64,000 nt of DNA, from NCBI RefSeq assembly GCF_900635455.1, contig NZ_LR134116.1, forward strand, positions 1,736,001 to 1,800,000, written 5' to 3'. The DNA is from Yersinia intermedia (GTDB lineage: Bacteria; Pseudomonadota; Gammaproteobacteria; Enterobacterales; Enterobacteriaceae). Below, piece after piece: positions 1-64,000 of this stretch. Both the position numbers and the translations under genes were made by a program. Position 1 is the first letter of the stretch; the number at the start of each line of letters is the position of its first letter. The notes below the pieces were generated by a model. It was not told where the DNA came from. It did no database searches and was given only the letters and a program-made list of their open reading frames with translations.

Positions 1-532
1 CGCCCAGAATCAGGCTCACCAGCCCGATAAGATAGGTCAGGGCGTAACCGAGGCTTAGATTATCCTGCGCGTGCTGCAATGCCGGATTATTGGCGATAGT
101 GTGGCGTAACGTATCACCTGCACCCACCAAAACCGGTGTGGATGTCATTGAACCGGCCAACATCCCGGCAGTCAGGCCAATATCCCAGCCAAATAATTTA
201 CCTAGCCCCAAAGCCAAAATCATTGCGCTACTTACCATGACCAGCGCGAGCATTAGATAGTTTTTGCCGTCACGGAAGAAGATAGAGAAAAAGTTTGGTC
301 CGGCTTCGACACCGACACAAAAAATAAAGAGCATAAAGCCCAAATTCAGCGCTTCGGTATTGATAGTAAAATGCTGTTGCCCAAGCAACAGTGATACCAC
401 CAACACACCAATAGCGTTACCTAATTGAATAGGACCAAGTCGCAGTTTACCCAGGCACAATCCCAAGGCTAAAACCACGAACAACAACAAGATGTAATTG
501 CCGTTTAACAAATTTGCGACGTTTATATTCAC
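1..532 (-). CDS. ybjL: YbjL, putative transporter of the aspartate:alanine exchanger family (N-terminal part)
   Basis: Reading leftwards from a GTG at 532 gives a protein beginning [20 protein letters not shown], nearly identical to the start of E. coli YbjL. The window edge cuts it, so only about 177 of roughly 560 residues are present. The visible part is almost wholly hydrophobic and forms several membrane helices, including the stretch [20 protein letters not shown], typical of the AAEX (aspartate:alanine exchanger) family of inner-membrane secondary transporters. Two TrkA-C domains are expected in the missing middle of the protein. The substrate of YbjL is not established. Its neighbour grxA is the same as in E. 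coli. The GTG start is supported by the conserved N-terminus rather than by a strong ribosome site. Confidence 0.9.
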
Positions 533-834
533 TATTATGACTTTCTATTTAGCTCGGATGATCCACGATGTACAGGCTCTTGGTTTAAAGGCAGAAGGAG
601 GCATTGCTTTAAACTCAGAATATTTATCGCCAAACAGGCTATATATGTGGGCGATAGCGGGGTTATTCTAATCGGTCTGCTGCGAGACAGCCAGTAGTAA
701 GCAGGAAGTTTGGTATCGGAAGAAGGATATGCTTTATTACCCGCACTGGAAGGTATTATATGTGGTTAATGAGCCGCTTAGTCCGGTTTGTTGGGTCTGT
801 TTTTACGGTGTTGCACTTGAGCACTGGCAATAAA
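533..834. other. intergenic region ybjL-grxA
   Basis: About 300 bases between the ybjL start and the grxA terminator. It must hold the leftward ybjL promoter. I see no convincing open reading frame, RNA gene or repeat. E. coli has ybjM here, and no YbjM-like frame is visible. Confidence 0.5.
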
Positions 835-857
835 AAAAGGGTGTCAAACACCCTTTT
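835..857 (-). terminator. intrinsic terminator of grxA
   Basis: Perfect 10-bp inverted repeat (AAAAGGGTGT / ACACCCTTTT) with a 3-base loop. On the minus strand it is followed by a run of T, and it lies about 55 bp past the grxA stop codon. Confidence 0.85.
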
Positions 858-911
858 CGGATAAAGCCTAAATCATACGGGCTGAGAAACTCTCTGTTGC
901 TGTCAACCAGA

Positions 912-1175
912 TTACTGGAACAGGCTCAGATTTTCTTTAGCGTATGCTTCAAAATCTGTGCAGCCGCCAATGTGTTTCTCATCAATGAAGATTTGTGGCA
1001 CGGTCTCTACCGGCTTGCCGACTGTTTTTTCCAAATCAGCTTTGGTGATACCTTCCGCGTGAATATCGATGTAACGGAATTTAAAATCGTCGCGTTCAGT
1101 TTCCAGTTTTTCTGCCAGTTCTTTGGCACGGACACAGTAAGGACATCCAGGACGCCCGAAAATCACAGCAAACAT
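912..1175 (-). CDS. grxA: glutaredoxin 1
   Basis: An 87-residue protein with the glutaredoxin active site GCPYC (redox cysteines C11 and C14) and the TVPQIF segment with its cis-proline, then the GGCTDFEAY glutathione-binding stretch near residue 70. Length and sequence match E. coli Grx1 (85 residues). It is a small cytoplasmic glutathione-dependent disulfide reductase that keeps ribonucleotide reductase and PAPS reductase reduced. In E. coli it is induced by OxyR. I did not find an unambiguous OxyR site here. The gene is monocistronic, with its own terminator downstream. Confidence 0.97.
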   Translation of the reverse strand: MFAVIFGRPGCPYCVRAKELAEKLETERDDFKFRYIDIHAEGITKADLEKTVGKPVETVPQIFIDEKHIGGCTDFEAYAKENLSLFQ

Positions 1176-1195
1176 GTAAAACTCCTTGATTAAAT

Positions 1196-1218
1196 TGAGC
1201 TATCCCCGTCATTTTTCA
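1196..1218. repeat. fragment of a Yersinia intergenic (ERIC-flanking) repeat
   Basis: The segment GAGCTATCCCCGTCAT followed by TTTCAA is repeated almost exactly at 18287-18308, where it leads into an ERIC element. Here the ERIC body is absent, so this looks like a decayed copy. Confidence 0.5.
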
Positions 1219-1448
1219 ACCGGGTGTAATCACTTCGCCAACAGCTCTCTATGTATTCAACTGTTAAATGACTTCTGCGCATTACTCACTCTCACTGGGG
1301 TCTACTATGCCCTCTGGCGCAGTGAAAAAAAAGCAGGATTTGCCTGTTAGTTTGATTAATGGTACCTATTTGCTTATCGGGACTGTTACAAGTTGTGAGG
1401 ATTCAATACACTAAGTAAACGCTTGTGCAGAGCCTATCGGAGGTAAAG

Positions 1449-1757
1449 ATGCGCTCGTTAGGAGATATGCCCCGCATTGTGATTGTTTCAGAAGTGCTGG
1501 GGATGCTATTACTGGTTGTTGCCTACCTAAGTATTAATGGCTATCTGTCATTACCGGATTCAATGGGGGCACCGATTGTCGCCATTATTATGATTTTTGT
1601 CGGAATTGGGCTGATGCTCCCCGCTGCTGCGTGTATTGTTTGGCGCGTCGCGAGTGGTTTTGGCCCGCTCTTAGGCAGCGCCGACAGAATATCAAGACCA
1701 CAATCCAAGAAAGAATCCGAGGCTGAACAGGCAAAAAAGGATAACAAACCCGATTAG
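1449..1757 (+). CDS. ybjC: YbjC, DUF1418 small inner-membrane protein
   Basis: A 102-residue protein related to E. coli YbjC (95 residues), sharing the pattern LPDSMGAPIVAIIMIFVGIG followed by LMLPAA. It has two hydrophobic helices (about residues 9-30 and 40-65) and a charged C-terminal tail rich in Lys and Glu. The ATG at 1449 is chosen over the in-frame GTG at 1425 because GGAGG lies at 1439-1443, at ideal spacing. Function is unknown; in E. coli the gene belongs to the SoxS-regulated ybjC-nfsA-rimK-ybjN group. Here the next gene is ybjN, 119 bp on: nfsA and rimK are not present between them. Confidence 0.88.
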   Translation: MRSLGDMPRIVIVSEVLGMLLLVVAYLSINGYLSLPDSMGAPIVAIIMIFVGIGLMLPAAACIVWRVASGFGPLLGSADRISRPQSKKESEAEQAKKDNKPD

Positions 1758-1876
1758 GGCAATTACTGAGTCAGTATAGGGGCATTAAATTTGTCGGTAT
1801 TGATCATAGCGCTGTCGGTCAATATTCCGTAAGCTATGCCACTTTTCGTCTTATGAGAATCGTGAGGTAGGTTGTT

Positions 1877-2362
1877 ATGGATTCACTCATCGTCCCGGAT
1901 TTAGCCCTATTACGGCGTTGGCTGGATCAACTCGGTATCTCATTTTTTGAGTGCGACTCCTGTCAGGCGCTGCATTTGCCGCATATGCAGAACTTTGAAG
2001 GCGTGTTTGATGCCAAAGTTGATTTGGTTGATAACATCATTTTGTTCTCGGCGTTGGCTGAAGTCAGGCCGACGGCGTTGATCCCATTAGTGGCGGATCT
2101 GAGCCAAATAAATGCCAGCTCGCTGACAGTTAAAGCCTTTATCGATATTCAGGATGATAATCTGCCAAAATTGATTGTTTGCCAGTCATTGACGGTAGAA
2201 GTCGGCGTAACATTTGCTCAGTTTGGCTACTTTATGCAGCAGTGCGAAGAGCAGATTTCGATGATTATTCTGGAAGCACGCGCCAATGACTTATTGTTTA
2301 TTAGCACGGGTGATGACGATGAATCACCTCAGATAGCGACCGCTTATCCGGTCATCCACTAA
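1877..2362 (+). CDS. ybjN: YbjN family protein
   Basis: A 161-residue soluble protein matching E. coli YbjN (158 residues) along its length, including FFECDSCQALHLPHMQNFEG and the central NASSLTVKAF. The YbjN fold resembles type III secretion chaperones. In E. coli it affects motility, biofilm and stress responses, by an unknown mechanism. The ATG at 1877 follows a GTGAGGTAGG ribosome site. It lies directly after ybjC in this genome. Confidence 0.93.
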   Translation: MDSLIVPDLALLRRWLDQLGISFFECDSCQALHLPHMQNFEGVFDAKVDLVDNIILFSALAEVRPTALIPLVADLSQINASSLTVKAFIDIQDDNLPKLIVCQSLTVEVGVTFAQFGYFMQQCEEQISMIILEARANDLLFISTGDDDESPQIATAYPVIH

Positions 2363-2770
2363 TACCCCCTTCATTAATAAGTGTGCTGCTGTTATGGGGA
2401 GCACACTGCTATTTCCTCTGTAAACCATAAGATATTCTGCTTTTTACCCTACTTTGCCAGATATTTATCGCCGTTTATGCCGTTAATGGCGCATTACATA
2501 GATAGAATGTGCATAAAAAATCGATAAAAGGCGTTTTTTACCCTAGAGTCTGGTGTGGATTGCCAAGTGCGGTTATGCTGCTGTTTCTGCTAGGAGCATA
2601 ATATTCCGCCGTATAAACAGTGATTATTCTTGTTAGGTTAATAATCACTCACCGTGCATAGTCATGCATCTGGTGCTGGTGGCAATAGCACTTAGCAGGG
2701 CAAAGGTGTTGTATCCCCTTGGATACAAATTTAGCGCACTATCTCACCCCCTATTCTGGAGGAGTTACGG
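2363..2770. promoter_or_regulatory. intergenic region upstream of potFGHI
   Basis: 408 bases between ybjN and potF. A 7-bp hairpin (GTGTGCT 2381-2387 / AGCACAC 2400-2406) follows ybjN but lacks a T run, so it is only a possible terminator. The rest is AT-rich and must contain the potF promoter. A GGAGGAG ribosome site precedes potF at about 2758-2764. No further gene is visible. Confidence 0.5.
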
Positions 2771-3880
2771 ATGTTCACCCAACGTAAAAAGTGGTTATCG
2801 GGTGTTGCTGCTGGCCTGTTAATGGCTGCGTCCGTCTCAGCATCTGCTGAGGAAAAAACACTGCATGTTTACAACTGGTCCGATTATATCGCCCCCGATA
2901 CGCTGGCTAATTTCCAAAAGGAAACCGGCATTAAGGTTGTCTATGATGTGTTTGACTCCAACGAGGTGTTGGAAGGTAAGTTGATGGCAGGGAGCACTGG
3001 ATTTGATTTGGTGGTGCCGTCAGCCAGTTTCCTTGAGCGCCAATTATCCGCAGGCGTCTTTAAGCCGCTGGATAAAAGTAAATTACCTAATTACAAAAAC
3101 CTCGATCCCGAATTGTTGGCGCTGGTCGGCAAGCACGACCCAGAAAATAAATACGCTATTCCTTATCTGTGGGCGACAACAGGTATCGGCTATAACGTTG
3201 AGAAAGTGAAAGCTGCACTGGGTAAAGATGCGCCAGTGAACAGTTGGGATCTGGTGCTGAAACCTGAAAATCTTGAGAAGTTGAAAAGTTGTGGTGTCTC
3301 ATTCCTGGATGCCCCAGCCGAGATTTTTGCAACTGTGCTCAATTACTTGGGTAAAGATCCAAATAGTCTTCAGGCGACTGATTACACCGGTCCCGCCACT
3401 GAATTATTGCTGAAATTGCGGCCGAACATCCGTTATTTCCACTCATCACAATATATTAATGATTTGGCGAATGGTGATATCTGCGTTGCTGTCGGTTGGG
3501 CCGGTGACATCATGCAGGCATCTAATCGGGCTAAAGAGGCGAAAAATGGCGTGAATGTGGCTTATAGCATTCCGAAGGAAGGCGCATTAGCGTTCTTTGA
3601 TGTGTTTGCAATGCCATCTGATGCCAAAAATCAGGATGAAGCCTATCAATTTCTAAATTACCTGATGCGACCTGATGTGATCGCCAACATCAGTAACCAC
3701 GTGTTCTATGCCAATGCCAACAAAGCAGCTACACCATTGGTGAACGAAGCGGTACGTGATAATCCAGGTATTTACCCGCCTGCTGACGTGCGCGCCAAAA
3801 TGTTCACGCTGAAAGTACAAGACCCGAAAATTGATCGCGTGATCACCCGGGCTTGGACAAAAGTGAAAAGTGGTAAATAA
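2771..3880 (+). CDS. potF: putrescine-binding periplasmic protein
   Basis: A 369-residue protein with a signal peptide (MFTQRKKWLSGVAAGLLMAA...SASA, cleavage near residue 26), then LHVYNWSDYIAPDTL, the hallmark of the spermidine/putrescine-binding family. Length matches E. coli PotF (370). It captures putrescine in the periplasm and delivers it to PotG/H/I. The first gene of the potFGHI operon; a stem-loop follows it before potG, consistent with more binding protein being made than membrane components. Confidence 0.97.
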   Translation: MFTQRKKWLSGVAAGLLMAASVSASAEEKTLHVYNWSDYIAPDTLANFQKETGIKVVYDVFDSNEVLEGKLMAGSTGFDLVVPSASFLERQLSAGVFKPLDKSKLPNYKNLDPELLALVGKHDPENKYAIPYLWATTGIGYNVEKVKAALGKDAPVNSWDLVLKPENLEKLKSCGVSFLDAPAEIFATVLNYLGKDPNSLQATDYTGPATELLLKLRPNIRYFHSSQYINDLANGDICVAVGWAGDIMQASNRAKEAKNGVNVAYSIPKEGALAFFDVFAMPSDAKNQDEAYQFLNYLMRPDVIANISNHVFYANANKAATPLVNEAVRDNPGIYPPADVRAKMFTLKVQDPKIDRVITRAWTKVKSGK

Positions 3881-3962
3881 ACCATTAGCGTGGGTTAGTC
3901 GCTTGCGCTCAGCGCGTGGCTGATAGCACATTGATGGAAAGTAAAATGAACAAGGGTAGGGG

Positions 3963-3992
3963 CAGGGAGGTTATCTTCCTGTTCCTGTTTTT
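3963..3992 (+). terminator. attenuating stem-loop between potF and potG
   Basis: A 7-bp stem CAGGGAG / CTTCCTG with one G-T pair (3963-3981), followed by TTCCTG and then a T run. It lies inside the operon, so I read it as a partial terminator after the binding-protein gene. This is inference from position and shape. Confidence 0.5.
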
Positions 3993-4046
3993 TATTGTGC
4001 CGCAGTTTAAATGCGGCCTGTTCTGCTTTTACGGAGAGCACGCTGA

Positions 4047-5180
4047 GTGAATGATGTAATTCCCCGCCCGCAGCAAAAATCCCAGAAGGTGTTTACACCC
4101 TTGCTGGAGATCCGCAACTTAACCAAGTCATTTGATGGTCAGGCCGCTGTAGATGACGTCAATCTGACTATCTACAAAGGTGAGATTTTTGCGCTGTTAG
4201 GGGCTTCAGGCTGTGGTAAATCCACCTTGTTGCGTATGCTGGCCGGTTTTGAGCAGCCGACCCACGGGCAGATAGTCCTCGATGGTCAGGACTTGTCTCA
4301 TGTGCCGCCTTATCAGCGCCCGATCAACATGATGTTCCAGTCTTATGCATTATTTCCGCACATGACAGTTGAGCAAAACATCGCGTTTGGCTTGAAGCAA
4401 GACAAGTTACCTGCTGATGAAATCAAAAGTCGTGTTGCAGAGATGCTGACATTGGTGCATATGCAAGAGTTTGCTAAGCGCAAGCCACACCAACTCTCTG
4501 GCGGGCAGCGTCAGCGCGTGGCTCTGGCCCGTAGCTTGGCTAAACGACCAAAACTGCTGCTGTTAGATGAGCCTATGGGGGCGCTGGATAAAAAACTGCG
4601 TGATCGGATGCAACTGGAAGTGGTCGATATTCTGGAGCGGGTGGGCGCGACCTGCGTGATGGTTACCCATGACCAGGAAGAAGCCATGACGATGGCCGGG
4701 CGCATTGCCATCATGAACCGTGGCAAGTTTGTGCAAATTGGCGAGCCGGAAGAGATTTATGAACACCCGAACAGTAGATTCAGCGCTGAATTTATCGGCT
4801 CGGTGAATGTATTTGAAGGGGGGCTAAAAGAGCGTTTAGATGATGCGCTGGTGATCGACAGCCCTGGATTGCGCCATCCATTGAAAGTGGATTCTGATGC
4901 CTCCGTGGTAGACGGTGTCCCGGTATTTGTTGCTCTGCGCCCGGAAAAAGTGATGTTGTGTGAACAGGTGCCAGAAGATGGCTGTAACTTTGCGGTCGGT
5001 GAAGTGGTACACATTGCTTATCTGGGGGATTTATCCATTTATCATGTGAAGTTACACAGCGGGCAGATGCTGAGTGCGCAGCTACAAAATGGTCATCGCT
5101 ACCGTAAAGGGATGCCGACGTGGGGCGATGAAGTGCAACTGTGTTGGGATGCTGATAGCTGCGTGGTTTTGGGTAATTAA
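4047..5180 (+). CDS. potG: putrescine ABC transporter ATP-binding subunit
   Basis: A 377-residue ABC ATPase: Walker A GASGCGKST (52-60), Q-loop near Q98, signature LSGGQ (150-154), Walker B LLLLDEP (170-176), and a C-terminal TOBE-like region. Very close to E. coli PotG over its whole length, including the N-terminal extension MNDVIPRPQ. It hydrolyses ATP at the cytoplasmic face to power putrescine import. The start is GTG at 4047, set by the conserved N-terminus and a GGAGAG ribosome site; the nearby ATG at 4051 is out of frame. Confidence 0.96.
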   Translation: MNDVIPRPQQKSQKVFTPLLEIRNLTKSFDGQAAVDDVNLTIYKGEIFALLGASGCGKSTLLRMLAGFEQPTHGQIVLDGQDLSHVPPYQRPINMMFQSYALFPHMTVEQNIAFGLKQDKLPADEIKSRVAEMLTLVHMQEFAKRKPHQLSGGQRQRVALARSLAKRPKLLLLDEPMGALDKKLRDRMQLEVVDILERVGATCVMVTHDQEEAMTMAGRIAIMNRGKFVQIGEPEEIYEHPNSRFSAEFIGSVNVFEGGLKERLDDALVIDSPGLRHPLKVDSDASVVDGVPVFVALRPEKVMLCEQVPEDGCNFAVGEVVHIAYLGDLSIYHVKLHSGQMLSAQLQNGHRYRKGMPTWGDEVQLCWDADSCVVLGN

Positions 5181-5201
5181 GAGCCTTGGGGAGTTAATAT
5201 C

Positions 5202-6167
5202 GTGATACCAGAATCCACCCGTGGAGCAGCAGAGCCGCCGACCCGCGCTATCGGGCCGGTTAAGGCACTGATACAACGCTTTCAGATGTCACATGGCCGT
5301 AAACTGGTCATTGCCATGCCTTATTTGTGGCTTTTCCTGTTGTTTATGTTGCCGTTCTTGATTGTGTTCAAAATCAGTTTGGCCGAGATGGCACGCGCCG
5401 TACCCCCTTATAGCGATCTGGTTACCTGGCTGGATGGCAAGTTGGATATCTCGCTCAATCTTGGTAACTATCTGCAACTGCTCGATGATCCGCTGTATAT
5501 AGATGCTTACCTGCAATCACTGCAAGTGGCTGCTGTGTCAACGCTATGCTGTTTGATTATTGGCTATCCATTGGCCTGGGCGATTGCACACAGTAAATCA
5601 TCCACTCGTAATATCTTATTGCTGTTGGTGATTTTGCCGTCATGGACCTCATTCCTTATTCGGGTTTATGCCTGGATGGGTATTCTAAAAAACAACGGGA
5701 TCTTGAATAATTTCCTGATGTGGACCGGGATTATTGATCAACCGCTGATTATTCTGCACACCAATCTGGCGGTATACATTGGTGTGGTCTATTCCTATCT
5801 GCCATTCATGGTACTGCCAATCTATACTGCGCTGACCCGACTGGATTATTCGTTGGTGGAAGCGGCGCTGGATCTGGGGGCAAAACCATTTAAGACTTTT
5901 ATCAGTGTCATTGTGCCACTGACCAAGGGTGGCATTGTTGCCGGCTCCATGTTGGTGTTTATCCCCGCAGTGGGTGAGTTTGTTATCCCTGAACTACTCG
6001 GCGGGCCGGACAGCATTATGATTGGCCGTATTTTGTGGCAAGAGTTCTTTAACAATCGCGATTGGCCGGTTGCCTCGGCGGTTGCGACGGTGATGTTAGT
6101 GTTACTGATTGTACCCATACTCTGGTTCCACAAGCATCAGAATAAAGAGATAGGAGGCTCGGTATGA
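5202..6167 (+). CDS. potH: putrescine ABC transporter permease
   Basis: A 321-residue inner-membrane permease with about six helices and the EAA loop EAALDLGAKPFKTFISVIVP near residue 220, which contacts the ATPase. It corresponds to E. coli PotH (317 residues). The start codon is GTG, 21 bp after potG, behind a GGGGAG ribosome site. Its last codons overlap the start of potI (ATGA overlap), indicating translational coupling. Confidence 0.95.
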   Translation: MIPESTRGAAEPPTRAIGPVKALIQRFQMSHGRKLVIAMPYLWLFLLFMLPFLIVFKISLAEMARAVPPYSDLVTWLDGKLDISLNLGNYLQLLDDPLYIDAYLQSLQVAAVSTLCCLIIGYPLAWAIAHSKSSTRNILLLLVILPSWTSFLIRVYAWMGILKNNGILNNFLMWTGIIDQPLIILHTNLAVYIGVVYSYLPFMVLPIYTALTRLDYSLVEAALDLGAKPFKTFISVIVPLTKGGIVAGSMLVFIPAVGEFVIPELLGGPDSIMIGRILWQEFFNNRDWPVASAVATVMLVLLIVPILWFHKHQNKEIGGSV

Positions 6168-7009
6168 ATAACCTACCGGAAGTGCGGTCGGTCTGGCGTC
6201 GGGTGATCCTTGTCATCGGTTATACCTTCTTGTATGCGCCGATGTTGATGTTGGTTATCTACTCATTTAACAGTTCTAAACTGGTAACCGTATGGGCTGG
6301 GTGGTCAACTCGTTGGTATACCGAGCTATTTAATGATTCAGCGATGATATCTGCTGTTGGCCTGAGTCTGACTATTGCCGCTGCCTCCGCCACGATGGCG
6401 GTGGTTCTGGGGACGATAGCCGCCGTGGTCATGGTGCGTTTTGGCCGTTTTCGCGGTTCAACCGGTTTTGCTTTTATGCTGACAGCGCCGCTGGTGATGC
6501 CTGATGTGATTACCGGTTTATCATTGCTGCTACTGTTTGTTGCTATGGGGCATGCTATCGGCTGGCCAGCAGAGCGTGGCATGTTCACCATCTGGCTGGC
6601 GCACGTCACCTTCTGTACCGCTTATGTGACGGTAGTGATAAGTTCTCGCCTGCGTGAGTTGGACCGTTCTATTGAAGAAGCCGCCATGGATTTGGGAGCC
6701 ACACCGCTGAAAGTGTTTTTCGTGATTACCGTGCCGATGATCGCACCGGCATTAATCTCCGGTTGGTTATTGGCCTTTACTTTATCGCTGGACGATTTAG
6801 TGATTGCCAGCTTTGTTGCCGGTCCTGGGGCGACGACGTTGCCGATGCTGGTCTTTTCTAGTGTGCGGATGGGGGTTAACCCAGAGATTAATGCCCTTGC
6901 CACACTTATCTTGCTGGTGGTTGGGATAATCGGTTTAATCGCGTGGTGGTTTATGTCCCGTTCGGAAAAGCAGCGGTTACGTGAATTACGAAAAGCTGCC
7001 CGTAGCTGA
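6164..7009 (+). CDS. potI: putrescine ABC transporter permease
   Basis: A 281-residue permease, the same length as E. coli PotI, with six hydrophobic helices and the EAA motif EEAAMDLGATPLKVFFVITV near residue 171. It pairs with PotH to form the putrescine channel. It starts inside the end of potH. A GC-rich terminator follows at 7044-7065, closing the operon. Confidence 0.96.
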   Translation: MNNLPEVRSVWRRVILVIGYTFLYAPMLMLVIYSFNSSKLVTVWAGWSTRWYTELFNDSAMISAVGLSLTIAAASATMAVVLGTIAAVVMVRFGRFRGSTGFAFMLTAPLVMPDVITGLSLLLLFVAMGHAIGWPAERGMFTIWLAHVTFCTAYVTVVISSRLRELDRSIEEAAMDLGATPLKVFFVITVPMIAPALISGWLLAFTLSLDDLVIASFVAGPGATTLPMLVFSSVRMGVNPEINALATLILLVVGIIGLIAWWFMSRSEKQRLRELRKAARS

Positions 7010-7043
7010 TAGCCATTAAAACTGTTAGGCTTCACCTTTCTTT

Positions 7044-7065
7044 AACGCCGCTGACCAGCGGCGTT
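7044..7065 (+). terminator. terminator of potFGHI
   Basis: Perfect 10-bp stem AACGCCGCTG / CAGCGGCGTT with a 2-base gap, 35 bp after the potI stop. The T run is short (GTTATTGT). Confidence 0.7.
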
Positions 7066-7120
7066 ATTGTCAGAGATAACATTAGGTTGCAGCAACCGGA
7101 CCGAGGGCAGATAGGGCAAC

Positions 7121-7606
7121 ATGAGAAAACTATTTTCATCTTTAGCATTTTCATCCTCTGCATTTTTATCTTCTGCAACAACGCCAGTACCGGTTCTCAT
7201 CGCCGGTATTACCATTATTGCTACCCGTATCCTCGGTGTATTGCTATTGGTTGCTACTCTGGGGTGGAGGGGCGTCGGCGAATTTATCAGTGAAAGCCTG
7301 CAAAGCTGGGATTTTGGCTCGATCTTCTTCGCCAGTGTGGTGCTGTTGCTGTTAGAAATTGTCTGTGGCGTTGCGGTATGTTATCGCAAAAACTGGGCGC
7401 GTTGGTGCTATCTGGTGTGTCAGATTATCACTATTATTTATTTGCTAATGGTGTCACTGGACTGGTTGTATTTAGATGTTTTTCGGGTTGAGGGTGATAC
7501 CGGCAGCGAAATTCTACATAGCCTGCTGTTACAGAAAATCCCGGATGTGGTGATTATCGGTTTGCTATTTTTCCCCTGGCACCGCTATTTCGCTCAGTCA
7601 AAATGA
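7121..7606 (+). CDS. ybjO: YbjO, DUF2593 inner-membrane protein
   Basis: A 161-residue protein, the same length class as E. coli YbjO (162). It has four probable membrane helices (about 22-48, 65-85, 93-113 and 137-153). Conserved stretches include RKNWARWCYLVCQIITI and a C-terminal FPWHRYF. Function is unknown. The position between potI and rlmC is the same as in E. coli. The region before the first helix is Ser/Phe-rich. The ATG at 7121 follows a GGGCA sequence, a weak ribosome site. Confidence 0.85.
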   Translation: MRKLFSSLAFSSSAFLSSATTPVPVLIAGITIIATRILGVLLLVATLGWRGVGEFISESLQSWDFGSIFFASVVLLLLEIVCGVAVCYRKNWARWCYLVCQIITIIYLLMVSLDWLYLDVFRVEGDTGSEILHSLLLQKIPDVVIIGLLFFPWHRYFAQSK

Positions 7607-7695
7607 GTGTTTAGTGTTGCACAATGCTACAATTCGCCCATCAACAGCTTCGGCTGCAAATTATTTAACTTCTCAGATTATAACGGTCAATATTA

Positions 7696-8821
7696 ATGCA
7701 TTGCGCACAGTATACGGCGGGTAGTTGCCGTTCCTGCCAGTGGCTGGATAAACCCTATCCACAACAACTGGCTGACAAACAACATCATCTGGAAAGTCTG
7801 TTAGCCAGTCACGCTGTGGCTCAGTGGCTAGCCCCGGTTTCCGGGCGTGAAAACGCTTTTCGTAATAAAGCGAAAATGGTGGTCAGTGGCAGCGTCGAGC
7901 GGCCACTATTGGGGATGTTGCATCGTGACGGTACCCCGGTCGATTTATGTGATTGCCCACTCTATCCGGCCAGTTTTGCGCCAGTTTTTGCCGTGTTGAA
8001 AACATTTATTGGCCGTGCTGGTCTCACACCCTATAACGTCGCACGCAAACGCGGCGAGCTTAAATTCCTGTTATTGACCGAAAGTACGTATAGCGGTGAG
8101 TTAATGCTGCGCTTTGTGTTGCGTTCTGAAACCAAGCTGGCGCAATTACGCGCAGCTCTGCCGTGGTTACAGCAGCAATTGCCTCAACTGGCTGTTATCT
8201 CGGCTAATATTCAGCCAGTGCATATGGCAATCTTAGAAGGGGAACAAGAAGTCCCGTTGACTGAACAGCAGGCGCTGCCCGAACTGTTTAATCAGGTGCC
8301 GCTGTTTATCCGCCCACAAAGTTTTTTCCAGACCAATCCTCAGGTTGCCGCTTCACTGTATGCCACGGCACGGCAATGGGTGCGGCAGTTAGGTATCAGC
8401 AGTATGTGGGATCTGTTCTGCGGCGTCGGCGGTTTTGGTTTGCATTGTGCCAGCGCCGAGACGCAACTCACCGGTATCGAAATCAGCGCGGAAGCTATCG
8501 CCTGCGCACGCCAATCGGCCCAGCAGTTAGGGTTACAGAATGTCAGTTTTGCCGCACTGGATTCTACCTGTTTCGCCACCGCAGAAACGCAAGTGCCGCA
8601 GTTGGTCTTGGTTAACCCACCACGGCGCGGTATTGGTGCTGAACTGTGTGACTATCTTGCTCAGATGGCGCCTGAATTCATACTCTATTCAAGCTGTAAT
8701 GCACAGACAATGGCAAAAGATATCAGCCTGTTAGCCGATTACCGTATTGAGCGGGTGCAGTTGTTTGATATGTTTCCGCATACTGCTCATTACGAAGTCC
8801 TCGTATTGCTTACCCTGCGTC

Positions 8822-8826
<5 letters not shown>
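7696..8826 (+). CDS. rlmC: 23S rRNA (uracil-747-C5)-methyltransferase
   Basis: A 376-residue RNA methyltransferase of the TrmA/RlmD family that methylates U747 of 23S rRNA using SAM. Visible parts: N-terminal cysteines C3, C11 and C14 of the iron-sulfur cluster (a fourth in CDCPLYP near residue 90), [12 protein letters not shown] motif [10 protein letters not shown] near 238, VNPPRRGIG near 305, and SSCNAQT with the nucleophile C334. E. coli RlmC has 375 residues and the same cysteine position. The stop codon lies inside the first ERIC copy, so the last codons abut repeated DNA. Confidence 0.97.
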
Positions 8827-9178
<352 letters not shown>

Positions 9179-9189
9179 GAGTTATTAAA

Positions 9190-9921
9190 TCAGTTTGGGA
9201 ACCACTTATCATTGATAGCTTTATATGTTCCGTCAGCTTTAACGGCATCAATGGCTTTATTCAATTTCTCCAACAATGCAGTGTTATCCGGGCGTACCGC
9301 AATACCAAGGCCCGTGCCAAAGTATTGAGGGTCGGTCACATGTTCGCCAACTGATGCCAGGTTCGGGTTGGTTTTCAGCCACTCATTCACTACCGCAGTA
9401 TCACCAAACACCCCATCAATACGGCCATTTTTCAGGTCAATGATGGCATTCTGGTAGCTGTCATAAGCCACGGTCTGAATTTCAGGATGTTTGTCCTGCA
9501 AATACTTCTGATGAGTGGTGCCATTTTCCATCCCGATTTTCTTGCCTTTCAGATCGGCAAAAGAACTGAATTTACCTTTTGGTGCAATCACAATGGCGGA
9601 GTTTGCATAGTAAGGTTGGGTGAACGCGACCTGCTTGCTACGCTCAGGGGTGATATCCATGCCGGAAATGACGGCATCATAACGTTTGAATTTCAGCGCC
9701 GGGATGAGGCTATCAAAAGCCTGATTGGTGAAGGTACATTTGGCCTCCATTTGTTTACACAACGCTTTTGCCAGGTCCATATCGAAGCCGACGATTTCGT
9801 TATTGGCATCCATTGATTCAAATGGCGGATAGGTGGCTGAGGCAGCAAAACGAATAGTTTCTGCGGCAGTCGCGCTGAAAACCATACCACTTAGCAGGGT
9901 TGCCAATAGTAACTTTTTCAT
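9190..9921 (-). CDS. artJ: arginine-binding periplasmic protein ArtJ
   Basis: A 243-residue substrate-binding protein of the polar amino acid family. Signal peptide MKKLLLATLLSGMVFSATA, then AETIRFAASATYPPFESMDA. The motif GFDMDLAKALCKQM and the paired NGRIDGVFGDTAVV are typical of ArtJ/ArtI. It binds L-arginine in the periplasm for the ArtQMP transporter. In E. coli artJ is a separate ArgR-repressed unit, and a tandem ArgR operator lies upstream here (10042-10080). It is paralogous to ArtI at 16632-17363. It is separated from the rest of the art genes by a four-gene insert. Confidence 0.95.
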   Translation of the reverse strand: MKKLLLATLLSGMVFSATAAETIRFAASATYPPFESMDANNEIVGFDMDLAKALCKQMEAKCTFTNQAFDSLIPALKFKRYDAVISGMDITPERSKQVAFTQPYYANSAIVIAPKGKFSSFADLKGKKIGMENGTTHQKYLQDKHPEIQTVAYDSYQNAIIDLKNGRIDGVFGDTAVVNEWLKTNPNLASVGEHVTDPQYFGTGLGIAVRPDNTALLEKLNKAIDAVKADGTYKAINDKWFPN

Positions 9922-10041
9922 GCTTAAACTCCTGTCTGAATTATTTTAAATAAAATGAGCCATTAGTTATTGATTTTATTATAACTGGTGATTTTTCATC
10001 ACGATTTATTCGGATGAATCATGGTATTCACATTGCCATTT

Positions 10042-10080
10042 TATGAATTTATATGCAAGTAATGTGATTAAAAATTTAAT
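10042..10080 (-). promoter_or_regulatory. tandem ArgR operator (ARG boxes) of artJ
   Basis: Two ARG-box matches: TGAATTTATATGCA (10044-10057; 13 of 14 against TGAATWWWWATTCA) and TGATTAAAAATTTA (10065-10078; 12 of 14). They start exactly 21 bp apart, the usual 18-bp box plus 3-bp spacing. A TATAAA on the minus strand overlaps the first box and may be the artJ -10. Known: E. coli artJ is repressed by ArgR with arginine. Confidence 0.75.
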
Positions 10081-10343
10081 TTTATTTTTAGGCGAGAAGG
10101 AGAGGAGAAGGTTAAAGAGCAGGGTGTTCAAGTTCGGCTGACATGAGATCGGATCTGTTTTCGGTTGATCTTCGTTTTGTACCCACCGGGTGTTAGCAAC
10201 CTCAACCGGGCCGGAGGGCAGGCTGGCCCTCTTGCACCAGTAGCATGCGCGCAATTCGCCGTACCCTCCGGCAGCCGTTGGCCTTATCTAGCCTCGCGTA
10301 AATCATTAATGTAAGAGTGACCTTACGTTTGGAAAGTTAGCGA
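10081..10343. other. unassigned segment between artJ promoter and the inserted operon
   Basis: About 260 bases that I cannot assign. It is more GC-rich than the AT-rich artJ promoter beside it. The minus strand has an open frame of 82 codons (10006-10254) containing CKRASLPSGPVEVANTRWVQ, but it runs into the artJ operator, has no clear ribosome site and matches no family I recognise. It may be a remnant left by the insertion event. A short inverted motif GGTCACTCTTACA / TGTAAGAGTGACC around 10310 is part of ordinary AT-rich sequence. Confidence 0.3.
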
Positions 10344-10383
10344 ATAATAAAAAGGTGCTACTCCAAAAATGAAAAGCACCCTT
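10344..10383 (-). terminator. intrinsic terminator of the lactone-catabolic operon
   Basis: On the minus strand GGTGCT...AGCACC (arms at 10375-10380 and 10354-10359) is followed by TTTTTATTATT, about 50 bp after the lactonase stop codon. Confidence 0.8.
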
Positions 10384-10430
10384 AATTCAGCGTTGGTGAT
10401 CAATATTCACTGTGCGTGACAACAACCACA

Positions 10431-11222
10431 TCAATCGTAGTATTCAGGCGCGTGCCTGAACGTTTGCCAGGCATCCGGGTCATGGCCTGTCACCACTTGC
10501 GCACTTGTGCGGCTAGCCAACATGCGCATCTTCTGCACCGAACGCACCGTCTCAACGGCTGAGGACATAAATCCTGGCAGAGCTTTTTCTTCCCAGTGAT
10601 CCGTGGTGTATGCTGCATCAATAGTCAGTAGCATCGGACCTGAGTTGGGCAAGGTGACCAGTATTGACTGATGCCCAGGCGAATGGCCGGGTGTAAATAC
10701 TGTTTTCAGCGTACCGTCGCCATAGATATCATAAAAATCATTGTTTTCGCCTTCCAGAAACGCCCATTTCAGACCCGGCCGGTCAAAGTCGTTTCTGATA
10801 TAGCCTCCCGCAGCAAACCAGTCAGGAGTAAAGGCATACTCGTACTCACGGCGCTGAACGATGTGTGTCGCATTGGGGAATCGGCCAATCGCACCGGTAT
10901 GATCAAGATGCAAGTGCGACTGCAAGACATACCGGATATCTTCGGGATTGATCCCCATTTTTTTAAGCTGCGCTACACAGCCCTCATCTTCACGCATTAC
11001 CGGCCAATAAACCTCGGTAATCCCGCCCCAATACCCTTTGGGATCAGTGGCGGTTTCGACAGCATTCCCGCCATCAATCAGCGTGTGACCATCAGGATGG
11101 GTCAGCAGGAAGAACGGGACAGGGATTTCATAATCCGCTCCACCTCCTTGATTCATTTTGATATTGTGGACTTTGCACTTCAGCGAGCCAGTTTGAAACA
11201 TATACAAGCGAATATCGGTCAT
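10431..11222 (-). CDS. blcC: AttM/BlcC-type lactonase (metallo-beta-lactamase fold)
   Basis: A 263-residue hydrolase with the di-zinc motif HLHLDH (H103, H105, D107, H108), H180, D202, Y205 and H247, the ligand and catalytic set of AHL lactonases such as AiiA. From memory the sequence tracks Agrobacterium AttM/BlcC closely from the first residues (MTDIRLYM, KCKVHNIKMNQG, IGRFPNATHIVQR, TGHDPDAW). Known for that family: hydrolysis of gamma-butyrolactone to 4-hydroxybutyrate, and of N-acyl-homoserine lactones, quenching quorum sensing. Last gene of the operon, 49 bp after the alcohol dehydrogenase gene. It is cytoplasmic, with no signal peptide. The symbol is by homology and gene context; the in vivo substrate is inferred. 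Confidence 0.88.
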   Translation of the reverse strand: MTDIRLYMFQTGSLKCKVHNIKMNQGGGADYEIPVPFFLLTHPDGHTLIDGGNAVETATDPKGYWGGITEVYWPVMREDEGCVAQLKKMGINPEDIRYVLQSHLHLDHTGAIGRFPNATHIVQRREYEYAFTPDWFAAGGYIRNDFDRPGLKWAFLEGENNDFYDIYGDGTLKTVFTPGHSPGHQSILVTLPNSGPMLLTIDAAYTTDHWEEKALPGFMSSAVETVRSVQKMRMLASRTSAQVVTGHDPDAWQTFRHAPEYYD

Positions 11223-11271
11223 TTTATTCTATCCTTTCACGTTTCACTTCGTAGGGTATTGGCGATGACGA

Positions 11272-12438
11272 TCAAAAAGCTTCCTGGTAAAGCGCCAAAG
11301 CATCAGCCTCTTTTACCTCGACCGGATTATTGGTCAGAAGACGGGTCTGTTTCATCGCATCTGAGGCTAGCAACGCCAGCGTATCCTCTTTCACCCCGAC
11401 GTCGCGCAAACGTCTCGGCGCACCGCTTTCATCCATGATGCTGATCATTGCATCAATAAACGCGTTGCAACGCGTCTGTACATCTCCTTCTCCGCCCACA
11501 TTGAGTACGTCGGCCAGTTCCGCATATAACAGTGCCGCAGCTTTAGCGTTGTAACGCAATACAGCTCCAAGCATCAGTGCATTAGAGAGGCCGTGGGGAA
11601 TGTGATAATGGCCGCCAAGTGGATAGGCCAGTGCATGTACCGCCGCGACCGGCGAATTGGCGAAAGCCTGGCCGGCCAGTGTTGCGCCCAATAGAATGGC
11701 TTCGCGGGCCTCTCGGTTCGAACCGTCACGACAGGCGGTGACCAGATGTTTATAAATCAGGCGTAATGCTTCTCGAGCCAACGCATCGGATATCGGATTT
11801 TTTTTGTGCTTACTGGTGTATGACTCAATTGCGTGCACCATCGCATCAATACCCGTTGCTGCGGTGTGTGTCGCAGGTAATCCGACGGTTAACTCCGCAT
11901 CCAGTAAAACCAAATCACAATAGAGCTGGCGAGCAACTACACCCATCTTGGTTGTTTCACCTGTAGTAAGGATCGCAATATTGGTCACCTCCGATCCCGT
12001 ACCCGCGGTTGTTGGGATCTGCACCAGAGGTAATCGTTCGCCCTGAACATTATCAATACCGTACAACCCGCTGAGACCCTGTTCTGACTGAGCCAGAATT
12101 GCCACCAGTTTTGCCACATCTAGCGAAGAACCGCCGCCAAGACCAATCACGATATCGATGTGCTGATCCTGTGCAAGACGCGCGGCGTCAAGGACAATGG
12201 CTTCCGGTGGGTCAGCGATAACCCGGTCGAAAACCACCACATCGAAACCGTAGTCGCGTAGACTTTTTTCCACAGGCCGCAACAAGCCTGCTTTGACCAG
12301 CCCTCCATCCGTTACGATCAGTGCTTTACGGGCGGTAAAACGGCCTGACAGGATCTCGCCCAGGCGTTGTGCGCCTGACCATTCCACCAATATTGATGGT
12401 ACTGTTCTGAATTCAAAGGGTTGCATAGCATTTGACAT
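11272..12438 (-). CDS. blcB: iron-type alcohol dehydrogenase, probable 4-hydroxybutyrate dehydrogenase (BlcB/AttL-like)
   Basis: A 388-residue group III (iron-dependent) alcohol dehydrogenase. NAD-binding GGGSSLD (101-107), TTAGTGSE (143-150), and metal ligands D198, H202, H268 and H282, the same spacing pattern as E. coli FucO. Its place between a succinic semialdehyde dehydrogenase-like gene and a butyrolactonase-like gene indicates oxidation of 4-hydroxybutyrate to succinic semialdehyde, as for Agrobacterium BlcB/AttL. It begins 61 bp after the dehydrogenase stop codon. Substrate is inferred from context; the fold and metal site are seen directly. Maleylacetate reductases share the fold but would not fit these neighbours. 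Confidence 0.82.
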   Translation of the reverse strand: MSNAMQPFEFRTVPSILVEWSGAQRLGEILSGRFTARKALIVTDGGLVKAGLLRPVEKSLRDYGFDVVVFDRVIADPPEAIVLDAARLAQDQHIDIVIGLGGGSSLDVAKLVAILAQSEQGLSGLYGIDNVQGERLPLVQIPTTAGTGSEVTNIAILTTGETTKMGVVARQLYCDLVLLDAELTVGLPATHTAATGIDAMVHAIESYTSKHKKNPISDALAREALRLIYKHLVTACRDGSNREAREAILLGATLAGQAFANSPVAAVHALAYPLGGHYHIPHGLSNALMLGAVLRYNAKAAALLYAELADVLNVGGEGDVQTRCNAFIDAMISIMDESGAPRRLRDVGVKEDTLALLASDAMKQTRLLTNNPVEVKEADALALYQEAF

Positions 12439-12499
12439 AATACTTTCCCTCTTTCCTGGTGAATTAACATGTGTGAGTTTTAATAGTAAAACGCGGTGC

Positions 12500-13954
12500 T
12501 CACCCTACCGATGTGCAGAAATATTTGATCTCAAGGTATTCGTCGATACCGTATTTTGAGCCTTCTCTGCCGATCCCTGACTGCTTCATTCCTCCAAATG
12601 GCGCGACTTCGTTGGAGATAAGTCCGGTGTTATGACCCACCATGCCGTACTCCAGCGCCTCCGCGACCCGCCACATTCTTTTGCTGTTTTCGGTAAAGAA
12701 ATAAGCTGCCAGACCGAATTCAGTGTCATTGGCCATTGCCACCGCCTCTTCTTCTGTATCAAAACGGAACAGCGGCGCAACCGGGCCGAAAGTCTCTTCC
12801 CGCGCAATAAGCATGTTACGAGTGACGTTGACAATCACCGTTGGCTCAACAAACAGCCCACCGGAGACATGCCGATTGCCGCCTACTAATATCTCCCCCC
12901 CTTTATTTTTTGCATCCTGAATGTGGCTCTCGACTTTAGCCACCGCATCTTCGTCAATCAGCGGGCCAACCTGAACACCTTCATTAACGCCGTTACCTAC
13001 AGTCAAGCCTCTGACACGCTCCACCAGGCGCTGTGCAAACCGGTCGTAGATACCGGACTGCACCAGAAAACGGTTGGTACATACACAGGTTTGACCGGCA
13101 TTGCGGAACTTGGATTGCACTGCACCGTCAACTGCGGCTTCAATATCCGCATCATCAAAGACGATAAATGGCGCGTTACCCCCCAGTTCCAGCGACACAC
13201 GTTTCAGCGTTGGCGCGCATTGTGCCATCAACAAGCGCCCAATCGGCGTTGAACCGGTGAACGAGAGTTTTCTGACCACATCGCTTTTCGTCAACTCGCC
13301 GCCAATGATTTTTGCATCGCCCGTGACGATTTGCAGAACACCCGCCGGGATCCCCGCACGTATTGCCAGTTCGCCTAACGCTAATGCGGTCAAGGGGGTT
13401 TGTTCTGCTGGTTTGACGATCATTACGCAGCCCGCAGCCAGCGCAGGCGCGGCTTTACGGGTGATCATCGCCGCAGGGAAATTCCAAGGGGTAATTGCTG
13501 CGCAAACGCCAACTGGTTGTTTTAGTACCACCAGTCGCTTATCGGCTTGTGGCGAGGGGATCACGTCGCCGTAACTACGTTTGCCCTCTTCGGCAAACCA
13601 GTCAATAAATGACGCGGCATACGCCACTTCCCCACGGGATTCTGCGAGGGGTTTACCTTGCTCAGCAGTTATGATGGCGGCAAGATCAGCACTGTTTTCA
13701 GTGATAAGATCAAACCAACGACGCAATACCACGCAGCGCTCTTTGGCGGTTTTCTCACGCCAGAGTAAAAAAGCTTGCTGCGCGGCGGAGATAGCTTCTT
13801 CGATAGCGGCCTGTTCAAGCAGGGGAACATTGGCTACTATCTCGTCAGTGGCTGGGTTCGTGACTGGATATGTTGCGCCGTCAGCGGCAGAACGCCATTC
13901 TCCGGCGAGCAGGCAGGTTTCCTTTAACAACGATGGATCGCGTAAATCGAGCAT
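12500..13954 (-). CDS. blcA: succinic semialdehyde dehydrogenase (BlcA/AttK, GabD-like)
   Basis: A 484-residue NAD(P)-dependent aldehyde dehydrogenase: ITPWNFP (154-160), FTGSTPIGR (232-240), catalytic base in LELGGN (E256), nucleophile C290 in NAGQTC followed by C292, and EETFGPVAPLF near the C-terminus. Length matches GabD (482). The paired Cys-x-Cys is also found in succinic semialdehyde dehydrogenases. It would oxidise succinic semialdehyde to succinate, feeding the TCA cycle. The start MLDLRDPSLL at 13954 is chosen because AGGAGGGG lies just upstream; a longer frame to 14032 would cross the operator. First gene of the operon. Confidence 0.85.
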   Translation of the reverse strand: MLDLRDPSLLKETCLLAGEWRSAADGATYPVTNPATDEIVANVPLLEQAAIEEAISAAQQAFLLWREKTAKERCVVLRRWFDLITENSADLAAIITAEQGKPLAESRGEVAYAASFIDWFAEEGKRSYGDVIPSPQADKRLVVLKQPVGVCAAITPWNFPAAMITRKAAPALAAGCVMIVKPAEQTPLTALALGELAIRAGIPAGVLQIVTGDAKIIGGELTKSDVVRKLSFTGSTPIGRLLMAQCAPTLKRVSLELGGNAPFIVFDDADIEAAVDGAVQSKFRNAGQTCVCTNRFLVQSGIYDRFAQRLVERVRGLTVGNGVNEGVQVGPLIDEDAVAKVESHIQDAKNKGGEILVGGNRHVSGGLFVEPTVIVNVTRNMLIAREETFGPVAPLFRFDTEEEAVAMANDTEFGLAAYFFTENSKRMWRVAEALEYGMVGHNTGLISNEVAPFGGMKQSGIGREGSKYGIDEYLEIKYFCTSVG

Positions 13955-13989
13955 GTTTCCCCTCCTTCTACAGGAATTTATATTTGTAA

Positions 13990-14024
13990 GTTCAGTATAT
14001 TGAACTAAATTCACTATATTGAAT
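13990..14024. promoter_or_regulatory. double-palindrome operator of the lactone-catabolic operon
   Basis: Two 16-bp palindromes, GTTCAGTATATTGAAC (13990-14005) and ATTCACTATATTGAAT (14009-14024), each with perfect 5-bp arms. The half-sites TTCA/TGAA start at 13991, 14001, 14010 and 14020, so all four face nearly the same side of the helix. They lie between the divergent regulator and dehydrogenase genes. Known: BlcR binds as a tetramer to two inverted repeats at the blcABC promoter. Binding here is inferred. Confidence 0.75.
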
Positions 14025-14052
14025 TGTGGCATGAAAATTAAATAAACGTCAA
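14023..14052 (-). promoter_or_regulatory. candidate promoter of the lactone-catabolic operon
   Basis: On the minus strand TTGACG (14052-14047) lies 18 bp from CACAAT (14028-14023), a good -35 with a mediocre -10 that overlaps the operator. This arrangement would suit repression. Tentative. Confidence 0.4.
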
Positions 14053-14075
14053 ATTATTGTTAAAAAGTGAGATCC

Positions 14076-14864
14076 ATGTCGAAAAATACAGAGACAGAGA
14101 CGTCCGGGAACAGTGCGCCTGCATTACGCCGCGCCATTCTGATTCTAGATGCAGTAAGCGAGCATCCTACTCCCCCGACTTTTACTGAGATCGTGACAAT
14201 ACTCGGTCTGCCTAAAAGCTCTGCACATGGCCTATGTGCCGCGCTGGTGGATTTGGGGATGTTAATTCGTACCGACGCTGGAACCTATCGAGTTGGGGGG
14301 CGGGTGATGAATTGGGCTAACGCCTTTCTTGGCCAGACCGATCTGGTCGAGGAATTCCAGCGACTCCTGCAAGAACGGCGTGAACTGAGTGATTTCACTG
14401 TCACCATGACGGTATTAGATGGTCAGCAGGTGGTTTATGTTGCCTGTTCCAACAGCAAGGCCGCGTTGGGGTTTACATTTCGGATTGGAATGCGTCTCCC
14501 CGTGCCCTTTACGGCAACGGGCAAAGCGATTCTCAGTACTTTTAATGATGAGGATATCCGCCGCCGCTTTGAAACTGGCTGGCCTCAGTTGCTCACGGCT
14601 CACAGCGTGGCGTCACTCCCGGCACTTTTACAGGAATTAACACTCGTCCGCCAACGAGGCTACTCGGTAGATGATGGGCAGATCCGTGAAGGGATGTTTT
14701 GTATTGGAGCCCCAGTATATGATTTTTCAGGTCAAGTGGTGGCTGGTCTGGCCGTGAGTATGTTAGAACAAGAAGCGACAGAATCAACCATCGAGACTAT
14801 CGGCAGTAAACTGGTGGATATTGCCGCTTCCCTTTCGGCCAGATTGGGGAATCGTCGCGTTTAA
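14076..14864 (+). CDS. blcR: IclR-family transcriptional regulator (BlcR/AttJ-like)
   Basis: A 262-residue regulator: N-terminal winged helix-turn-helix (about 15-75, with TEIVTILGLPKSSAHGLCAA as the recognition region) and a C-terminal IclR effector domain (VTMTVLDGQQVVYVACSN, GMRLPVPFTATGKAIL, ...GYSVDDGQIREGMFCIGAPV). It is divergent from the dehydrogenase gene and shares a 121-bp control region with a double palindrome. By analogy with Agrobacterium BlcR it should repress the operon and release it when 4-hydroxybutyrate or succinic semialdehyde binds. The ATG at 14076 is preferred over a GTG at 14067 because of GTGAG upstream. Family membership is clear; effector is inferred. Confidence 0.82.
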   Translation: MSKNTETETSGNSAPALRRAILILDAVSEHPTPPTFTEIVTILGLPKSSAHGLCAALVDLGMLIRTDAGTYRVGGRVMNWANAFLGQTDLVEEFQRLLQERRELSDFTVTMTVLDGQQVVYVACSNSKAALGFTFRIGMRLPVPFTATGKAILSTFNDEDIRRRFETGWPQLLTAHSVASLPALLQELTLVRQRGYSVDDGQIREGMFCIGAPVYDFSGQVVAGLAVSMLEQEATESTIETIGSKLVDIAASLSARLGNRRV

Positions 14865-15235
14865 CACGAAGGCGATAAGAAGCATAAGCAATGGAGTAGG
14901 GGACTAAAGGTAAGTCGCTCATTTAGGCCGTCTGCCAGTATCCCCTGTTCAGGGAACATAATGTCCATCATTTATGCGGTGCTGACGAAATCTTGGCTTG
15001 TTTGGGTGGGCAGGATAGGATTGCTGGGAACGTGATGGTGATAGCACTACTGAAGATAGTGAGGGCCGGGAAGCCGAGTGCAAGTGCGGATTGTTAAGGC
15101 CCACGGTTATGGGCCTTAACTCAGTTGAGGCTGTCGAGCTAAGATTATCGCTGAACGATTATCAACCGAAAGGTAACTGGTTCAGTCCTAACAACCCAAT
15201 TAGATCACTAAGCCGTAATGGGTTAATAAATAGCG
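14865..15235. other. intergenic region at the right edge of the insert
   Basis: 371 bases between the regulator gene and artM. It holds a strong hairpin (15093-15120). The left part is more GC-rich and shows no coding frame I can support. No attachment site, direct repeat or insertion sequence is recognisable. Confidence 0.4.
15093..15120. terminator. hairpin downstream of artM
   Basis: Perfect 11-bp stem GTTAAGGCCCA / TGGGCCTTAAC with a 6-base loop. It lies 115 bp past the artM stop and about 230 bp past the regulator stop. Neither side has a T run, so it may stabilise transcripts or terminate weakly. Confidence 0.5.
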
Positions 15236-15904
15236 TTAATTCCGCCGCTCAAACGCCAGCGCTCTGCGTTCTACCAACCGCATCAGCAACGTCAGCAAAC
15301 CATTCACGCACAGATAGACAATCCCGGCGGCACCAAACACCATCACGTCATAGGTACGGCCATACATCAGTTGGCTATAGCCCATAACTTCCATCAATGT
15401 GATGGTATAAGCCAGTGAGGTACTTTTAAATACCAAGACCACTTCGTTGGAATAGGATGATAATGCGCGCTTAAAGGCGAATGGCAGTAGGATGCGTAGC
15501 GACTGGGGTTTTGACATCCCCAATGCTTCGCAGGATTGCCACTGACCCGCTGGAATTGCCCTAACTGCACCGTAGAACAGTTGCGTGGTATAGGCCGCAC
15601 TGTTCAATGCCAACGCAATCATTGCGCACAACCAAGGTTGCGACAACAAACTCCATAACCACGGATATTCACGGATAGCAGGGAATTGGCCTGGGCCGTA
15701 ATAGATCAAAAAGATTTGCACCAGCAGCGGGGTGCCGGTGAACAGTGTGATATAAATTTTAACCAGTGGCGTGATAATGGGTGTTTTTAGCGTTAACACA
15801 ATGGTAAACAGCAGTGACAACACCAGTGCCACCAATAGCGATGCAATCGTCAACGTCAGGCTGGTATGCAGCCCTTTAAGGATCTCAGGTAAATATTCCA
15901 GCAT
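15236..15904 (-). CDS. artM: arginine ABC transporter permease ArtM
   Basis: A 222-residue inner-membrane permease of the His/Glu/Gln/Arg family, the same length as E. coli ArtM. The EAA-like loop is CEALGMSKPQSLRILLPFAF near residue 125. It forms the membrane channel with ArtQ. Its ATG overlaps the artQ stop codon by one base, so the two are translationally coupled. Last gene of artPIQM. Confidence 0.95.
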   Translation of the reverse strand: MLEYLPEILKGLHTSLTLTIASLLVALVLSLLFTIVLTLKTPIITPLVKIYITLFTGTPLLVQIFLIYYGPGQFPAIREYPWLWSLLSQPWLCAMIALALNSAAYTTQLFYGAVRAIPAGQWQSCEALGMSKPQSLRILLPFAFKRALSSYSNEVVLVFKSTSLAYTITLMEVMGYSQLMYGRTYDVMVFGAAGIVYLCVNGLLTLLMRLVERRALAFERRN

Positions 15905-16620
15905 CAGGATGGGCTCCGTTCAAAACGAGTGGTACGGAGTTCAATCCATTTGAGCACATACTGGCTCAACAGAGTCACCACCAGATAGATTGCCGCGGCA
16001 ATCACATACCAAGTGAAAGGTTCCTGAGTCCGGGTCGCAATACTTTTGGTTTGTAGCATCAGGTCATTAACGCTGATAAGCGACACCAACGCCGTATCTT
16101 TCAGCAGCACCAACCATTGATTGCCCAAGCCTGGCAAGGCATGACGCCACATCTGCGGCATGATCAAACGGAAGAAGATGGCCGCCTGACTCAAACCCAA
16201 TGCCTGACCGGATTCCCACTGCCCAATAGGTACTGCTTTCAGCGCACCGCGTAAGGTTTGCGAGGCGTAAGCAGAATAGAGCAGGGCGAGTGCGATAACG
16301 CCACACAAGAACGGACTCACCTCAAAATTATCGATATTGAGCTTAATGGGTAGCTCAAACAGATAAAGATTCAGGGTAAAACCGTCTGACAGCATCATCA
16401 GCAATTGGGAGGAACCGAAATAGATAAACAGAACCACCAGAATCTCCGGTAGCCCGCGCAAAATGGTGACCCAGCCGGTAGTCAGGTAGCTGACCACTTT
16501 CACCCGTGATGATTCACAGACGGCAAACAGCATCGCCAGAACCAGACCGAGGGCCAGTGCACAAACGGCAAGGCCGACGGTCATACCGGCGGCGCTTGCT
16601 AAAGGTTGAAATTCATTCAT
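15904..16620 (-). CDS. artQ: arginine ABC transporter permease ArtQ
   Basis: A 238-residue permease, identical in length to E. coli ArtQ, with the EAA-like loop [20 protein letters not shown] near residue 140 and about five membrane helices. It partners ArtM. It starts 11 bp after the artI stop codon, within the artPIQM operon. Confidence 0.95.
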
Positions 16621-16631
16621 GGGTGCTTAGA

Positions 16632-17363
16632 TTACTGCTGGAACCATTTTTTATAAATTGTCTGATAGGTGCCATCTGCTTTAACTTTTGCCAGTGCAGC
16701 ATCTAACTTACCCTGTAACTCGGTGTTGTTCTGACGCACCGCAATACCTAAACCGGTACCGAAATAGTCAGCGTCAGTCACTTTGTCGCCCACTGCAGCC
16801 AGTTGGTTATTCTGCTTCAGCCACTCGTTGACAACCGCGGTGTCACCAAATACTGCGTCCAGACGGCCATTTTTTAAATCAAGAATAGCATTCTGATAGC
16901 TGTCATAAGGTACGGCGGTAATTTCAGGGTGTTTTTCCATCAGGTATTTCTGATGGGTAGAACCGTTCTGCATCCCGACTCGTTTACCTTTCAGGGCAGC
17001 CAAATCAGCCACTTTACCTTTCTCAGCGATAAACAGTGCGGAGTTATCGTAATAAGGTTTAGTAAAGGCCACTTGTTTTTGGCGCTCAGGCGTAATATCC
17101 ATACCTGAAATAACCGCATCAAAACGTTTGAATTTCAGGCTAGGGATCAAGCTGTCAAAGGCTTGGTTAGTAAAGGTACATTCGGCTTGCATCTCTTTAC
17201 ACAGCGCATTAGCCAGATCGATATCAAAGCCCTGCATTTTATTATTAGCATCAATAAATTCGAATGGCGGGTAAGTTGCTTCAGCAGCGAAACGGATCGT
17301 TTCCGCAGCAGAAGCAGACAGACTGATACTGGCAAGGACAGCCGCAATTATTAGTTTTTTCAT
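16632..17363 (-). CDS. artI: arginine transport periplasmic binding protein ArtI
   Basis: A 243-residue binding protein with signal peptide MKKLIIAAVLASISLSASA followed by AETIRFAAEATYPPFEFIDA. It is a close paralogue of ArtJ at 9190-9921. The start at 17363 (MKKL) is preferred to an upstream in-frame ATG (17387), which would lie inside the artP stop region. In E. coli ArtI belongs to artPIQM while ArtJ is separate, as here. Confidence 0.94.
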   Translation of the reverse strand: MKKLIIAAVLASISLSASAAETIRFAAEATYPPFEFIDANNKMQGFDIDLANALCKEMQAECTFTNQAFDSLIPSLKFKRFDAVISGMDITPERQKQVAFTKPYYDNSALFIAEKGKVADLAALKGKRVGMQNGSTHQKYLMEKHPEITAVPYDSYQNAILDLKNGRLDAVFGDTAVVNEWLKQNNQLAAVGDKVTDADYFGTGLGIAVRQNNTELQGKLDAALAKVKADGTYQTIYKKWFQQ

Positions 17364-17383
17364 CGCAAATTCCCAAATAGATA

Positions 17384-18112
17384 TCAATGTGACAGATAGC
17401 TGGCAAAAGCTTCGGTTGTTGGTTGTGTAAAGTGGCTGGCATCGCCTTGTTCCACCACATGACCGTTTTCCATGTAAACCACACGGCTGGCCGTTTTGCG
17501 GGCCACTTCAACCTCATGGGTAACAATCACTTGAGTGATACCGGTACCGGCCAATTCACGGATGATACTGACGATTTGTGCAGTAATCTCTGGATCAAGT
17601 GCTGCTGTAGGTTCGTCAAACAGCAAAACCTGCGGCTCCATCATCAACGCGCGGGCAATCGCCACTCGCTGTTGTTGACCACCAGAAAGGTGCAGGGGGA
17701 AGCGGTCAGCAAAATCAGTCAAACGCAAACGTGACAGCAGCTTCTGCGCACGCGCCATGGCTTCATCTTTTGATAGACCCAGCACACGACAAGGGGCTTC
17801 AATCAGGTTTTGTACCACTGACAGATGTGGCCAAAGATTATATTGCTGAAAGACCATACCCACATTCTGGCGCAATTCGCGAATCGCTTTTGCACCGGGA
17901 GCCTGAGTAAAGTCGAAGTGATTACCGGCGATCTGCAAAGTCCCTGAACGGGGCATTTCCAACAGATTGAGTACGCGCAGTAATGAGCTTTTACCGGCAC
18001 CGCTTGGCCCTAATAGCACCAAGGTTTCGCCTGCCGGGCAGTCTAATGTAATGTCGAACAGCGCCTGATGTACGCCGTAATAACAGTTAATTCCGTTAAG
18101 TTGAATACTCAT
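17384..18112 (-). CDS. artP: arginine ABC transporter ATP-binding protein ArtP
   Basis: A 242-residue ABC ATPase: Walker [10 protein letters not shown] (35-43), Q-loop QQYNLWPH (89-96), signature LSGGQ (142-146), Walker B VLLFDEP (162-168), and the H-loop [10 protein letters not shown]. Length equals E. coli ArtP. The start [10 protein letters not shown] at 18112 is fixed by homology; an upstream in-frame ATG (18163) would add 17 unconserved residues. First gene of artPIQM. No convincing ARG box was found upstream, in contrast to artJ. Confidence 0.95.
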
Positions 18113-18284
18113 GCGCCAAATCTGAATAGCCAATGATGCGGTGAATGGTAACTTCCGCGGCATACTTATGCAATCTTTGTGCGTTAAAATTTATTAATAA
18201 CCCGAATGAACCCAGCAAAACAGCATAACATTTGGATATGACTGATATCCGAGGGAATTTGTCACGCGATGCATAAATCTGACA

Positions 18285-18415
18285 GAGCTATCCCCGTCAT
18301 CTTTCAAATTGCAGGGGTGTTGGCTGCTCTCGCTAACCCGAATCACTTACCAGTGTAAGCTCATCGGGATGCACTCCTTTGCCGCCTACCTGCAATCCGA
18401 AATCTATAGGGGATA
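18285..18415. repeat. ERIC element upstream of artP / downstream of ybjP
   Basis: Contains CGCTAACCCGAATCACTTAC followed by CAGTGTAAGCTCATCGGG and the outer ends TTGCAGGGGTGTTGGCTGC and GCCGCCTACCTGCAA. It belongs to the same family as 8822-9178. A partial second left end (TTTCAAATTGCAGGGGTGTTGGCGGC, split here at 18425-18450) follows at once, next to the ybjP stop codon. Confidence 0.75.
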
Positions 18416-18462
18416 CTCATTTTCTTTCAAATTGCAGGGGTGTTGGCGGCATTTTGGGCTGG

Positions 18463-19038
18463 TTAGCGATCACCCAATAGCTGCCGCAGGCTTCCTGCCG
18501 GTGCAGATACCCCCATAAAACGGATATCATCGACAACCCAACATGTCCCTTCACGTATCATCAGCACTTCGTCTTGCCACATCACCGATTGACCGCCCGC
18601 AGTTTGATGCGTCAAATTAACTCGCAGCGGAATATTTCTGGCATCGGTATTGGGAATGGTTGAGGCACTGGCAACGTCAGCACTGGTACTCCCTTCTCGC
18701 AGGCTGGTGAAAATATCGCCATTTATGGGTTGAGTTTTATTCACCGGGGCCGTGGTGCGGCTGCCCGCCTGCTTTCTGGCAATCTGAATTTGTTCGTACA
18801 ACGCCTGACTCAAATAAGGGCGAAATTGTGCCGCGAGACTATCATCAGGCAAGCCACTTTGCTGACCAATTTGTTGCACGCGGAGGTCATAGAATTTTTG
18901 CGCTACAGTATCCGGCCCACCTTCAACACAAGGTGCCGTACGGCTGCTGATATCCTTATAAGCGGGGTCAACGCTGCTGGTACAGGCGCTGAGTAGCATG
19001 GCAAGAGGAAGAACCAGGGCAATATTTTTCTTTTTCAT
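18463..19038 (-). CDS. ybjP: YbjP lipoprotein
   Basis: A 191-residue protein with a lipoprotein signal peptide ending LLSACTSS (lipobox LSAC, Cys at about residue 19). The mature part resembles E. coli YbjP, ending with a VDDIRFMG segment typical of the DUF3828 family. It is expected to be anchored in the outer membrane or periplasmic face by its lipid. Function unknown. Position between art genes and ybjS is the same as in E. coli. Confidence 0.85.
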   Translation of the reverse strand: MKKKNIALVLPLAMLLSACTSSVDPAYKDISSRTAPCVEGGPDTVAQKFYDLRVQQIGQQSGLPDDSLAAQFRPYLSQALYEQIQIARKQAGSRTTAPVNKTQPINGDIFTSLREGSTSADVASASTIPNTDARNIPLRVNLTHQTAGGQSVMWQDEVLMIREGTCWVVDDIRFMGVSAPAGSLRQLLGDR

Positions 19039-19082
19039 ATGATGACCTTCGGTGAAAGAATCTGTTATGAAAGTTATTTCAG

Positions 19083-19112
19083 TATATACCCAAAGTCATC
19101 AGAGTTGCAGTT
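19083..19112. repeat. ERIC end fragment
   Basis: TACCCAAAGTCATCAGAGTTGCAG matches (in inverse) the end of the ERIC units here; the core is absent. Written in two parts: TACCCAAAGTCAT then CAGAGTTGCAG. Confidence 0.45.
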
Positions 19113-19159
19113 GGTCAGTAAATCGACCATTTCCACCAATTTGTACCTATGGTGCTGTT

Positions 19160-20170
19160 TTACTTAGCGCATAACTTACCGTGCTCTTTCAGCCAGCGAG
19201 CGGTACGGATAATCCCTTCGTCCAGCGAGACAATGGGCCGATAGCCTAATTCGTCTTCAGCTCGGTGGGTATCCAGCGTGAGATCAAAATTGAGCTTAGC
19301 GACGCCATAATGTGTCAGCACCGGCTCTTTTTCTGCTTTATTACCCAATTTCTCCATGGCTCTGGCCATGATATCCATCATCGGGTAGGGCACGGAGCGG
19401 ATACGGCATGTCATATCCAACTCTTCCAGCAAATGCTGCACGATGGTGCGTAAGGGGCGGGGTTGCTGATTGGTAATATTATAAGCTCGGCCAGACAGCG
19501 TATTCTGGCTCTGCGTCGCCAGCCACATCGCATGCACCGCATTTTCCTGGTACGTCATATCCACCAACGCATTGCCGCCACGGGGCAACAGCAGGGTGCC
19601 ATAATACTTAATCATCTGTAACAGGCGCGGCAGCATCACTGTATCGTGAGGGCCGAATAACCCCTGCGGGCGCAAAATAGTGAAATGCGTTTGTGGATTG
19701 GATAGTGCCAATTGCTTGATAACCTCTTCACCGGCGGCTTTACTGCGAGCGAACTCGTTAGCAAAACGCACTGGGCGGAAGTCCTCCTGAATATTTCGAT
19801 GGTGGTGATAATCGAAATAGATAGCCGGTGAGGAGATATGAATAAAGTTCTCCACACCATAGGCTGCGGCCCATTCACCCAAACGGCGCGTGGCGCGCAC
19901 ATTTGCCAATTCGAAAGCCTGCTCGGTGCCCCAAGGAGAGGTAAAACTCGAGCAATGCCAGAGGGTATCAACGTCTGCCAGCATGGCTTTCGCCTGCGAG
20001 GAAACCAGATTCGTCAAATCTGCATGAATAAATTCAGCACCTATTTTTGTCAATAATGCGCCCATCGCCGGATTGTTGCCGGTGGCGATGACTTTAATAC
20101 CCTGACGACGGAGATATTCAACGGCATTTCGGCCTAACCCACAGGTTGCACCGGTGACCAATACCTTCAT
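19160..20170 (-). CDS. ybjS: YbjS, NAD(P)-binding extended SDR-family protein
   Basis: A 336-residue Rossmann protein beginning [20 protein letters not shown], with the nucleotide-binding GATCGLG (7-13) and [10 protein letters not shown] near residue 80. Highly similar to E. coli YbjS (337 residues) and related to NAD-dependent epimerases and 3-beta-hydroxysteroid dehydrogenases. Substrate unknown. The start at 20170 follows the E. coli start; an in-frame upstream codon at 20191 adds seven unconserved residues. It shares its neighbourhood with ybjT, another SDR protein, read in the same direction. Confidence 0.93.
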
Positions 20171-20277
20171 AGCGAATTCGGTTCCCACCAAAAATCAGAA
20201 TGCTAGCGTTTGGAATCATTCGCCCAGCAAATAAGATGCCATTCTTTCGTGAAATGCGGTGCTATGCAATCAGAATC

Positions 20278-20322
20278 CCCTGCTTACTTGAATTTGCAGC
20301 GTTATTAGCTGCAACGCCCATT
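20278..20322. repeat. degenerate ERIC remnant
   Basis: TTACTTGAATTTGCAGCG and TTAGCTGCAACGCCC resemble the two outer ends of the ERIC family with the core deleted. Confidence 0.35.
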
Positions 20323-20350
20323 AATTAGGGGATGAATCACGTAGTTTGAT

Positions 20351-21835
20351 TTAAGGCTCTGATTCGTTTTGCGCCGGTTCGGTACGTTCACGATCATATT
20401 GCTCGGCCAGCGCCGCAATGCGTTTTGCCATCCCACGGAAAATAAACAGATGTGCTGGCATCATGACAAACCAGTACAGTAAACCGCTAAAACCGGCCGG
20501 ATGCCACCATGCCCGCACATCAATGCTTCGGCAGCCGCCTAAATCCTTGATAGTAAAAGTGAGACGGCCCAGACCGGGTGCCTTCATGCCGAACATCATA
20601 GCTAACTGGCGTAATGGTTTGATTGTAATGACTTTCCAACCATCAATCAGGTCGCCTACCGCCAGTGTTTCCCGCTCCGGGCGGCCATACACCACGCCAC
20701 CACCGGCGATGTCATCCATCCAGGCGCGGATTTTCCATAACGGGTTGCCATAAAAATAACCTTCTTTACCGCCGATTTGTTGCACCACGTGCCACAGCGC
20801 CTCACTGGAGGCGGTAGTCGATAGCTGGCAACCGGCTTGTTTAGGGTAAAATCCGTAGCCGGGCCGCCAGCGGGCGCGGGCCTCGGGGTCGTAGCCCCAG
20901 TCGGCGGAATCAACCACTTCATCTTCACGGCGCAGTGTCTCTTTGACTGCATCGTCAAAACTTATCAGTTGTTGTGGGATCAGCGCCTGCAACGCCTCAC
21001 CATTGGCAGGTAAATCATGGTTCAACCCGGCAATCAATGCGCTGGCAATCGACGTGGGTACCGAGGTGACCAGATTGATAAAATAAACTGAGATAAACCG
21101 CGTAGGGAGCGGGATCGGAATCAGCCAACGCCGTTTACCACTGATCGCAATAAAGCGCTCAAACAGGGTCTGATAACTGATGTACTCCGGCCCGGCAACC
21201 TCGAAAATTCGGTTATCTTGTGCCGGATGGTTGAGTAATTCAGTCAAATAAACCAGCAGGTTATCCAGTGCAACGGGCGAAGATTTAGAACGTACCCAGC
21301 GCGGTGGGGTGAGGATGGGCAGGTTATAAACCATATCGCGCATCACTTCAAACGCCGCCGAACCGGGGCCGACGATAATACTGGCACGTAGTTCGGTAAC
21401 CGGAATGCCGCTTTGACGCAGCAGGTCACCGGTTAACTTGCGCGCAATCAGATGAGGCGAGCTGTTATCCTCGGGCTGTAATGCCCCTAAATAAATAACC
21501 TGTTTCACCGCAGACGAGGGCGTTGCGGCGCTGTGTTGTAGCGCCGTTTTCAGGTTATTAGCAGCAATACGTTCCTGTTCAATCAAATCCTGCCCGTCGC
21601 CCATACCATGAACCAGATAATAAACGACATCAATATCTTGCAACGCTGCACTGAGGGTGGCTGGCTGATAAAGATCAACAAAGCGACAATCGACTCCCGG
21701 CCACTGTTGCTCTTTTAACCACTCAATGCGGCGAGCCGCGGCAATGACATGGTGCCCTTGTTGGCTGAGCTTTGGGATCAGGTGCTGGCCAATATAGCCA
21801 CTGGCACCTAATACCAATATCCGTTGCGGTATCAT
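20351..21835 (-). CDS. ybjT: YbjT, NAD(P)-binding protein with C-terminal DUF2867 domain
   Basis: A 494-residue protein (E. coli YbjT is 476). N-terminal Rossmann domain [15 protein letters not shown] (5-19), then a C-terminal DUF2867 region with [10 protein letters not shown] and [11 protein letters not shown]. The C-terminal stretch [20 protein letters not shown] looks membrane-associated. Function unknown. Its ATG overlaps the end of ltaE by four bases (ATGA), so the two are coupled. Confidence 0.93.
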
Positions 21836-22851
21836 GAGCGCTGCTCGGCCAAAAATTCACGCCACAACGCGACCACTTTCTCCAGATCGTGGCGGCTGAT
21901 ATTAAGGTGAGTAATCATACGAGTTAATGGGCCTGCACTGATCAACACACCACGTTCACGCATCCAAGGGCCAAGTTTAGCGGTAGCCTCAGCGGATTGC
22001 TTAATATACAGTACGTTGGTTTGCGCTCCCGGTGCAGCAATTTCGATATCCAGTGATCGCAGTTGCTGCTCCAACCATATTGCATTGTCGTGGTCATCTT
22101 TTAATCGGCTGACATTGTGCTCTAAGGCATACAAGCCTGCTGCGGCCAGAATACCGGCCTGACGCATGCCGCCGCCGGTCATTTTACGCCAGCGGCGGGC
22201 GCGTTGAATATATTCAGCACTGCCACACAACAGCGAACCCACCGGTGTGCCTAACCCTTTCGAGAGGCAAATCGTCAGGGTATCGCAATACTGGCTGATC
22301 TCGCTTAGTGGCACATTTAAGGCGACGGCAGCATTAAAAATACGCGCGCCGTCGATATGCAGCGCCAATTTCTTCTCGCGAGTCAACGCCCAGGCTTGCT
22401 GTAAATAACTCAGGGGGAGCACTTTGCCACTATGGGTATTTTCCAGACTCAACAGCCGGGTCTGGGCGAAATGAATATCATCGGGTTTGATGGCTGCCAA
22501 TACTTTATCCAGTGGCAGGGTACCGTCATCATTGGCTTCAATAGGTTGTGGTTGAATGCTACCAAGCACTGCCGCACCACCGGCTTCATACAGATAATTA
22601 TGGGCTTTCTGACCGACAATATACTCTTCACCCCGCTGGCAGTGGGTTAATAGTGCCACCAGATTAGCCTGGGTGCCGGTTGGCAGAAACAGTGCTGCTT
22701 CTTTACCTGACAGGCTGGCGGCTTTAGCTTCCAAGGCATTAACCGTTGGGTCATCGCCATAGACATCATCACCCACTTCAGCGTTAGCCATCGCATCGCG
22801 CATCGCGGTGTCAGGTTGAGTTACTGTGTCACTACGTAAATCGATCAGCAT
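21832..22851 (-). CDS. ltaE: low-specificity L-threonine aldolase
   Basis: A 339-residue PLP enzyme of the beta-eliminating lyase family that splits L-threonine and L-allo-threonine to glycine and acetaldehyde. The PLP lysine is K198 in [15 protein letters not shown]; other conserved parts are [10 protein letters not shown] at the N-terminus, [11 protein letters not shown] near 165, and [16 protein letters not shown]. coli LtaE has 333 residues with K197. It precedes ybjT in an overlapping pair. Confidence 0.95.
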
Positions 22852-23003
22852 AATTTTCTCGCGGTCAGAATAAGAAGATATTCTTCATCATAGCGAGATT
22901 GATAAAACAAGGAAGGAGTGAAAGGTATTATTTATCCACTTGGCGAGGAATATTTATCTTGATAATCGATAATTAATTAAAAATTGCATTATTGGCTGAT
23001 TTG

Positions 23004-23924
23004 TTAGGATTTTTCTCGCTGGGCATAAACCAAACACGAGGATGTGTTAATTTTCGCCAGGCATTTTCCTTGTTTATCGGTAAAAAAACGCTTTTCCAAT
23101 TCGTGGGCAGCGGCCTTATCCAATAAGGTAAAACCGAATTGCTCCAGCAATGTATCTATACCACTGGCAGCGATACCAAATGTCCACTCTTCGCCAATAC
23201 TGCGCACACGCTCAACACTTTCTTTTGCTCCATAGTCCGTCTCGCGTTCTGCACCCGTTAATACCGAAGGTTCAGTCAAAACATCAGCGTAAACAAAGTC
23301 GCAGATAATTTGGCTACCATCACTACTGTAATTGCTTATGGTACTAAACAGAGCCTTAACCTGCTCAGGGGCCAGATACATCGATAACCCCTCCAACAGA
23401 AACAGGCATTTCTCACCCGCTTGCAACGGGATATTCGCCAGAATGTCCGCCAGGCTTTGCTGATTAAAATCGAGAGGTAAAAAAGTTAAATTGGTAGGCG
23501 GAGTGATATCGCACTCACTGAGTTTCTCTATCTTACATTGCTGCATGGTTGGATGATCGATTTCATAAATTCGACTATGTTGCAGCGCCTGATAGAACCG
23601 AATCGCTCTTGAATCAAAGCCCGCCCCCAGAATAAATATTTTACTAAATCGACCTGCGGTTTTCTTAAATAGATCATCGATATACAAGGTTCTGGCGACA
23701 ATATAGGGGTAAATTCCTGCCGGGGTGGCGATATGTAAACTATCATCGCCCAATAGAAAGGTTTTCTGCATCATAGAAAAAAATGAATGCAAGGTCTGGC
23801 TTAGGATAACCGCCACGTAATCATCACTTTTAAAATAAGGCCGTTTATCACCGTATGACTTTGCCCGCAGTAAACAGGTTAATTCAGCTGTAGCCGAAAC
23901 GCCTGATTTAGCTCTCTTTGGCAT
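23004..23924 (-). CDS. TIGR00027 / PPM1-type SAM-dependent O-methyltransferase
   Basis: A 306-residue class I methyltransferase of the leucine carboxyl methyltransferase (PF04072)/TIGR00027 group. The SAM motif is FILGAGFDSRAIRF near residue 95, followed by YEIDHP, LPLDFNQ and LFLLEGLSMYL. Members of this group methylate carboxyl or hydroxyl groups of polyketides and other small molecules; the substrate here is unknown. It is not part of the E. coli ltaE-poxB order, and the flanking DNA is strongly AT-rich, so it is probably an acquired single gene. The ATG at 23924 has no strong ribosome site. Confidence 0.78.
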   Translation of the reverse strand: MPKRAKSGVSATAELTCLLRAKSYGDKRPYFKSDDYVAVILSQTLHSFFSMMQKTFLLGDDSLHIATPAGIYPYIVARTLYIDDLFKKTAGRFSKIFILGAGFDSRAIRFYQALQHSRIYEIDHPTMQQCKIEKLSECDITPPTNLTFLPLDFNQQSLADILANIPLQAGEKCLFLLEGLSMYLAPEQVKALFSTISNYSSDGSQIICDFVYADVLTEPSVLTGAERETDYGAKESVERVRSIGEEWTFGIAASGIDTLLEQFGFTLLDKAAAHELEKRFFTDKQGKCLAKINTSSCLVYAQREKS

Positions 23925-24184
23925 AATGACACCACCATAAATAAAGTTAGTGTGCGATTTATATCGCTACCAACAATTATCCTGATAAATAATGGCAACC
24001 ACTTTTTAAAAGACTGTACGCTTCTATTTGCTATTTTTCTGATGAATGAGCAAAAAATGTCGCTTATACCACATAAAACATAAGGATATTTATGCCTGCG
24101 GGTGGGGTACAAGTAGGTAGCACTGAAAGTGGTTCAACAACCAATCTCAGTGCTAATCATTATATGACTAGATGATTTAGGGAA

Positions 24185-25906
24185 TCAGCGTAGCCAGTTG
24201 GTTTTTGCCAGTTCGACCACCTCATCGCCACGGCCATTAATGATTGCCCTTAGCATGTAGAGGCTGAATCCTTTGGCTTGCTCAAATTTGATTTGTGGTG
24301 GCATTGATAGCTCTTGTTTAGCGGTGACCACATCGAGCAACACCGGCCCAGGATGAGCGAAAGCACTCTTCAGTGCGTCATCTAATTCAGAGGCTTTCTC
24401 GACCCGAATCCCTTTGATACCGGCAGCATTGGCAATGGCGGCAAAGTCTGGGTTGTGCAAGTCCGTGCCATCCGTCAGATAGCCACCGGCTTTCATCTCC
24501 ATCGCGACAAATCCCAGAACACTGTTGTTAAACACCACAATTTTCACCGGCAGTTTTAATTGTGCCAGAGTGAGGAAATCACCCATTAGCATGGTGAAAC
24601 CACCGTCACCACACAAGGCAACCACTTGCCTGTCAGGGGCGGTTGCTTGCGCGCCAATGGCTTGTGGCATGGCATTAGCCATCGATCCATGGTTAAACGA
24701 TCCCAGTAAACGCCGCTTACCGTTCATGGTCAGATAGCGGGCAGCCCATACCGTCGGTGTGCCGACATCGCAGGTGAATATTGCGTCATCAGTGGCATGG
24801 CGGCTAATCTGTTGTGCCAAATATTGCGGGTGGATGGGTTGATTGTCATTGGCGGTCGCTAAACTATCCAGATCTTTACGGGTGGTACGGTAGTGCTCTA
24901 ATGCTTTTTGCAAAAATGTGCCGTCACTTTTGACGTCTAGCTGTGGCAACAGTGCGCTAAGCGTGGTTTTGATATCGCCGACCAGCGCCATATTGACCGA
25001 GCAATGCGCACCAATACTGCCGGGGTTGATATCAATCTGGATGATATTGGCGTTGGTTGGATAAAATGCACGGTAGGGGAATTGTGTTCCCAGCAGAATC
25101 AGGGTGTCGGCATTGATCATGGCATGATAGCCGGAGGAAAAGCCAATCAGCCCAGTCATGCCAACGCTGTAAGGATTATCCCACTCAATATGTTCTTTCC
25201 CGCGCAGGGCATGTACTACCGGGGCTTGCAGCATTTCAGCTAATTTCACCACTTCATCGTGGGCATCAGCACAGCCGCTGCCACACATTAGCGTGATATT
25301 TTTCGCCTTATTAAGCGTTTGCGCCAAAATGTTTAATTCGCTCATCAGCGGCTGAATGAGCGGTAATTTTGGTGTTTGCCACACGATGGCGGCGTCTTCT
25401 GGCGCGGGCTGTAACGCCACGTCACCCGGCAATACGATCACTGAAACGCCGCGATTGAGGATGGCTTGACGCATGGCGATTTCCAGTACCCGTGGCAACT
25501 GTTCCGGGTTAGAAACCAGCTCACAATAGTGGCTGCATTCGCGAAACAGTTCTTGCGGATGGGTTTCCTGGAAATAACCACTGCCAATCTCACTGGAGGG
25601 AATATGCGCGGCAATAGCCAATACGGGGACATGATTACGATGGCAGTCAAATAGGCCATTAATCAGATGCAGATTACCCGGACCACAGGAGCCGGCACAG
25701 ACCGCCAACTGCCCGGTGAGTTGAGCCTCAGCCCCGGCGGCAAAGGCGGCCACCTCTTCATGGCGAGTACCCAGCCATTCGATAGTACCCATCCGATGCA
25801 GGCTATCACTCAGGCCATTGAGTGAGTCGCCGGTGACCCCCCATATTCGCTTTACACCTGCTTGTTCCAACGTTTTTGCGACCAGTGTTGCCACAGTTTG
25901 CTTCAT
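24185..25906 (-). CDS. poxB: pyruvate dehydrogenase (ubiquinone), pyruvate oxidase
   Basis: A 573-residue thiamine-diphosphate flavoenzyme that oxidises pyruvate to acetate and CO2 and passes electrons to ubiquinone. Catalytic Glu in [10 protein letters not shown] (about residue 50), ThDP motif GDGGFTML...VVFNNS near 430-470, and a C-terminal amphipathic tail ([20 protein letters not shown]) that binds the membrane in E. coli PoxB (572 residues). In E. coli it is an RpoS-dependent stationary-phase enzyme. It lies downstream of hcp-hcr, in the same direction. Confidence 0.96.
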
Positions 25907-26004
25907 AGTTGTTCCCTCAAGGATTAATGGCGAGTCATTATTCTATGAGGTCAAAGTATGGCGCGTTTGGCAATAATTGCGCCATTAATGGGATTAATGG
26001 GTGT

Positions 26005-27027
26005 TCAGGCCAGTTGGACATCACCTTGTAGCTGGCAGCTACACGCCAACACATAACCTTGAGCAATCTCTTCTGCTGTCAGTGTCATGGTGCTGCTGGT
26101 GGTATATTTGCCATGCAGAATACGGGTTTTACAAGAACCGCAAACACCCGCGCGACAGGCGGCCATCACCGGCACTTTGTGTTGTTCCAAGGCGAATAGC
26201 AGGGACGTACCCACCGGGACTTTAACACTGCGCAAAGGATGGCTGATGGTCATCGTCAATTCATTACCGCTATCGACAGCGTCATCACGGGTGCGGAACT
26301 GCTCTTTCTGGAAATGATCTGCTGGAACTGATTGTTCACGGCAATACTGCTCAACCCAATCCATATAGGGCGCGGGCCCACAAGTCATCACCCGGCGGCG
26401 AGCAATGTCAGGTGCTACCTGTTGCATTATTTGTGCATTGATTCTGCCAGCAACGAACCCATCGGTGGCCTCTGATTCAGCCATTAACGTGAGCTGTAAT
26501 TGTTGTGGGTAGCGCTGTAACAAGGCTTGCCAGCTATCGGCAAAAATGACATCTGCTGGTGAACGCACATTAAATATCACCCGGATATCTGCTTGTGCAC
26601 GCCGTGCCAGTAAGTCACGGCACATTGACATCACGGGAGTGACACCGCAGCCAGCGGCCAGCATCAGGTAGTGGTCATCGTCAGCGTCAGCACAAGTAAA
26701 ATCGCCCTGAGCATCGGAAAGCCACAGGTAATCGCCCACCTTGACTTGCTGGGTCAGCCAGCGTGATCCTTCCCCATCAGCCAGACAGCGCACGGTGAGC
26801 TGAATAAACGGACTTAAACTGGGTGTCGAGGAAAGCGTATATGCCCGCAGCGTTTCATCACTATTGCGAATGCTTACCAAGGCATATTGGCCCGGTAAAT
26901 AAGGATAAAAATCGTGATTAATTAACCGCAGGCTCCAGACATCGGGTGTTTCTTGCCAGATGGAGTGAACTTGCATGCGGTTAGGGCACAGAGCGGTAGG
27001 GCAGTCGGTTGGGATAAAATCAGTCAT
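26005..27027 (-). CDS. hcr: NADH oxidoreductase Hcr, partner of Hcp
   Basis: A 340-residue ferredoxin-NADP reductase-type protein: FAD-binding domain (LRAYTLSSTP), NAD-binding domain (AAGCGVTPVMSM; TCGPAPYMDWV), and a C-terminal 2Fe-2S domain CRAGVCGSCKTR with the last Cys in VLACSCQ. It passes electrons from NADH to Hcp. The start MTDFIPTDCP (27027) is chosen over an upstream in-frame ATG (27063). It follows hcp with 120 bp holding a strong stem-loop. Confidence 0.95.
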   Translation of the reverse strand: MTDFIPTDCPTALCPNRMQVHSIWQETPDVWSLRLINHDFYPYLPGQYALVSIRNSDETLRAYTLSSTPSLSPFIQLTVRCLADGEGSRWLTQQVKVGDYLWLSDAQGDFTCADADDDHYLMLAAGCGVTPVMSMCRDLLARRAQADIRVIFNVRSPADVIFADSWQALLQRYPQQLQLTLMAESEATDGFVAGRINAQIMQQVAPDIARRRVMTCGPAPYMDWVEQYCREQSVPADHFQKEQFRTRDDAVDSGNELTMTISHPLRSVKVPVGTSLLFALEQHKVPVMAACRAGVCGSCKTRILHGKYTTSSTMTLTAEEIAQGYVLACSCQLQGDVQLA

Positions 27028-27077
27028 CAAAGCCTCACAACAAATCAGGTCATTTTCTGGCAAAAACCATCAATAGC

Positions 27078-27112
27078 GCCCGACCAGTGGCAATAAACCG
27101 TTCTGGTCGGGC
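27078..27112 (-). other. stem-loop between hcp and hcr
   Basis: Perfect 10-bp stem GCCCGACCAG / CTGGTCGGGC with a 15-base loop, and no T run. It probably protects the hcp message or reduces read-through to hcr. Confidence 0.6.
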
Positions 27113-27147
27113 AACGTACTCATCACTGAGTCAGCCAAAATATTGAA

Positions 27148-28800
27148 TTAATTACCCAAAATTGCATTCATATCTTGTTCTACCGTGGTGATTGGCCGCA
27201 TACCAAACTTCTCGTAAAGGATGGACATCAGGTTGTCAGTCAGGAAACCTGGTGCGGTTGGGCCGGTATAAATATTTTTAACACCCAATGACAGCAGGGT
27301 CAGGAGGATGACAATGGCTTTCTGTTCAAACCATGACAGCACCAGACTGAGTGGCAGGTCATTGACGGTACAACCCAGTTTTTCTGATAATTTAACAGCC
27401 AGCATGATGGCGGAGTAAGCATCGTTACATTGGCCGACATCCAGCAGGCGTGGCAAGCCTTCCAAGGTGCCAAAATCCAGTTTGTTGAAGCGATATTTGC
27501 CGCAAGCCAGTGTCATGATGATGCAATCTTGTGGCACACTGCGGGCAAAATCAGTGAAATAACTGCGTTCTGTACGGCTACCGTCACATCCCCCGACCAG
27601 GAATACATGACGCAGCTTTTTAGTGGCGACTAAATCAATAACGGTATCTGCTGCATTCAGCAAGGTCTGGCGGCCAAAACCGACAGTAATCAAGTGTTCC
27701 AGCTCATTATACGGGAAGCCAGCCATCCCCAATGCCTGTTCAATTACGCGGGTGAAATCCTCCCCATCCAGGTGATTAACACCCGGCCAGCCAACAATAC
27801 TGCGGGTCCAGATACGATCACCGTAATTGCCCACGTTTGGGTCAATGATACAGTTAGATGTCATTAGGATCGGGCCGGGGAATTTGGCGAATTCGGTCTG
27901 CTGATTCTGCCAGCCACTGCCGTAGTTACCCACCAGATGTGGATAGCGTTTTAACTCTGGGTAGCCGTGAGCTGGCAACATTTCACCGTGGGTATAAATA
28001 TTAACGCCGGTTCCCTGCGTTTGCTCCAACAGCATTTGTAAGTCTTTGAGATCATGACCGGAGATTAAGATAGCTTTGCCCGCAACTGGGCGCACATTCA
28101 CCGACGTTGGCTGTGGATCACCATAGGCTTGGGTTTCGCCGTGGTCCAAAATGGCCATCACATTGAAGTTCATTTTGCCAATGCCCATCGCGTTATTCAG
28201 TAGTGTGTCGACATCACGCGGTTGAGTACCTAACCAGGCCATATAGGCATGGTAATCAGCATAAATCTGCTCATCAAACTGCCCAAGAACGTGGGCATGT
28301 TCCATATAGGCCGCAGCGCCTTTCAGGCCATACAAACACAACATCCGCAAGCCGTGAATATCGTCACCGACTTCAGCTTTATCGTTGTTCAGCGCAAATT
28401 GCAGCGATTGTTGTTGCAGGGTAGGGATATCGTCGGACAGCAGTTGCAGCTCGGCCAGCGGGTGATCAACCGTGATAGTGCTATCAAGCAAGCGGCAACG
28501 AATGGCCAGTGATTGGCGCAATAAGATGGCTTCTTTTGCGTAACCGACGATTCTGTCTGAGTCGAAATTCACATTGGTCAGGGTTGAGAAAAAAGCTCTG
28601 GGCGCAAAGCTATCAATCTGATGATCGACAATACCCAGTTCGCGGGCGGTCAATGCCCATGCGGAAAGCCCTTGCAGTACGGCAACTAAGAGGTCTTGTA
28701 AATCAGAGGTTTCAGCGGTTTTTCCGCACATCCCCTGCGCGTAAGAGCAGCCGTTACCCGCAGGTGTTCGGATAGTTTGTTCACATTGCACACAGAACAT
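27148..28800 (-). CDS. hcp: hybrid-cluster protein, NO reductase / protein S-nitrosylase
   Basis: A 550-residue iron-sulfur protein. The N-terminal cysteine pattern C3-x2-C6-x11-C18-x6-C25 is the class II pattern of enterobacteria. Hybrid-cluster ligands occur in [22 protein letters not shown] and GQCNDAYS. Length and sequence match E. coli Hcp. It reduces nitric oxide to N2O under anaerobic nitrosative conditions and can S-nitrosylate proteins. NsrR-like and FNR-like sites upstream agree with the known regulation. Confidence 0.97.
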
Positions 28801-28817
28801 AATTATTTTTCCTTTTA

Positions 28818-28840
28818 AAGTTGCATTTGTAATGCGTGTT
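28818..28840 (-). promoter_or_regulatory. NsrR-like operator of hcp (proximal)
   Basis: Matches the 23-bp NsrR consensus at 18 of 23 positions by eye; core TTGCATTTGTAATGC. It lies 18 bp upstream of the hcp start codon. Confidence 0.7.
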
Positions 28841-28869
28841 TAAAAGCATAGTGGTGCCCTGTAGGTTTA

Positions 28870-28892
28870 AAAAGGCTTTTTTAATGCAACTT
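28870..28892 (-). promoter_or_regulatory. NsrR-like operator of hcp (distal)
   Basis: On the minus strand AAGTTGCATTAAAAAAGC begins a second site that matches the NsrR consensus at about 18 of 23 positions. Its centre is 52 bp from that of the proximal site. Confidence 0.6.
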
Positions 28893-28901
28893 TCACTTGT
28901 T

Positions 28902-28915
28902 TTGATTTGGCGCAA
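28902..28915 (-). promoter_or_regulatory. FNR-like site upstream of hcp
   Basis: TTGATTTGGCGCAA, eight of ten specific positions of TTGATNNNNATCAA. Known: E. coli hcp is FNR-activated. Confidence 0.55.
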
Positions 28916-29003
28916 CTTTTACTGCGAATGAGAATTTATTCACTATCAAGTTGGGCGCGCGCGCAGTGAATCGGCTGATCCACTGCGCGGGGAGATAAAA
29001 TGA

Positions 29004-29900
29004 TTAAGAAAAGAAAGCGATCAATACTGGGGCCAGTAAGCTTAGCAAGAAACCGTGTACGATAGCGGCAGGAACCATCTCTAGCCCGCCACTGCGCTGC
29101 AATACCGGCAGGGTGAAGTCCATCGAGGTGGCACCACATAAGCCAAGCGCCGTGGAGCGGCTACTGCGGACCAAGGTTGGAATTAGCATAATTGCCACTA
29201 ATTCACGCGCTAGATCGTTAAAGAATGCGGCACTACCAATTACAGGCCCAAATGCATCGGTCAGCAAAATACCTGACAGTGAATACCAACCAAAGCCAGA
29301 GGCCATCGCCAGCCCGGTTTTAACCGGCAAACCGATCAATAGTGCAGCAAGCGCACCACCAAGCAAGGCACTGATCGCCACCACAAATGCCACAATAGTG
29401 CCACGGCGGTTTAACACTATCTGGCGCAGCGTCATGCCACTGTTACGCAATTGAATCCCCACTAAAAATAGCAGGAAAATCAGCGCTAACTCGCTGCCTT
29501 TTGCGGCAAACTGCAACCACTCCCATTGGCTTAGCCCCAACAGGAAGCCAACAATAACCACGCCGCACAGTTTTAATGACTCTAGCGCCATATGCAGCCG
29601 TGAAGGTAATGCTTCCTGCCGATGAGTATTCTTCCAGGGTATTTTGCGTTCGAGCAAAAACAGTGCGAGCAAATTGGCACAAAAAATACACAGAAAAAAG
29701 ATGCCGGTGTACTGGAAAATGAGCAGCAGATTAGCGCTGAGGTTTTCCAAAAAGGCCAGGCTGATCCCCATAAAAAATAAAATAACGTAAACCATCCAGC
29801 TTAATAAGCGGTTGATCAATTGAATTAATGGTTTGCGACTAAGTGGGATCAGATACCCAATAATTAACGGCAAAAGAATGATCAGTAATCCTGAATACAC
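29004..29900 (-). CDS. lysO: L-lysine exporter LysO (YbjE)
   Basis: A 298-residue inner-membrane protein with about eight helices, closely matching E. coli LysO/YbjE (299 residues), including SGLLIILLPLIIGYLIPL at the start and FGWYSLSGILLTDAFGPVIG with GLCGATSMDFTLPVLQR. It exports L-lysine and resists thialysine. In E. coli it is controlled by ArgR. Here an ERIC element begins about 20 bp upstream of the ATG, so the native promoter is displaced or within the repeat; no ARG box is apparent. Confidence 0.93.
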   Translation of the reverse strand: MYSGLLIILLPLIIGYLIPLSRKPLIQLINRLLSWMVYVILFFMGISLAFLENLSANLLLIFQYTGIFFLCIFCANLLALFLLERKIPWKNTHRQEALPSRLHMALESLKLCGVVIVGFLLGLSQWEWLQFAAKGSELALIFLLFLVGIQLRNSGMTLRQIVLNRRGTIVAFVVAISALLGGALAALLIGLPVKTGLAMASGFGWYSLSGILLTDAFGPVIGSAAFFNDLARELVAIMLIPTLVRSSRSTALGLCGATSMDFTLPVLQRSGGLEMVPAAIVHGFLLSLLAPVLIAFFS

Positions 29901-30312
29901 GAGTTATACCGTCCTATACCCTTCTTCATTGACGTTACTGCTGTGTTAGCGATACTCACTCACCCGGATCACTTACCTATGTAAGGTAAATTCATCAGGA
30001 TGAATGAACCTCCTCGAGGCTCACTCTACGGGCTAGCATGAATGCTGTTCAAATCGGTTCGAGGCTGATTTGCCATGCGTTTGCTGCCTTGCTGTAACGC
30101 CAATGACTTTGGGTGTCATGAGCAGATGAATAATGGGCTGTGGCGCAATAAGCTATCTAAAATCAGAGTCAGAGTAAAGCAGCACGCAGGGTACCGCAGC
30201 ACTTGACTCATAAGGTTTTTTGCCCCTGGCGTTAAGACAATCGACTATGATTGCTGAGTTAACAGTGTTATCTGTAGTATCAGTATGAATAAATTCGCAC
30301 CGGAGGCGTAGC
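29901..30312. repeat. ERIC element with internal insertion, and ybjD upstream region
   Basis: From about 29920 the ERIC left part runs to 29999 (CACTCACCCGGATCACTTAC then CTATGTAAGG and TTCATCAGGAT). About 74 bp of other sequence follows, containing CCTCCTCGAGGCTCACTCTA, and the ERIC right end resumes near 30075 (TGCGTTTGCTGCC, then AACGCCAATGACTTTGGG to 30112). The remaining 200 bases to ybjD are AT-rich promoter sequence. E. coli has aqpZ between lysO and ybjD; it is absent here. Confidence 0.65.
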
Positions 30313-31974
30313 ATGTATCTTGAACGTGTTGATATTGTCGGTTTTCGCGGTATTAATCGTATTTCATTGAGCCTTGACGATAATACGGTGCTGATCGGTG
30401 AGAACGCCTGGGGTAAATCCAGCTTATTAGACGCGCTCACGTTGCTTTTGTCCCCCGAACCCCAACTCTATCATTTTACCGTACAGGATTTCTATTATCC
30501 GGCAGGGGACGAGACGGCTAAAGAGCGCCACTTACAGGTTATCTTTACCTTTTGTGAGAAAGACATTGGTCATTGGCACTCCCCACGTTACCGCCATTTA
30601 GCTCCATTATGGATAAAAAATGATGATGGTCTGCATCGTATTTATTATCGGGTCGAGGGGGAGCTGGCTGATGATGGCACAGTGTGTACCTGGCGCACGT
30701 TCCTTGATTTAGAAGGCCAACCATTGTCTTTGCACGATATCGAAAAGTTGGCTCGTGGGGTTATTCGTATCCACCCGGTATTGCGATTGCGTGATGCGCG
30801 CTTTATGCGCCGGCTCCGTAGCAGCGCCGAAAGCAGCCATGCGCCTGATAAAGTGGCGTTGAACCAGCAATTGGATCAATTAAGCCGTGAGCTAGTCCGT
30901 AACCCGCAGAAACTGACTAATTCAGAATTACGCCAGGGACTGGAGGCGATGCGCCAACTGCTGGAACACTACTTTGCCGAATCTGGATCGCAGTCCGCTG
31001 GTTTGCGTAATCACCGTTATCGGCCACAACCGGAACGTGAAGCTTGGCTGGCTCTCGATAATATAAACCGGATAGTGGCTGAGCCGAACAGCCGCAGTAT
31101 GCGGTTGATACTTTTAGGGATGTTTTCTACGTTATTGCAAGCTAAAGGGCCATTGAGCCTCGATCCCCATGCTCGGCCACTGCTACTGGTAGAAGACCCT
31201 GAAACTCGCTTACATCCGATAATGCTGTCTGTTGCTTGGGGGTTGCTCAGCCAACTCCCTCTGCAACGGATTACGACGACAAATTCTGGTGAGTTAGTGT
31301 CATTAGTCCCGATAGAGAGCATTTGCCGATTGGTGCGCGAATCGGCAAAAGTCGCGACTTACCGTATCGGTCCTCGTGGCATGAGCCCTGAAGACAGCCG
31401 CCGTATTGCTTTCCATATCCGGTTCAATCGGCCATCAGCCCTATTTGCCCGCTGCTGGCTGCTGGTGGAAGGTGAAACAGAGATCTGGTTGCTTAATGAG
31501 CTTGCTCGCCAGTGTGGTTACCACTTTGAAGCTGAAGGTGTAAAGGTTATTGAGTTTGCTCAGAGTGGTTTGCGCCCGTTGCTTAAGTTTGCCAACCGGA
31601 TGGGCATTCAGTGGCATGCTCTGACTGATGGCGATGATGCCGGTAAAAAGTATGCCGCCACAGTGCGTAATATGGCGGATAATGGGCGCGACCATGAGCG
31701 GGATCGCCTGACCATACTGCCGGCACCGGATATGGAACACTTTTTATACCGCGCCGGTTTTGATGATGTCTATCATCGAATCTCAGCAATTCCTGCCAAT
31801 GTCAAAATGCAACCGCGCAGAGTAATTGAAAAGGCAATTCACCGCACCTCCAAGCCAGACTTGGCTATTGAGGTTGCCAGTCAGGCCAAAGAGAGGGGGG
31901 TAGAATCCGTCCCGCCATTGCTGAAAAAAATGTTCTCACGCGTCGTTTGGCTGGCGCGTGGCCGAGCCGATTAG
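30313..31974 (+). CDS. ybjD: YbjD, OLD-family ATPase-nuclease (AAA + TOPRIM)
   Basis: A 553-residue protein with an ABC-like ATPase domain, Walker A GENAWGKSS (29-37) and Walker B region LLLVEDPETRLHP near 291, and a C-terminal TOPRIM domain (LLVEGETEIWL near 384; DGDDAG near 439). It matches E. coli YbjD (552). OLD-family proteins couple ATP binding to metal-dependent nuclease action, sometimes in phage defence. This one is a conserved single gene without a GajB-like helicase partner. Cellular role unknown. It converges with ybjX, 22 bp apart. Confidence 0.92.
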   Translation: MYLERVDIVGFRGINRISLSLDDNTVLIGENAWGKSSLLDALTLLLSPEPQLYHFTVQDFYYPAGDETAKERHLQVIFTFCEKDIGHWHSPRYRHLAPLWIKNDDGLHRIYYRVEGELADDGTVCTWRTFLDLEGQPLSLHDIEKLARGVIRIHPVLRLRDARFMRRLRSSAESSHAPDKVALNQQLDQLSRELVRNPQKLTNSELRQGLEAMRQLLEHYFAESGSQSAGLRNHRYRPQPEREAWLALDNINRIVAEPNSRSMRLILLGMFSTLLQAKGPLSLDPHARPLLLVEDPETRLHPIMLSVAWGLLSQLPLQRITTTNSGELVSLVPIESICRLVRESAKVATYRIGPRGMSPEDSRRIAFHIRFNRPSALFARCWLLVEGETEIWLLNELARQCGYHFEAEGVKVIEFAQSGLRPLLKFANRMGIQWHALTDGDDAGKKYAATVRNMADNGRDHERDRLTILPAPDMEHFLYRAGFDDVYHRISAIPANVKMQPRRVIEKAIHRTSKPDLAIEVASQAKERGVESVPPLLKKMFSRVVWLARGRAD

Positions 31975-31996
31975 CACCAGATAATGTCAAAACTGA

Positions 31997-32956
31997 TTAT
32001 GCCGCGTCACGAACAAAATGCGCGGCTAACGCGCCCTCTAATTGTGCGAGTAACGCATAGCGGCGGCGATATTCTGCCCGTTTTTTGCTAGCAATATCGT
32101 CAATCGGTTTACGCGCGATTTTGGTTGGTAAATTGAAATGGCCTTCTATGCACGGTTCCCCGCCAACAGACAGCCAAAAACTGTTGTAGTCAGCATGCAA
32201 TTTTTCTTTTTTCTTGGCCCGATAGCGCCAGTTTTGATAAATGTGCGTTTCATTCCCCACCGCTTTAATTTGTGTTATCCCCATTAACTCTGCCAGACAG
32301 CATGCGGCTTCCAATACCAAACGTTTAGGAAATAGGCCATGACAAGCTTTAGTGCTGGTGTGAATTGCGCTGTGTGGTGTTCCATTATCTGCACCTTGTA
32401 ACCCACCAATAAACAATGTTTTTTGCTGTTGGTAGTAAAACAGACTGAAAGTCAGTGCTGCCAGCGTTTGCTGTTGCTCATTTGCCAGCATCAGCGTAAT
32501 TTCTCCTTCTTTATTGAGTTTGGGAATAACGCCCAAATAAAGAGAATACTTTTCCTCATTCTTGCCAATTAATTCAGCCAGTTTATAGGGTGACGTATGC
32601 AAGTAGTTGCGACGTAATGCCGCAGGCATACATTGGTTAATCAATAGGAAATGATCCTGCAATACCCCCAGTTTTTGACGATTATTTAGCGTGTTAGTCA
32701 GATAAGGGCGATGCAACTTACAAGGAAAATCGGGTTGTGTGCGCAGTATACTGTTTAGAAACGGTTGCTTAACCAGTACGCCCAATAAACGAAAGGTTAG
32801 TTTTGGGCTGATAAGGGTTCGGGCGATAAATTTAAGCCGAAACTGCAACCCTTGCCATGAGCCACCCAGAGCCTGACTACCTTTGAATAGCAATGTAATT
32901 AACCCCCAACGGTTAATATTATTGGGTATCGATGAGGTGTTATTGATGTTATGCAT
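31997..32956 (-). CDS. ybjX: YbjX/VirK family protein (DUF535)
   Basis: A 319-residue DUF535 protein related to E. coli YbjX and Salmonella/Shigella VirK. Recognisable stretches are HTSPYKLAELIGKNEEKYSL, LFIGGLQGADNG and GEPCIEGHFNLPTKIARKPI. Members of the family affect the outer membrane and resistance to host defence peptides, but biochemical function is unknown. The ATG at 32956 is favoured; a TTG at 33001 would add 15 residues and lacks a ribosome site. Divergent from macA. Confidence 0.83.
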   Translation of the reverse strand: MHNINNTSSIPNNINRWGLITLLFKGSQALGGSWQGLQFRLKFIARTLISPKLTFRLLGVLVKQPFLNSILRTQPDFPCKLHRPYLTNTLNNRQKLGVLQDHFLLINQCMPAALRRNYLHTSPYKLAELIGKNEEKYSLYLGVIPKLNKEGEITLMLANEQQQTLAALTFSLFYYQQQKTLFIGGLQGADNGTPHSAIHTSTKACHGLFPKRLVLEAACCLAELMGITQIKAVGNETHIYQNWRYRAKKKEKLHADYNSFWLSVGGEPCIEGHFNLPTKIARKPIDDIASKKRAEYRRRYALLAQLEGALAAHFVRDAA

Positions 32957-33143
32957 GATTAAATCCGTAATATCACTGTATTCCTGACGCCATTCAAACA
33001 AACGGGAACTAAACAGAGGGTCAATGCATCTTAGATTTCGCCTATAGCACGGCTGTATTGATATTTGGTTTAGTTAAATGAGAATTTCCGATGCTATTTT
33101 CAGCAGATTGAAAAATTAACGAATAAGGAAGGTAATTGATTTG

Positions 33144-34256
33144 ATGCAGTTCAGTCGCAGTCAGCGCCGATGGTTTACCGTAATTGCCGTGTTAATTATG
33201 GGTGGTTTTTTCCTCATCAGACATCTGACGGCCCCGGCCCCGGTGCAATACCAAACAGTAAAAGTTGCCAACCGTGACTTGCAACAGAATGTTCTGGCAA
33301 CCGGTAAACTTGATGCGGTGCGTAAAGTTGATGTGGGTGCACAGGTCAGTGGCCAGTTGGAAAAACTGTATGTGGAGATTGGCGATCAAGTTAAGCAAGG
33401 GCAATTGCTGGCGATGATCGACCCGCAACAGGCACAGAACCAAATTAAAGAAGTGGAGGCGACACTACAGGATTTGAATGCTCAGTTGGCACAGGCAAAG
33501 GCTGAAATGCAACTGGCCGCGGTCACACTGCGCCGTCAACAGGATCTGGCAAAATTACAGGTGGTATCACGTCAAGACTTGGATCAGGCCAGTACCAGTT
33601 TGGCAGTGAAAAAAGCGCAGGTAGAGACGATTAATGCGCAAATTAATAAGACTAAAGCCAGTTTGGATACAGCCAATATCAATCTCGATTACACCAAAAT
33701 TTCAGCTCCAATGGATGGCGATGTAGTGCAAATCACCACCTTGCAGGGGCAAACAGTGATCGCTGCGCAACAAGCACCGAATATTCTGACGTTGGCGGAT
33801 ATGAGCACTATGTTGGTGAATGCGCAGGTATCAGAAGCGGATGTCATTCATCTGAAACCGGGGATGAAAGCCTCGTTTACCGTACTGGGTGATCCCGGCA
33901 AACACTTTGATGGGGTGTTGAAAGACATTCAACCAACACCAGAAAAAGTAAATGATGCCATTTTCTACTCGGCACGTTTTGAGGTGCCGAATCCTGATCG
34001 CTTATTGCGCCTGCAAATGACTGCGCAGGTTTCAATTCAACTTGCCAACGTAAAACAGGCGATGGTTATTCCGTTATCGGCCTTAGGTGATGAATTGGGA
34101 ACTAACCGTTATCAGGTTGCGGTGCTGAAAGACGGCAAAGAAGAGAAACGGGAAGTGACGATTGGTATCCGTAATAACGTTGATGCACAGGTGATTTCTG
34201 GTTTGAATGTTGGTGACGAGGTCATCGTTAGCCGCGGTGGCACGGAGGAAGCCTAA
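33144..34256 (+). CDS. macA: MacA, periplasmic adaptor of the MacAB-TolC efflux pump
   Basis: A 370-residue membrane-fusion protein: one N-terminal membrane anchor (about 9-28), a lipoyl half-motif with [20 protein letters not shown], a long coiled-coil hairpin (about 95-180) rich in Ala, Gln and Leu, and a beta-barrel domain. It connects MacB to TolC in the export of macrolides, haem/protoporphyrin and heat-stable peptides. The ATG at 33144 sits 11 bp after AAGGAAGG and is preferred over TTG at 33141. Its stop codon overlaps the macB start by one base (TAATG). Confidence 0.95.
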
Positions 34257-36205
34257 TGACGGTATTGCTTGAGTTAAACGGCATCCGTCGTAGCTATCAG
34301 TCCGGTGAAGAGACCGTGGATGTATTACAGGATGTCTCACTGACAATTAATGCCGGTGAGCTAGTGGCAATTATCGGTGCCTCTGGTTCGGGTAAGTCGA
34401 CGCTGATGAACATTCTGGGCTGTCTGGATAAGCCGAGTGCTGGTGTTTACCGCGTCGCAGGACAGGATGTGGCAGTATTAGATAATGATGCACTAGCGGC
34501 TTTGCGCCGTGAGCACTTTGGTTTTATTTTCCAGCGTTATCATTTGCTGCCGCATCTCAGTGCTGCACACAATGTGGAAGTTCCGGCGGTCTATGCCGGT
34601 TTGGGTAAAAACGAACGTCGCGAGCGGGCCAATATGTTACTCACCCGCCTGGGGCTGGGCGACCGTGTCGGGTACCAACCCAACCAACTATCCGGTGGGC
34701 AGCAGCAACGTGTCAGTATCGCCCGCGCCCTGATGAATGGCGGGCAGGTGATTCTGGCTGATGAGCCAACTGGTGCACTGGATAGTCATTCCAGCGTTGA
34801 AGTTATGGCTATCTTAAAACAGCTACAGCAGCAGGGGCACACGGTCATTATTGTTACTCATGACCCAACTGTTGCGGCTCAAGCTGAGCGGGTTATCGAA
34901 ATAAAAGATGGCCGCATTATGGCGGATTCAGGTTCGAAAACGGTGCAAGCAGTGGCCGCTTCTGAGGCAATTAGTCTGACGCCACCGGCACCGTCATGGC
35001 AGCAACTGGCAGGCCGTTTTCGCGAGGCATTATTAATGGCCTGGCGTGCCATGTCGGCGAATAAAATGCGCACGGCCTTGACCATGTTAGGCATCATTAT
35101 CGGTATTGCCTCCGTTGTCTCTATCTTGGTGGTTGGGGATGCGGCGAAGCAACTGGTTCTTGCTGATATCCGGGCTATTGGCACTAACACTATTGATGTC
35201 TATCCCGGTAAAGATTTCGGCGATGACGACCCCAGTACCCGGCAGGCATTGGTTTATGACGACATGGCCGCACTGAAAGCACAGTCCTACGTTAGTGCTG
35301 TATCCCCGACCATCGCAGGCAGTATGCGGCTCCGCTATGGCAATATTGATGTTGCCGCCAGCGTATCTGGGGTTAGTGAGCAGTATTTCCGGGTGTTCGG
35401 TATGAAACTCGAACAGGGAACGGCCATTACCCATGAGCAGGTTGAACGCCAGTCGCAGGTAGCTGTTATTGACCGCAATACCCAACGCCGTTTGTTCCCT
35501 CATATGAAGGATGTTGTAGGGCAAGTCATACTGGTGGGGAATATGCCTGCCACTGTCGTTGGGGTGGTGGAAGAAAAGCAATCCATGTTTGGCAGCAGTA
35601 AAGCGCTGCGCATATGGGTACCTTACAGCACCATGGCGAGCCGTCTGATGGGGCGTGCCTATTTTGATTCGATAACCATCCGAATTAAAGAGGGATATAG
35701 CAGTAAAGAGGCGGAGCAGCAGTTGGTGCGGTTGTTGACGATGCGCCACGGTAAGAAAGACATATTCACCTATAACATGGATAGCTTGTTGCAAACGGCG
35801 GAAAAAACTACCCGCACTATGCAATTGTTCCTGACACTGGTGGCAGTAATTTCATTAGTCGTGGGGGGGATTGGCGTGATGAATATTATGCTGGTTTCGG
35901 TGACCGAACGTACTCGAGAGATCGGTATCCGCATGGCTGTAGGGGCGAGATCCAGTGATGTTATGCAGCAATTTTTGATTGAAGCAATTCTGGTTTGTCT
36001 GGTCGGTGGAGCACTGGGTATCTCGCTATCTTTTGCTATTGGTCTGGTTGTGGAGATGTTCCTGCCTAACTGGCAGATAGCTTTCCCGCCGGTTGCATTG
36101 TTCAGTGCATTTTTGTGCTCTACAGTGATAGGCGTGGTGTTTGGTTATCTACCCGCGCGCAGTGCCGCTCGGCTAAACCCGATTGATGCATTGGCCCGTG
36201 AATAA
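34256..36205 (+). CDS. macB: MacB, ABC-type efflux ATPase/permease
   Basis: A 649-residue fusion of an N-terminal ABC ATPase (Walker [10 protein letters not shown] 41-49; LSGGQQQR near 145; Walker B VILADEP) with a four-helix permease: one helix near 273-295, a periplasmic domain, then three C-terminal helices with the FtsX-like [20 protein letters not shown]. coli MacB has 648 residues. It is a mechanotransmission ABC pump working with MacA and TolC. A terminator follows at 36279-36308. Confidence 0.96.
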
Positions 36206-36278
36206 ATTAGCTTGTGAATAGATTAGTCAAAGGATTGATCTTGGTTCATATGGCCGCATATTAGAAGTATTAGAAATA

Positions 36279-36308
36279 AAAATGCCAGTCATCGTTGGCT
36301 GGCATTTT
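36279..36308. terminator. bidirectional terminator between macB and cspD
   Basis: Perfect 10-bp stem AAAATGCCAG / CTGGCATTTT with a 10-base loop. It serves the converging macB and cspD transcripts. Confidence 0.8.
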
Positions 36309-36415
36309 GAATCGTAATCGATGTTAGTAGCAACACGCCGCCTGGGAAATACCGTTGGCACCAGACTGTTTCGGTGATGGTATGCCCGCAGGTGCAGGCG
36401 AGTGAATGCGTGGTG

Positions 36416-36673
36416 TCAGGCCAATGCAGCGAGTTCCTGCGGTATGGCTTCTTGCAATATGACATCTAACCCGAGTGGAACTATCAGGCTGGCATGGTTT
36501 CCTTTTGGTCCCTGATGGACATCAAAGTTAACCATCTGACCGGCTTTTAATGTGCGGTAGCCATCCATCTGAATAGTTGAATAGTGAGCGAAGATATCTT
36601 CGCCGCCGCCCTCAGGGCAAATAAAGCCAAAACCTTTGGCATTGTTGAACCATTTAACAGTACCCGTCTCCAT
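36416..36673 (-). CDS. cspD: cold-shock-like protein CspD
   Basis: An 85-residue protein with one cold-shock domain: RNP1 KGFGFI (13-18) and RNP2-like DIFAHYS (26-32). The C-terminal tail after residue 68 (LDVILQEAIPQELAALA) is longer than in Csp proteins and in E. coli CspD (74 residues). CspD is a stationary-phase inhibitor of DNA replication that binds single-stranded DNA. It is divergent from clpS, as in E. coli. Confidence 0.94.
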   Translation of the reverse strand: METGTVKWFNNAKGFGFICPEGGGEDIFAHYSTIQMDGYRTLKAGQMVNFDVHQGPKGNHASLIVPLGLDVILQEAIPQELAALA

Positions 36674-37032
36674 ACTTCTACGTTCCTCGCAAGGCTATTC
36701 TAGTTTGAGATGAGGTAATCACTGGTTAAAGTGAGCGCGAATTGGTTAAAACTCCAACAGCTCACGAAAATACACTCTAGTGGAAATGGTCTTAACGTCA
36801 AGGGGAGGGCTTTTGTCTGACCGAGGCAGTTATTCAAAGTTTGATGTAGCTAACGCTATTGCGTTTATCTGGTTACAATTTAATCACTTTTAACGCAAAA
36901 AAACCGGCTTCTTTCTCTGGCGGCGTTATGGCATAAGTGATGTTAAAATAATTATAGATATCTGCACGAAATGGTCTTATAACCGGAGTGAGGTATTGCT
37001 CCTGTATGGTTCTGTGAAACGATGGGCAGGCA
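36674..37032. promoter_or_regulatory. divergent promoter region cspD-clpS
   Basis: 359 AT-rich bases between the divergent cspD and clpS start codons. Promoters for both must lie here. Short frames exist but look like chance. No repeat or RNA gene recognised. Confidence 0.5.
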
Positions 37033-37353
37033 ATGGGCAACAATAACGACTGGCTGAATTTTGAACATTTAGTCAAAGATAAACAGAAAGAGGCGCTCAA
37101 ACCGCCGTCTATGTATAAAGTTATACTTAACAACGACGATTACACACCGATGGAATTTGTGATTGACGTTCTGCAAAAGTTCTTTTCTTATGATATTGAA
37201 CGTGCAACACAACTGATGCTCAATGTGCATTATCAAGGAAAGGCGATTTGCGGTGTTTTTACTGCCGAAGTTGCAGAGACAAAAGTCGCACATGTGAATC
37301 AATACGCCAGGGAGAACGAGCATCCATTGCTTTGTACGCTGGAAAAAGCCTGA
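37033..37353 (+). CDS. clpS: ClpS, adaptor for the ClpAP protease
   Basis: A 106-residue adaptor, same length as E. coli Clp[21 protein letters not shown] forms the pocket that binds N-degron residues (N and D in [10 protein letters not shown]), and [10 protein letters not shown] is the conserved end. It delivers N-end-rule substrates to ClpA. The ATG at 37033 lies 25 bp ahead of clpA's partner region, and the clpA start is 25 bp after the clpS stop. Confidence 0.97.
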
Positions 37354-37378
37354 TTAAGGCAATTATTGGGAGGTGCCT

Positions 37379-39655
37379 ATGCTCAATCAAGAACTTGAAC
37401 TCAGTCTCAATATGGCTTTCGCCAGAGCGCGTGAGCACAGACACGAGTTTATGACCGTGGAGCACCTATTGCTGGCATTGCTAAGCAATCCGGCTGCGCG
37501 GGAAGCGCTGGAGGCGTGTACGGTTGATCTGGTGGCGTTACGCCAGGAACTGGAAGCGTTTATCGAACAAACCACACCAACATTACCTGTTAGCGAGGAA
37601 GAGCGTGACACTCAGCCTACGCTCAGTTTCCAGCGCGTGTTACAACGTGCAGTTTTCCACGTCCAGTCATCTGGGCGCAATGAAGTTTCGGGTGCCAACG
37701 TGTTGGTCGCCATCTTCAGTGAACAAGAATCTCAGGCGGCCTACCTGCTGCGTAAGCATGATGTCAGCCGTCTGGATGTAGTGAACTTTATTTCCCACGG
37801 CGCTCGTAAGGACGAACCGGGTCAGGCACCGAATGCAGAAAACCCGGTAAATGAAGAGCAGGCAGGAGGGGAAGACCGTATGGAAAACTTCACCACCAAT
37901 CTGAATCAACTGGCTCGCGTGGGGGGCATTGATCCACTTATCGGTCGCGACAAAGAACTGGAACGTACTATTCAGGTATTGTGCCGTCGGCGTAAAAATA
38001 ACCCGCTGTTAGTTGGGGAATCCGGTGTCGGTAAAACGGCTATCGCGGAAGGTCTGGCCTGGCGTATCGTGCAGGGCGATGTTCCTGAAGTGATGTCGGA
38101 ATGTACATTGTACTCACTGGATATCGGTTCACTACTGGCCGGAACTAAATACCGTGGTGACTTTGAAAAACGTTTCAAAGCGCTGCTGAAACAGTTGGAA
38201 AATGATAAAGACAGCATTCTGTTTATCGATGAAATTCATACCATTATCGGCGCAGGTGCTGCCTCCGGTGGGCAAGTTGATGCAGCTAATCTGATTAAAC
38301 CACTGCTTTCTAGTGGCAAAATTCGGGTCATTGGTTCCACCACTTACCAGGAATTCAGCAATATTTTTGAAAAAGATCGGGCGCTGGCCCGGCGTTTCCA
38401 GAAAATTGATATTACTGAGCCGACGCCGGAAGAGACCGTTCAGATTATTAACGGCCTGAAGCCGAAATATGAAGCACATCATGATGTGCGTTATACCGCG
38501 AAAGCGATACGCGCAGCGGTGGAGTTGTCGGTTAAGTATATTAATGACCGCCATTTACCGGATAAAGCCATTGATGTGATTGATGAGGCTGGTGCGCGTA
38601 GCCGCCTGATGCCACTTAACAAACGTAAGAAAACTGTCAATGTGTCAGACATTGAATCCGTAGTGGCTCGTATCGCCCGTATTCCTGAGAAAACCGTCTC
38701 TGCCAGTGATCGTGATGTGCTGAGAAACCTGAGTGACCGGCTGAACATGTTGGTGTTTGGTCAGGATAAAGCCATTGATGCGCTCTCTGAGGCGATCAAA
38801 ATGAGCCGCGCAGGATTAGGGCATGAGCATAAGCCGGTGGGATCATTCCTGTTTGCAGGCCCTACGGGGGTGGGTAAAACGGAAGTTACGGTGCAATTGG
38901 CCAAAGCGTTAGATATCGAACTGCTGCGTTTTGATATGTCCGAATATATGGAGCGCCATACTGTCAGCCGCCTGATTGGTGCGCCTCCAGGTTATGTAGG
39001 CTACGATCAAGGTGGTCTGTTGACCGATGCGGTTATCAAGCATCCTCATGCAGTTTTGCTGCTGGATGAAATTGAAAAGGCCCATCCAGATGTGTTTAAC
39101 CTGTTACTACAGGTGATGGATAACGGCACTCTGACGGATAACAATGGGCGCAAAGCCGATTTCCGTAACGTCATTTTGGTGATGACCACCAATGCTGGTG
39201 TGCGCGAAACGCAACGTACCTCCATTGGTTTTAAACAGCAAGATAACAGCACTGACGCGCTGGAAGAGATCAAAAAAGTGTTTACCCCGGAATTCCGTAA
39301 CCGGTTAGATAACATTATTTGGTTCAACCACTTGTCACCTGCCGTTATCCAGCAGGTCGTCGATAAATTTATCGTTGAGTTGCAGGCGCAATTAGATGCT
39401 AAAGGCGTGTCATTGGAGGTCAGTGAAGAAGCACGTAATTGGTTATCTGATAAAGGCTATGACAAGGCGATGGGCGCACGACCAATGGCGCGGGTAATTC
39501 AGGAGAATCTGAAGAAACCGCTGGCCAACGAGTTGTTATTTGGTTCTCTGGTTGATGGTGGCTCGGTCACTGTTGGGCTGGATAAAGAAAAACAACAACT
39601 GGCTTATGAGTTTCAGAGTGCGCAGAAACGTAAAACTGAAGGTGCCGTTCATTAA
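37379..39655 (+). CDS. clpA: ClpA, ATPase subunit of the ClpAP protease
   Basis: A 758-residue Hsp100 unfoldase, same length as E. coli ClpA. N-domain (two Clp-N repeats), first AAA module with Walker A GESGVGKT (213-220) and LFIDEIH, second AAA module with GPTGVGKT near 495 and LLLDEIEKAHPDVFN, and the IGF/IGL-type loop that contacts ClpP (here TSIGFKQQ). The ATG at 37379 has GGGAGGT upstream; the GTG at 37373 is too close to it. A strong terminator follows at 39733. Confidence 0.97.
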   Translation: MLNQELELSLNMAFARAREHRHEFMTVEHLLLALLSNPAAREALEACTVDLVALRQELEAFIEQTTPTLPVSEEERDTQPTLSFQRVLQRAVFHVQSSGRNEVSGANVLVAIFSEQESQAAYLLRKHDVSRLDVVNFISHGARKDEPGQAPNAENPVNEEQAGGEDRMENFTTNLNQLARVGGIDPLIGRDKELERTIQVLCRRRKNNPLLVGESGVGKTAIAEGLAWRIVQGDVPEVMSECTLYSLDIGSLLAGTKYRGDFEKRFKALLKQLENDKDSILFIDEIHTIIGAGAASGGQVDAANLIKPLLSSGKIRVIGSTTYQEFSNIFEKDRALARRFQKIDITEPTPEETVQIINGLKPKYEAHHDVRYTAKAIRAAVELSVKYINDRHLPDKAIDVIDEAGARSRLMPLNKRKKTVNVSDIESVVARIARIPEKTVSASDRDVLRNLSDRLNMLVFGQDKAIDALSEAIKMSRAGLGHEHKPVGSFLFAGPTGVGKTEVTVQLAKALDIELLRFDMSEYMERHTVSRLIGAPPGYVGYDQGGLLTDAVIKHPHAVLLLDEIEKAHPDVFNLLLQVMDNGTLTDNNGRKADFRNVILVMTTNAGVRETQRTSIGFKQQDNSTDALEEIKKVFTPEFRNRLDNIIWFNHLSPAVIQQVVDKFIVELQAQLDAKGVSLEVSEEARNWLSDKGYDKAMGARPMARVIQENLKKPLANELLFGSLVDGGSVTVGLDKEKQQLAYEFQSAQKRKTEGAVH

Positions 39656-39732
39656 ATGTAATATGCCCCCAATAGCGAGTATCGGGTGATATAGACGTTA
39701 CACCGTTACAGCGTCAAGTATATCGGGCAATA

Positions 39733-39769
39733 AAAAAGGGCGATAAGCTATAAACTTATCGTCCTTTTT
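39733..39769 (+). terminator. terminator of clpSA
   Basis: Stem of 15 bp, AAAAAGGGCGATAAG / CTTATCGTCCTTTTT with one G-T pair and a 7-base loop, followed by TGTTTT. Confidence 0.85.
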
Positions 39770-39856
39770 GTTTTCCACAATTAGTGACTTTGCATTTCAC
39801 TATTGATTTCACGATGAATAAACCTACTCAATCGGTAAACAAAAGAAAACGCAAAA

Positions 39857-39882
39857 CGCCCTTGCCATAAATGGGAAGGGCG
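39857..39882 (-). terminator. terminator of infA
   Basis: Stem CGCCCTT...AAGGGCG with further pairs and a 4-base loop; on the minus strand it is followed by TTTTGCGTTTTC. About 60 bp past the infA stop. Confidence 0.7.
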
Positions 39883-39941
39883 CCGGAGGGGGACTACATC
39901 CTCAGAGCTCGCCAGTCTTAAACTGACGACAGATTAGCCGA

Positions 39942-40178
<237 letters not shown>

Positions 40179-40326
40179 CTACCTTAGTTTTTAACCGGCA
40201 AGATAATGCCGAAAAACCCACATTATGTAAAGAAGTGTTGGCGGTCATCGCACCATTTCAGCAAAATTAGTCTGCCGGTAAGAGGGGATAAAGCCTAATG
40301 TGGGGTACTTTCTCAACGGTTGATCT

Positions 40327-41037
40327 TTACTGCATCGTGGATGAAAAATTCAACGATTGCGGTAACCAGCATTCAGCCGGTAGTGGACTAAACTGGAGTT
40401 GACTCAACTGCTGCATAAAAAAGTTTCGTGGGATCTCAATCGCACCCAGCGACGCAGTGTGAGCGTTGAGGACCTGACAGTCAATCAGTTCTCCACCCTG
40501 ACGGGTAAAATGATGACAAAAAACCATTAATGCGCTTTTTGAAGCATTGTCAGCTCGGCTAAACATCGATTCTCCACAAAACAGTTTACCCATTGCAATG
40601 CCATACAATCCGCCAACCAGTTCATTTTCCAACCAAACTTCAACCGAATGCGCGTGCCCTAGGGCATGTAATTGGCAATAAGCTTGCTGTACATCTTCGC
40701 CAATCCACGTCCCCTCATCACGTTGCGAAGCACAAGCTTTGACGACATCGGCAAAAGCATGGTTAAGCGTGAGGTGATAAGGGCAACGGCGCAGAAAGCG
40801 GCGCATACTGCGGCTAATATGCAAATCTTCTGGGAATAACACCGCGCGCGGGTCCGGTGACCACCATAAGATCATCTCCCCAGGGCTAAACCAAGGGAAA
40901 ATCCCTTTCTGGTAAGCTGCCAGCAGGCGAGGAGCGGCTAAATCGCCCCCAAGAGCCAGCAAACCATTAGGTTCGCGCAGTGCCAGCTCAGGTGAGGGAA
41001 AGGCAAATGATTGAGAAGAGAGCTGTGTGATGCGCAT
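40327..41037 (-). CDS. aat: leucyl/phenylalanyl-tRNA-protein transferase
   Basis: A 236-residue enzyme that adds Leu or Phe from charged tRNA to proteins with N-terminal Lys or Arg, creating N-degrons read by ClpS. Conserved [14 protein letters not shown] [23 protein letters not shown], and [21 protein letters not shown] with [14 protein letters not shown]. coli Aat has 234 residues. The ATG at 41037 (MRITQLSS) is chosen because AGGGGG lies just upstream; the longer frame to 41136 has no such site. Its location near clpSA groups the N-end-rule genes. Confidence 0.95.
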
Positions 41038-41241
41038 AAATCCCCCTGGTAATATCTTCAAGCCCATCGCCTTCGAACTTAAAATCACAGCATTGTTAGC
41101 TGCCATGCTAAGTTCGCTGGGTATAATAAATAACAATGAATACCACTTTTTCTTCAGTGGTTTTTATTCATATTAGCGCGAATGATGCTAATTACCTGCT
41201 CGCATTCAGGTGACTCACCCACAATTCACGCACTGCACTGT

Positions 41242-42966
41242 TCAATGGCGTTGATGGAATTGGTAATAGCGCCCTTTGTTGTGCAGTAAACTATGGTGAT
41301 CACCTTGCTCAACAATCTTGCCACCATCCATCACACAGATTCGGTCCATATATTCCAGCCCGTACAAGCGATGAGTGACAATGATCAGGCTCTTGTGCTG
41401 ACAGTGCTGGCGGAGTAGCGCCAGAATTTGTTGTTCCGTTTCAGCATCTAACCCCTCAGTCGGCTCATCAAGTAGCAGCAGTGGGGCCGGATGTAGCAAG
41501 GCTCGAGCAATCCCCAAACGCCGTTGTTCACCGCCAGAGAGTGGCCGACCGCCATCCCCCATCCAGGCATTCAGCCCCTCACTGTTATCCAGCAAATTAG
41601 CTAACCCGACTTGTTCCAAAACCGTTTTCAACTGTGTATCAGACGCAGCGGGGCAAGCCAGTAACAGGTTTTCACGTAGCGTACTGCTAAAGACATGTAC
41701 CCGCTGGCTAACCACTGTCATCATCTGGCGCAAGGTGTTTTCGTCATAATTGGCCAAGGGTTCCCCATTAAGCGTGATACTGCCTTGGCTGGCATCCCAG
41801 GCACGGGTTAATAATTGTAACAATGTGGATTTTCCACAGCCAGTGCGCCCAAGTAGCGCAATATGCCCCCCTGCGGCCAGTGACAGCGATATATTCTGTA
41901 GAACGGGTAATGGCTGCTGCGGGTAGGTAAAACTCAACCCTGTCACTTCTAGCGCCACCTGTGAGGTAACCACTGGGCCATTGGTCGGGAATGTCACTTC
42001 AGGCTGTTGTTCCATCAATTGCGCTACGCGGGTCGCGGAAGCGATAACTTGCCCTAAGTGTTGGAATGCACCAGCCACCGGCAGCAAGGCTTCAAATGCG
42101 GCTAAAGAGGTAAAAACAAAGAGTGCCAGTAATGCCCCGGGTGGGTTATTCCCGCCAATACCGTCAGCGGCGAGCCATAAAATTAGCGTGACCGTCAGGC
42201 CAGTAGCCAGAATCATTAACGCCTGCGCTAAACCAGCCAAGGATGCTTGCTGTTGTTGGCGCTTCATCCAGCGTTGCTCAATATCTTGCAAAGAAGCACG
42301 GAATTGCTGCAACGCACCGAATACCAACAACTCGGCCTGCCCTTGTAACCAAGAGGTCAGTTGCGAACGATAAAGACCACGCAGGTCCGTCAGGTCACGA
42401 CCAATGGGCTTACCGGCACGATAGAAAATCAATGGAACTAACAGTAATAACCCCAGCAGGATGGCACCCAGTGTCAGGGCCAGATTGACATCCAGATAGC
42501 TCAGACCAAACGTCACGGCGGCAATAATTGCGATGGCAGCCACCAGCGGTGAGATGACGCGCAGATAGAGATGATCGAGGGTATCGACATCGGCGACCAA
42601 GCGGTTCAGCAGTTCACTTTGGCGGAAACGGGCAATCCCGGCAGGGGAGAGTGGCAGGATCTTCTGGAAAGCGAAGACCCGCAGATGTGCCAGAACACGG
42701 AATGTCGCGTCATGGCTGACAACTCGCTCCGCGTAACGGCCTGCCGTACGGGTGATTGCCGCCCCTCGGACGCCGGCAGCTGGCAGCAAGTAGTTAAACG
42801 TATATAATCCAGCAGGGCCAGCGATGGCGGTACCTGCAAGGAACCAACCTGATAATGTCAGTAAGCCGATACTCGCCAGCAGCGTGACAATTGCCAGCAC
42901 GATACCCAGACAAATCAGGAACCAATGGCGGCGATACAACGCCAAAAAAGGAAGAAGTACGCGCAT
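41242..42966 (-). CDS. cydC: CydC, half-transporter of the CydDC heterodimer
   Basis: A 574-residue ABC exporter subunit: six helices (about 1-310), then the ATPase with GRTGCGKST and LSGGEQRRLGIARA. E. coli CydC has 573. CydDC exports glutathione and cysteine to the periplasm and is needed to assemble cytochrome bd and c-type cytochromes. Starts 2 bp after the cydD stop, so the pair is translationally coupled. Confidence 0.96.
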   Translation of the reverse strand: MRVLLPFLALYRRHWFLICLGIVLAIVTLLASIGLLTLSGWFLAGTAIAGPAGLYTFNYLLPAAGVRGAAITRTAGRYAERVVSHDATFRVLAHLRVFAFQKILPLSPAGIARFRQSELLNRLVADVDTLDHLYLRVISPLVAAIAIIAAVTFGLSYLDVNLALTLGAILLGLLLLVPLIFYRAGKPIGRDLTDLRGLYRSQLTSWLQGQAELLVFGALQQFRASLQDIEQRWMKRQQQQASLAGLAQALMILATGLTVTLILWLAADGIGGNNPPGALLALFVFTSLAAFEALLPVAGAFQHLGQVIASATRVAQLMEQQPEVTFPTNGPVVTSQVALEVTGLSFTYPQQPLPVLQNISLSLAAGGHIALLGRTGCGKSTLLQLLTRAWDASQGSITLNGEPLANYDENTLRQMMTVVSQRVHVFSSTLRENLLLACPAASDTQLKTVLEQVGLANLLDNSEGLNAWMGDGGRPLSGGEQRRLGIARALLHPAPLLLLDEPTEGLDAETEQQILALLRQHCQHKSLIIVTHRLYGLEYMDRICVMDGGKIVEQGDHHSLLHNKGRYYQFHQRH

Positions 42967-42968
42967 AA

Positions 42969-44735
42969 TTAAAGCTCCTCACTGCGATGGGACAGCAGAT
43001 TGGCAAATGAACCGTCAGACTGGCTGAGTGTGGAGTAATCACCTTTCTGAATCAAAAGGCCACGATCCATTACCCAGATTTGATCATAACCTAGCGTATC
43101 TTCTAACTGATGGGTAACCAGCAGCGTCGTCTGCCTGCGGGAGGCTTCCTCCAGCGCTTTCATCACCAACTGTTCGCTGTGAGCATCAAGGCTGGCGGTG
43201 GGTTCGTCCAGCAGCAATAAGCGGCACGGGTTCAGTAAGGCACGGGCAACGGCAACACGTTGTGCCTGCCCAACGGAGAGACGTGCACTATGGTCGCCGA
43301 CTTCAGTATTCAGCCCTTGTGGCAAATCAGCCAGGAATTCATTGATATAGGCACGCTCCACCGCCTGTTGCAATTGGCTGTGTGACGCATCTGGTTGGCC
43401 CAGCATAATGTTGGCCGCCAGTGTCTGCTCCGGCAAATGTGGGTTTTGGCCAACCCAGCTTAATTGCCTACGCCATGCCTGTGCTTCCAGTTCGCGTAAT
43501 TCAACCCCGTTAACTTTCAGCGAGCCGCGATAAGGTAAAAAGCCCAGCAGCAGGTTGAGTAATGAACTTTTACCTGCGCCACTCAGGCCAACAATGGCAA
43601 CGCGTTTGCCTGCGGGTAATAAGAACGTCAACGGCCCTGCCAATCGGACGCCATTCGGAGCCAGGATTTCCAGTTGATCGGCTTCCAGGGTGATAGCTTG
43701 GTTACCTGTCAGCACTTGGTCACCTTGACCAATTGCTTCGCCTTCGCTACTCAAAAATGTGACCAGCGATTCCGCTGCGCCCACCGCCTGAGCTTTTGCG
43801 TGGTAAAACGTGCCTAAATCTCTCAGTGGTTGGAAGAATTCGGGGGCCAGAATCAATACCAGAAAACCAGCAAACAGGGTGACGCCCAAACCATAACTAC
43901 CAAAGTTCAGTTCGCCTAAATAGGAAAAACCAAAGTAGACGGCAACCACGGCAATGGAGATGGCGGCGAAAAATTCTAGTACGGCTGAAGATAAGAATGC
44001 CATACGCAGCACTTCCATGGTGCGGCGGCGGAAATCTTCTGAGGCGTCGCGAATGTGGTCTGTTTCTGCTTTTGCGCGGTTAAATAACCGTAACGTGTCT
44101 AATCCGCGTAAGCGATCAAGGAAGTTGCCACTCAACCGCGCCAGTGCGACAAAATTACGCCGATTGGCGTCGGCGGCACCCATCCCGACCAGCGCCATAA
44201 ACAGCGGGATCAAGGGCGCAGTGACAAACAAGATCAAACCTGCCACCCAGTTGATAGGGAAGACGGCAATCAGGATGAGCAGTGGAATAAATACGGCCAG
44301 ATACATCTGCGGCAGATAGCGGGAGTAGTAGTCCTGCATATCTTCAATCTGTTCCAGAATGATGGTCGCCCAACTGCCGGCGGGCTTACCTTTCACCCAC
44401 GCAGGGCCGAGCTGTTCTAATCGGTCCAAAACGACATTACGGATCTGCTGGCGAACTTTCATTCCGCAGATAAATCCTACCCGTTCGCGCAACCAGCTGA
44501 TCACCGCGCGCAATGCAAAAGTACCTGCCAGTAACCAAAAATCAGCAGTTAATGCCGCTCGGGGGAGTTTGTCGATAATCAGAGATTGCAGCAGGGTGGC
44601 CAGTAACCATGCCTGAGCGATGATCAATAACCCGCTGAGGAGGCCAAGTAACATGGACAGGCGGAGCCAACGTTGCGCGGGGGCGCTTTGTTTTTTCAGC
44701 CAACGAATCAACTCATACTGTCTTGTTTTATTCAT
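42969..44735 (-). CDS. cydD: CydD, half-transporter of the CydDC heterodimer
   Basis: A 588-residue ABC exporter subunit, same length as E. coli CydD: membrane domain with six helices, then ATPase with GLSGAGKSS and LSVGQAQRVAVARAL, the unusual LSVGQ signature being the one found in CydD. It forms a heterodimer with CydC. Upstream, about 200 bp separate it from the trxB terminator. Confidence 0.96.
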   Translation of the reverse strand: MNKTRQYELIRWLKKQSAPAQRWLRLSMLLGLLSGLLIIAQAWLLATLLQSLIIDKLPRAALTADFWLLAGTFALRAVISWLRERVGFICGMKVRQQIRNVVLDRLEQLGPAWVKGKPAGSWATIILEQIEDMQDYYSRYLPQMYLAVFIPLLILIAVFPINWVAGLILFVTAPLIPLFMALVGMGAADANRRNFVALARLSGNFLDRLRGLDTLRLFNRAKAETDHIRDASEDFRRRTMEVLRMAFLSSAVLEFFAAISIAVVAVYFGFSYLGELNFGSYGLGVTLFAGFLVLILAPEFFQPLRDLGTFYHAKAQAVGAAESLVTFLSSEGEAIGQGDQVLTGNQAITLEADQLEILAPNGVRLAGPLTFLLPAGKRVAIVGLSGAGKSSLLNLLLGFLPYRGSLKVNGVELRELEAQAWRRQLSWVGQNPHLPEQTLAANIMLGQPDASHSQLQQAVERAYINEFLADLPQGLNTEVGDHSARLSVGQAQRVAVARALLNPCRLLLLDEPTASLDAHSEQLVMKALEEASRRQTTLLVTHQLEDTLGYDQIWVMDRGLLIQKGDYSTLSQSDGSFANLLSHRSEEL

Positions 44736-44930
44736 CAGGCAATTTATCTGCGCAGGGAGCTAGAAAATATCAAAAAGTGTCTGTCACCGTTGACGGTGGC
44801 AAACTCGCGAAAGGCAATATTACCTTGTCATGACGCGAGGTGAAACCATTAGGTTGTGATAGCCGCCGCATTCCACAACAGGAGTAATTAACTGTTTTTA
44901 ATTGGGATGCAGGTGAGTGAAAATAAAAAA

Positions 44931-44959
44931 CGGGTGGTTTACTTATCGTAAACCACCCG
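44931..44959 (-). terminator. terminator of trxB
   Basis: Perfect 12-bp stem CGGGTGGTTTAC / GTAAACCACCCG, 5-base loop; on the minus strand TTTTTTATTTTC follows. Confidence 0.9.
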
Positions 44960-44991
44960 CCACATAGCGCTTTGATCCCCGTGCGGAATCG

Positions 44992-46722
<1,731 letters not shown>

Positions 46723-47217
46723 ATGATAGATAATAAAAAACGCCCGGGGAAAGAGCTTGATCGTATTGATCGTAACATCCTGAATGAATTACAAAAGGAT
46801 GGACGTATCTCTAACGTTGAGCTTTCAAAACGAGTCGGGTTATCACCAACGCCATGTTTGGAACGAGTTCGCCGCTTAGAGCGTCAGGGTTTCATTCAAG
46901 GTTATACCGCACTGCTTAATCCACAGTATTTGGATGCGTCATTGCTGGTTATCGTTGAGATTACTCTGAATCGTGGCGCTCCGGATGTGTTTGAGCAATT
47001 TAATGCCGCTGTTAAAAATCTTGAGGAAATTCAAGAGTGTCACCTGGTTTCCGGCGATTTCGACTATTTGTTGAAAACCCGCGTACCAGATATGTCCGCT
47101 TACCGTACATTACTCGGTGAGACCTTGCTTCGCCTGCCGGGCGTTAATGACACTCGTACCTATGTGGTCATGGAAGAAGTGAAGCAGAGTAACCGCCTAG
47201 TCATTAAAACGCGGTAA
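46723..47217 (+). CDS. lrp: leucine-responsive regulatory protein
   Basis: A 164-residue global regulator, nearly identical to E. coli Lrp: N-terminal helix-turn-helix (NVELSKRVGLSPTPCLERVR, about 30-49) and a C-terminal RAM domain that senses leucine (GDFDYLLKTRVPD; NDTRTYVVMEEVKQ). It forms octamers/hexadecamers and controls amino acid, fimbrial and transport genes. It lies before ftsK as in E. coli. Confidence 0.98.
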   Translation: MIDNKKRPGKELDRIDRNILNELQKDGRISNVELSKRVGLSPTPCLERVRRLERQGFIQGYTALLNPQYLDASLLVIVEITLNRGAPDVFEQFNAAVKNLEEIQECHLVSGDFDYLLKTRVPDMSAYRTLLGETLLRLPGVNDTRTYVVMEEVKQSNRLVIKTR

Positions 47218-47255
47218 ACAGGCAGGTGCAAAACCTGAGTAATTTGGTTACACTC

Positions 47256-47271
47256 CTGTTTATTCATACAG
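47256..47271 (+). promoter_or_regulatory. LexA box upstream of ftsK
   Basis: CTGTTTATTCATACAG: CTG, ten bases, CAG, with an AT-rich middle. About 70 bp before the ftsK start. Known: E. coli ftsK (dinH) has a LexA-controlled promoter at this place. Confidence 0.75.
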
Positions 47272-47274
47272 TTT

Positions 47275-47300
47275 CAACGCCGGGAGGGTTCTCGGCGTTG
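47275..47300 (+). terminator. stem-loop after lrp
   Basis: 8-bp stem CAACGCCG / CGGCGTTG with a 10-base loop, without T run. It lies between lrp and ftsK and just after the LexA box. Confidence 0.5.
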
Positions 47301-47338
47301 TCACTCATACCAGTTAACAGGAACCTGGAGAGCCTTTC

Positions 47339-50300
47339 TTGAGCCAGGAATATACAGAAGATAAAGAAGTTACTCTGAAAAAACTCAGCAGCGGGCGTCG
47401 TTTACTCGAGGCGGTTTTGATTGTGGTAACGATTTTGGCAGCCTACCTGATGGCCGCGCTGCTCAGTTTCAATCCTTCGGACCCAAGCTGGTCCCAGACC
47501 GCATGGCATGAGCCTATCCACAATCTTGGTGGGGGTATTGGTGCCTGGATGGCCGATACACTGTTCTTCACCTTTGGTGTTTTGGCTTACGCAATCCCTG
47601 TGATTATGGTGATGTTGTGCTGGGCAGCTTTCCGTCAGCGCGATGCCAGTGAACACGTTGACTACTTTGCCCTTTCCTTGCGCCTGATTGGTACATTAGC
47701 CCTTATTTTGACGTCATGCGGCCTGGCTGCATTGAATATTGATGATCTCTATTACTTTGCTTCTGGCGGCGTCATTGGCAGCTTGTTCAGTAATGCCATG
47801 TTGCCGTGGTTCAACGGTGTAGGGGCAACCCTGACGTTGCTCTGTATCTGGGCTGTTGGTCTGACGCTGTTTACCGGCTGGTCATGGTTGGTCATTGCCG
47901 AGAAAATTGGCGGGGTGGTCTTAGGCTCACTGACGTTTATGACCAATCGCTCACGTCGTGAAGAACGCTATGACGATGAAGATGACGATTATCAGGTTGA
48001 AGATTCCGACGTTGCTGAACAAGAACAGAGTGCGGCTTCAAATAAAGCATTAGCCGTAGGCGCGGCTGGTGCCGCACTTGCCGCATCTGCATCTCATGCT
48101 GATGACGACGTGTTATTTTCCGCGCCATCAGCAACCGACACCGCCAATGCTTCTGAGCAGAGCTTACCGCCGGTGTCTGAAACCAATGATGATTATGATC
48201 CATTATTAAGTAGCTTACGTGCGACTGATAATGGCTATCAGCCAACACCTTCCGGGATGCCATCCGAGTCGATTAATAGCCATAGCACGGCACCGATGAC
48301 GCCTAACTCGGCAGCGACACCGCCGTTATATTCGTTTGAAATTCCGCAAGAGACGCCATCACCGGTTCAAACTCGCGTGGCTGCGTCTGTTGAACGGCCA
48401 GAACCGCAAATCGGTGCTTGGGATGTACCACCTGCGCCTGTCAGCCATTCACCGTTCGATTTCTCAACCGCGCAGCGCCAGAGTGATCAGGTCGATAGCG
48501 CTCCTTATAACAACAGCGGTTTTGGTCGTGCTCTTGACGGTTTGGCTGCGGTGAGTTCGGGCAGTGATCCATTGATTAGTGATCCATTGATCAATAGCAG
48601 CTTGTCAAATAATCCATTGTCTCATCACGGTGTGTCGGGAACTGCTGTCGCCGCTGCAAGCGCAGCAGCGACGTTTATGCCAGCATTTACTGCCACCAGT
48701 GACACCAGTTCTCAGGTAAAACAGGGTATAGGTCCTGAGTTACCACGGCCTAATCCAGTGCGTATTCCAACGCGGCGTGAGCTGGCCTCTTACGGTATCA
48801 AGTTGCCTTCACAACGTATGGCGGAGCAGGAACAACGCGAACAAGAAGCGCAAAATCCTCAGGTTAATGCAGCTTCGTTCAGCAACGAGCCTCTATCAGA
48901 AGATGATGATGCGTTGCAGCAAGCCATCTTGCGTAAAGCGTTTGCCGACCAGCAATCCGAGCGTTACGAGCAATCATCAGACGCAGAGGGTAATCCGTTT
49001 ACCGCCCCTGAGCCAGAAGATGAGCAAGCGTTGGAAGAAGCCGCATTACGGCAGGCCTTTGCAACACAACAGCAGCATCGTTATGGGGTGGTTCAGCACG
49101 AAGATTCTACTGACCACGAAGATTCTACTCATCACAAAAATAGTGCCCCTGAAGGAATGCAGCCGGTTGATACCCGTCGTGCTTATACATTCTCGCCGGT
49201 TGCCGATCTTGTTGATGATAGCCCTCGTGAGCCGCTGTTCACGCTTTCTCCCTATGTTGAAGAAACCCCCTCTTCAGCGGTGTCACAAACTATTTTGCCT
49301 GAGCAGTCGCCGCAATATCAGCAGCCGCCAGTGCAGCAAGCACCTTCAGGGCAAGTCACGCCAGTTCAAGCACCCTATACTCAGCCTGCCGTGACCCCAG
49401 CTTATGCTCCGACACCGGTGCCATCTGCTGTTGTGCCAACTGCGCCAGTACCACCTGTCGCACCCATGCAACCAGCGCCGGCAATGGACAGCTTGATCCA
49501 CCCGTTCCTGATGCGTAATGATCAGCCGTTGATTAAACCGACCACACCACTGCCTACGCTTGATTTACTCTCTTCTCCACCCGCGGAGGAAGAGCCGGTT
49601 GATATGTTTGCTTTAGAGCAAACGGCTCGTTTGGTTGAAGCGCGATTAGGTGATTATCGGGTCAAAGCGGAAGTGGTGGGTATCTCTCCAGGGCCGGTCA
49701 TTACTCGCTTTGAGTTGGATTTGGCTCCAGGTGTTAAAGCGTCGCGCATTTCCAATCTTTCCCGCGATTTGGCTCGCTCTCTCTCTGCGATTGCCGTGCG
49801 CGTGGTGGAAGTTATTCCGGGCAAACCTTATGTCGGGCTTGAACTGCCAAATAAGCATCGCCAAACGGTCTATCTGAGGGAAGTGCTCGACTGTGCCAAA
49901 TTCCGTGATAACCCTTCACCGCTCGCTATAGTGCTAGGTAAAGACATCGCCGGGCAGCCGGTGGTCGCCGATTTAGCCAAAATGCCACACTTGTTGGTAG
50001 CCGGTACTACTGGTTCTGGTAAGTCGGTTGGGGTGAACGCGATGATCCTCAGTATCTTGTATAAAGCCACACCGGATGAGGTGCGCTTTATCATGATTGA
50101 CCCGAAAATGCTGGAGTTATCGGTGTATGAAGGCATCCCTCATTTGCTAACCGAAGTGGTTACCGATATGAAAGATGCCGCGAACGCCTTGCGCTGGTGT
50201 GTCGGTGAGATGGAACGGCGCTATAAATTGATGTCGGCGCTGGGCGTGCGTAATCTCGCAGGCTATAACGAACGCGTAGCTCAGGCTGAAGCTATGGGGC

Positions 50301-51025
50301 GGCCAATTCCTGATCCGTTCTGGAAGCCATCTGATAGCATGGATATCTCACCGCCGATGTTGGTGAAACTGCCTTATATCGTGGTGATGGTGGATGAGTT
50401 TGCCGACCTTATGATGACGGTGGGCAAAAAAGTTGAAGAGCTGATAGCACGTCTGGCGCAGAAAGCCCGTGCTGCGGGTATTCATCTGGTGCTGGCTACC
50501 CAGCGCCCATCGGTTGATGTCATCACCGGTTTGATAAAAGCCAACATTCCAACCCGTATCGCATTTACGGTTTCCAGTAAAATTGACTCACGCACCATCC
50601 TCGACCAGGGTGGCGCGGAATCACTGCTGGGGATGGGGGACATGCTGTATATGGCACCCAACTCTTCGATTCCTGTACGTGTGCACGGCGCTTTTGTCCG
50701 TGACCAGGAAGTGCATGCTGTGGTTAATGATTGGAAAGCCCGTGGTCGCCCTCAATACATTGAGAGTATTCTTAGTGGTAGTGAAGAGGGGGAAGGCGGT
50801 AGTCTTGGGTTAGATAGCGATGAAGAACTGGATCCATTGTTCGATCAGGCGGTGAGCTTTGTGTTAGAAAAGCGCCGGGCGTCAATCTCTGGCGTGCAGC
50901 GCCAGTTCCGTATTGGGTATAACCGTGCTGCACGTATTATTGAACAGATGGAAGCTCAACAAATTGTGAGTACGCCGGGCCATAACGGTAATCGTGAAGT
51001 ATTGGCGCCACCACCTCATGAGTAA
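47339..51025 (+). CDS. ftsK: DNA translocase FtsK
   Basis: A 1228-residue cell-division translocase. N-terminal four-helix membrane domain (about 20-200), a long acidic then Pro/Gln-rich linker (about 210-730), and the motor: Walker A GTTGSGKS near 889, Walker [13 protein letters not shown] near 1013, and the C-terminal gamma winged helix that reads KOPS ([20 protein letters not shown]). It acts at the septum in chromosome dimer resolution with XerCD/dif. The start is TTG at 47339, as in E. coli, supported by the conserved [20 protein letters not shown] and GGAG upstream. The linker is shorter than in E. coli and differs in sequence. Confidence 0.97.
48563..48592 (+). repeat. ftsK: 15-bp direct repeat in the ftsK linker
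   Basis: AGTGATCCATTGATT is followed directly by AGTGATCCATTGATC, encoding [10 protein letters not shown]. In-frame, so the linker can lengthen or shorten without loss of function. Confidence 0.75.
49097..49150 (+). repeat. ftsK: 18-bp tandem repeats in the ftsK linker
   Basis: CACGAAGATTCTACTGAC and CACGAAGATTCTACTCAT are consecutive, with a degenerate third unit, encoding [19 protein letters not shown] likely site of length variation between strains. Confidence 0.75.
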
Positions 51026-51054
51026 CCTTTTACCCTGAGGCTGTTAACATAGAC

Positions 51055-51073
51055 AGGGCCGCTTTGCGGCCCT
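51055..51073 (+). terminator. stem-loop between ftsK and lolA
   Basis: 8-bp stem AGGGCCGC / GCGGCCCT with a 3-base loop, 30 bp after ftsK. The T run is poor, so termination may be partial. Confidence 0.55.
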
Positions 51074-51130
51074 TATGCAAAGAAGCGTAACCCCATATTT
51101 ATCAGAGTATTTTATAAGGTATTTCGAATA

Positions 51131-51742
51131 ATGAAAAAACTGCTTGTTGCTTGCTGTCTGTTATCGGGTTTAATTTCAGCTTCAGTTCTGGCAGATGCCA
51201 GTACCGATTTGCAAGGTCGCTTGAGTAAGGTGAACAGCTTCCATGCTAATTTTTCGCAAAAAGTGACCAGTTCTGATGGTGCAGCGGTGCAGGAAGGTGA
51301 AGGGGAGCTGTGGGTAAAACGGCCCAATTTGTTTAACTGGCATATGACCTCACCGGATGAAAGTGTGCTTATCTCCGATGGGGAAACCTTGTGGTTCTAC
51401 AATCCCTTTGTTGAGCAGGCTACGGCAACCTGGTTGAAAAATGCGACCGGTAACACCCCGTTTATGCTGATTACCCGCAATAACCCAGATGATTGGAAAC
51501 AGTACAATGTTAAGCAGAAAGGCGATGATTTTGAACTGACACCCAAAAGTGCCAGCGGCAATCTGAAGCAATTTGCCATCACGGTTACGCCAACGGGGAC
51601 TATCAAGAGCTTTACTGCGGTTGAGCAGGATGGGCAGCGCAGTGCTTACACTTTGAAAGGCCAACAAAATAGCTCGGCTGACGCCAGCAAATTTAAATTT
51701 ACCCTACCAAAAGGTGTGACGCTGGACGACCAGCGGCAGTGA
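51131..51742 (+). CDS. lolA: outer-membrane lipoprotein carrier protein LolA
   Basis: A 203-residue periplasmic chaperone, same length as E. coli LolA. Signal peptide [21 protein letters not shown], then [10 protein letters not shown]. It takes lipoproteins from LolCDE and passes them to LolB. Conserved [20 protein letters not shown] holds the Arg that latches the hydrophobic cavity. rarA begins 8 bp after its stop codon. Confidence 0.96.
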
Positions 51743-51749
51743 GGTTTGC

Positions 51750-53093
51750 GTGAGTAATATGTCTCTCGACTTTTCCCAAAATGAGTTTCAGCCACTGGCC
51801 GCGCGGATGCGGCCTTTGACGTTGGATCAATATATTGGTCAGCAACATTTGCTGGCTCCGGGTAAACCACTACCACGGGCAATCGTTGCGGGGCAGTTAC
51901 ACTCGATGATCCTCTGGGGGCCGCCTGGAACGGGCAAAACCACATTGGCAGAAATTATTGGCCGTTACGGTCAAGCTGATGTGGAACGCATTTCTGCCGT
52001 GACCTCCGGTATTAAAGAGATTCGTGAAGCCATCGAACGCGCACGGCAAAACCGTGATGCTGGTCGGCGCACTATCTTGTTTGTCGACGAAGTCCATCGT
52101 TTCAATAAAAGCCAGCAGGATGCTTTTTTACCGCATATTGAAGATGGCACTATTACCTTTATTGGTGCCACCACTGAAAATCCCTCGTTTGAATTGAATT
52201 CGGCACTGCTTTCCAGAGCGAGGGTTTATTTGCTTAAGGCATTAACCGCCGCAGATATCGAAAAAGTGATTGATCAAGCGATGTCAGACAGTGGCCGTGG
52301 CTACGGCGGGCAGAATATCAAACTACCAGACGATACTCGCCGTATGATGTCGGAGTTGGTCGGTGGTGATGCTCGTCGGGCGCTGAACAGCCTTGAGATG
52401 ATGGCAGATATGGCTGAAATAGATGCCAACGGGGTGCGAGTATTAACCCCTGATTTGCTAAAGGAAGTGTCCGGTGAGCGTAGTGCCCGTTTTGATAACA
52501 AAGGTGATCGTTATTATGATCTGATCTCGGCGGTGCATAAGTCTATTCGTGGTTCGGCCCCGGACGCGGCGTTATATTGGTACGCACGTATTATCACCGC
52601 AGGTGGCGACCCACTTTATGTCGCCCGCCGTTTATTGGCTATTGCCTCGGAAGATGTCGGTAATGCGGATCCACGCGCCATGCAAGTGGCTATATCGGCG
52701 TGGGACTGTTTTACCCGAGTCGGCCCGGCAGAAGGTGAGCGGGCGATTGCTCAGGCAATTGTTTATCTGGCTTGTGCCCCAAAAAGCAATGCTGTTTATT
52801 CTGCGTTTAAAGCAGCGATGCAGGACGCGCGTGATAAGCCCGATTTTGATGTGCCAGAACATCTGCGCAATGCACCAACCAAACTGATGAAAGAGATGGG
52901 GCTTGGGGCGGAGTACCGATATGCCCATGATGAACAGCATGCTTATGCTGCTGGTGAGAACTATTTCCCGCCAGAAATGGCCGCGACTCGCTACTATTCG
53001 CCATCATCCCGTGGTCTGGAAGGTAAAATCGGTGAAAAGCTGGCATGGTTGGCTGAGCAGGATCAAAATAGCCCGATAAAACGCTACCGCTAG
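51750..53093 (+). CDS. rarA: RarA (MgsA), replication-associated recombination ATPase
   Basis: A 447-residue AAA+ clamp-loader-like ATPase, same length as E. coli RarA: Walker [10 protein letters not shown] (57-65), Walker [12 protein letters not shown] near 108, sensor 1 GATTENPSF. It acts at stalled replication forks. The start is GTG at 51750 (MSNMSLDF), matching the E. coli N-terminus; an ATG three codons on is possible. Co-transcribed with lolA. Confidence 0.96.
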
Positions 53094-53183
53094 TCTTGCC
53101 GTTGCGGTAAGGTTAGCGCTATATGGTAAGTGGCTGTTTATACCGCTTATGTCATGAAATTCTCCTTTAATAACCATTATGCC

Positions 53184-54622
<1,439 letters not shown>

Positions 54623-54656
54623 TAACATATGGATTAATCACTAATCCACTATGCAG

Positions 54657-54682
54657 AAAGCGCCTTAGGGCGCTTTTTCTTT
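54657..54682 (+). terminator. terminator of serS
   Basis: AAAGCGCC / GGCGCTTT stem with a 4-base loop, followed by TTCTTTTTT. 35 bp after the stop codon. Confidence 0.9.
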
Positions 54683-54831
54683 TTTGGTGCATCGCCAAAG
54701 CGTACAGACTGAAGATTGTCAGTAGGTGCTTCCAACATATCGTGCTATCCCCTCGTGCGCAGTAATTGACTTTTATATCGCCAGTGGCATGATGCGCTCA
54801 CTTTTATCGTCCCGACGGCTCCTGTCTTATT

Positions 54832-55980
54832 ATGTCCGCATATTCTCGCCCGGTTCTGCTGCTGCTTTGTGGGCTTTTGCTGTTTACGATTTCTATCGCA
54901 GTGTTAAATACATTGGTTCCCTTGTGGTTATCCCATCAACAATTGCCAACCTGGCAGGTGGGGATGGTTAGCTCGTCTTATTTTAGTGGGAATCTGGTTG
55001 GGACACTGATTGCAGGGCGCTTGATCCAGCAACTTGGATTTAATCGCAGCTACCATTACGCCTGTATTTTATTTGCGTTGGCGACTTGCGGATTAATGCT
55101 ATCAGTGGACTTCTGGAGTTGGCTGGGGTGGCGCTTTTTGGCCGGCGTGGCATGCGCCCTGATTTGGGTCATTGTCGAAAGTGCGTTACTGCGCAGCGGC
55201 ACGTTAGCCAACCGTGGGCAACTGCTGGCAGCTTATATGATGGTCTACTATCTGGGGACCGTCGCTGGGCAATTATTATTAGGTGTCGTGTCAACGCAAT
55301 TACTCAATGTTATCCCTTGGGTCAGTACATTGGTCATTACTGCCATGCTACCACTGCTGTTTGCTCACTTCTCGCATCAGGGTGGCAGTGAGTCCCCACA
55401 CATTGCCATTTGGCCGATGCTTAAGCGCCGTAGCGCTCGCCTGGGTATTAATGGCTGTATTATCTCAGGGGTGGTGCTAGGTTCGCTCTATGGCTTGCTG
55501 CCGCTCTATTTATCGCATCAGGGCATGAGTGATGCCAGCGTCGGATGGTGGATGGCTTTGCTGGTTAGCTCCGGCATTATCGGTCAATGGCCGATAGGAA
55601 AAATGGCGGACCGTTATGGACGTTTGTTGGTGCTGCGCATTCAGGTGTTTGTCGTCATCCTCGGCAGCGTAGCCATTTTAGGTAATTATGCCTTGGCTCC
55701 GGCATTATTTATTCTGGGATGTGCCGGTTTTACCCTTTATCCGGTCGCTATGGCTTGGGCGTGTGAAAAAGCCAGTGCTGATGAGTTAGTGGCGATGAAT
55801 CAGGCATTACTGATGAGTTATACCCTCGGTAGCCTGACCGGCCCAACCATGACCTCGCTGCTGATGCAGCGCTATTCTGATAATTTACTGTTTATCATGA
55901 TAGCCGGTGTTGCCTTAGTGTATTTGATGATGCTGCTGCGTAAGCCAGATCAGCAACAGACACCTTACGCTGCCATCTAA
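54832..55980 (+). CDS. ycaD: YcaD, MFS transporter
   Basis: A 382-residue major facilitator with twelve helices, same length as E. coli YcaD. The loop between helices 2 and 3 carries [13 protein letters not shown] and the second half carries [10 protein letters not shown], the MFS A-motif pair. Substrate unknown. ATG at 54832 matches the E. coli start. It converges with the pfl genes over a shared terminator. Confidence 0.92.
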
Positions 55981-55984
55981 CAGC

Positions 55985-56025
55985 CAAAAAAATACCGCCA
56001 GTGGGATAACCCACGCTGGCGGTAT
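55985..56025. terminator. bidirectional terminator between ycaD and pflA
   Basis: ATACCGCCAG (55992-56001) / CTGGCGGTAT (56016-56025), with inner TGGG/CCCA pairs. A run of seven A's precedes it, which reads as T's for the leftward pfl transcript. Confidence 0.85.
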
Positions 56026-56062
56026 CTAGGGATATGCGTTGATTAACTGACCACACCCTTCT

Positions 56063-56112
56063 TACTTGAAGCTGCCGCGACCTAAGCTGCCTGCAACAAC
56101 AATGACTTGTTT
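56063..56112. repeat. ERIC remnant after pflA
   Basis: TTACTTGAAGCTGCCGCG...CTGCAACAACAATGACTTG resembles the joined ends of the ERIC family with the core missing. Confidence 0.45.
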
Positions 56113-56117
56113 GTACA

Positions 56118-56858
56118 TCAATACATTACTTTGTGACCATAGCTTTCGAGAATGCCTTTCACCCGATCCATGATCTCAGCGGTAGGGGGCTTCACCCCAT
56201 CCAGTTTGTATTCTTCGCCCATGGCGACCCATTTGTGCTTACCCAACTCATGGTAAGGTAGCAATTCGATTTTCTCGATATTGGTCATGTTCTGGGTAAA
56301 CTCGCCCAGCATGTGTGCTGATTTATCATCATCTGACCAACCCGGCACCACCACATAGCGGATCCAGGTTTTTTGGTTACGTTTTGCCAAATAACGGGCA
56401 AATTCTAATGTTCGATGATTAGATACACCCACCAGATTCTGATGCACACTGTCATCCATCTGCTTTAAATCCAGCATCACTAAATCTGTGGCATCAAGTA
56501 ACTCATCGATTACCGGATCATAACGGCGTACAAAACCGTTGGTATCCAGACAGGTATGGATGCCTACTTCATGACACGCGCGGAACCAATCGCGCACAAA
56601 CTCGGCCTGCAAAATGGCTTCGCCACCCGAGGCAGTCACACCGCCGCCAGATGCATTCATAAAATGGCGGTAGGTGATGGCCTCTTTGACTAATTCTTCA
56701 ACGGTAACTTCTTTACCGCCGTGGGTATCCCAAGTATCACGGTTATGGCAATACAGGCAACGCATTAAGCAGCCCTGGAAGAATACGATAAATCGGATAC
56801 CTGGGCCGTCAACAGTGCCACAGGATTCGAATGAGTGAATACGACCAAGTACTGACAT
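56118..56858 (-). CDS. pflA: pyruvate formate-lyase 1 activating enzyme
   Basis: A 246-residue radical SAM enzyme, same length as E. coli PflA, with the cluster motif C30-x3-C34-x2-C37 ([11 protein letters not shown]). It installs the glycyl radical on PflB. The start [11 protein letters not shown] (56858) follows E. coli; an upstream in-frame ATG at 56897 would add 13 unconserved residues. It lies 84 bp after pflB. Confidence 0.96.
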
Positions 56859-56942
56859 AGCAGGATTTCTCCAACGCTGGATGAATAAAGGCCCCACTAA
56901 AGTGGAGCCTTTAAGTTTATGCCATTTTACTGCGGCAGGGAA

Positions 56943-59225
56943 TTATATCGACTGTGTAAAGGTACGAGTAATTACATCCTGCTGTTGTTCTTTAGTCAGC
57001 GAGTTGAAACGCACTGCATAACCCGATACACGGATAGTCAACTGCGGATATTTTTCCGGGTTTTCCATCGCGTCTAACAACATTTCACGGTTCATCACGT
57101 TCACGTTCAGGTGTTGACCACCTTCGATGGACGCTTCGTGATGGAAGTAACCATCCATCAGACCAGCCAGGTTAGCTTTACGCACTTCATCGTCTTTGCC
57201 TAATGCATTTGGCACGATAGAGAAGGTGTAAGAGATACCATCTTTCGCGTAAGCAAACGGCAGTTTAGCAACGGAAGTCAGAGAGGCAACAGCACCTTTC
57301 TGGTCACGACCATGCATTGGGTTAGCACCTGGACCGAATGGCGCACCAGCACGGCGACCATCTGGGGTGTTACCGGTTTTCTTACCATAAACCACGTTAG
57401 AGGTAATGGTCAGCACGGACTGAGTCGCTACTGCACCACGGTAAGTACGCAGCTTCTGAATTTTCTTCATGAAGCGCTCAACCAGGTCACAAGCGATATC
57501 ATCAACGCGTGAATCGTTGTTACCAAACTGTGGATACTCGCCTTCAATGTTGAAGTCGATAGCCAGGCCATCAGCATCACGAATGGTGCTTACTTTGGCA
57601 TATTTGATAGCAGACAGGGAGTCAGCAGCAACAGACAGACCTGCAATACCACACGCCATAGTACGGTAAACATCACGGTCATGCAGTGCCATCAGCGCAG
57701 CTTCATAGCTGTACTTGTCATGCATGTAATGGATGATGTTCAGCGCGGTAACGTATTGTTTAGCCAGCCAATCCATAAAGTGATCCATGCGTTCCATGAC
57801 TTTGTCATAGTCCAGCACTTCATCCATCATTGGCGCTTCTTTCGGGCCAACCTGGATCTTCATTTTTTCATCAACGCCGCCGTTGATTGCGTACAACATG
57901 GTTTTCGCCAGGTTGGCACGGGCACCAAAGAACTGCATTTGTTTACCGACAATCATCGGGCTAACACAACAAGCGATAGCATAGTCATCGTTGTTGAAGT
58001 CAGGGCGCATCAGATCATCGTTTTCATATTGTACAGATGAAGTATCGATGGAAACTTTAGCAGCATATTTTTTGAAGTTCAGTGGCAGCTTTTCAGACCA
58101 CAGAATGGTCATGTTCGGCTCTGGAGAAGGCCCCATGGTGTACAGGGTATTCAGGAAGCGGAAGCTGTTTTTGGTCACCAGAGTACGGCCATCAACGCCC
58201 ATACCGGCCAGAGACTCAGTTGCCCAGATTGGGTCACCAGAGAACAGTTCATCATACTCAGGGGTGCGCAGGAAGCGAACCATACGCAGTTTCATAACCA
58301 AATGGTCAATCAATTCCTGCGCTTCAATTTCAGTCAGTTTACCTTCGTTCATGTCACGTTGAATGTACACGTCAAGGAAGGTAGACACACGACCGAAGGA
58401 CATTGCAGCACCGTTTTGGGATTTAACCGCAGCTAAATAGCCGAAGTAAGTCCACTGTACTGCTTCACGGGCGTTAGTTGCCGGACCGGAGATATCACAG
58501 CCATATTTGGCCGCCATTTCTTTGATTTGAGCCAGAGCACGATGCTGTTCAGCAATTTCTTCGCGCAACTGGATAGTCATTTCCAGGTCTTTACCGTTTT
58601 CCAAATCATTTTGCAATGAATTGAACTGAGCCAGTTTGTCTTTCATCAGGAAGTCGATACCGTAAACGGCTACACGACGATAGTCACCGATGATACGGCC
58701 ACGGCCATAGGCATCTGGCAAACCAGTCAGTACACCAGATTTACGGCAGTTCAAGATGTCTTTGGTATAAACGTCGAACACACCTTGGTTGTGCGTTTTA
58801 CGGTAATCGGTGAAGACTTTTTTCAGTTGAGGGTCAAGTTCACGACCATAAACTTTGCAAGAGCCTTCTACCATTTTGATGCCGCCGAATGGGATCAGCG
58901 CACGTTTCAATGGTTTTTCAGTCTGCAAGCCAACGATGGTTTCCAGATCTTTATTAATATAGCCAGCATCATGAGATGTGATGGTCGCAGCTACGTCGGT
59001 ATCGAAATCAACTGGCGCATGGGTGCGGTTTTCCAGTTTGATGCCTTCCATAACTTGCGCCCACAGCTTGTCGGTCGCATCGGTAGGGCCGGCAAGGAAG
59101 GACTCATCGCCTTCATAAGGAGTGTAGTTCTTCTGGATGAAGTCACGAACGTTTACACCGTTCTGCCAGTCACCCTTGGTAAAACCCTGCCATGCTTTGG
59201 CCAATTTTTCATTAAGTTCGGTCAT
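56943..59225 (-). CDS. pflB: formate acetyltransferase (pyruvate formate-lyase)
   Basis: A 760-residue glycyl-radical enzyme, the same length as E. coli PflB. The active-site Cys pair is in [10 protein letters not shown] (near 420) and the glycyl radical residue is G735 in RVSGYAVRF. It converts pyruvate and CoA to acetyl-CoA and formate in anaerobic growth. It follows focA, as in the E. coli focA-pfl operon. Confidence 0.98.
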
Positions 59226-59281
59226 AATGCATCTACCTTTTAATGTGAATTTCTTCGAAAACCAGACGTAGCGACCACATA

Positions 59282-60139
59282 TTAATGTTGCTGGTCACCG
59301 CGCAGATAAATTACCCAGTAAGTCAACCCAACCAATAATCCGCCACCAATGATGTTGCCGATAGTGACTGGGATCAGGTTATCAATAATAAAGTTACTTA
59401 CGGTTAAGTGAGCAAATTGCTCAGGTGCTGACCCTATGGATTGCCAAAATTCAGGCGAAGCGAAGTTTTTAATCACAATACCCATAGGAATCATAAACAT
59501 ATTTGCGATGCTATGCTCAAAACCGCTGGCAACAAACATTCCCACCGGTAAGATCATCGCGAACATTTTATCCATTATGGTACGGCCGGAGTAACTCATC
59601 CATACCGCCAGACAGACCATCAGGTTAGCTAAAATACCTAAACATACGGCTTCAATAAAAGTATGGTGCAATTTATGGTCGGCTGTTTGCAAAACATTCA
59701 GACCCCATTGACCATTTGCCACAGTATGCTGGCCTGCGAACCAAATAAGACACACAAAGAACAGTGCACCGAACAGATTCCCAATATAGACATTAACCCA
59801 GTTACATGCCAGTTGACGCCATGTAATACGGCCACTGGCTTTAGCAACAGTGGTGAGTACGGTAGATGTGAACAGATCACCTCCACACACTACCACTAAC
59901 ATTAGCCCCAGGGAGAAACAAATACCACCAACCAACTTGGCAAAGCCGAAAGGCACGCCTGCGGTACCGGTAGTCGCTGTAATATAGAAAACAAACGCAA
60001 TTGAAATAAACACACCAGCAGTAATCGCTAAATAAAACGTTTTTAGCGGATGCTTGGTGGCTTTATAGACACCGGCATCTTCGGCTACTTTAGCCATTGC
60101 CGCAGGTAATAATGCATCGAAGGGGTTGTCAGCTTTCAC
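59282..60139 (-). CDS. focA: formate channel FocA
   Basis: A 285-residue FNT-family channel, same length as E. coli FocA, with six helices and the key gating residue H209 in [13 protein letters not shown]. It exports formate made by PflB and can take it back up. The start is GTG at 60139 (MKADNPFDA), as in E. coli, with a GAGAGAG ribosome site. Confidence 0.96.
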
Positions 60140-60575
60140 ACTAACTCTCTCTTAAGGGTTAATAAAGCACAACGAGATACTAGCAAAGCAGTATAGCGTG
60201 AAAATTGATATGGATCATATTGCGCGAGTTTAGTTCGCTGTAAAACACCATAAAATATAGGGATAATGGCCTTAATTAATTGATTTGTAAGTGAAAAAAA
60301 TATTTTAAGATTTGCAAATATTTTTGATTGGACTGTTTTAAAGCCGTTGAGAACGTTAAGTAAAAAGGGTGTTTGTAGCTATATTTATTATTCTCGTTAA
60401 TTAAAAATTAACTATTCATTCACCTGTTTGTCTATTTTATCCCGCAGCTAAATAATGTTTGTCTAAAGGTGCTATTGCGGCGTCAGAAAATAACGTTTTT
60501 TTATGACAAAAACAATTGTTGGGCACGGCGTTTTGTATTTATTTTCGTCAGGATTAATTGCAGTACTAAATTAAG
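60140..60575. promoter_or_regulatory. focA-pfl promoter region
   Basis: About 440 AT-rich bases upstream of focA, ending at the ycaO terminators. It should hold the several pfl promoters known in E. coli. One clear FNR box is at 60205-60218. Long A/T tracts (60290-60330) would bend DNA and might bind IHF or H-NS; not proved. No gene seen. Confidence 0.6.
60205..60218 (-). promoter_or_regulatory. FNR box upstream of focA
   Basis: TTGATATGGATCAT matches TTGATNNNNATCAA at 9 of 10 positions, about 72 bp before the focA start. Known: focA-pfl is activated by FNR and ArcA anaerobically. Confidence 0.75.
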
Positions 60576-60599
60576 CGGCGTTGCCAAAGGACAACGCCG
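60576..60599. terminator. hairpin downstream of ycaO
   Basis: CGGCGTTG / CAACGCCG, 8-bp stem with an 8-base loop. Confidence 0.55.
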
Positions 60600-60606
60600 T
60601 GAGTCG

Positions 60607-60646
60607 TTTTCTGCCGATTAGCATTTAGCTATTTGTCGGCAGAAAA
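60607..60646 (-). terminator. terminator of ycaO
   Basis: TTTTCTGCCGA / TCGGCAGAAAA, perfect 11-bp stem with an 18-base loop. It begins right after the ycaO stop codon. Confidence 0.65.
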
Positions 60647-60649
60647 TGC

Positions 60650-62416
60650 TTACTCGCTTTTAGCCCAATAGCGGCGTTTAGCGGCCTGTAACTTTTCATA
60701 AGCCCCTAACAGTGCCTGATGAGCAGGTAACGCTTTCAGATCCTCATCAACACTGAACAGACCATTGAAACGATCCTCACTAACCATGGCTGCTGAAGCG
60801 GCATCCAGCGCCTCCTGACCATACATTTTCACAAAGGCGGTGTAATATTGTGCCGCTTCACGATCCGGCTCCTGAGTCAGTAACAACAGGGTTTGCAGGC
60901 AACGGTAATAGTTCGCCTGTTTTGCTGTAAAGACTGAAGAGTTAAAATCTTGCGTCCATTCAACCCAAATCAGCGCTTGTTCCAGATCACCGCCAGCTAA
61001 TGCCAGCATGGATTTCAGCTCACCCACACGCAGGGTATACCAGCCGTTATCTTTACCTGAGGCGATACCCAACAGTTCACGCACGCGGGCGAAATCGTCC
61101 AACCCTTCGTCATCTAACTGCTGAATGAGTTCCAGATATTGCTCTGGCTGCCAGTCACTGCCTGGTAGGGCCAGCAGCGTGTCTCGCAGATGTACGCCCA
61201 TGGTGTTGTTTGCCATCAGCAGATCTTCAGCGGGATAGATATCTGACATCCCCGGCACCAGAATTCGGCAGGCATAAACCCCCAAATGCTCGTAGTCAGC
61301 AATATACACTTCGGCATCTTCTTGCTTGAAGATAGCCATCAGGGTAGCGAACTCTTCTTCTGTGCTGCCTTTAAAGCTCCAGTCCACAAACGGGTAGTCG
61401 GCCTCGTCTTTGAACATATCCCAACTGATCAGGCCGCTCGAATCGATAAAGTGGGTTTCCAGATTGGTGTGCTCTGCCACCTCTTCGTCATCGAAGGTCG
61501 GCGCGGTAAAGACGTCCAGGTCTTTCAGGCTACGGCCCTGTAATAGCTCAGTCACGGTGCGTTCCAGCGCGACACCAAAGTCTGGATGTGCGCCGAATGA
61601 GGCAAAACAGGTACCATTTGACGGGTTAAACAGCACCACACAAATAACCGGATAAGCGCCGCCTAAAGAGGCATCGTAAGAGAGGATGGGGAAACCTTCC
61701 TCTTCCAGTTTAGCGATGGCTTCCACTACACCTGGATAGCGATTTAATACCGCCGCGGGGATTTCAGGCAAGCTGATGGATTCTGCAATAATGCGGTTTT
61801 TCACATTACGTTCAAACACTTCTGACAGGGCTTGTACCCGGGCTTCGTTTGCCGTATTCCCCGCAGACATGCCATTTGAGACATACAGATTACCGATAAT
61901 ATTCATTGGAATATAAACGGTTTCTAAATCTGACTGGCGGGTAAATGGCAATGAACAGATCCCGCGTTTGGCATTACCTGATTGCAAATCCACCAGATCA
62001 CTGGCGACCAATTCCTGCTCTGGATCGTAAAACGCCAGCAGGCGCTCATCGAGAATGCCTTCTGGCAGCAAGTTATCTGCTGGGATTGGGAACCACTTCT
62101 CGTTGGGATAATGAACGAAATCACCTTCGGCAATGGCTTTGCCCAGATAGAAGTCAGCAAAGAAATAGTTGGTGGATAACCGCTCGAAATATTCACCTAA
62201 GGCCGAAGCCAGTGCCGCTTTTTTACTGGCACCTTTGCCGTTGGTAAAGCACAACGGGCAATCACGGTCGCGGATATGTACCGACCAAACGTGAGGAACC
62301 GGGTTAAGCCAAGAGGCTTCTTCAATATTAAAACCGAGGTCACTCAGTTTTTGCTGAAAGCGAGAGATTGAGTCTTCCAGCGCGGCGTCTTTGCCGGGAA
62401 TAAAGGTTTGGGTCAT
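60650..62416 (-). CDS. ycaO: YcaO, ribosomal protein S12 methylthiotransferase accessory factor
   Basis: A 588-residue YcaO-domain protein (E. coli 586). N-terminal ATP-binding YcaO domain with NGKGASKKAALASALGEYFERLS and the NEARVQALSEVFER segment, then a C-terminal region with TPR-like helices. In E. coli it supports RimO-dependent beta-methylthiolation of S12. The ATG at 62416 (MTQTFIPGKDAAL) fits the E. coli start; a GTG at 62425 adds three residues. Confidence 0.94.
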   Translation of the reverse strand: MTQTFIPGKDAALEDSISRFQQKLSDLGFNIEEASWLNPVPHVWSVHIRDRDCPLCFTNGKGASKKAALASALGEYFERLSTNYFFADFYLGKAIAEGDFVHYPNEKWFPIPADNLLPEGILDERLLAFYDPEQELVASDLVDLQSGNAKRGICSLPFTRQSDLETVYIPMNIIGNLYVSNGMSAGNTANEARVQALSEVFERNVKNRIIAESISLPEIPAAVLNRYPGVVEAIAKLEEEGFPILSYDASLGGAYPVICVVLFNPSNGTCFASFGAHPDFGVALERTVTELLQGRSLKDLDVFTAPTFDDEEVAEHTNLETHFIDSSGLISWDMFKDEADYPFVDWSFKGSTEEEFATLMAIFKQEDAEVYIADYEHLGVYACRILVPGMSDIYPAEDLLMANNTMGVHLRDTLLALPGSDWQPEQYLELIQQLDDEGLDDFARVRELLGIASGKDNGWYTLRVGELKSMLALAGGDLEQALIWVEWTQDFNSSVFTAKQANYYRCLQTLLLLTQEPDREAAQYYTAFVKMYGQEALDAASAAMVSEDRFNGLFSVDEDLKALPAHQALLGAYEKLQAAKRRYWAKSE

Positions 62417-62564
62417 TGTCGTCACTTTTTGGCGGTACTAAAAACGCGCAATCATACGGGGTTTTAGTTAATAGCTCCATGTATTCCTAAAGCGCAGCAA
62501 ATGTCACAGTTTCAGTATGGATATTCCGCATAATTCACTAGCTTATAAATAACGGAGTCATAAT

Positions 62565-63602
62565 GTGAAATCTATAAAGCTAACTGTCTTAGCCGGAATC
62601 TTAGCAGGGATCAGCGGTTCGGCCTTTGCTCTACCCAATATCACCCTATTGGCAACCGGGGGAACTATCGCTGGTGGCGGAGATTCAGCCACTAAATCTA
62701 ACTATAAAGCCGGTAAATTGGGGGTTGATGCCCTGGTAAACGCCGTGCCGGAAATGAAAAAAATCGCCAATATTCAAGGCGAGCAAGTGGTTAATATCGG
62801 TTCTCAAGATATGAATGACGAGGTTTGGCTGAAGTTGGCGAAAAAAATTAATGCCGATTGTGCCAAAACTGACGGTTTCGTGATTACACACGGCACCGAC
62901 ACTCTGGAAGAGACTGCTTATTTTCTTGATTTAACGGTTAATTGCGATAAACCAGTGGTGATGGTCGGGGCGATGCGCCCGGCAACAGCACTGGGGGCGG
63001 ATGGTCCGTTGAATCTTTATAATGCAGTGGTCGTCGCCAGTGACGCCAATTCAGCTAAACGCGGTGTGCTGGTGGCGATGAATGACCAGGTGCTAAGTGG
63101 TCGCGATGTGATGAAAACCAATACCACCTCGGTGCAGACATTCCAGTCACCTAACACCGGATCGTTAGGTTCTATTTATGACGGTAAAGTAAATTATCTG
63201 CACCAACCAGCACCAAGACAACCCGCTTTTGATATCAGCAAACTGAGTGAATTACCAAAAGTTGGTATTATTTATAACTATGCCAATGCTTCTGATTTAC
63301 CAGCTAAAGCACTGATTGCTGATGGCTATAAAGGGATTGTCAGTGCCGGTGTCGGTAACGGTAACCTTTATCATTCTGTCTTCGATACGCTGGCGACAGC
63401 AGCACACAATGGGGTTGCTGTTGTGCGTTCATCTCGCGTGCCTACCGGGTCTACTACGGAAGATGCAGAAGTTGATGATACCAAATACGGATTTGTTGCA
63501 TCTGGCTCACTCAATCCACAAAAAGCGCGTGTGTTGCTGCAATTGGCATTAACCCAAACGCAAAAACCGCAAGAGATCCAAAAGCTGTTCCACGCATATT
63601 GA
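62565..63602 (+). CDS. ansB: L-asparaginase 2 (periplasmic)
   Basis: A 345-residue periplasmic asparaginase: signal peptide MKSIKLTVLAGILAGISGSAFA, then LPNITLLATGGTIAGGG with the nucleophile Thr in TGGTIAGG and the second active-site set THGTDTLEET. It hydrolyses asparagine to aspartate and ammonia. E. coli AnsB has 348. The start is GTG at 62565 behind CGGAG; an ATG two bases upstream reads ATG-TGA and cannot serve. E. coli has ycaP at this place, so the location is different. Confidence 0.95.
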   Translation: MKSIKLTVLAGILAGISGSAFALPNITLLATGGTIAGGGDSATKSNYKAGKLGVDALVNAVPEMKKIANIQGEQVVNIGSQDMNDEVWLKLAKKINADCAKTDGFVITHGTDTLEETAYFLDLTVNCDKPVVMVGAMRPATALGADGPLNLYNAVVVASDANSAKRGVLVAMNDQVLSGRDVMKTNTTSVQTFQSPNTGSLGSIYDGKVNYLHQPAPRQPAFDISKLSELPKVGIIYNYANASDLPAKALIADGYKGIVSAGVGNGNLYHSVFDTLATAAHNGVAVVRSSRVPTGSTTEDAEVDDTKYGFVASGSLNPQKARVLLQLALTQTQKPQEIQKLFHAY

Positions 63603-63617
63603 TCCAATAAGTCTTTG

Positions 63618-63637
63618 ACGGGGGCTTCGGCCTCCGT
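63618..63637 (+). terminator. terminator of ansB
   Basis: ACGGGGGC-TTCG-GCCTCCGT: 8-bp stem with one G-T pair and a UUCG tetraloop, 15 bp after the stop codon. Confidence 0.75.
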
Positions 63638-63877
63638 ATTGGGTTGAGACACTGCACCATCAACGGGCAAAATGAGTTATCTATCGTGCATTAAGACCTT
63701 AGTTCGATAGCTTTTGGTGAATAATTCCAAATTAATGGCATGATAACGCATAGCCTGCTATCGCTGAGGTTGAGCGTTTCTCTCTTGCCAGTGAATAACC
63801 GTTGCAGCAGGCGGACTCGGATGATAAAACCGAGTAATGATAACGATGGCAATCTCAGTTGAGTGTGGTGAGGGGAA
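63638..63877. promoter_or_regulatory. serC promoter region
   Basis: 240 bases up to serC. Contains promoter sequence for serC(-aroA) and a GAGGGGAA ribosome site. Nothing else recognised. Confidence 0.45.
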
Positions 63878-64000
63878 ATGACACAAGTTTATAATTTTAG
63901 CGCAGGGCCTGCGATGTTACCGGTTGAAGTTTTACGTCGTGCGGAACAGGAATTACGTAACTGGCATGGCTTGGGGACGTCGGTGATGGAAATCAGTCAC
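63878..64000 (+). CDS. serC: phosphoserine aminotransferase (N-terminal 41 residues)
   Basis: The window ends inside this gene. The visible start [20 protein letters not shown] matches E. coli SerC, including the FSAGPAMLP segment near the PLP site and GTSVMEISH. It makes phosphoserine from phosphohydroxypyruvate and also serves in pyridoxine synthesis. ATG at 63878 follows GAGGGGAA. aroA is expected after it. Confidence 0.95.

What the first reader, a model, noticed from the sequence alone, without database searches (positions are those of the whole stretch)
10431..14864. A blc/att-type gamma-butyrolactone catabolic operon inserted inside the arginine uptake locus
Four genes separate artJ from artPIQM, which are adjacent in E. 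coli. Regulator (IclR), aldehyde dehydrogenase, iron alcohol dehydrogenase and AttM/BlcC-like lactonase match the Agrobacterium set attJ-attKLM (blcR-blcABC). All catalytic residues are intact (C290/E256; D198-H202-H268-H282; HLHLDH plus H180, D202, Y205, H247). They form a complete route from gamma-butyrolactone to succinate. Finding a Rhizobiaceae-type module at an enterobacterial core locus suggests horizontal transfer, and would let the bacterium use lactones or GHB made by plants or animals.
Basis: partly seen in the sequence, partly recalled or inferred. Interest (0 to 1): 0.8.

Follow-up and report, generated by a model that had tools for sequence, protein, structure and literature searches.

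The report
Mobile gamma-butyrolactone catabolic cassette in Yersinia
A four-gene set that very probably lets bacteria feed on gamma-butyrolactone and GHB, known from the plant bacterium Agrobacterium, sits next to the arginine-uptake genes of one Yersinia genome, most likely passed on by enterobacterial relatives rather than straight from Agrobacterium's family.

Summary
Observation confirmed: blcR (+) and blcABC (-) lie between artJ and artM, with the cited catalytic residues intact. Gene set, order and a two-site operator match the Agrobacterium system; the operator pair, exactly 19 bp apart, occurs in 36 of 36 blcR-blcA gaps examined. Horizontal gain is well supported: 1 of 25 genomes of the genus has full-length BlcC, 19 have a plain 324-939 bp artM-artJ spacer, and the same cassette (86-87% DNA identity over 4.4-4.5 kb) sits elsewhere in Ewingella, Rouxiella and Hafnia. 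Pantoea, Erwinia and Pluralibacter carry a second, alphaproteobacterial-type lineage. New details: the artM-artJ junction holds other cargo in three more genomes, and the host has two AHL synthases beside an AttM lactonase. It is a new member of a known kind in a new host. Substrate use, induction and any effect on quorum sensing are inferred, not shown.

The parts
10431..11222 (-). blcC (attM): metallo-beta-lactamase-fold lactonase, 263 aa
   Evidence: NF045700 AttM 487.1 bits vs cut-off 390; best solved relatives 9khq and 9kho; active-site residues present
11272..12438 (-). blcB (attL): iron-type alcohol dehydrogenase, inferred 4-hydroxybutyrate dehydrogenase, 388 aa
   Evidence: PF25137 and PF00465; D198/H202/H268/H282; no NCBIfam cut-off reached; 92-94% identical to the Ewingella, Rouxiella and Hafnia copies
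12500..13954 (-). blcA (attK): succinate-semialdehyde dehydrogenase, 484 aa (the ORF could start at 14032)
   Evidence: TIGR01780 SSADH 722.2 bits vs cut-off 646.35; E256, C290
14076..14864 (+). blcR (attJ): IclR-family repressor, 262 aa
   Evidence: Best solved relative 3mq0, 'Transcriptional repressor of the blcABC operon', 252 bits; next 88 bits
13989..14006 (.). operator site 2, 18-bp pseudopalindrome
   Evidence: Strong site at 9-10 of 10 half-site matches in 36 of 36 gaps; coordinates checked
14008..14025 (.). operator site 1, 19 bp from site 2, overlapping the putative -10
   Evidence: Partner at exactly 19 bp with at least 6 of 10 matches in 36 of 36 gaps; coordinates checked
14023..14052 (-). 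putative blcA promoter: TTGACG (14052-14047), 18-bp spacer, CACAAT (14028-14023)
   Evidence: TTGAC upstream of the operator in 32 of 36 gaps; -10 chosen by eye, letters checked; inference
10350..10383 (-). terminator-like hairpin after blcC; homology to the Ewingella and Rouxiella cassettes ends here
   Evidence: Fold of 98 nt -27 kcal/mol, z -2.63; homology ends at 10354 and 10352; sequences compared. The Hafnia match ends earlier, at 10430
10352..14852 (.). transferred unit as defined by homology with the Ewingella and Rouxiella cassettes
9190..9921 (-). artJ, flanking
   Evidence: NF011583 passes its cut-off; the ArtJ model is the best hit (487 bits, cut-off 510 not reached)
15236..15904 (-). 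artM, flanking (then artQ, artI, artP)
   Evidence: NF008336 417 bits vs 248

Best explanation
It is a complete blcR-blcABC cassette, gained horizontally from a pool that circulates in Enterobacterales and placed in the artM-artJ spacer of one Yersinia genome. BlcR, probably a tetramer, holds two operators that overlap the blcA promoter and lets go when 4-hydroxybutyrate (GHB) or succinic semialdehyde (SSA) rises. BlcC opens gamma-butyrolactone to GHB, BlcB oxidises GHB to SSA, BlcA oxidises SSA to succinate. Shown here: genes, residues, operator conservation, patchy distribution, empty sites, tree position. Inferred from the Agrobacterium system: ligands, substrates, direction of regulation.
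For: Family and structure matches. Order R<-A->B->C in 35 of 69 scored related loci. Operator pair in 36 of 36 gaps; under looser limits 0.037% of shuffled gaps had such a pair. In Agrobacterium these genes convert GBL to succinate and BlcR is released by pathway compounds (passages of PMC5924552, PMC6402643, PMC4231840 and PMC3907764). 1 of 25 genus genomes has full-length BlcC. In the nearest sister, G008, the flanks are 92-96% identical and the spacer is 939 bp without the cassette. Ewingella and Rouxiella cassettes are 95% alike over 4554 bp, with no other match over 150 bp listed between the two 20.8-kb loci, so the unit moves as a block. Third-codon-position identity between window and Ewingella is 68-74% for the four blc genes against 47-58% for two neighbouring core genes.
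Against: BlcB reaches no curated cut-off, including the 4-hydroxybutyrate dehydrogenase model NF058672 (238 vs 500 bits), and its closest solved relatives are methanol, ethanol-type and 1,3-propanediol dehydrogenases, so its substrate is inferred from context. BlcA misses the GabD equivalog cut-off (760 vs 828). No transporter lies in the cassette. Its GC (48-56% in 500-bp windows) is close to that of its flanks (43-52%). The codon comparison rests on two core genes only (87 and 161 codons), and fourfold-site identity of 62-69% means the transfer is not very recent. One genome per species: fixation in the species is unknown.
Confidence: 0.85

Rival explanations
1. Direct import of the operon from Rhizobiaceae.
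For: Same gene set and operator layout as in Rhizobium and Agrobacterium loci; BlcC 72-77% identical to the Rhizobiaceae loci.
Against: The smallest strongly supported set that holds the window is wholly enterobacterial in each tree: SH-aLRT BlcC 96 (9 rows), BlcA 96 (5 rows) and 98 (10 rows), BlcB 98 (10 rows), BlcR 99 (10 rows). A lineage close to Rhizobiaceae rows exists, but in Pantoea, Erwinia and Pluralibacter.
Confidence: 0.04
2. The main selected role is quorum quenching: BlcC destroys AHLs of competitors or of the host itself, and lactone catabolism is secondary.
For: BlcC passes the AttM AHL-lactonase model. The host has two LuxI synthases, each beside a LuxR-type ORF. Photorhabdus keeps blcC alone (12 loci), and its culture fluids reduce an AHL signal (PMC4235431, passages).
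Against: All four genes are kept in the window and in nine loci of its clade, with the operator. Only 3 of the 9 enterobacterial carriers tested encode a LuxI. In Agrobacterium BlcC allows growth on GBL but not on the AHL, and its effect on Ti transfer is disputed.
Confidence: 0.15
3. Vertical inheritance in Yersinia with many losses.
For: The nearest cassettes are in Yersiniaceae and Hafniaceae.
Against: Present in 1 of 25 genomes of the genus; different chromosomal sites in Ewingella, Rouxiella and Hafnia; cassette more alike than two neighbouring core genes.
Confidence: 0.05

Closest known systems
blcR-blcABC (attJ-attKLM) of Agrobacterium tumefaciens C58
   Same: Gene content, divergent order, IclR repressor with 3mq0 as best solved relative, active-site residues, two-site operator as in Agrobacterium loci L027, L030, L071
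   Different: In the chromosome-sized single contig of a Yersinia, between artM and artJ; against Rhizobiaceae loci BlcR is 46-50%, BlcA 68-71%, BlcB 68-75% and BlcC 72-77% identical; enterobacterial clade. C58 itself was not compared directly, apart from the solved BlcR
blc cassettes of Ewingella americana, Rouxiella aceris and Hafnia psychrotolerans
   Same: Same clade, 86-87% DNA identity over 4.4-4.5 kb, same order
   Different: Other chromosomal sites
Orphan AttM of Photorhabdus (Plu2238 and others in PMC4235431, passages)
   Same: BlcC 83-85% identical in 12 loci
   Different: No blcA, blcB or blcR match of comparable quality in the fetched flanks and no operator in 400 bp upstream
Native GabD-like succinate-semialdehyde dehydrogenase
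   Same: Same predicted reaction as BlcA
   Different: 54-56% identical, found in all 25 genus genomes, at another place in this one; so the SSA step was already available and the gain is lactone opening and GHB oxidation

Membership tests
blcR-blcABC system | AttM-type lactonase | tested here: met
   NF045700 487.1 bits, cut-off 390
blcR-blcABC system | Succinate-semialdehyde dehydrogenase | tested here: met
   TIGR01780 subfamily 722.2 bits, cut-off 646.35; the GabD equivalog is not reached (760 vs 828)
blcR-blcABC system | Fe-type alcohol dehydrogenase acting on GHB | tested here: inconclusive
   Family and metal ligands met; no NCBIfam cut-off reached
blcR-blcABC system | Divergent IclR repressor of BlcR type | tested here: met
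   3mq0 BlcR 252 bits, next IclR 88 bits; divergent order
blcR-blcABC system | Two operator sites before blcA | tested here: met
   Pair at 19 bp in 36 of 36 gaps, the window included; that these are BlcR sites is inferred from position and conservation
blcR-blcABC system | Induction by GHB or SSA and growth on GBL | not testable with these tools
   Needs experiment
AHL lactonase (quorum quenching) | Hydrolyses AHLs | not testable with these tools
   Only family membership; substrate assay needed
Genomic island or transposon | Integrase or transposase gene, or terminal repeats | tested here: not met
   The ORFs of 100 aa or more listed from 9.1 to 15.3 kb are blc and art genes plus five overlapping plus-strand ORFs without a Pfam match; no repeat of 12 bp or more within the artJ-side flank or within the artM-side flank (the two flanks were not compared with each other there). 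Shorter ORFs were not scanned

The most novel reading that the evidence does not exclude
In this AHL-producing Yersinia the cassette works as a metabolic reset of quorum sensing: host- or plant-derived GHB, SSA or butyrolactone frees blcABC from BlcR, and BlcC then also destroys the cell's own AHLs. The artM-artJ junction would at the same time be a genus-wide landing site where species swap niche functions (lactone use, opine metallophore, beta-helix protein) next to arginine uptake.
Probability: 0.2. Interest if true: 0.6.

Novelty: new member of a known kind. Interest (0 to 1): 0.35.

Why it matters
It adds a Yersinia with two AHL synthases to the carriers of a lactone-catabolic switch, shows that the switch moves as a compact cassette (regulator to terminator) among Enterobacterales, and gives a comparative picture of the BlcR operator (two 18-bp sites, 19 bp apart). 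It also points to artM-artJ as a site of variable cargo in the genus.

Tried and rejected
Rejected: Rhizobiaceae as direct donor (trees). Rejected: an obvious mobile element at the edges; the spacers on both sides do carry repeat-like stretches found elsewhere in the genome, whose role is unknown.

Tried without a clear result: a wider BlcR regulon. The palindrome core GTTCA-N6-TGAAC occurs at 7 places in the genome against 4 for the reversed control pattern; I did not look for partner sites at the other six. A GABA route by GabT: 4 aminotransferase hits, none over the TIGR00700 cut-off, so GABA induction is unsupported but not excluded. E. coli: 25 of 5426 genomes matched under the megablast search, each over about a tenth of the query; the 10 rows listed were all artJ.

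Papers: AttM with Yersinia (34 papers, 20 listed, listing only), gamma-butyrolactone with Yersinia and lactonase (8 papers, listing only), AttM with Pantoea, Rhizobium and gamma-butyrolactone (3 papers, listing only), and 4-hydroxybutyrate with lactonase, horizontal gene transfer and Enterobacter (0 papers). No title listed is about this cassette in Yersinia; that covers only the open-licence library. Structure prediction was not run, since close solved relatives exist for BlcC and BlcR.

Rows dropped: 2 of 71 loci (L069, L072) failed the coverage filter, leaving 69. For the trees, hits under 80% coverage, BlcA and BlcB rows under 50% identity and BlcR rows under 40% were left out. The trees are quick ones with SH-aLRT only, no bootstrap. 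The BlcB tree was cut and printed whole.

Full report
What is there. The window holds blcC, blcB and blcA on the minus strand and blcR divergent on the plus strand, between artJ and artM. Names rest on family models: AttM lactonase NF045700, SSADH TIGR01780, Fe-ADH Pfam domains and an IclR regulator. The best solved relative of BlcR is the blcABC repressor 3mq0; that of BlcC is 9khq, labelled N-acylhomoserine lactonase. The cited active-site residues are present. The nearest named LuxI relatives are Yersinia aldovae (86%), Y. mollaretii (85%) and Y. enterocolitica (84%), so the genus is Yersinia by inference and the species is undetermined.

Is it an insertion? Of 25 genomes of the genus, one per species, only the window's has a full-length BlcC; six others have weak partial hits. 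In 19 genomes artM and artJ are 324-939 bp apart, against 5314 bp here. Two others, G011 and G022, have other genes between artM and artJ. Three could not be settled because contigs end: G001, G017 and G020. The nearest sister, G008, matches the flanks at 92-96% and lacks the cassette. In the sisters the artJ-side homology stops near window position 10088 and the artM-side homology near 15236, so the spacer itself varies among species and the exact insertion point cannot be fixed.

Where did it come from? A scan of genome contigs gave 71 loci with BlcC relatives. Of 69 scored, 35 have the same R<-A->B->C order. The closest are Ewingella, Rouxiella and Hafnia at 86-87% DNA identity. In the first two the homology stops at the terminator-like hairpin; in Hafnia it stops at the end of blcC. 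The Ewingella and Rouxiella cassettes are 95% alike over 4554 bp and no other match over 150 bp was listed between these loci. The window branches with Ewingella and Rouxiella in BlcC (81), BlcA (80) and BlcR (94); in BlcB the order among window, Hafnia and these two is open within a set of four (91) (SH-aLRT). Wider enterobacterial sets have 96-99. Pantoea and Erwinia (all four proteins) and Pluralibacter (BlcC, BlcB) fall among alphaproteobacterial rows, a second import; AttM genes 77-78% identical to the window's also lie on Pantoea plasmids. In a draw of 246 family genomes, 11, the window's included, have a full-length BlcC of at least 61% identity, a patchy spread.

How it likely works. 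The gap between blcR and blcA contains two 18-bp pseudopalindromes of the type AGTTCA-N6-TGAACT, 19 bp apart. In 36 of 36 gaps the strong site has 9-10 of 10 matches and the partner, with at least 6, lies at exactly 19 bp; at any other spacing from 14 to 26 bp at most one gap had such a partner. Shuffled gaps met looser limits (8 and 6) in 0.037%. The gaps are related, so these are not 36 independent tests, but they range from enterobacteria to Agrobacterium. The first site overlaps a TTGACG-N18-CACAAT promoter (chosen by eye, letters checked). This fits repression by a BlcR tetramer and release by pathway compounds, as described for Agrobacterium (passages in PMC6402643, PMC5924552, PMC3907764 and PMC4231840). 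One primary paper was not held; the others were not looked up.

What the host gains. All 25 genus genomes have a GabD-like enzyme 54-56% identical to BlcA. The new abilities would be opening the lactone and oxidising GHB. The genome has two LuxI synthases, each next to a LuxR-type regulator; 21 of 25 genus genomes have at least one LuxI. So BlcC might also act on the cell's own AHLs. Only 3 of 9 enterobacterial cassette carriers have LuxI, which speaks against quorum quenching as the general reason for keeping the cassette.

The site. The artM-artJ junction holds other genes in G011 (a 511-aa beta-helix protein) and in G022 (about 11 kb, with a staphylopine-dehydrogenase-like enzyme, a nicotianamine-synthase-like enzyme and an ABC importer, then artJ; the last 5 kb of it were not annotated). 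In G020 an MFS transporter, a Uxu-type regulator and an adhesin-like fragment follow artM up to a contig end, and artJ was not seen. This looks like a variable site in the genus, a lead rather than a proven hot spot.

Verdict. Confirmed observation, partly supported interpretation: known biochemistry in a new host, with a clear record of movement within Enterobacterales.

Noticed in passing
L141:5218-6753; L142:1590-7514 with artJ at L170:4934; L143:2491-6043: The artM side of the artM-artJ junction carries unrelated cargo in three other genomes of the genus: a beta-helix protein, an opine-metallophore-like cluster, and a transporter/regulator/adhesin set that runs to a contig end.
   Followed up: partly
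L013-L021, L023, L024, L066: Photorhabdus has an orphan blcC (83-85% identical) without blcA, blcB or blcR beside it and without a BlcR-type operator pair in 400 bp upstream, in 12 of 12 loci.
   Followed up: partly
L032, L034, L035, L074; Pantoea plasmid hits H1, H2, H3, H5: A second, alphaproteobacterial-type blc lineage in Pantoea, Erwinia and Pluralibacter; AttM genes also on Pantoea plasmids.
   Followed up: partly
G000:C1:1940870-1941403 (L167) and G000:C1:796512-797036 (L168): Two luxI genes, each next to a luxR-type gene, in the genome that carries the AttM lactonase.
   Followed up: partly
window 10132-10293 and 15080-15171: Repeat-like stretches on either side of the cassette, with copies elsewhere in the genome and in some sister spacers.
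   Followed up: partly
window 8822-9177: Tandem copies of a unit of about 123 bp between rlmC and artJ, varying among sisters, with a related copy near 18303-18402 (read from the offsets).
   Followed up: no
L004:77-4509 and 6315-10867: In Ewingella the cassette lies beside genes homologous to the first 2.6 kb of this window, i.e. in the same chromosomal neighbourhood but at another spot.
   Followed up: partly
L089, L090, L091: A separate, strongly supported group of BlcC-like lactonases (61-62% identical) in three other family genomes.
   Followed up: no
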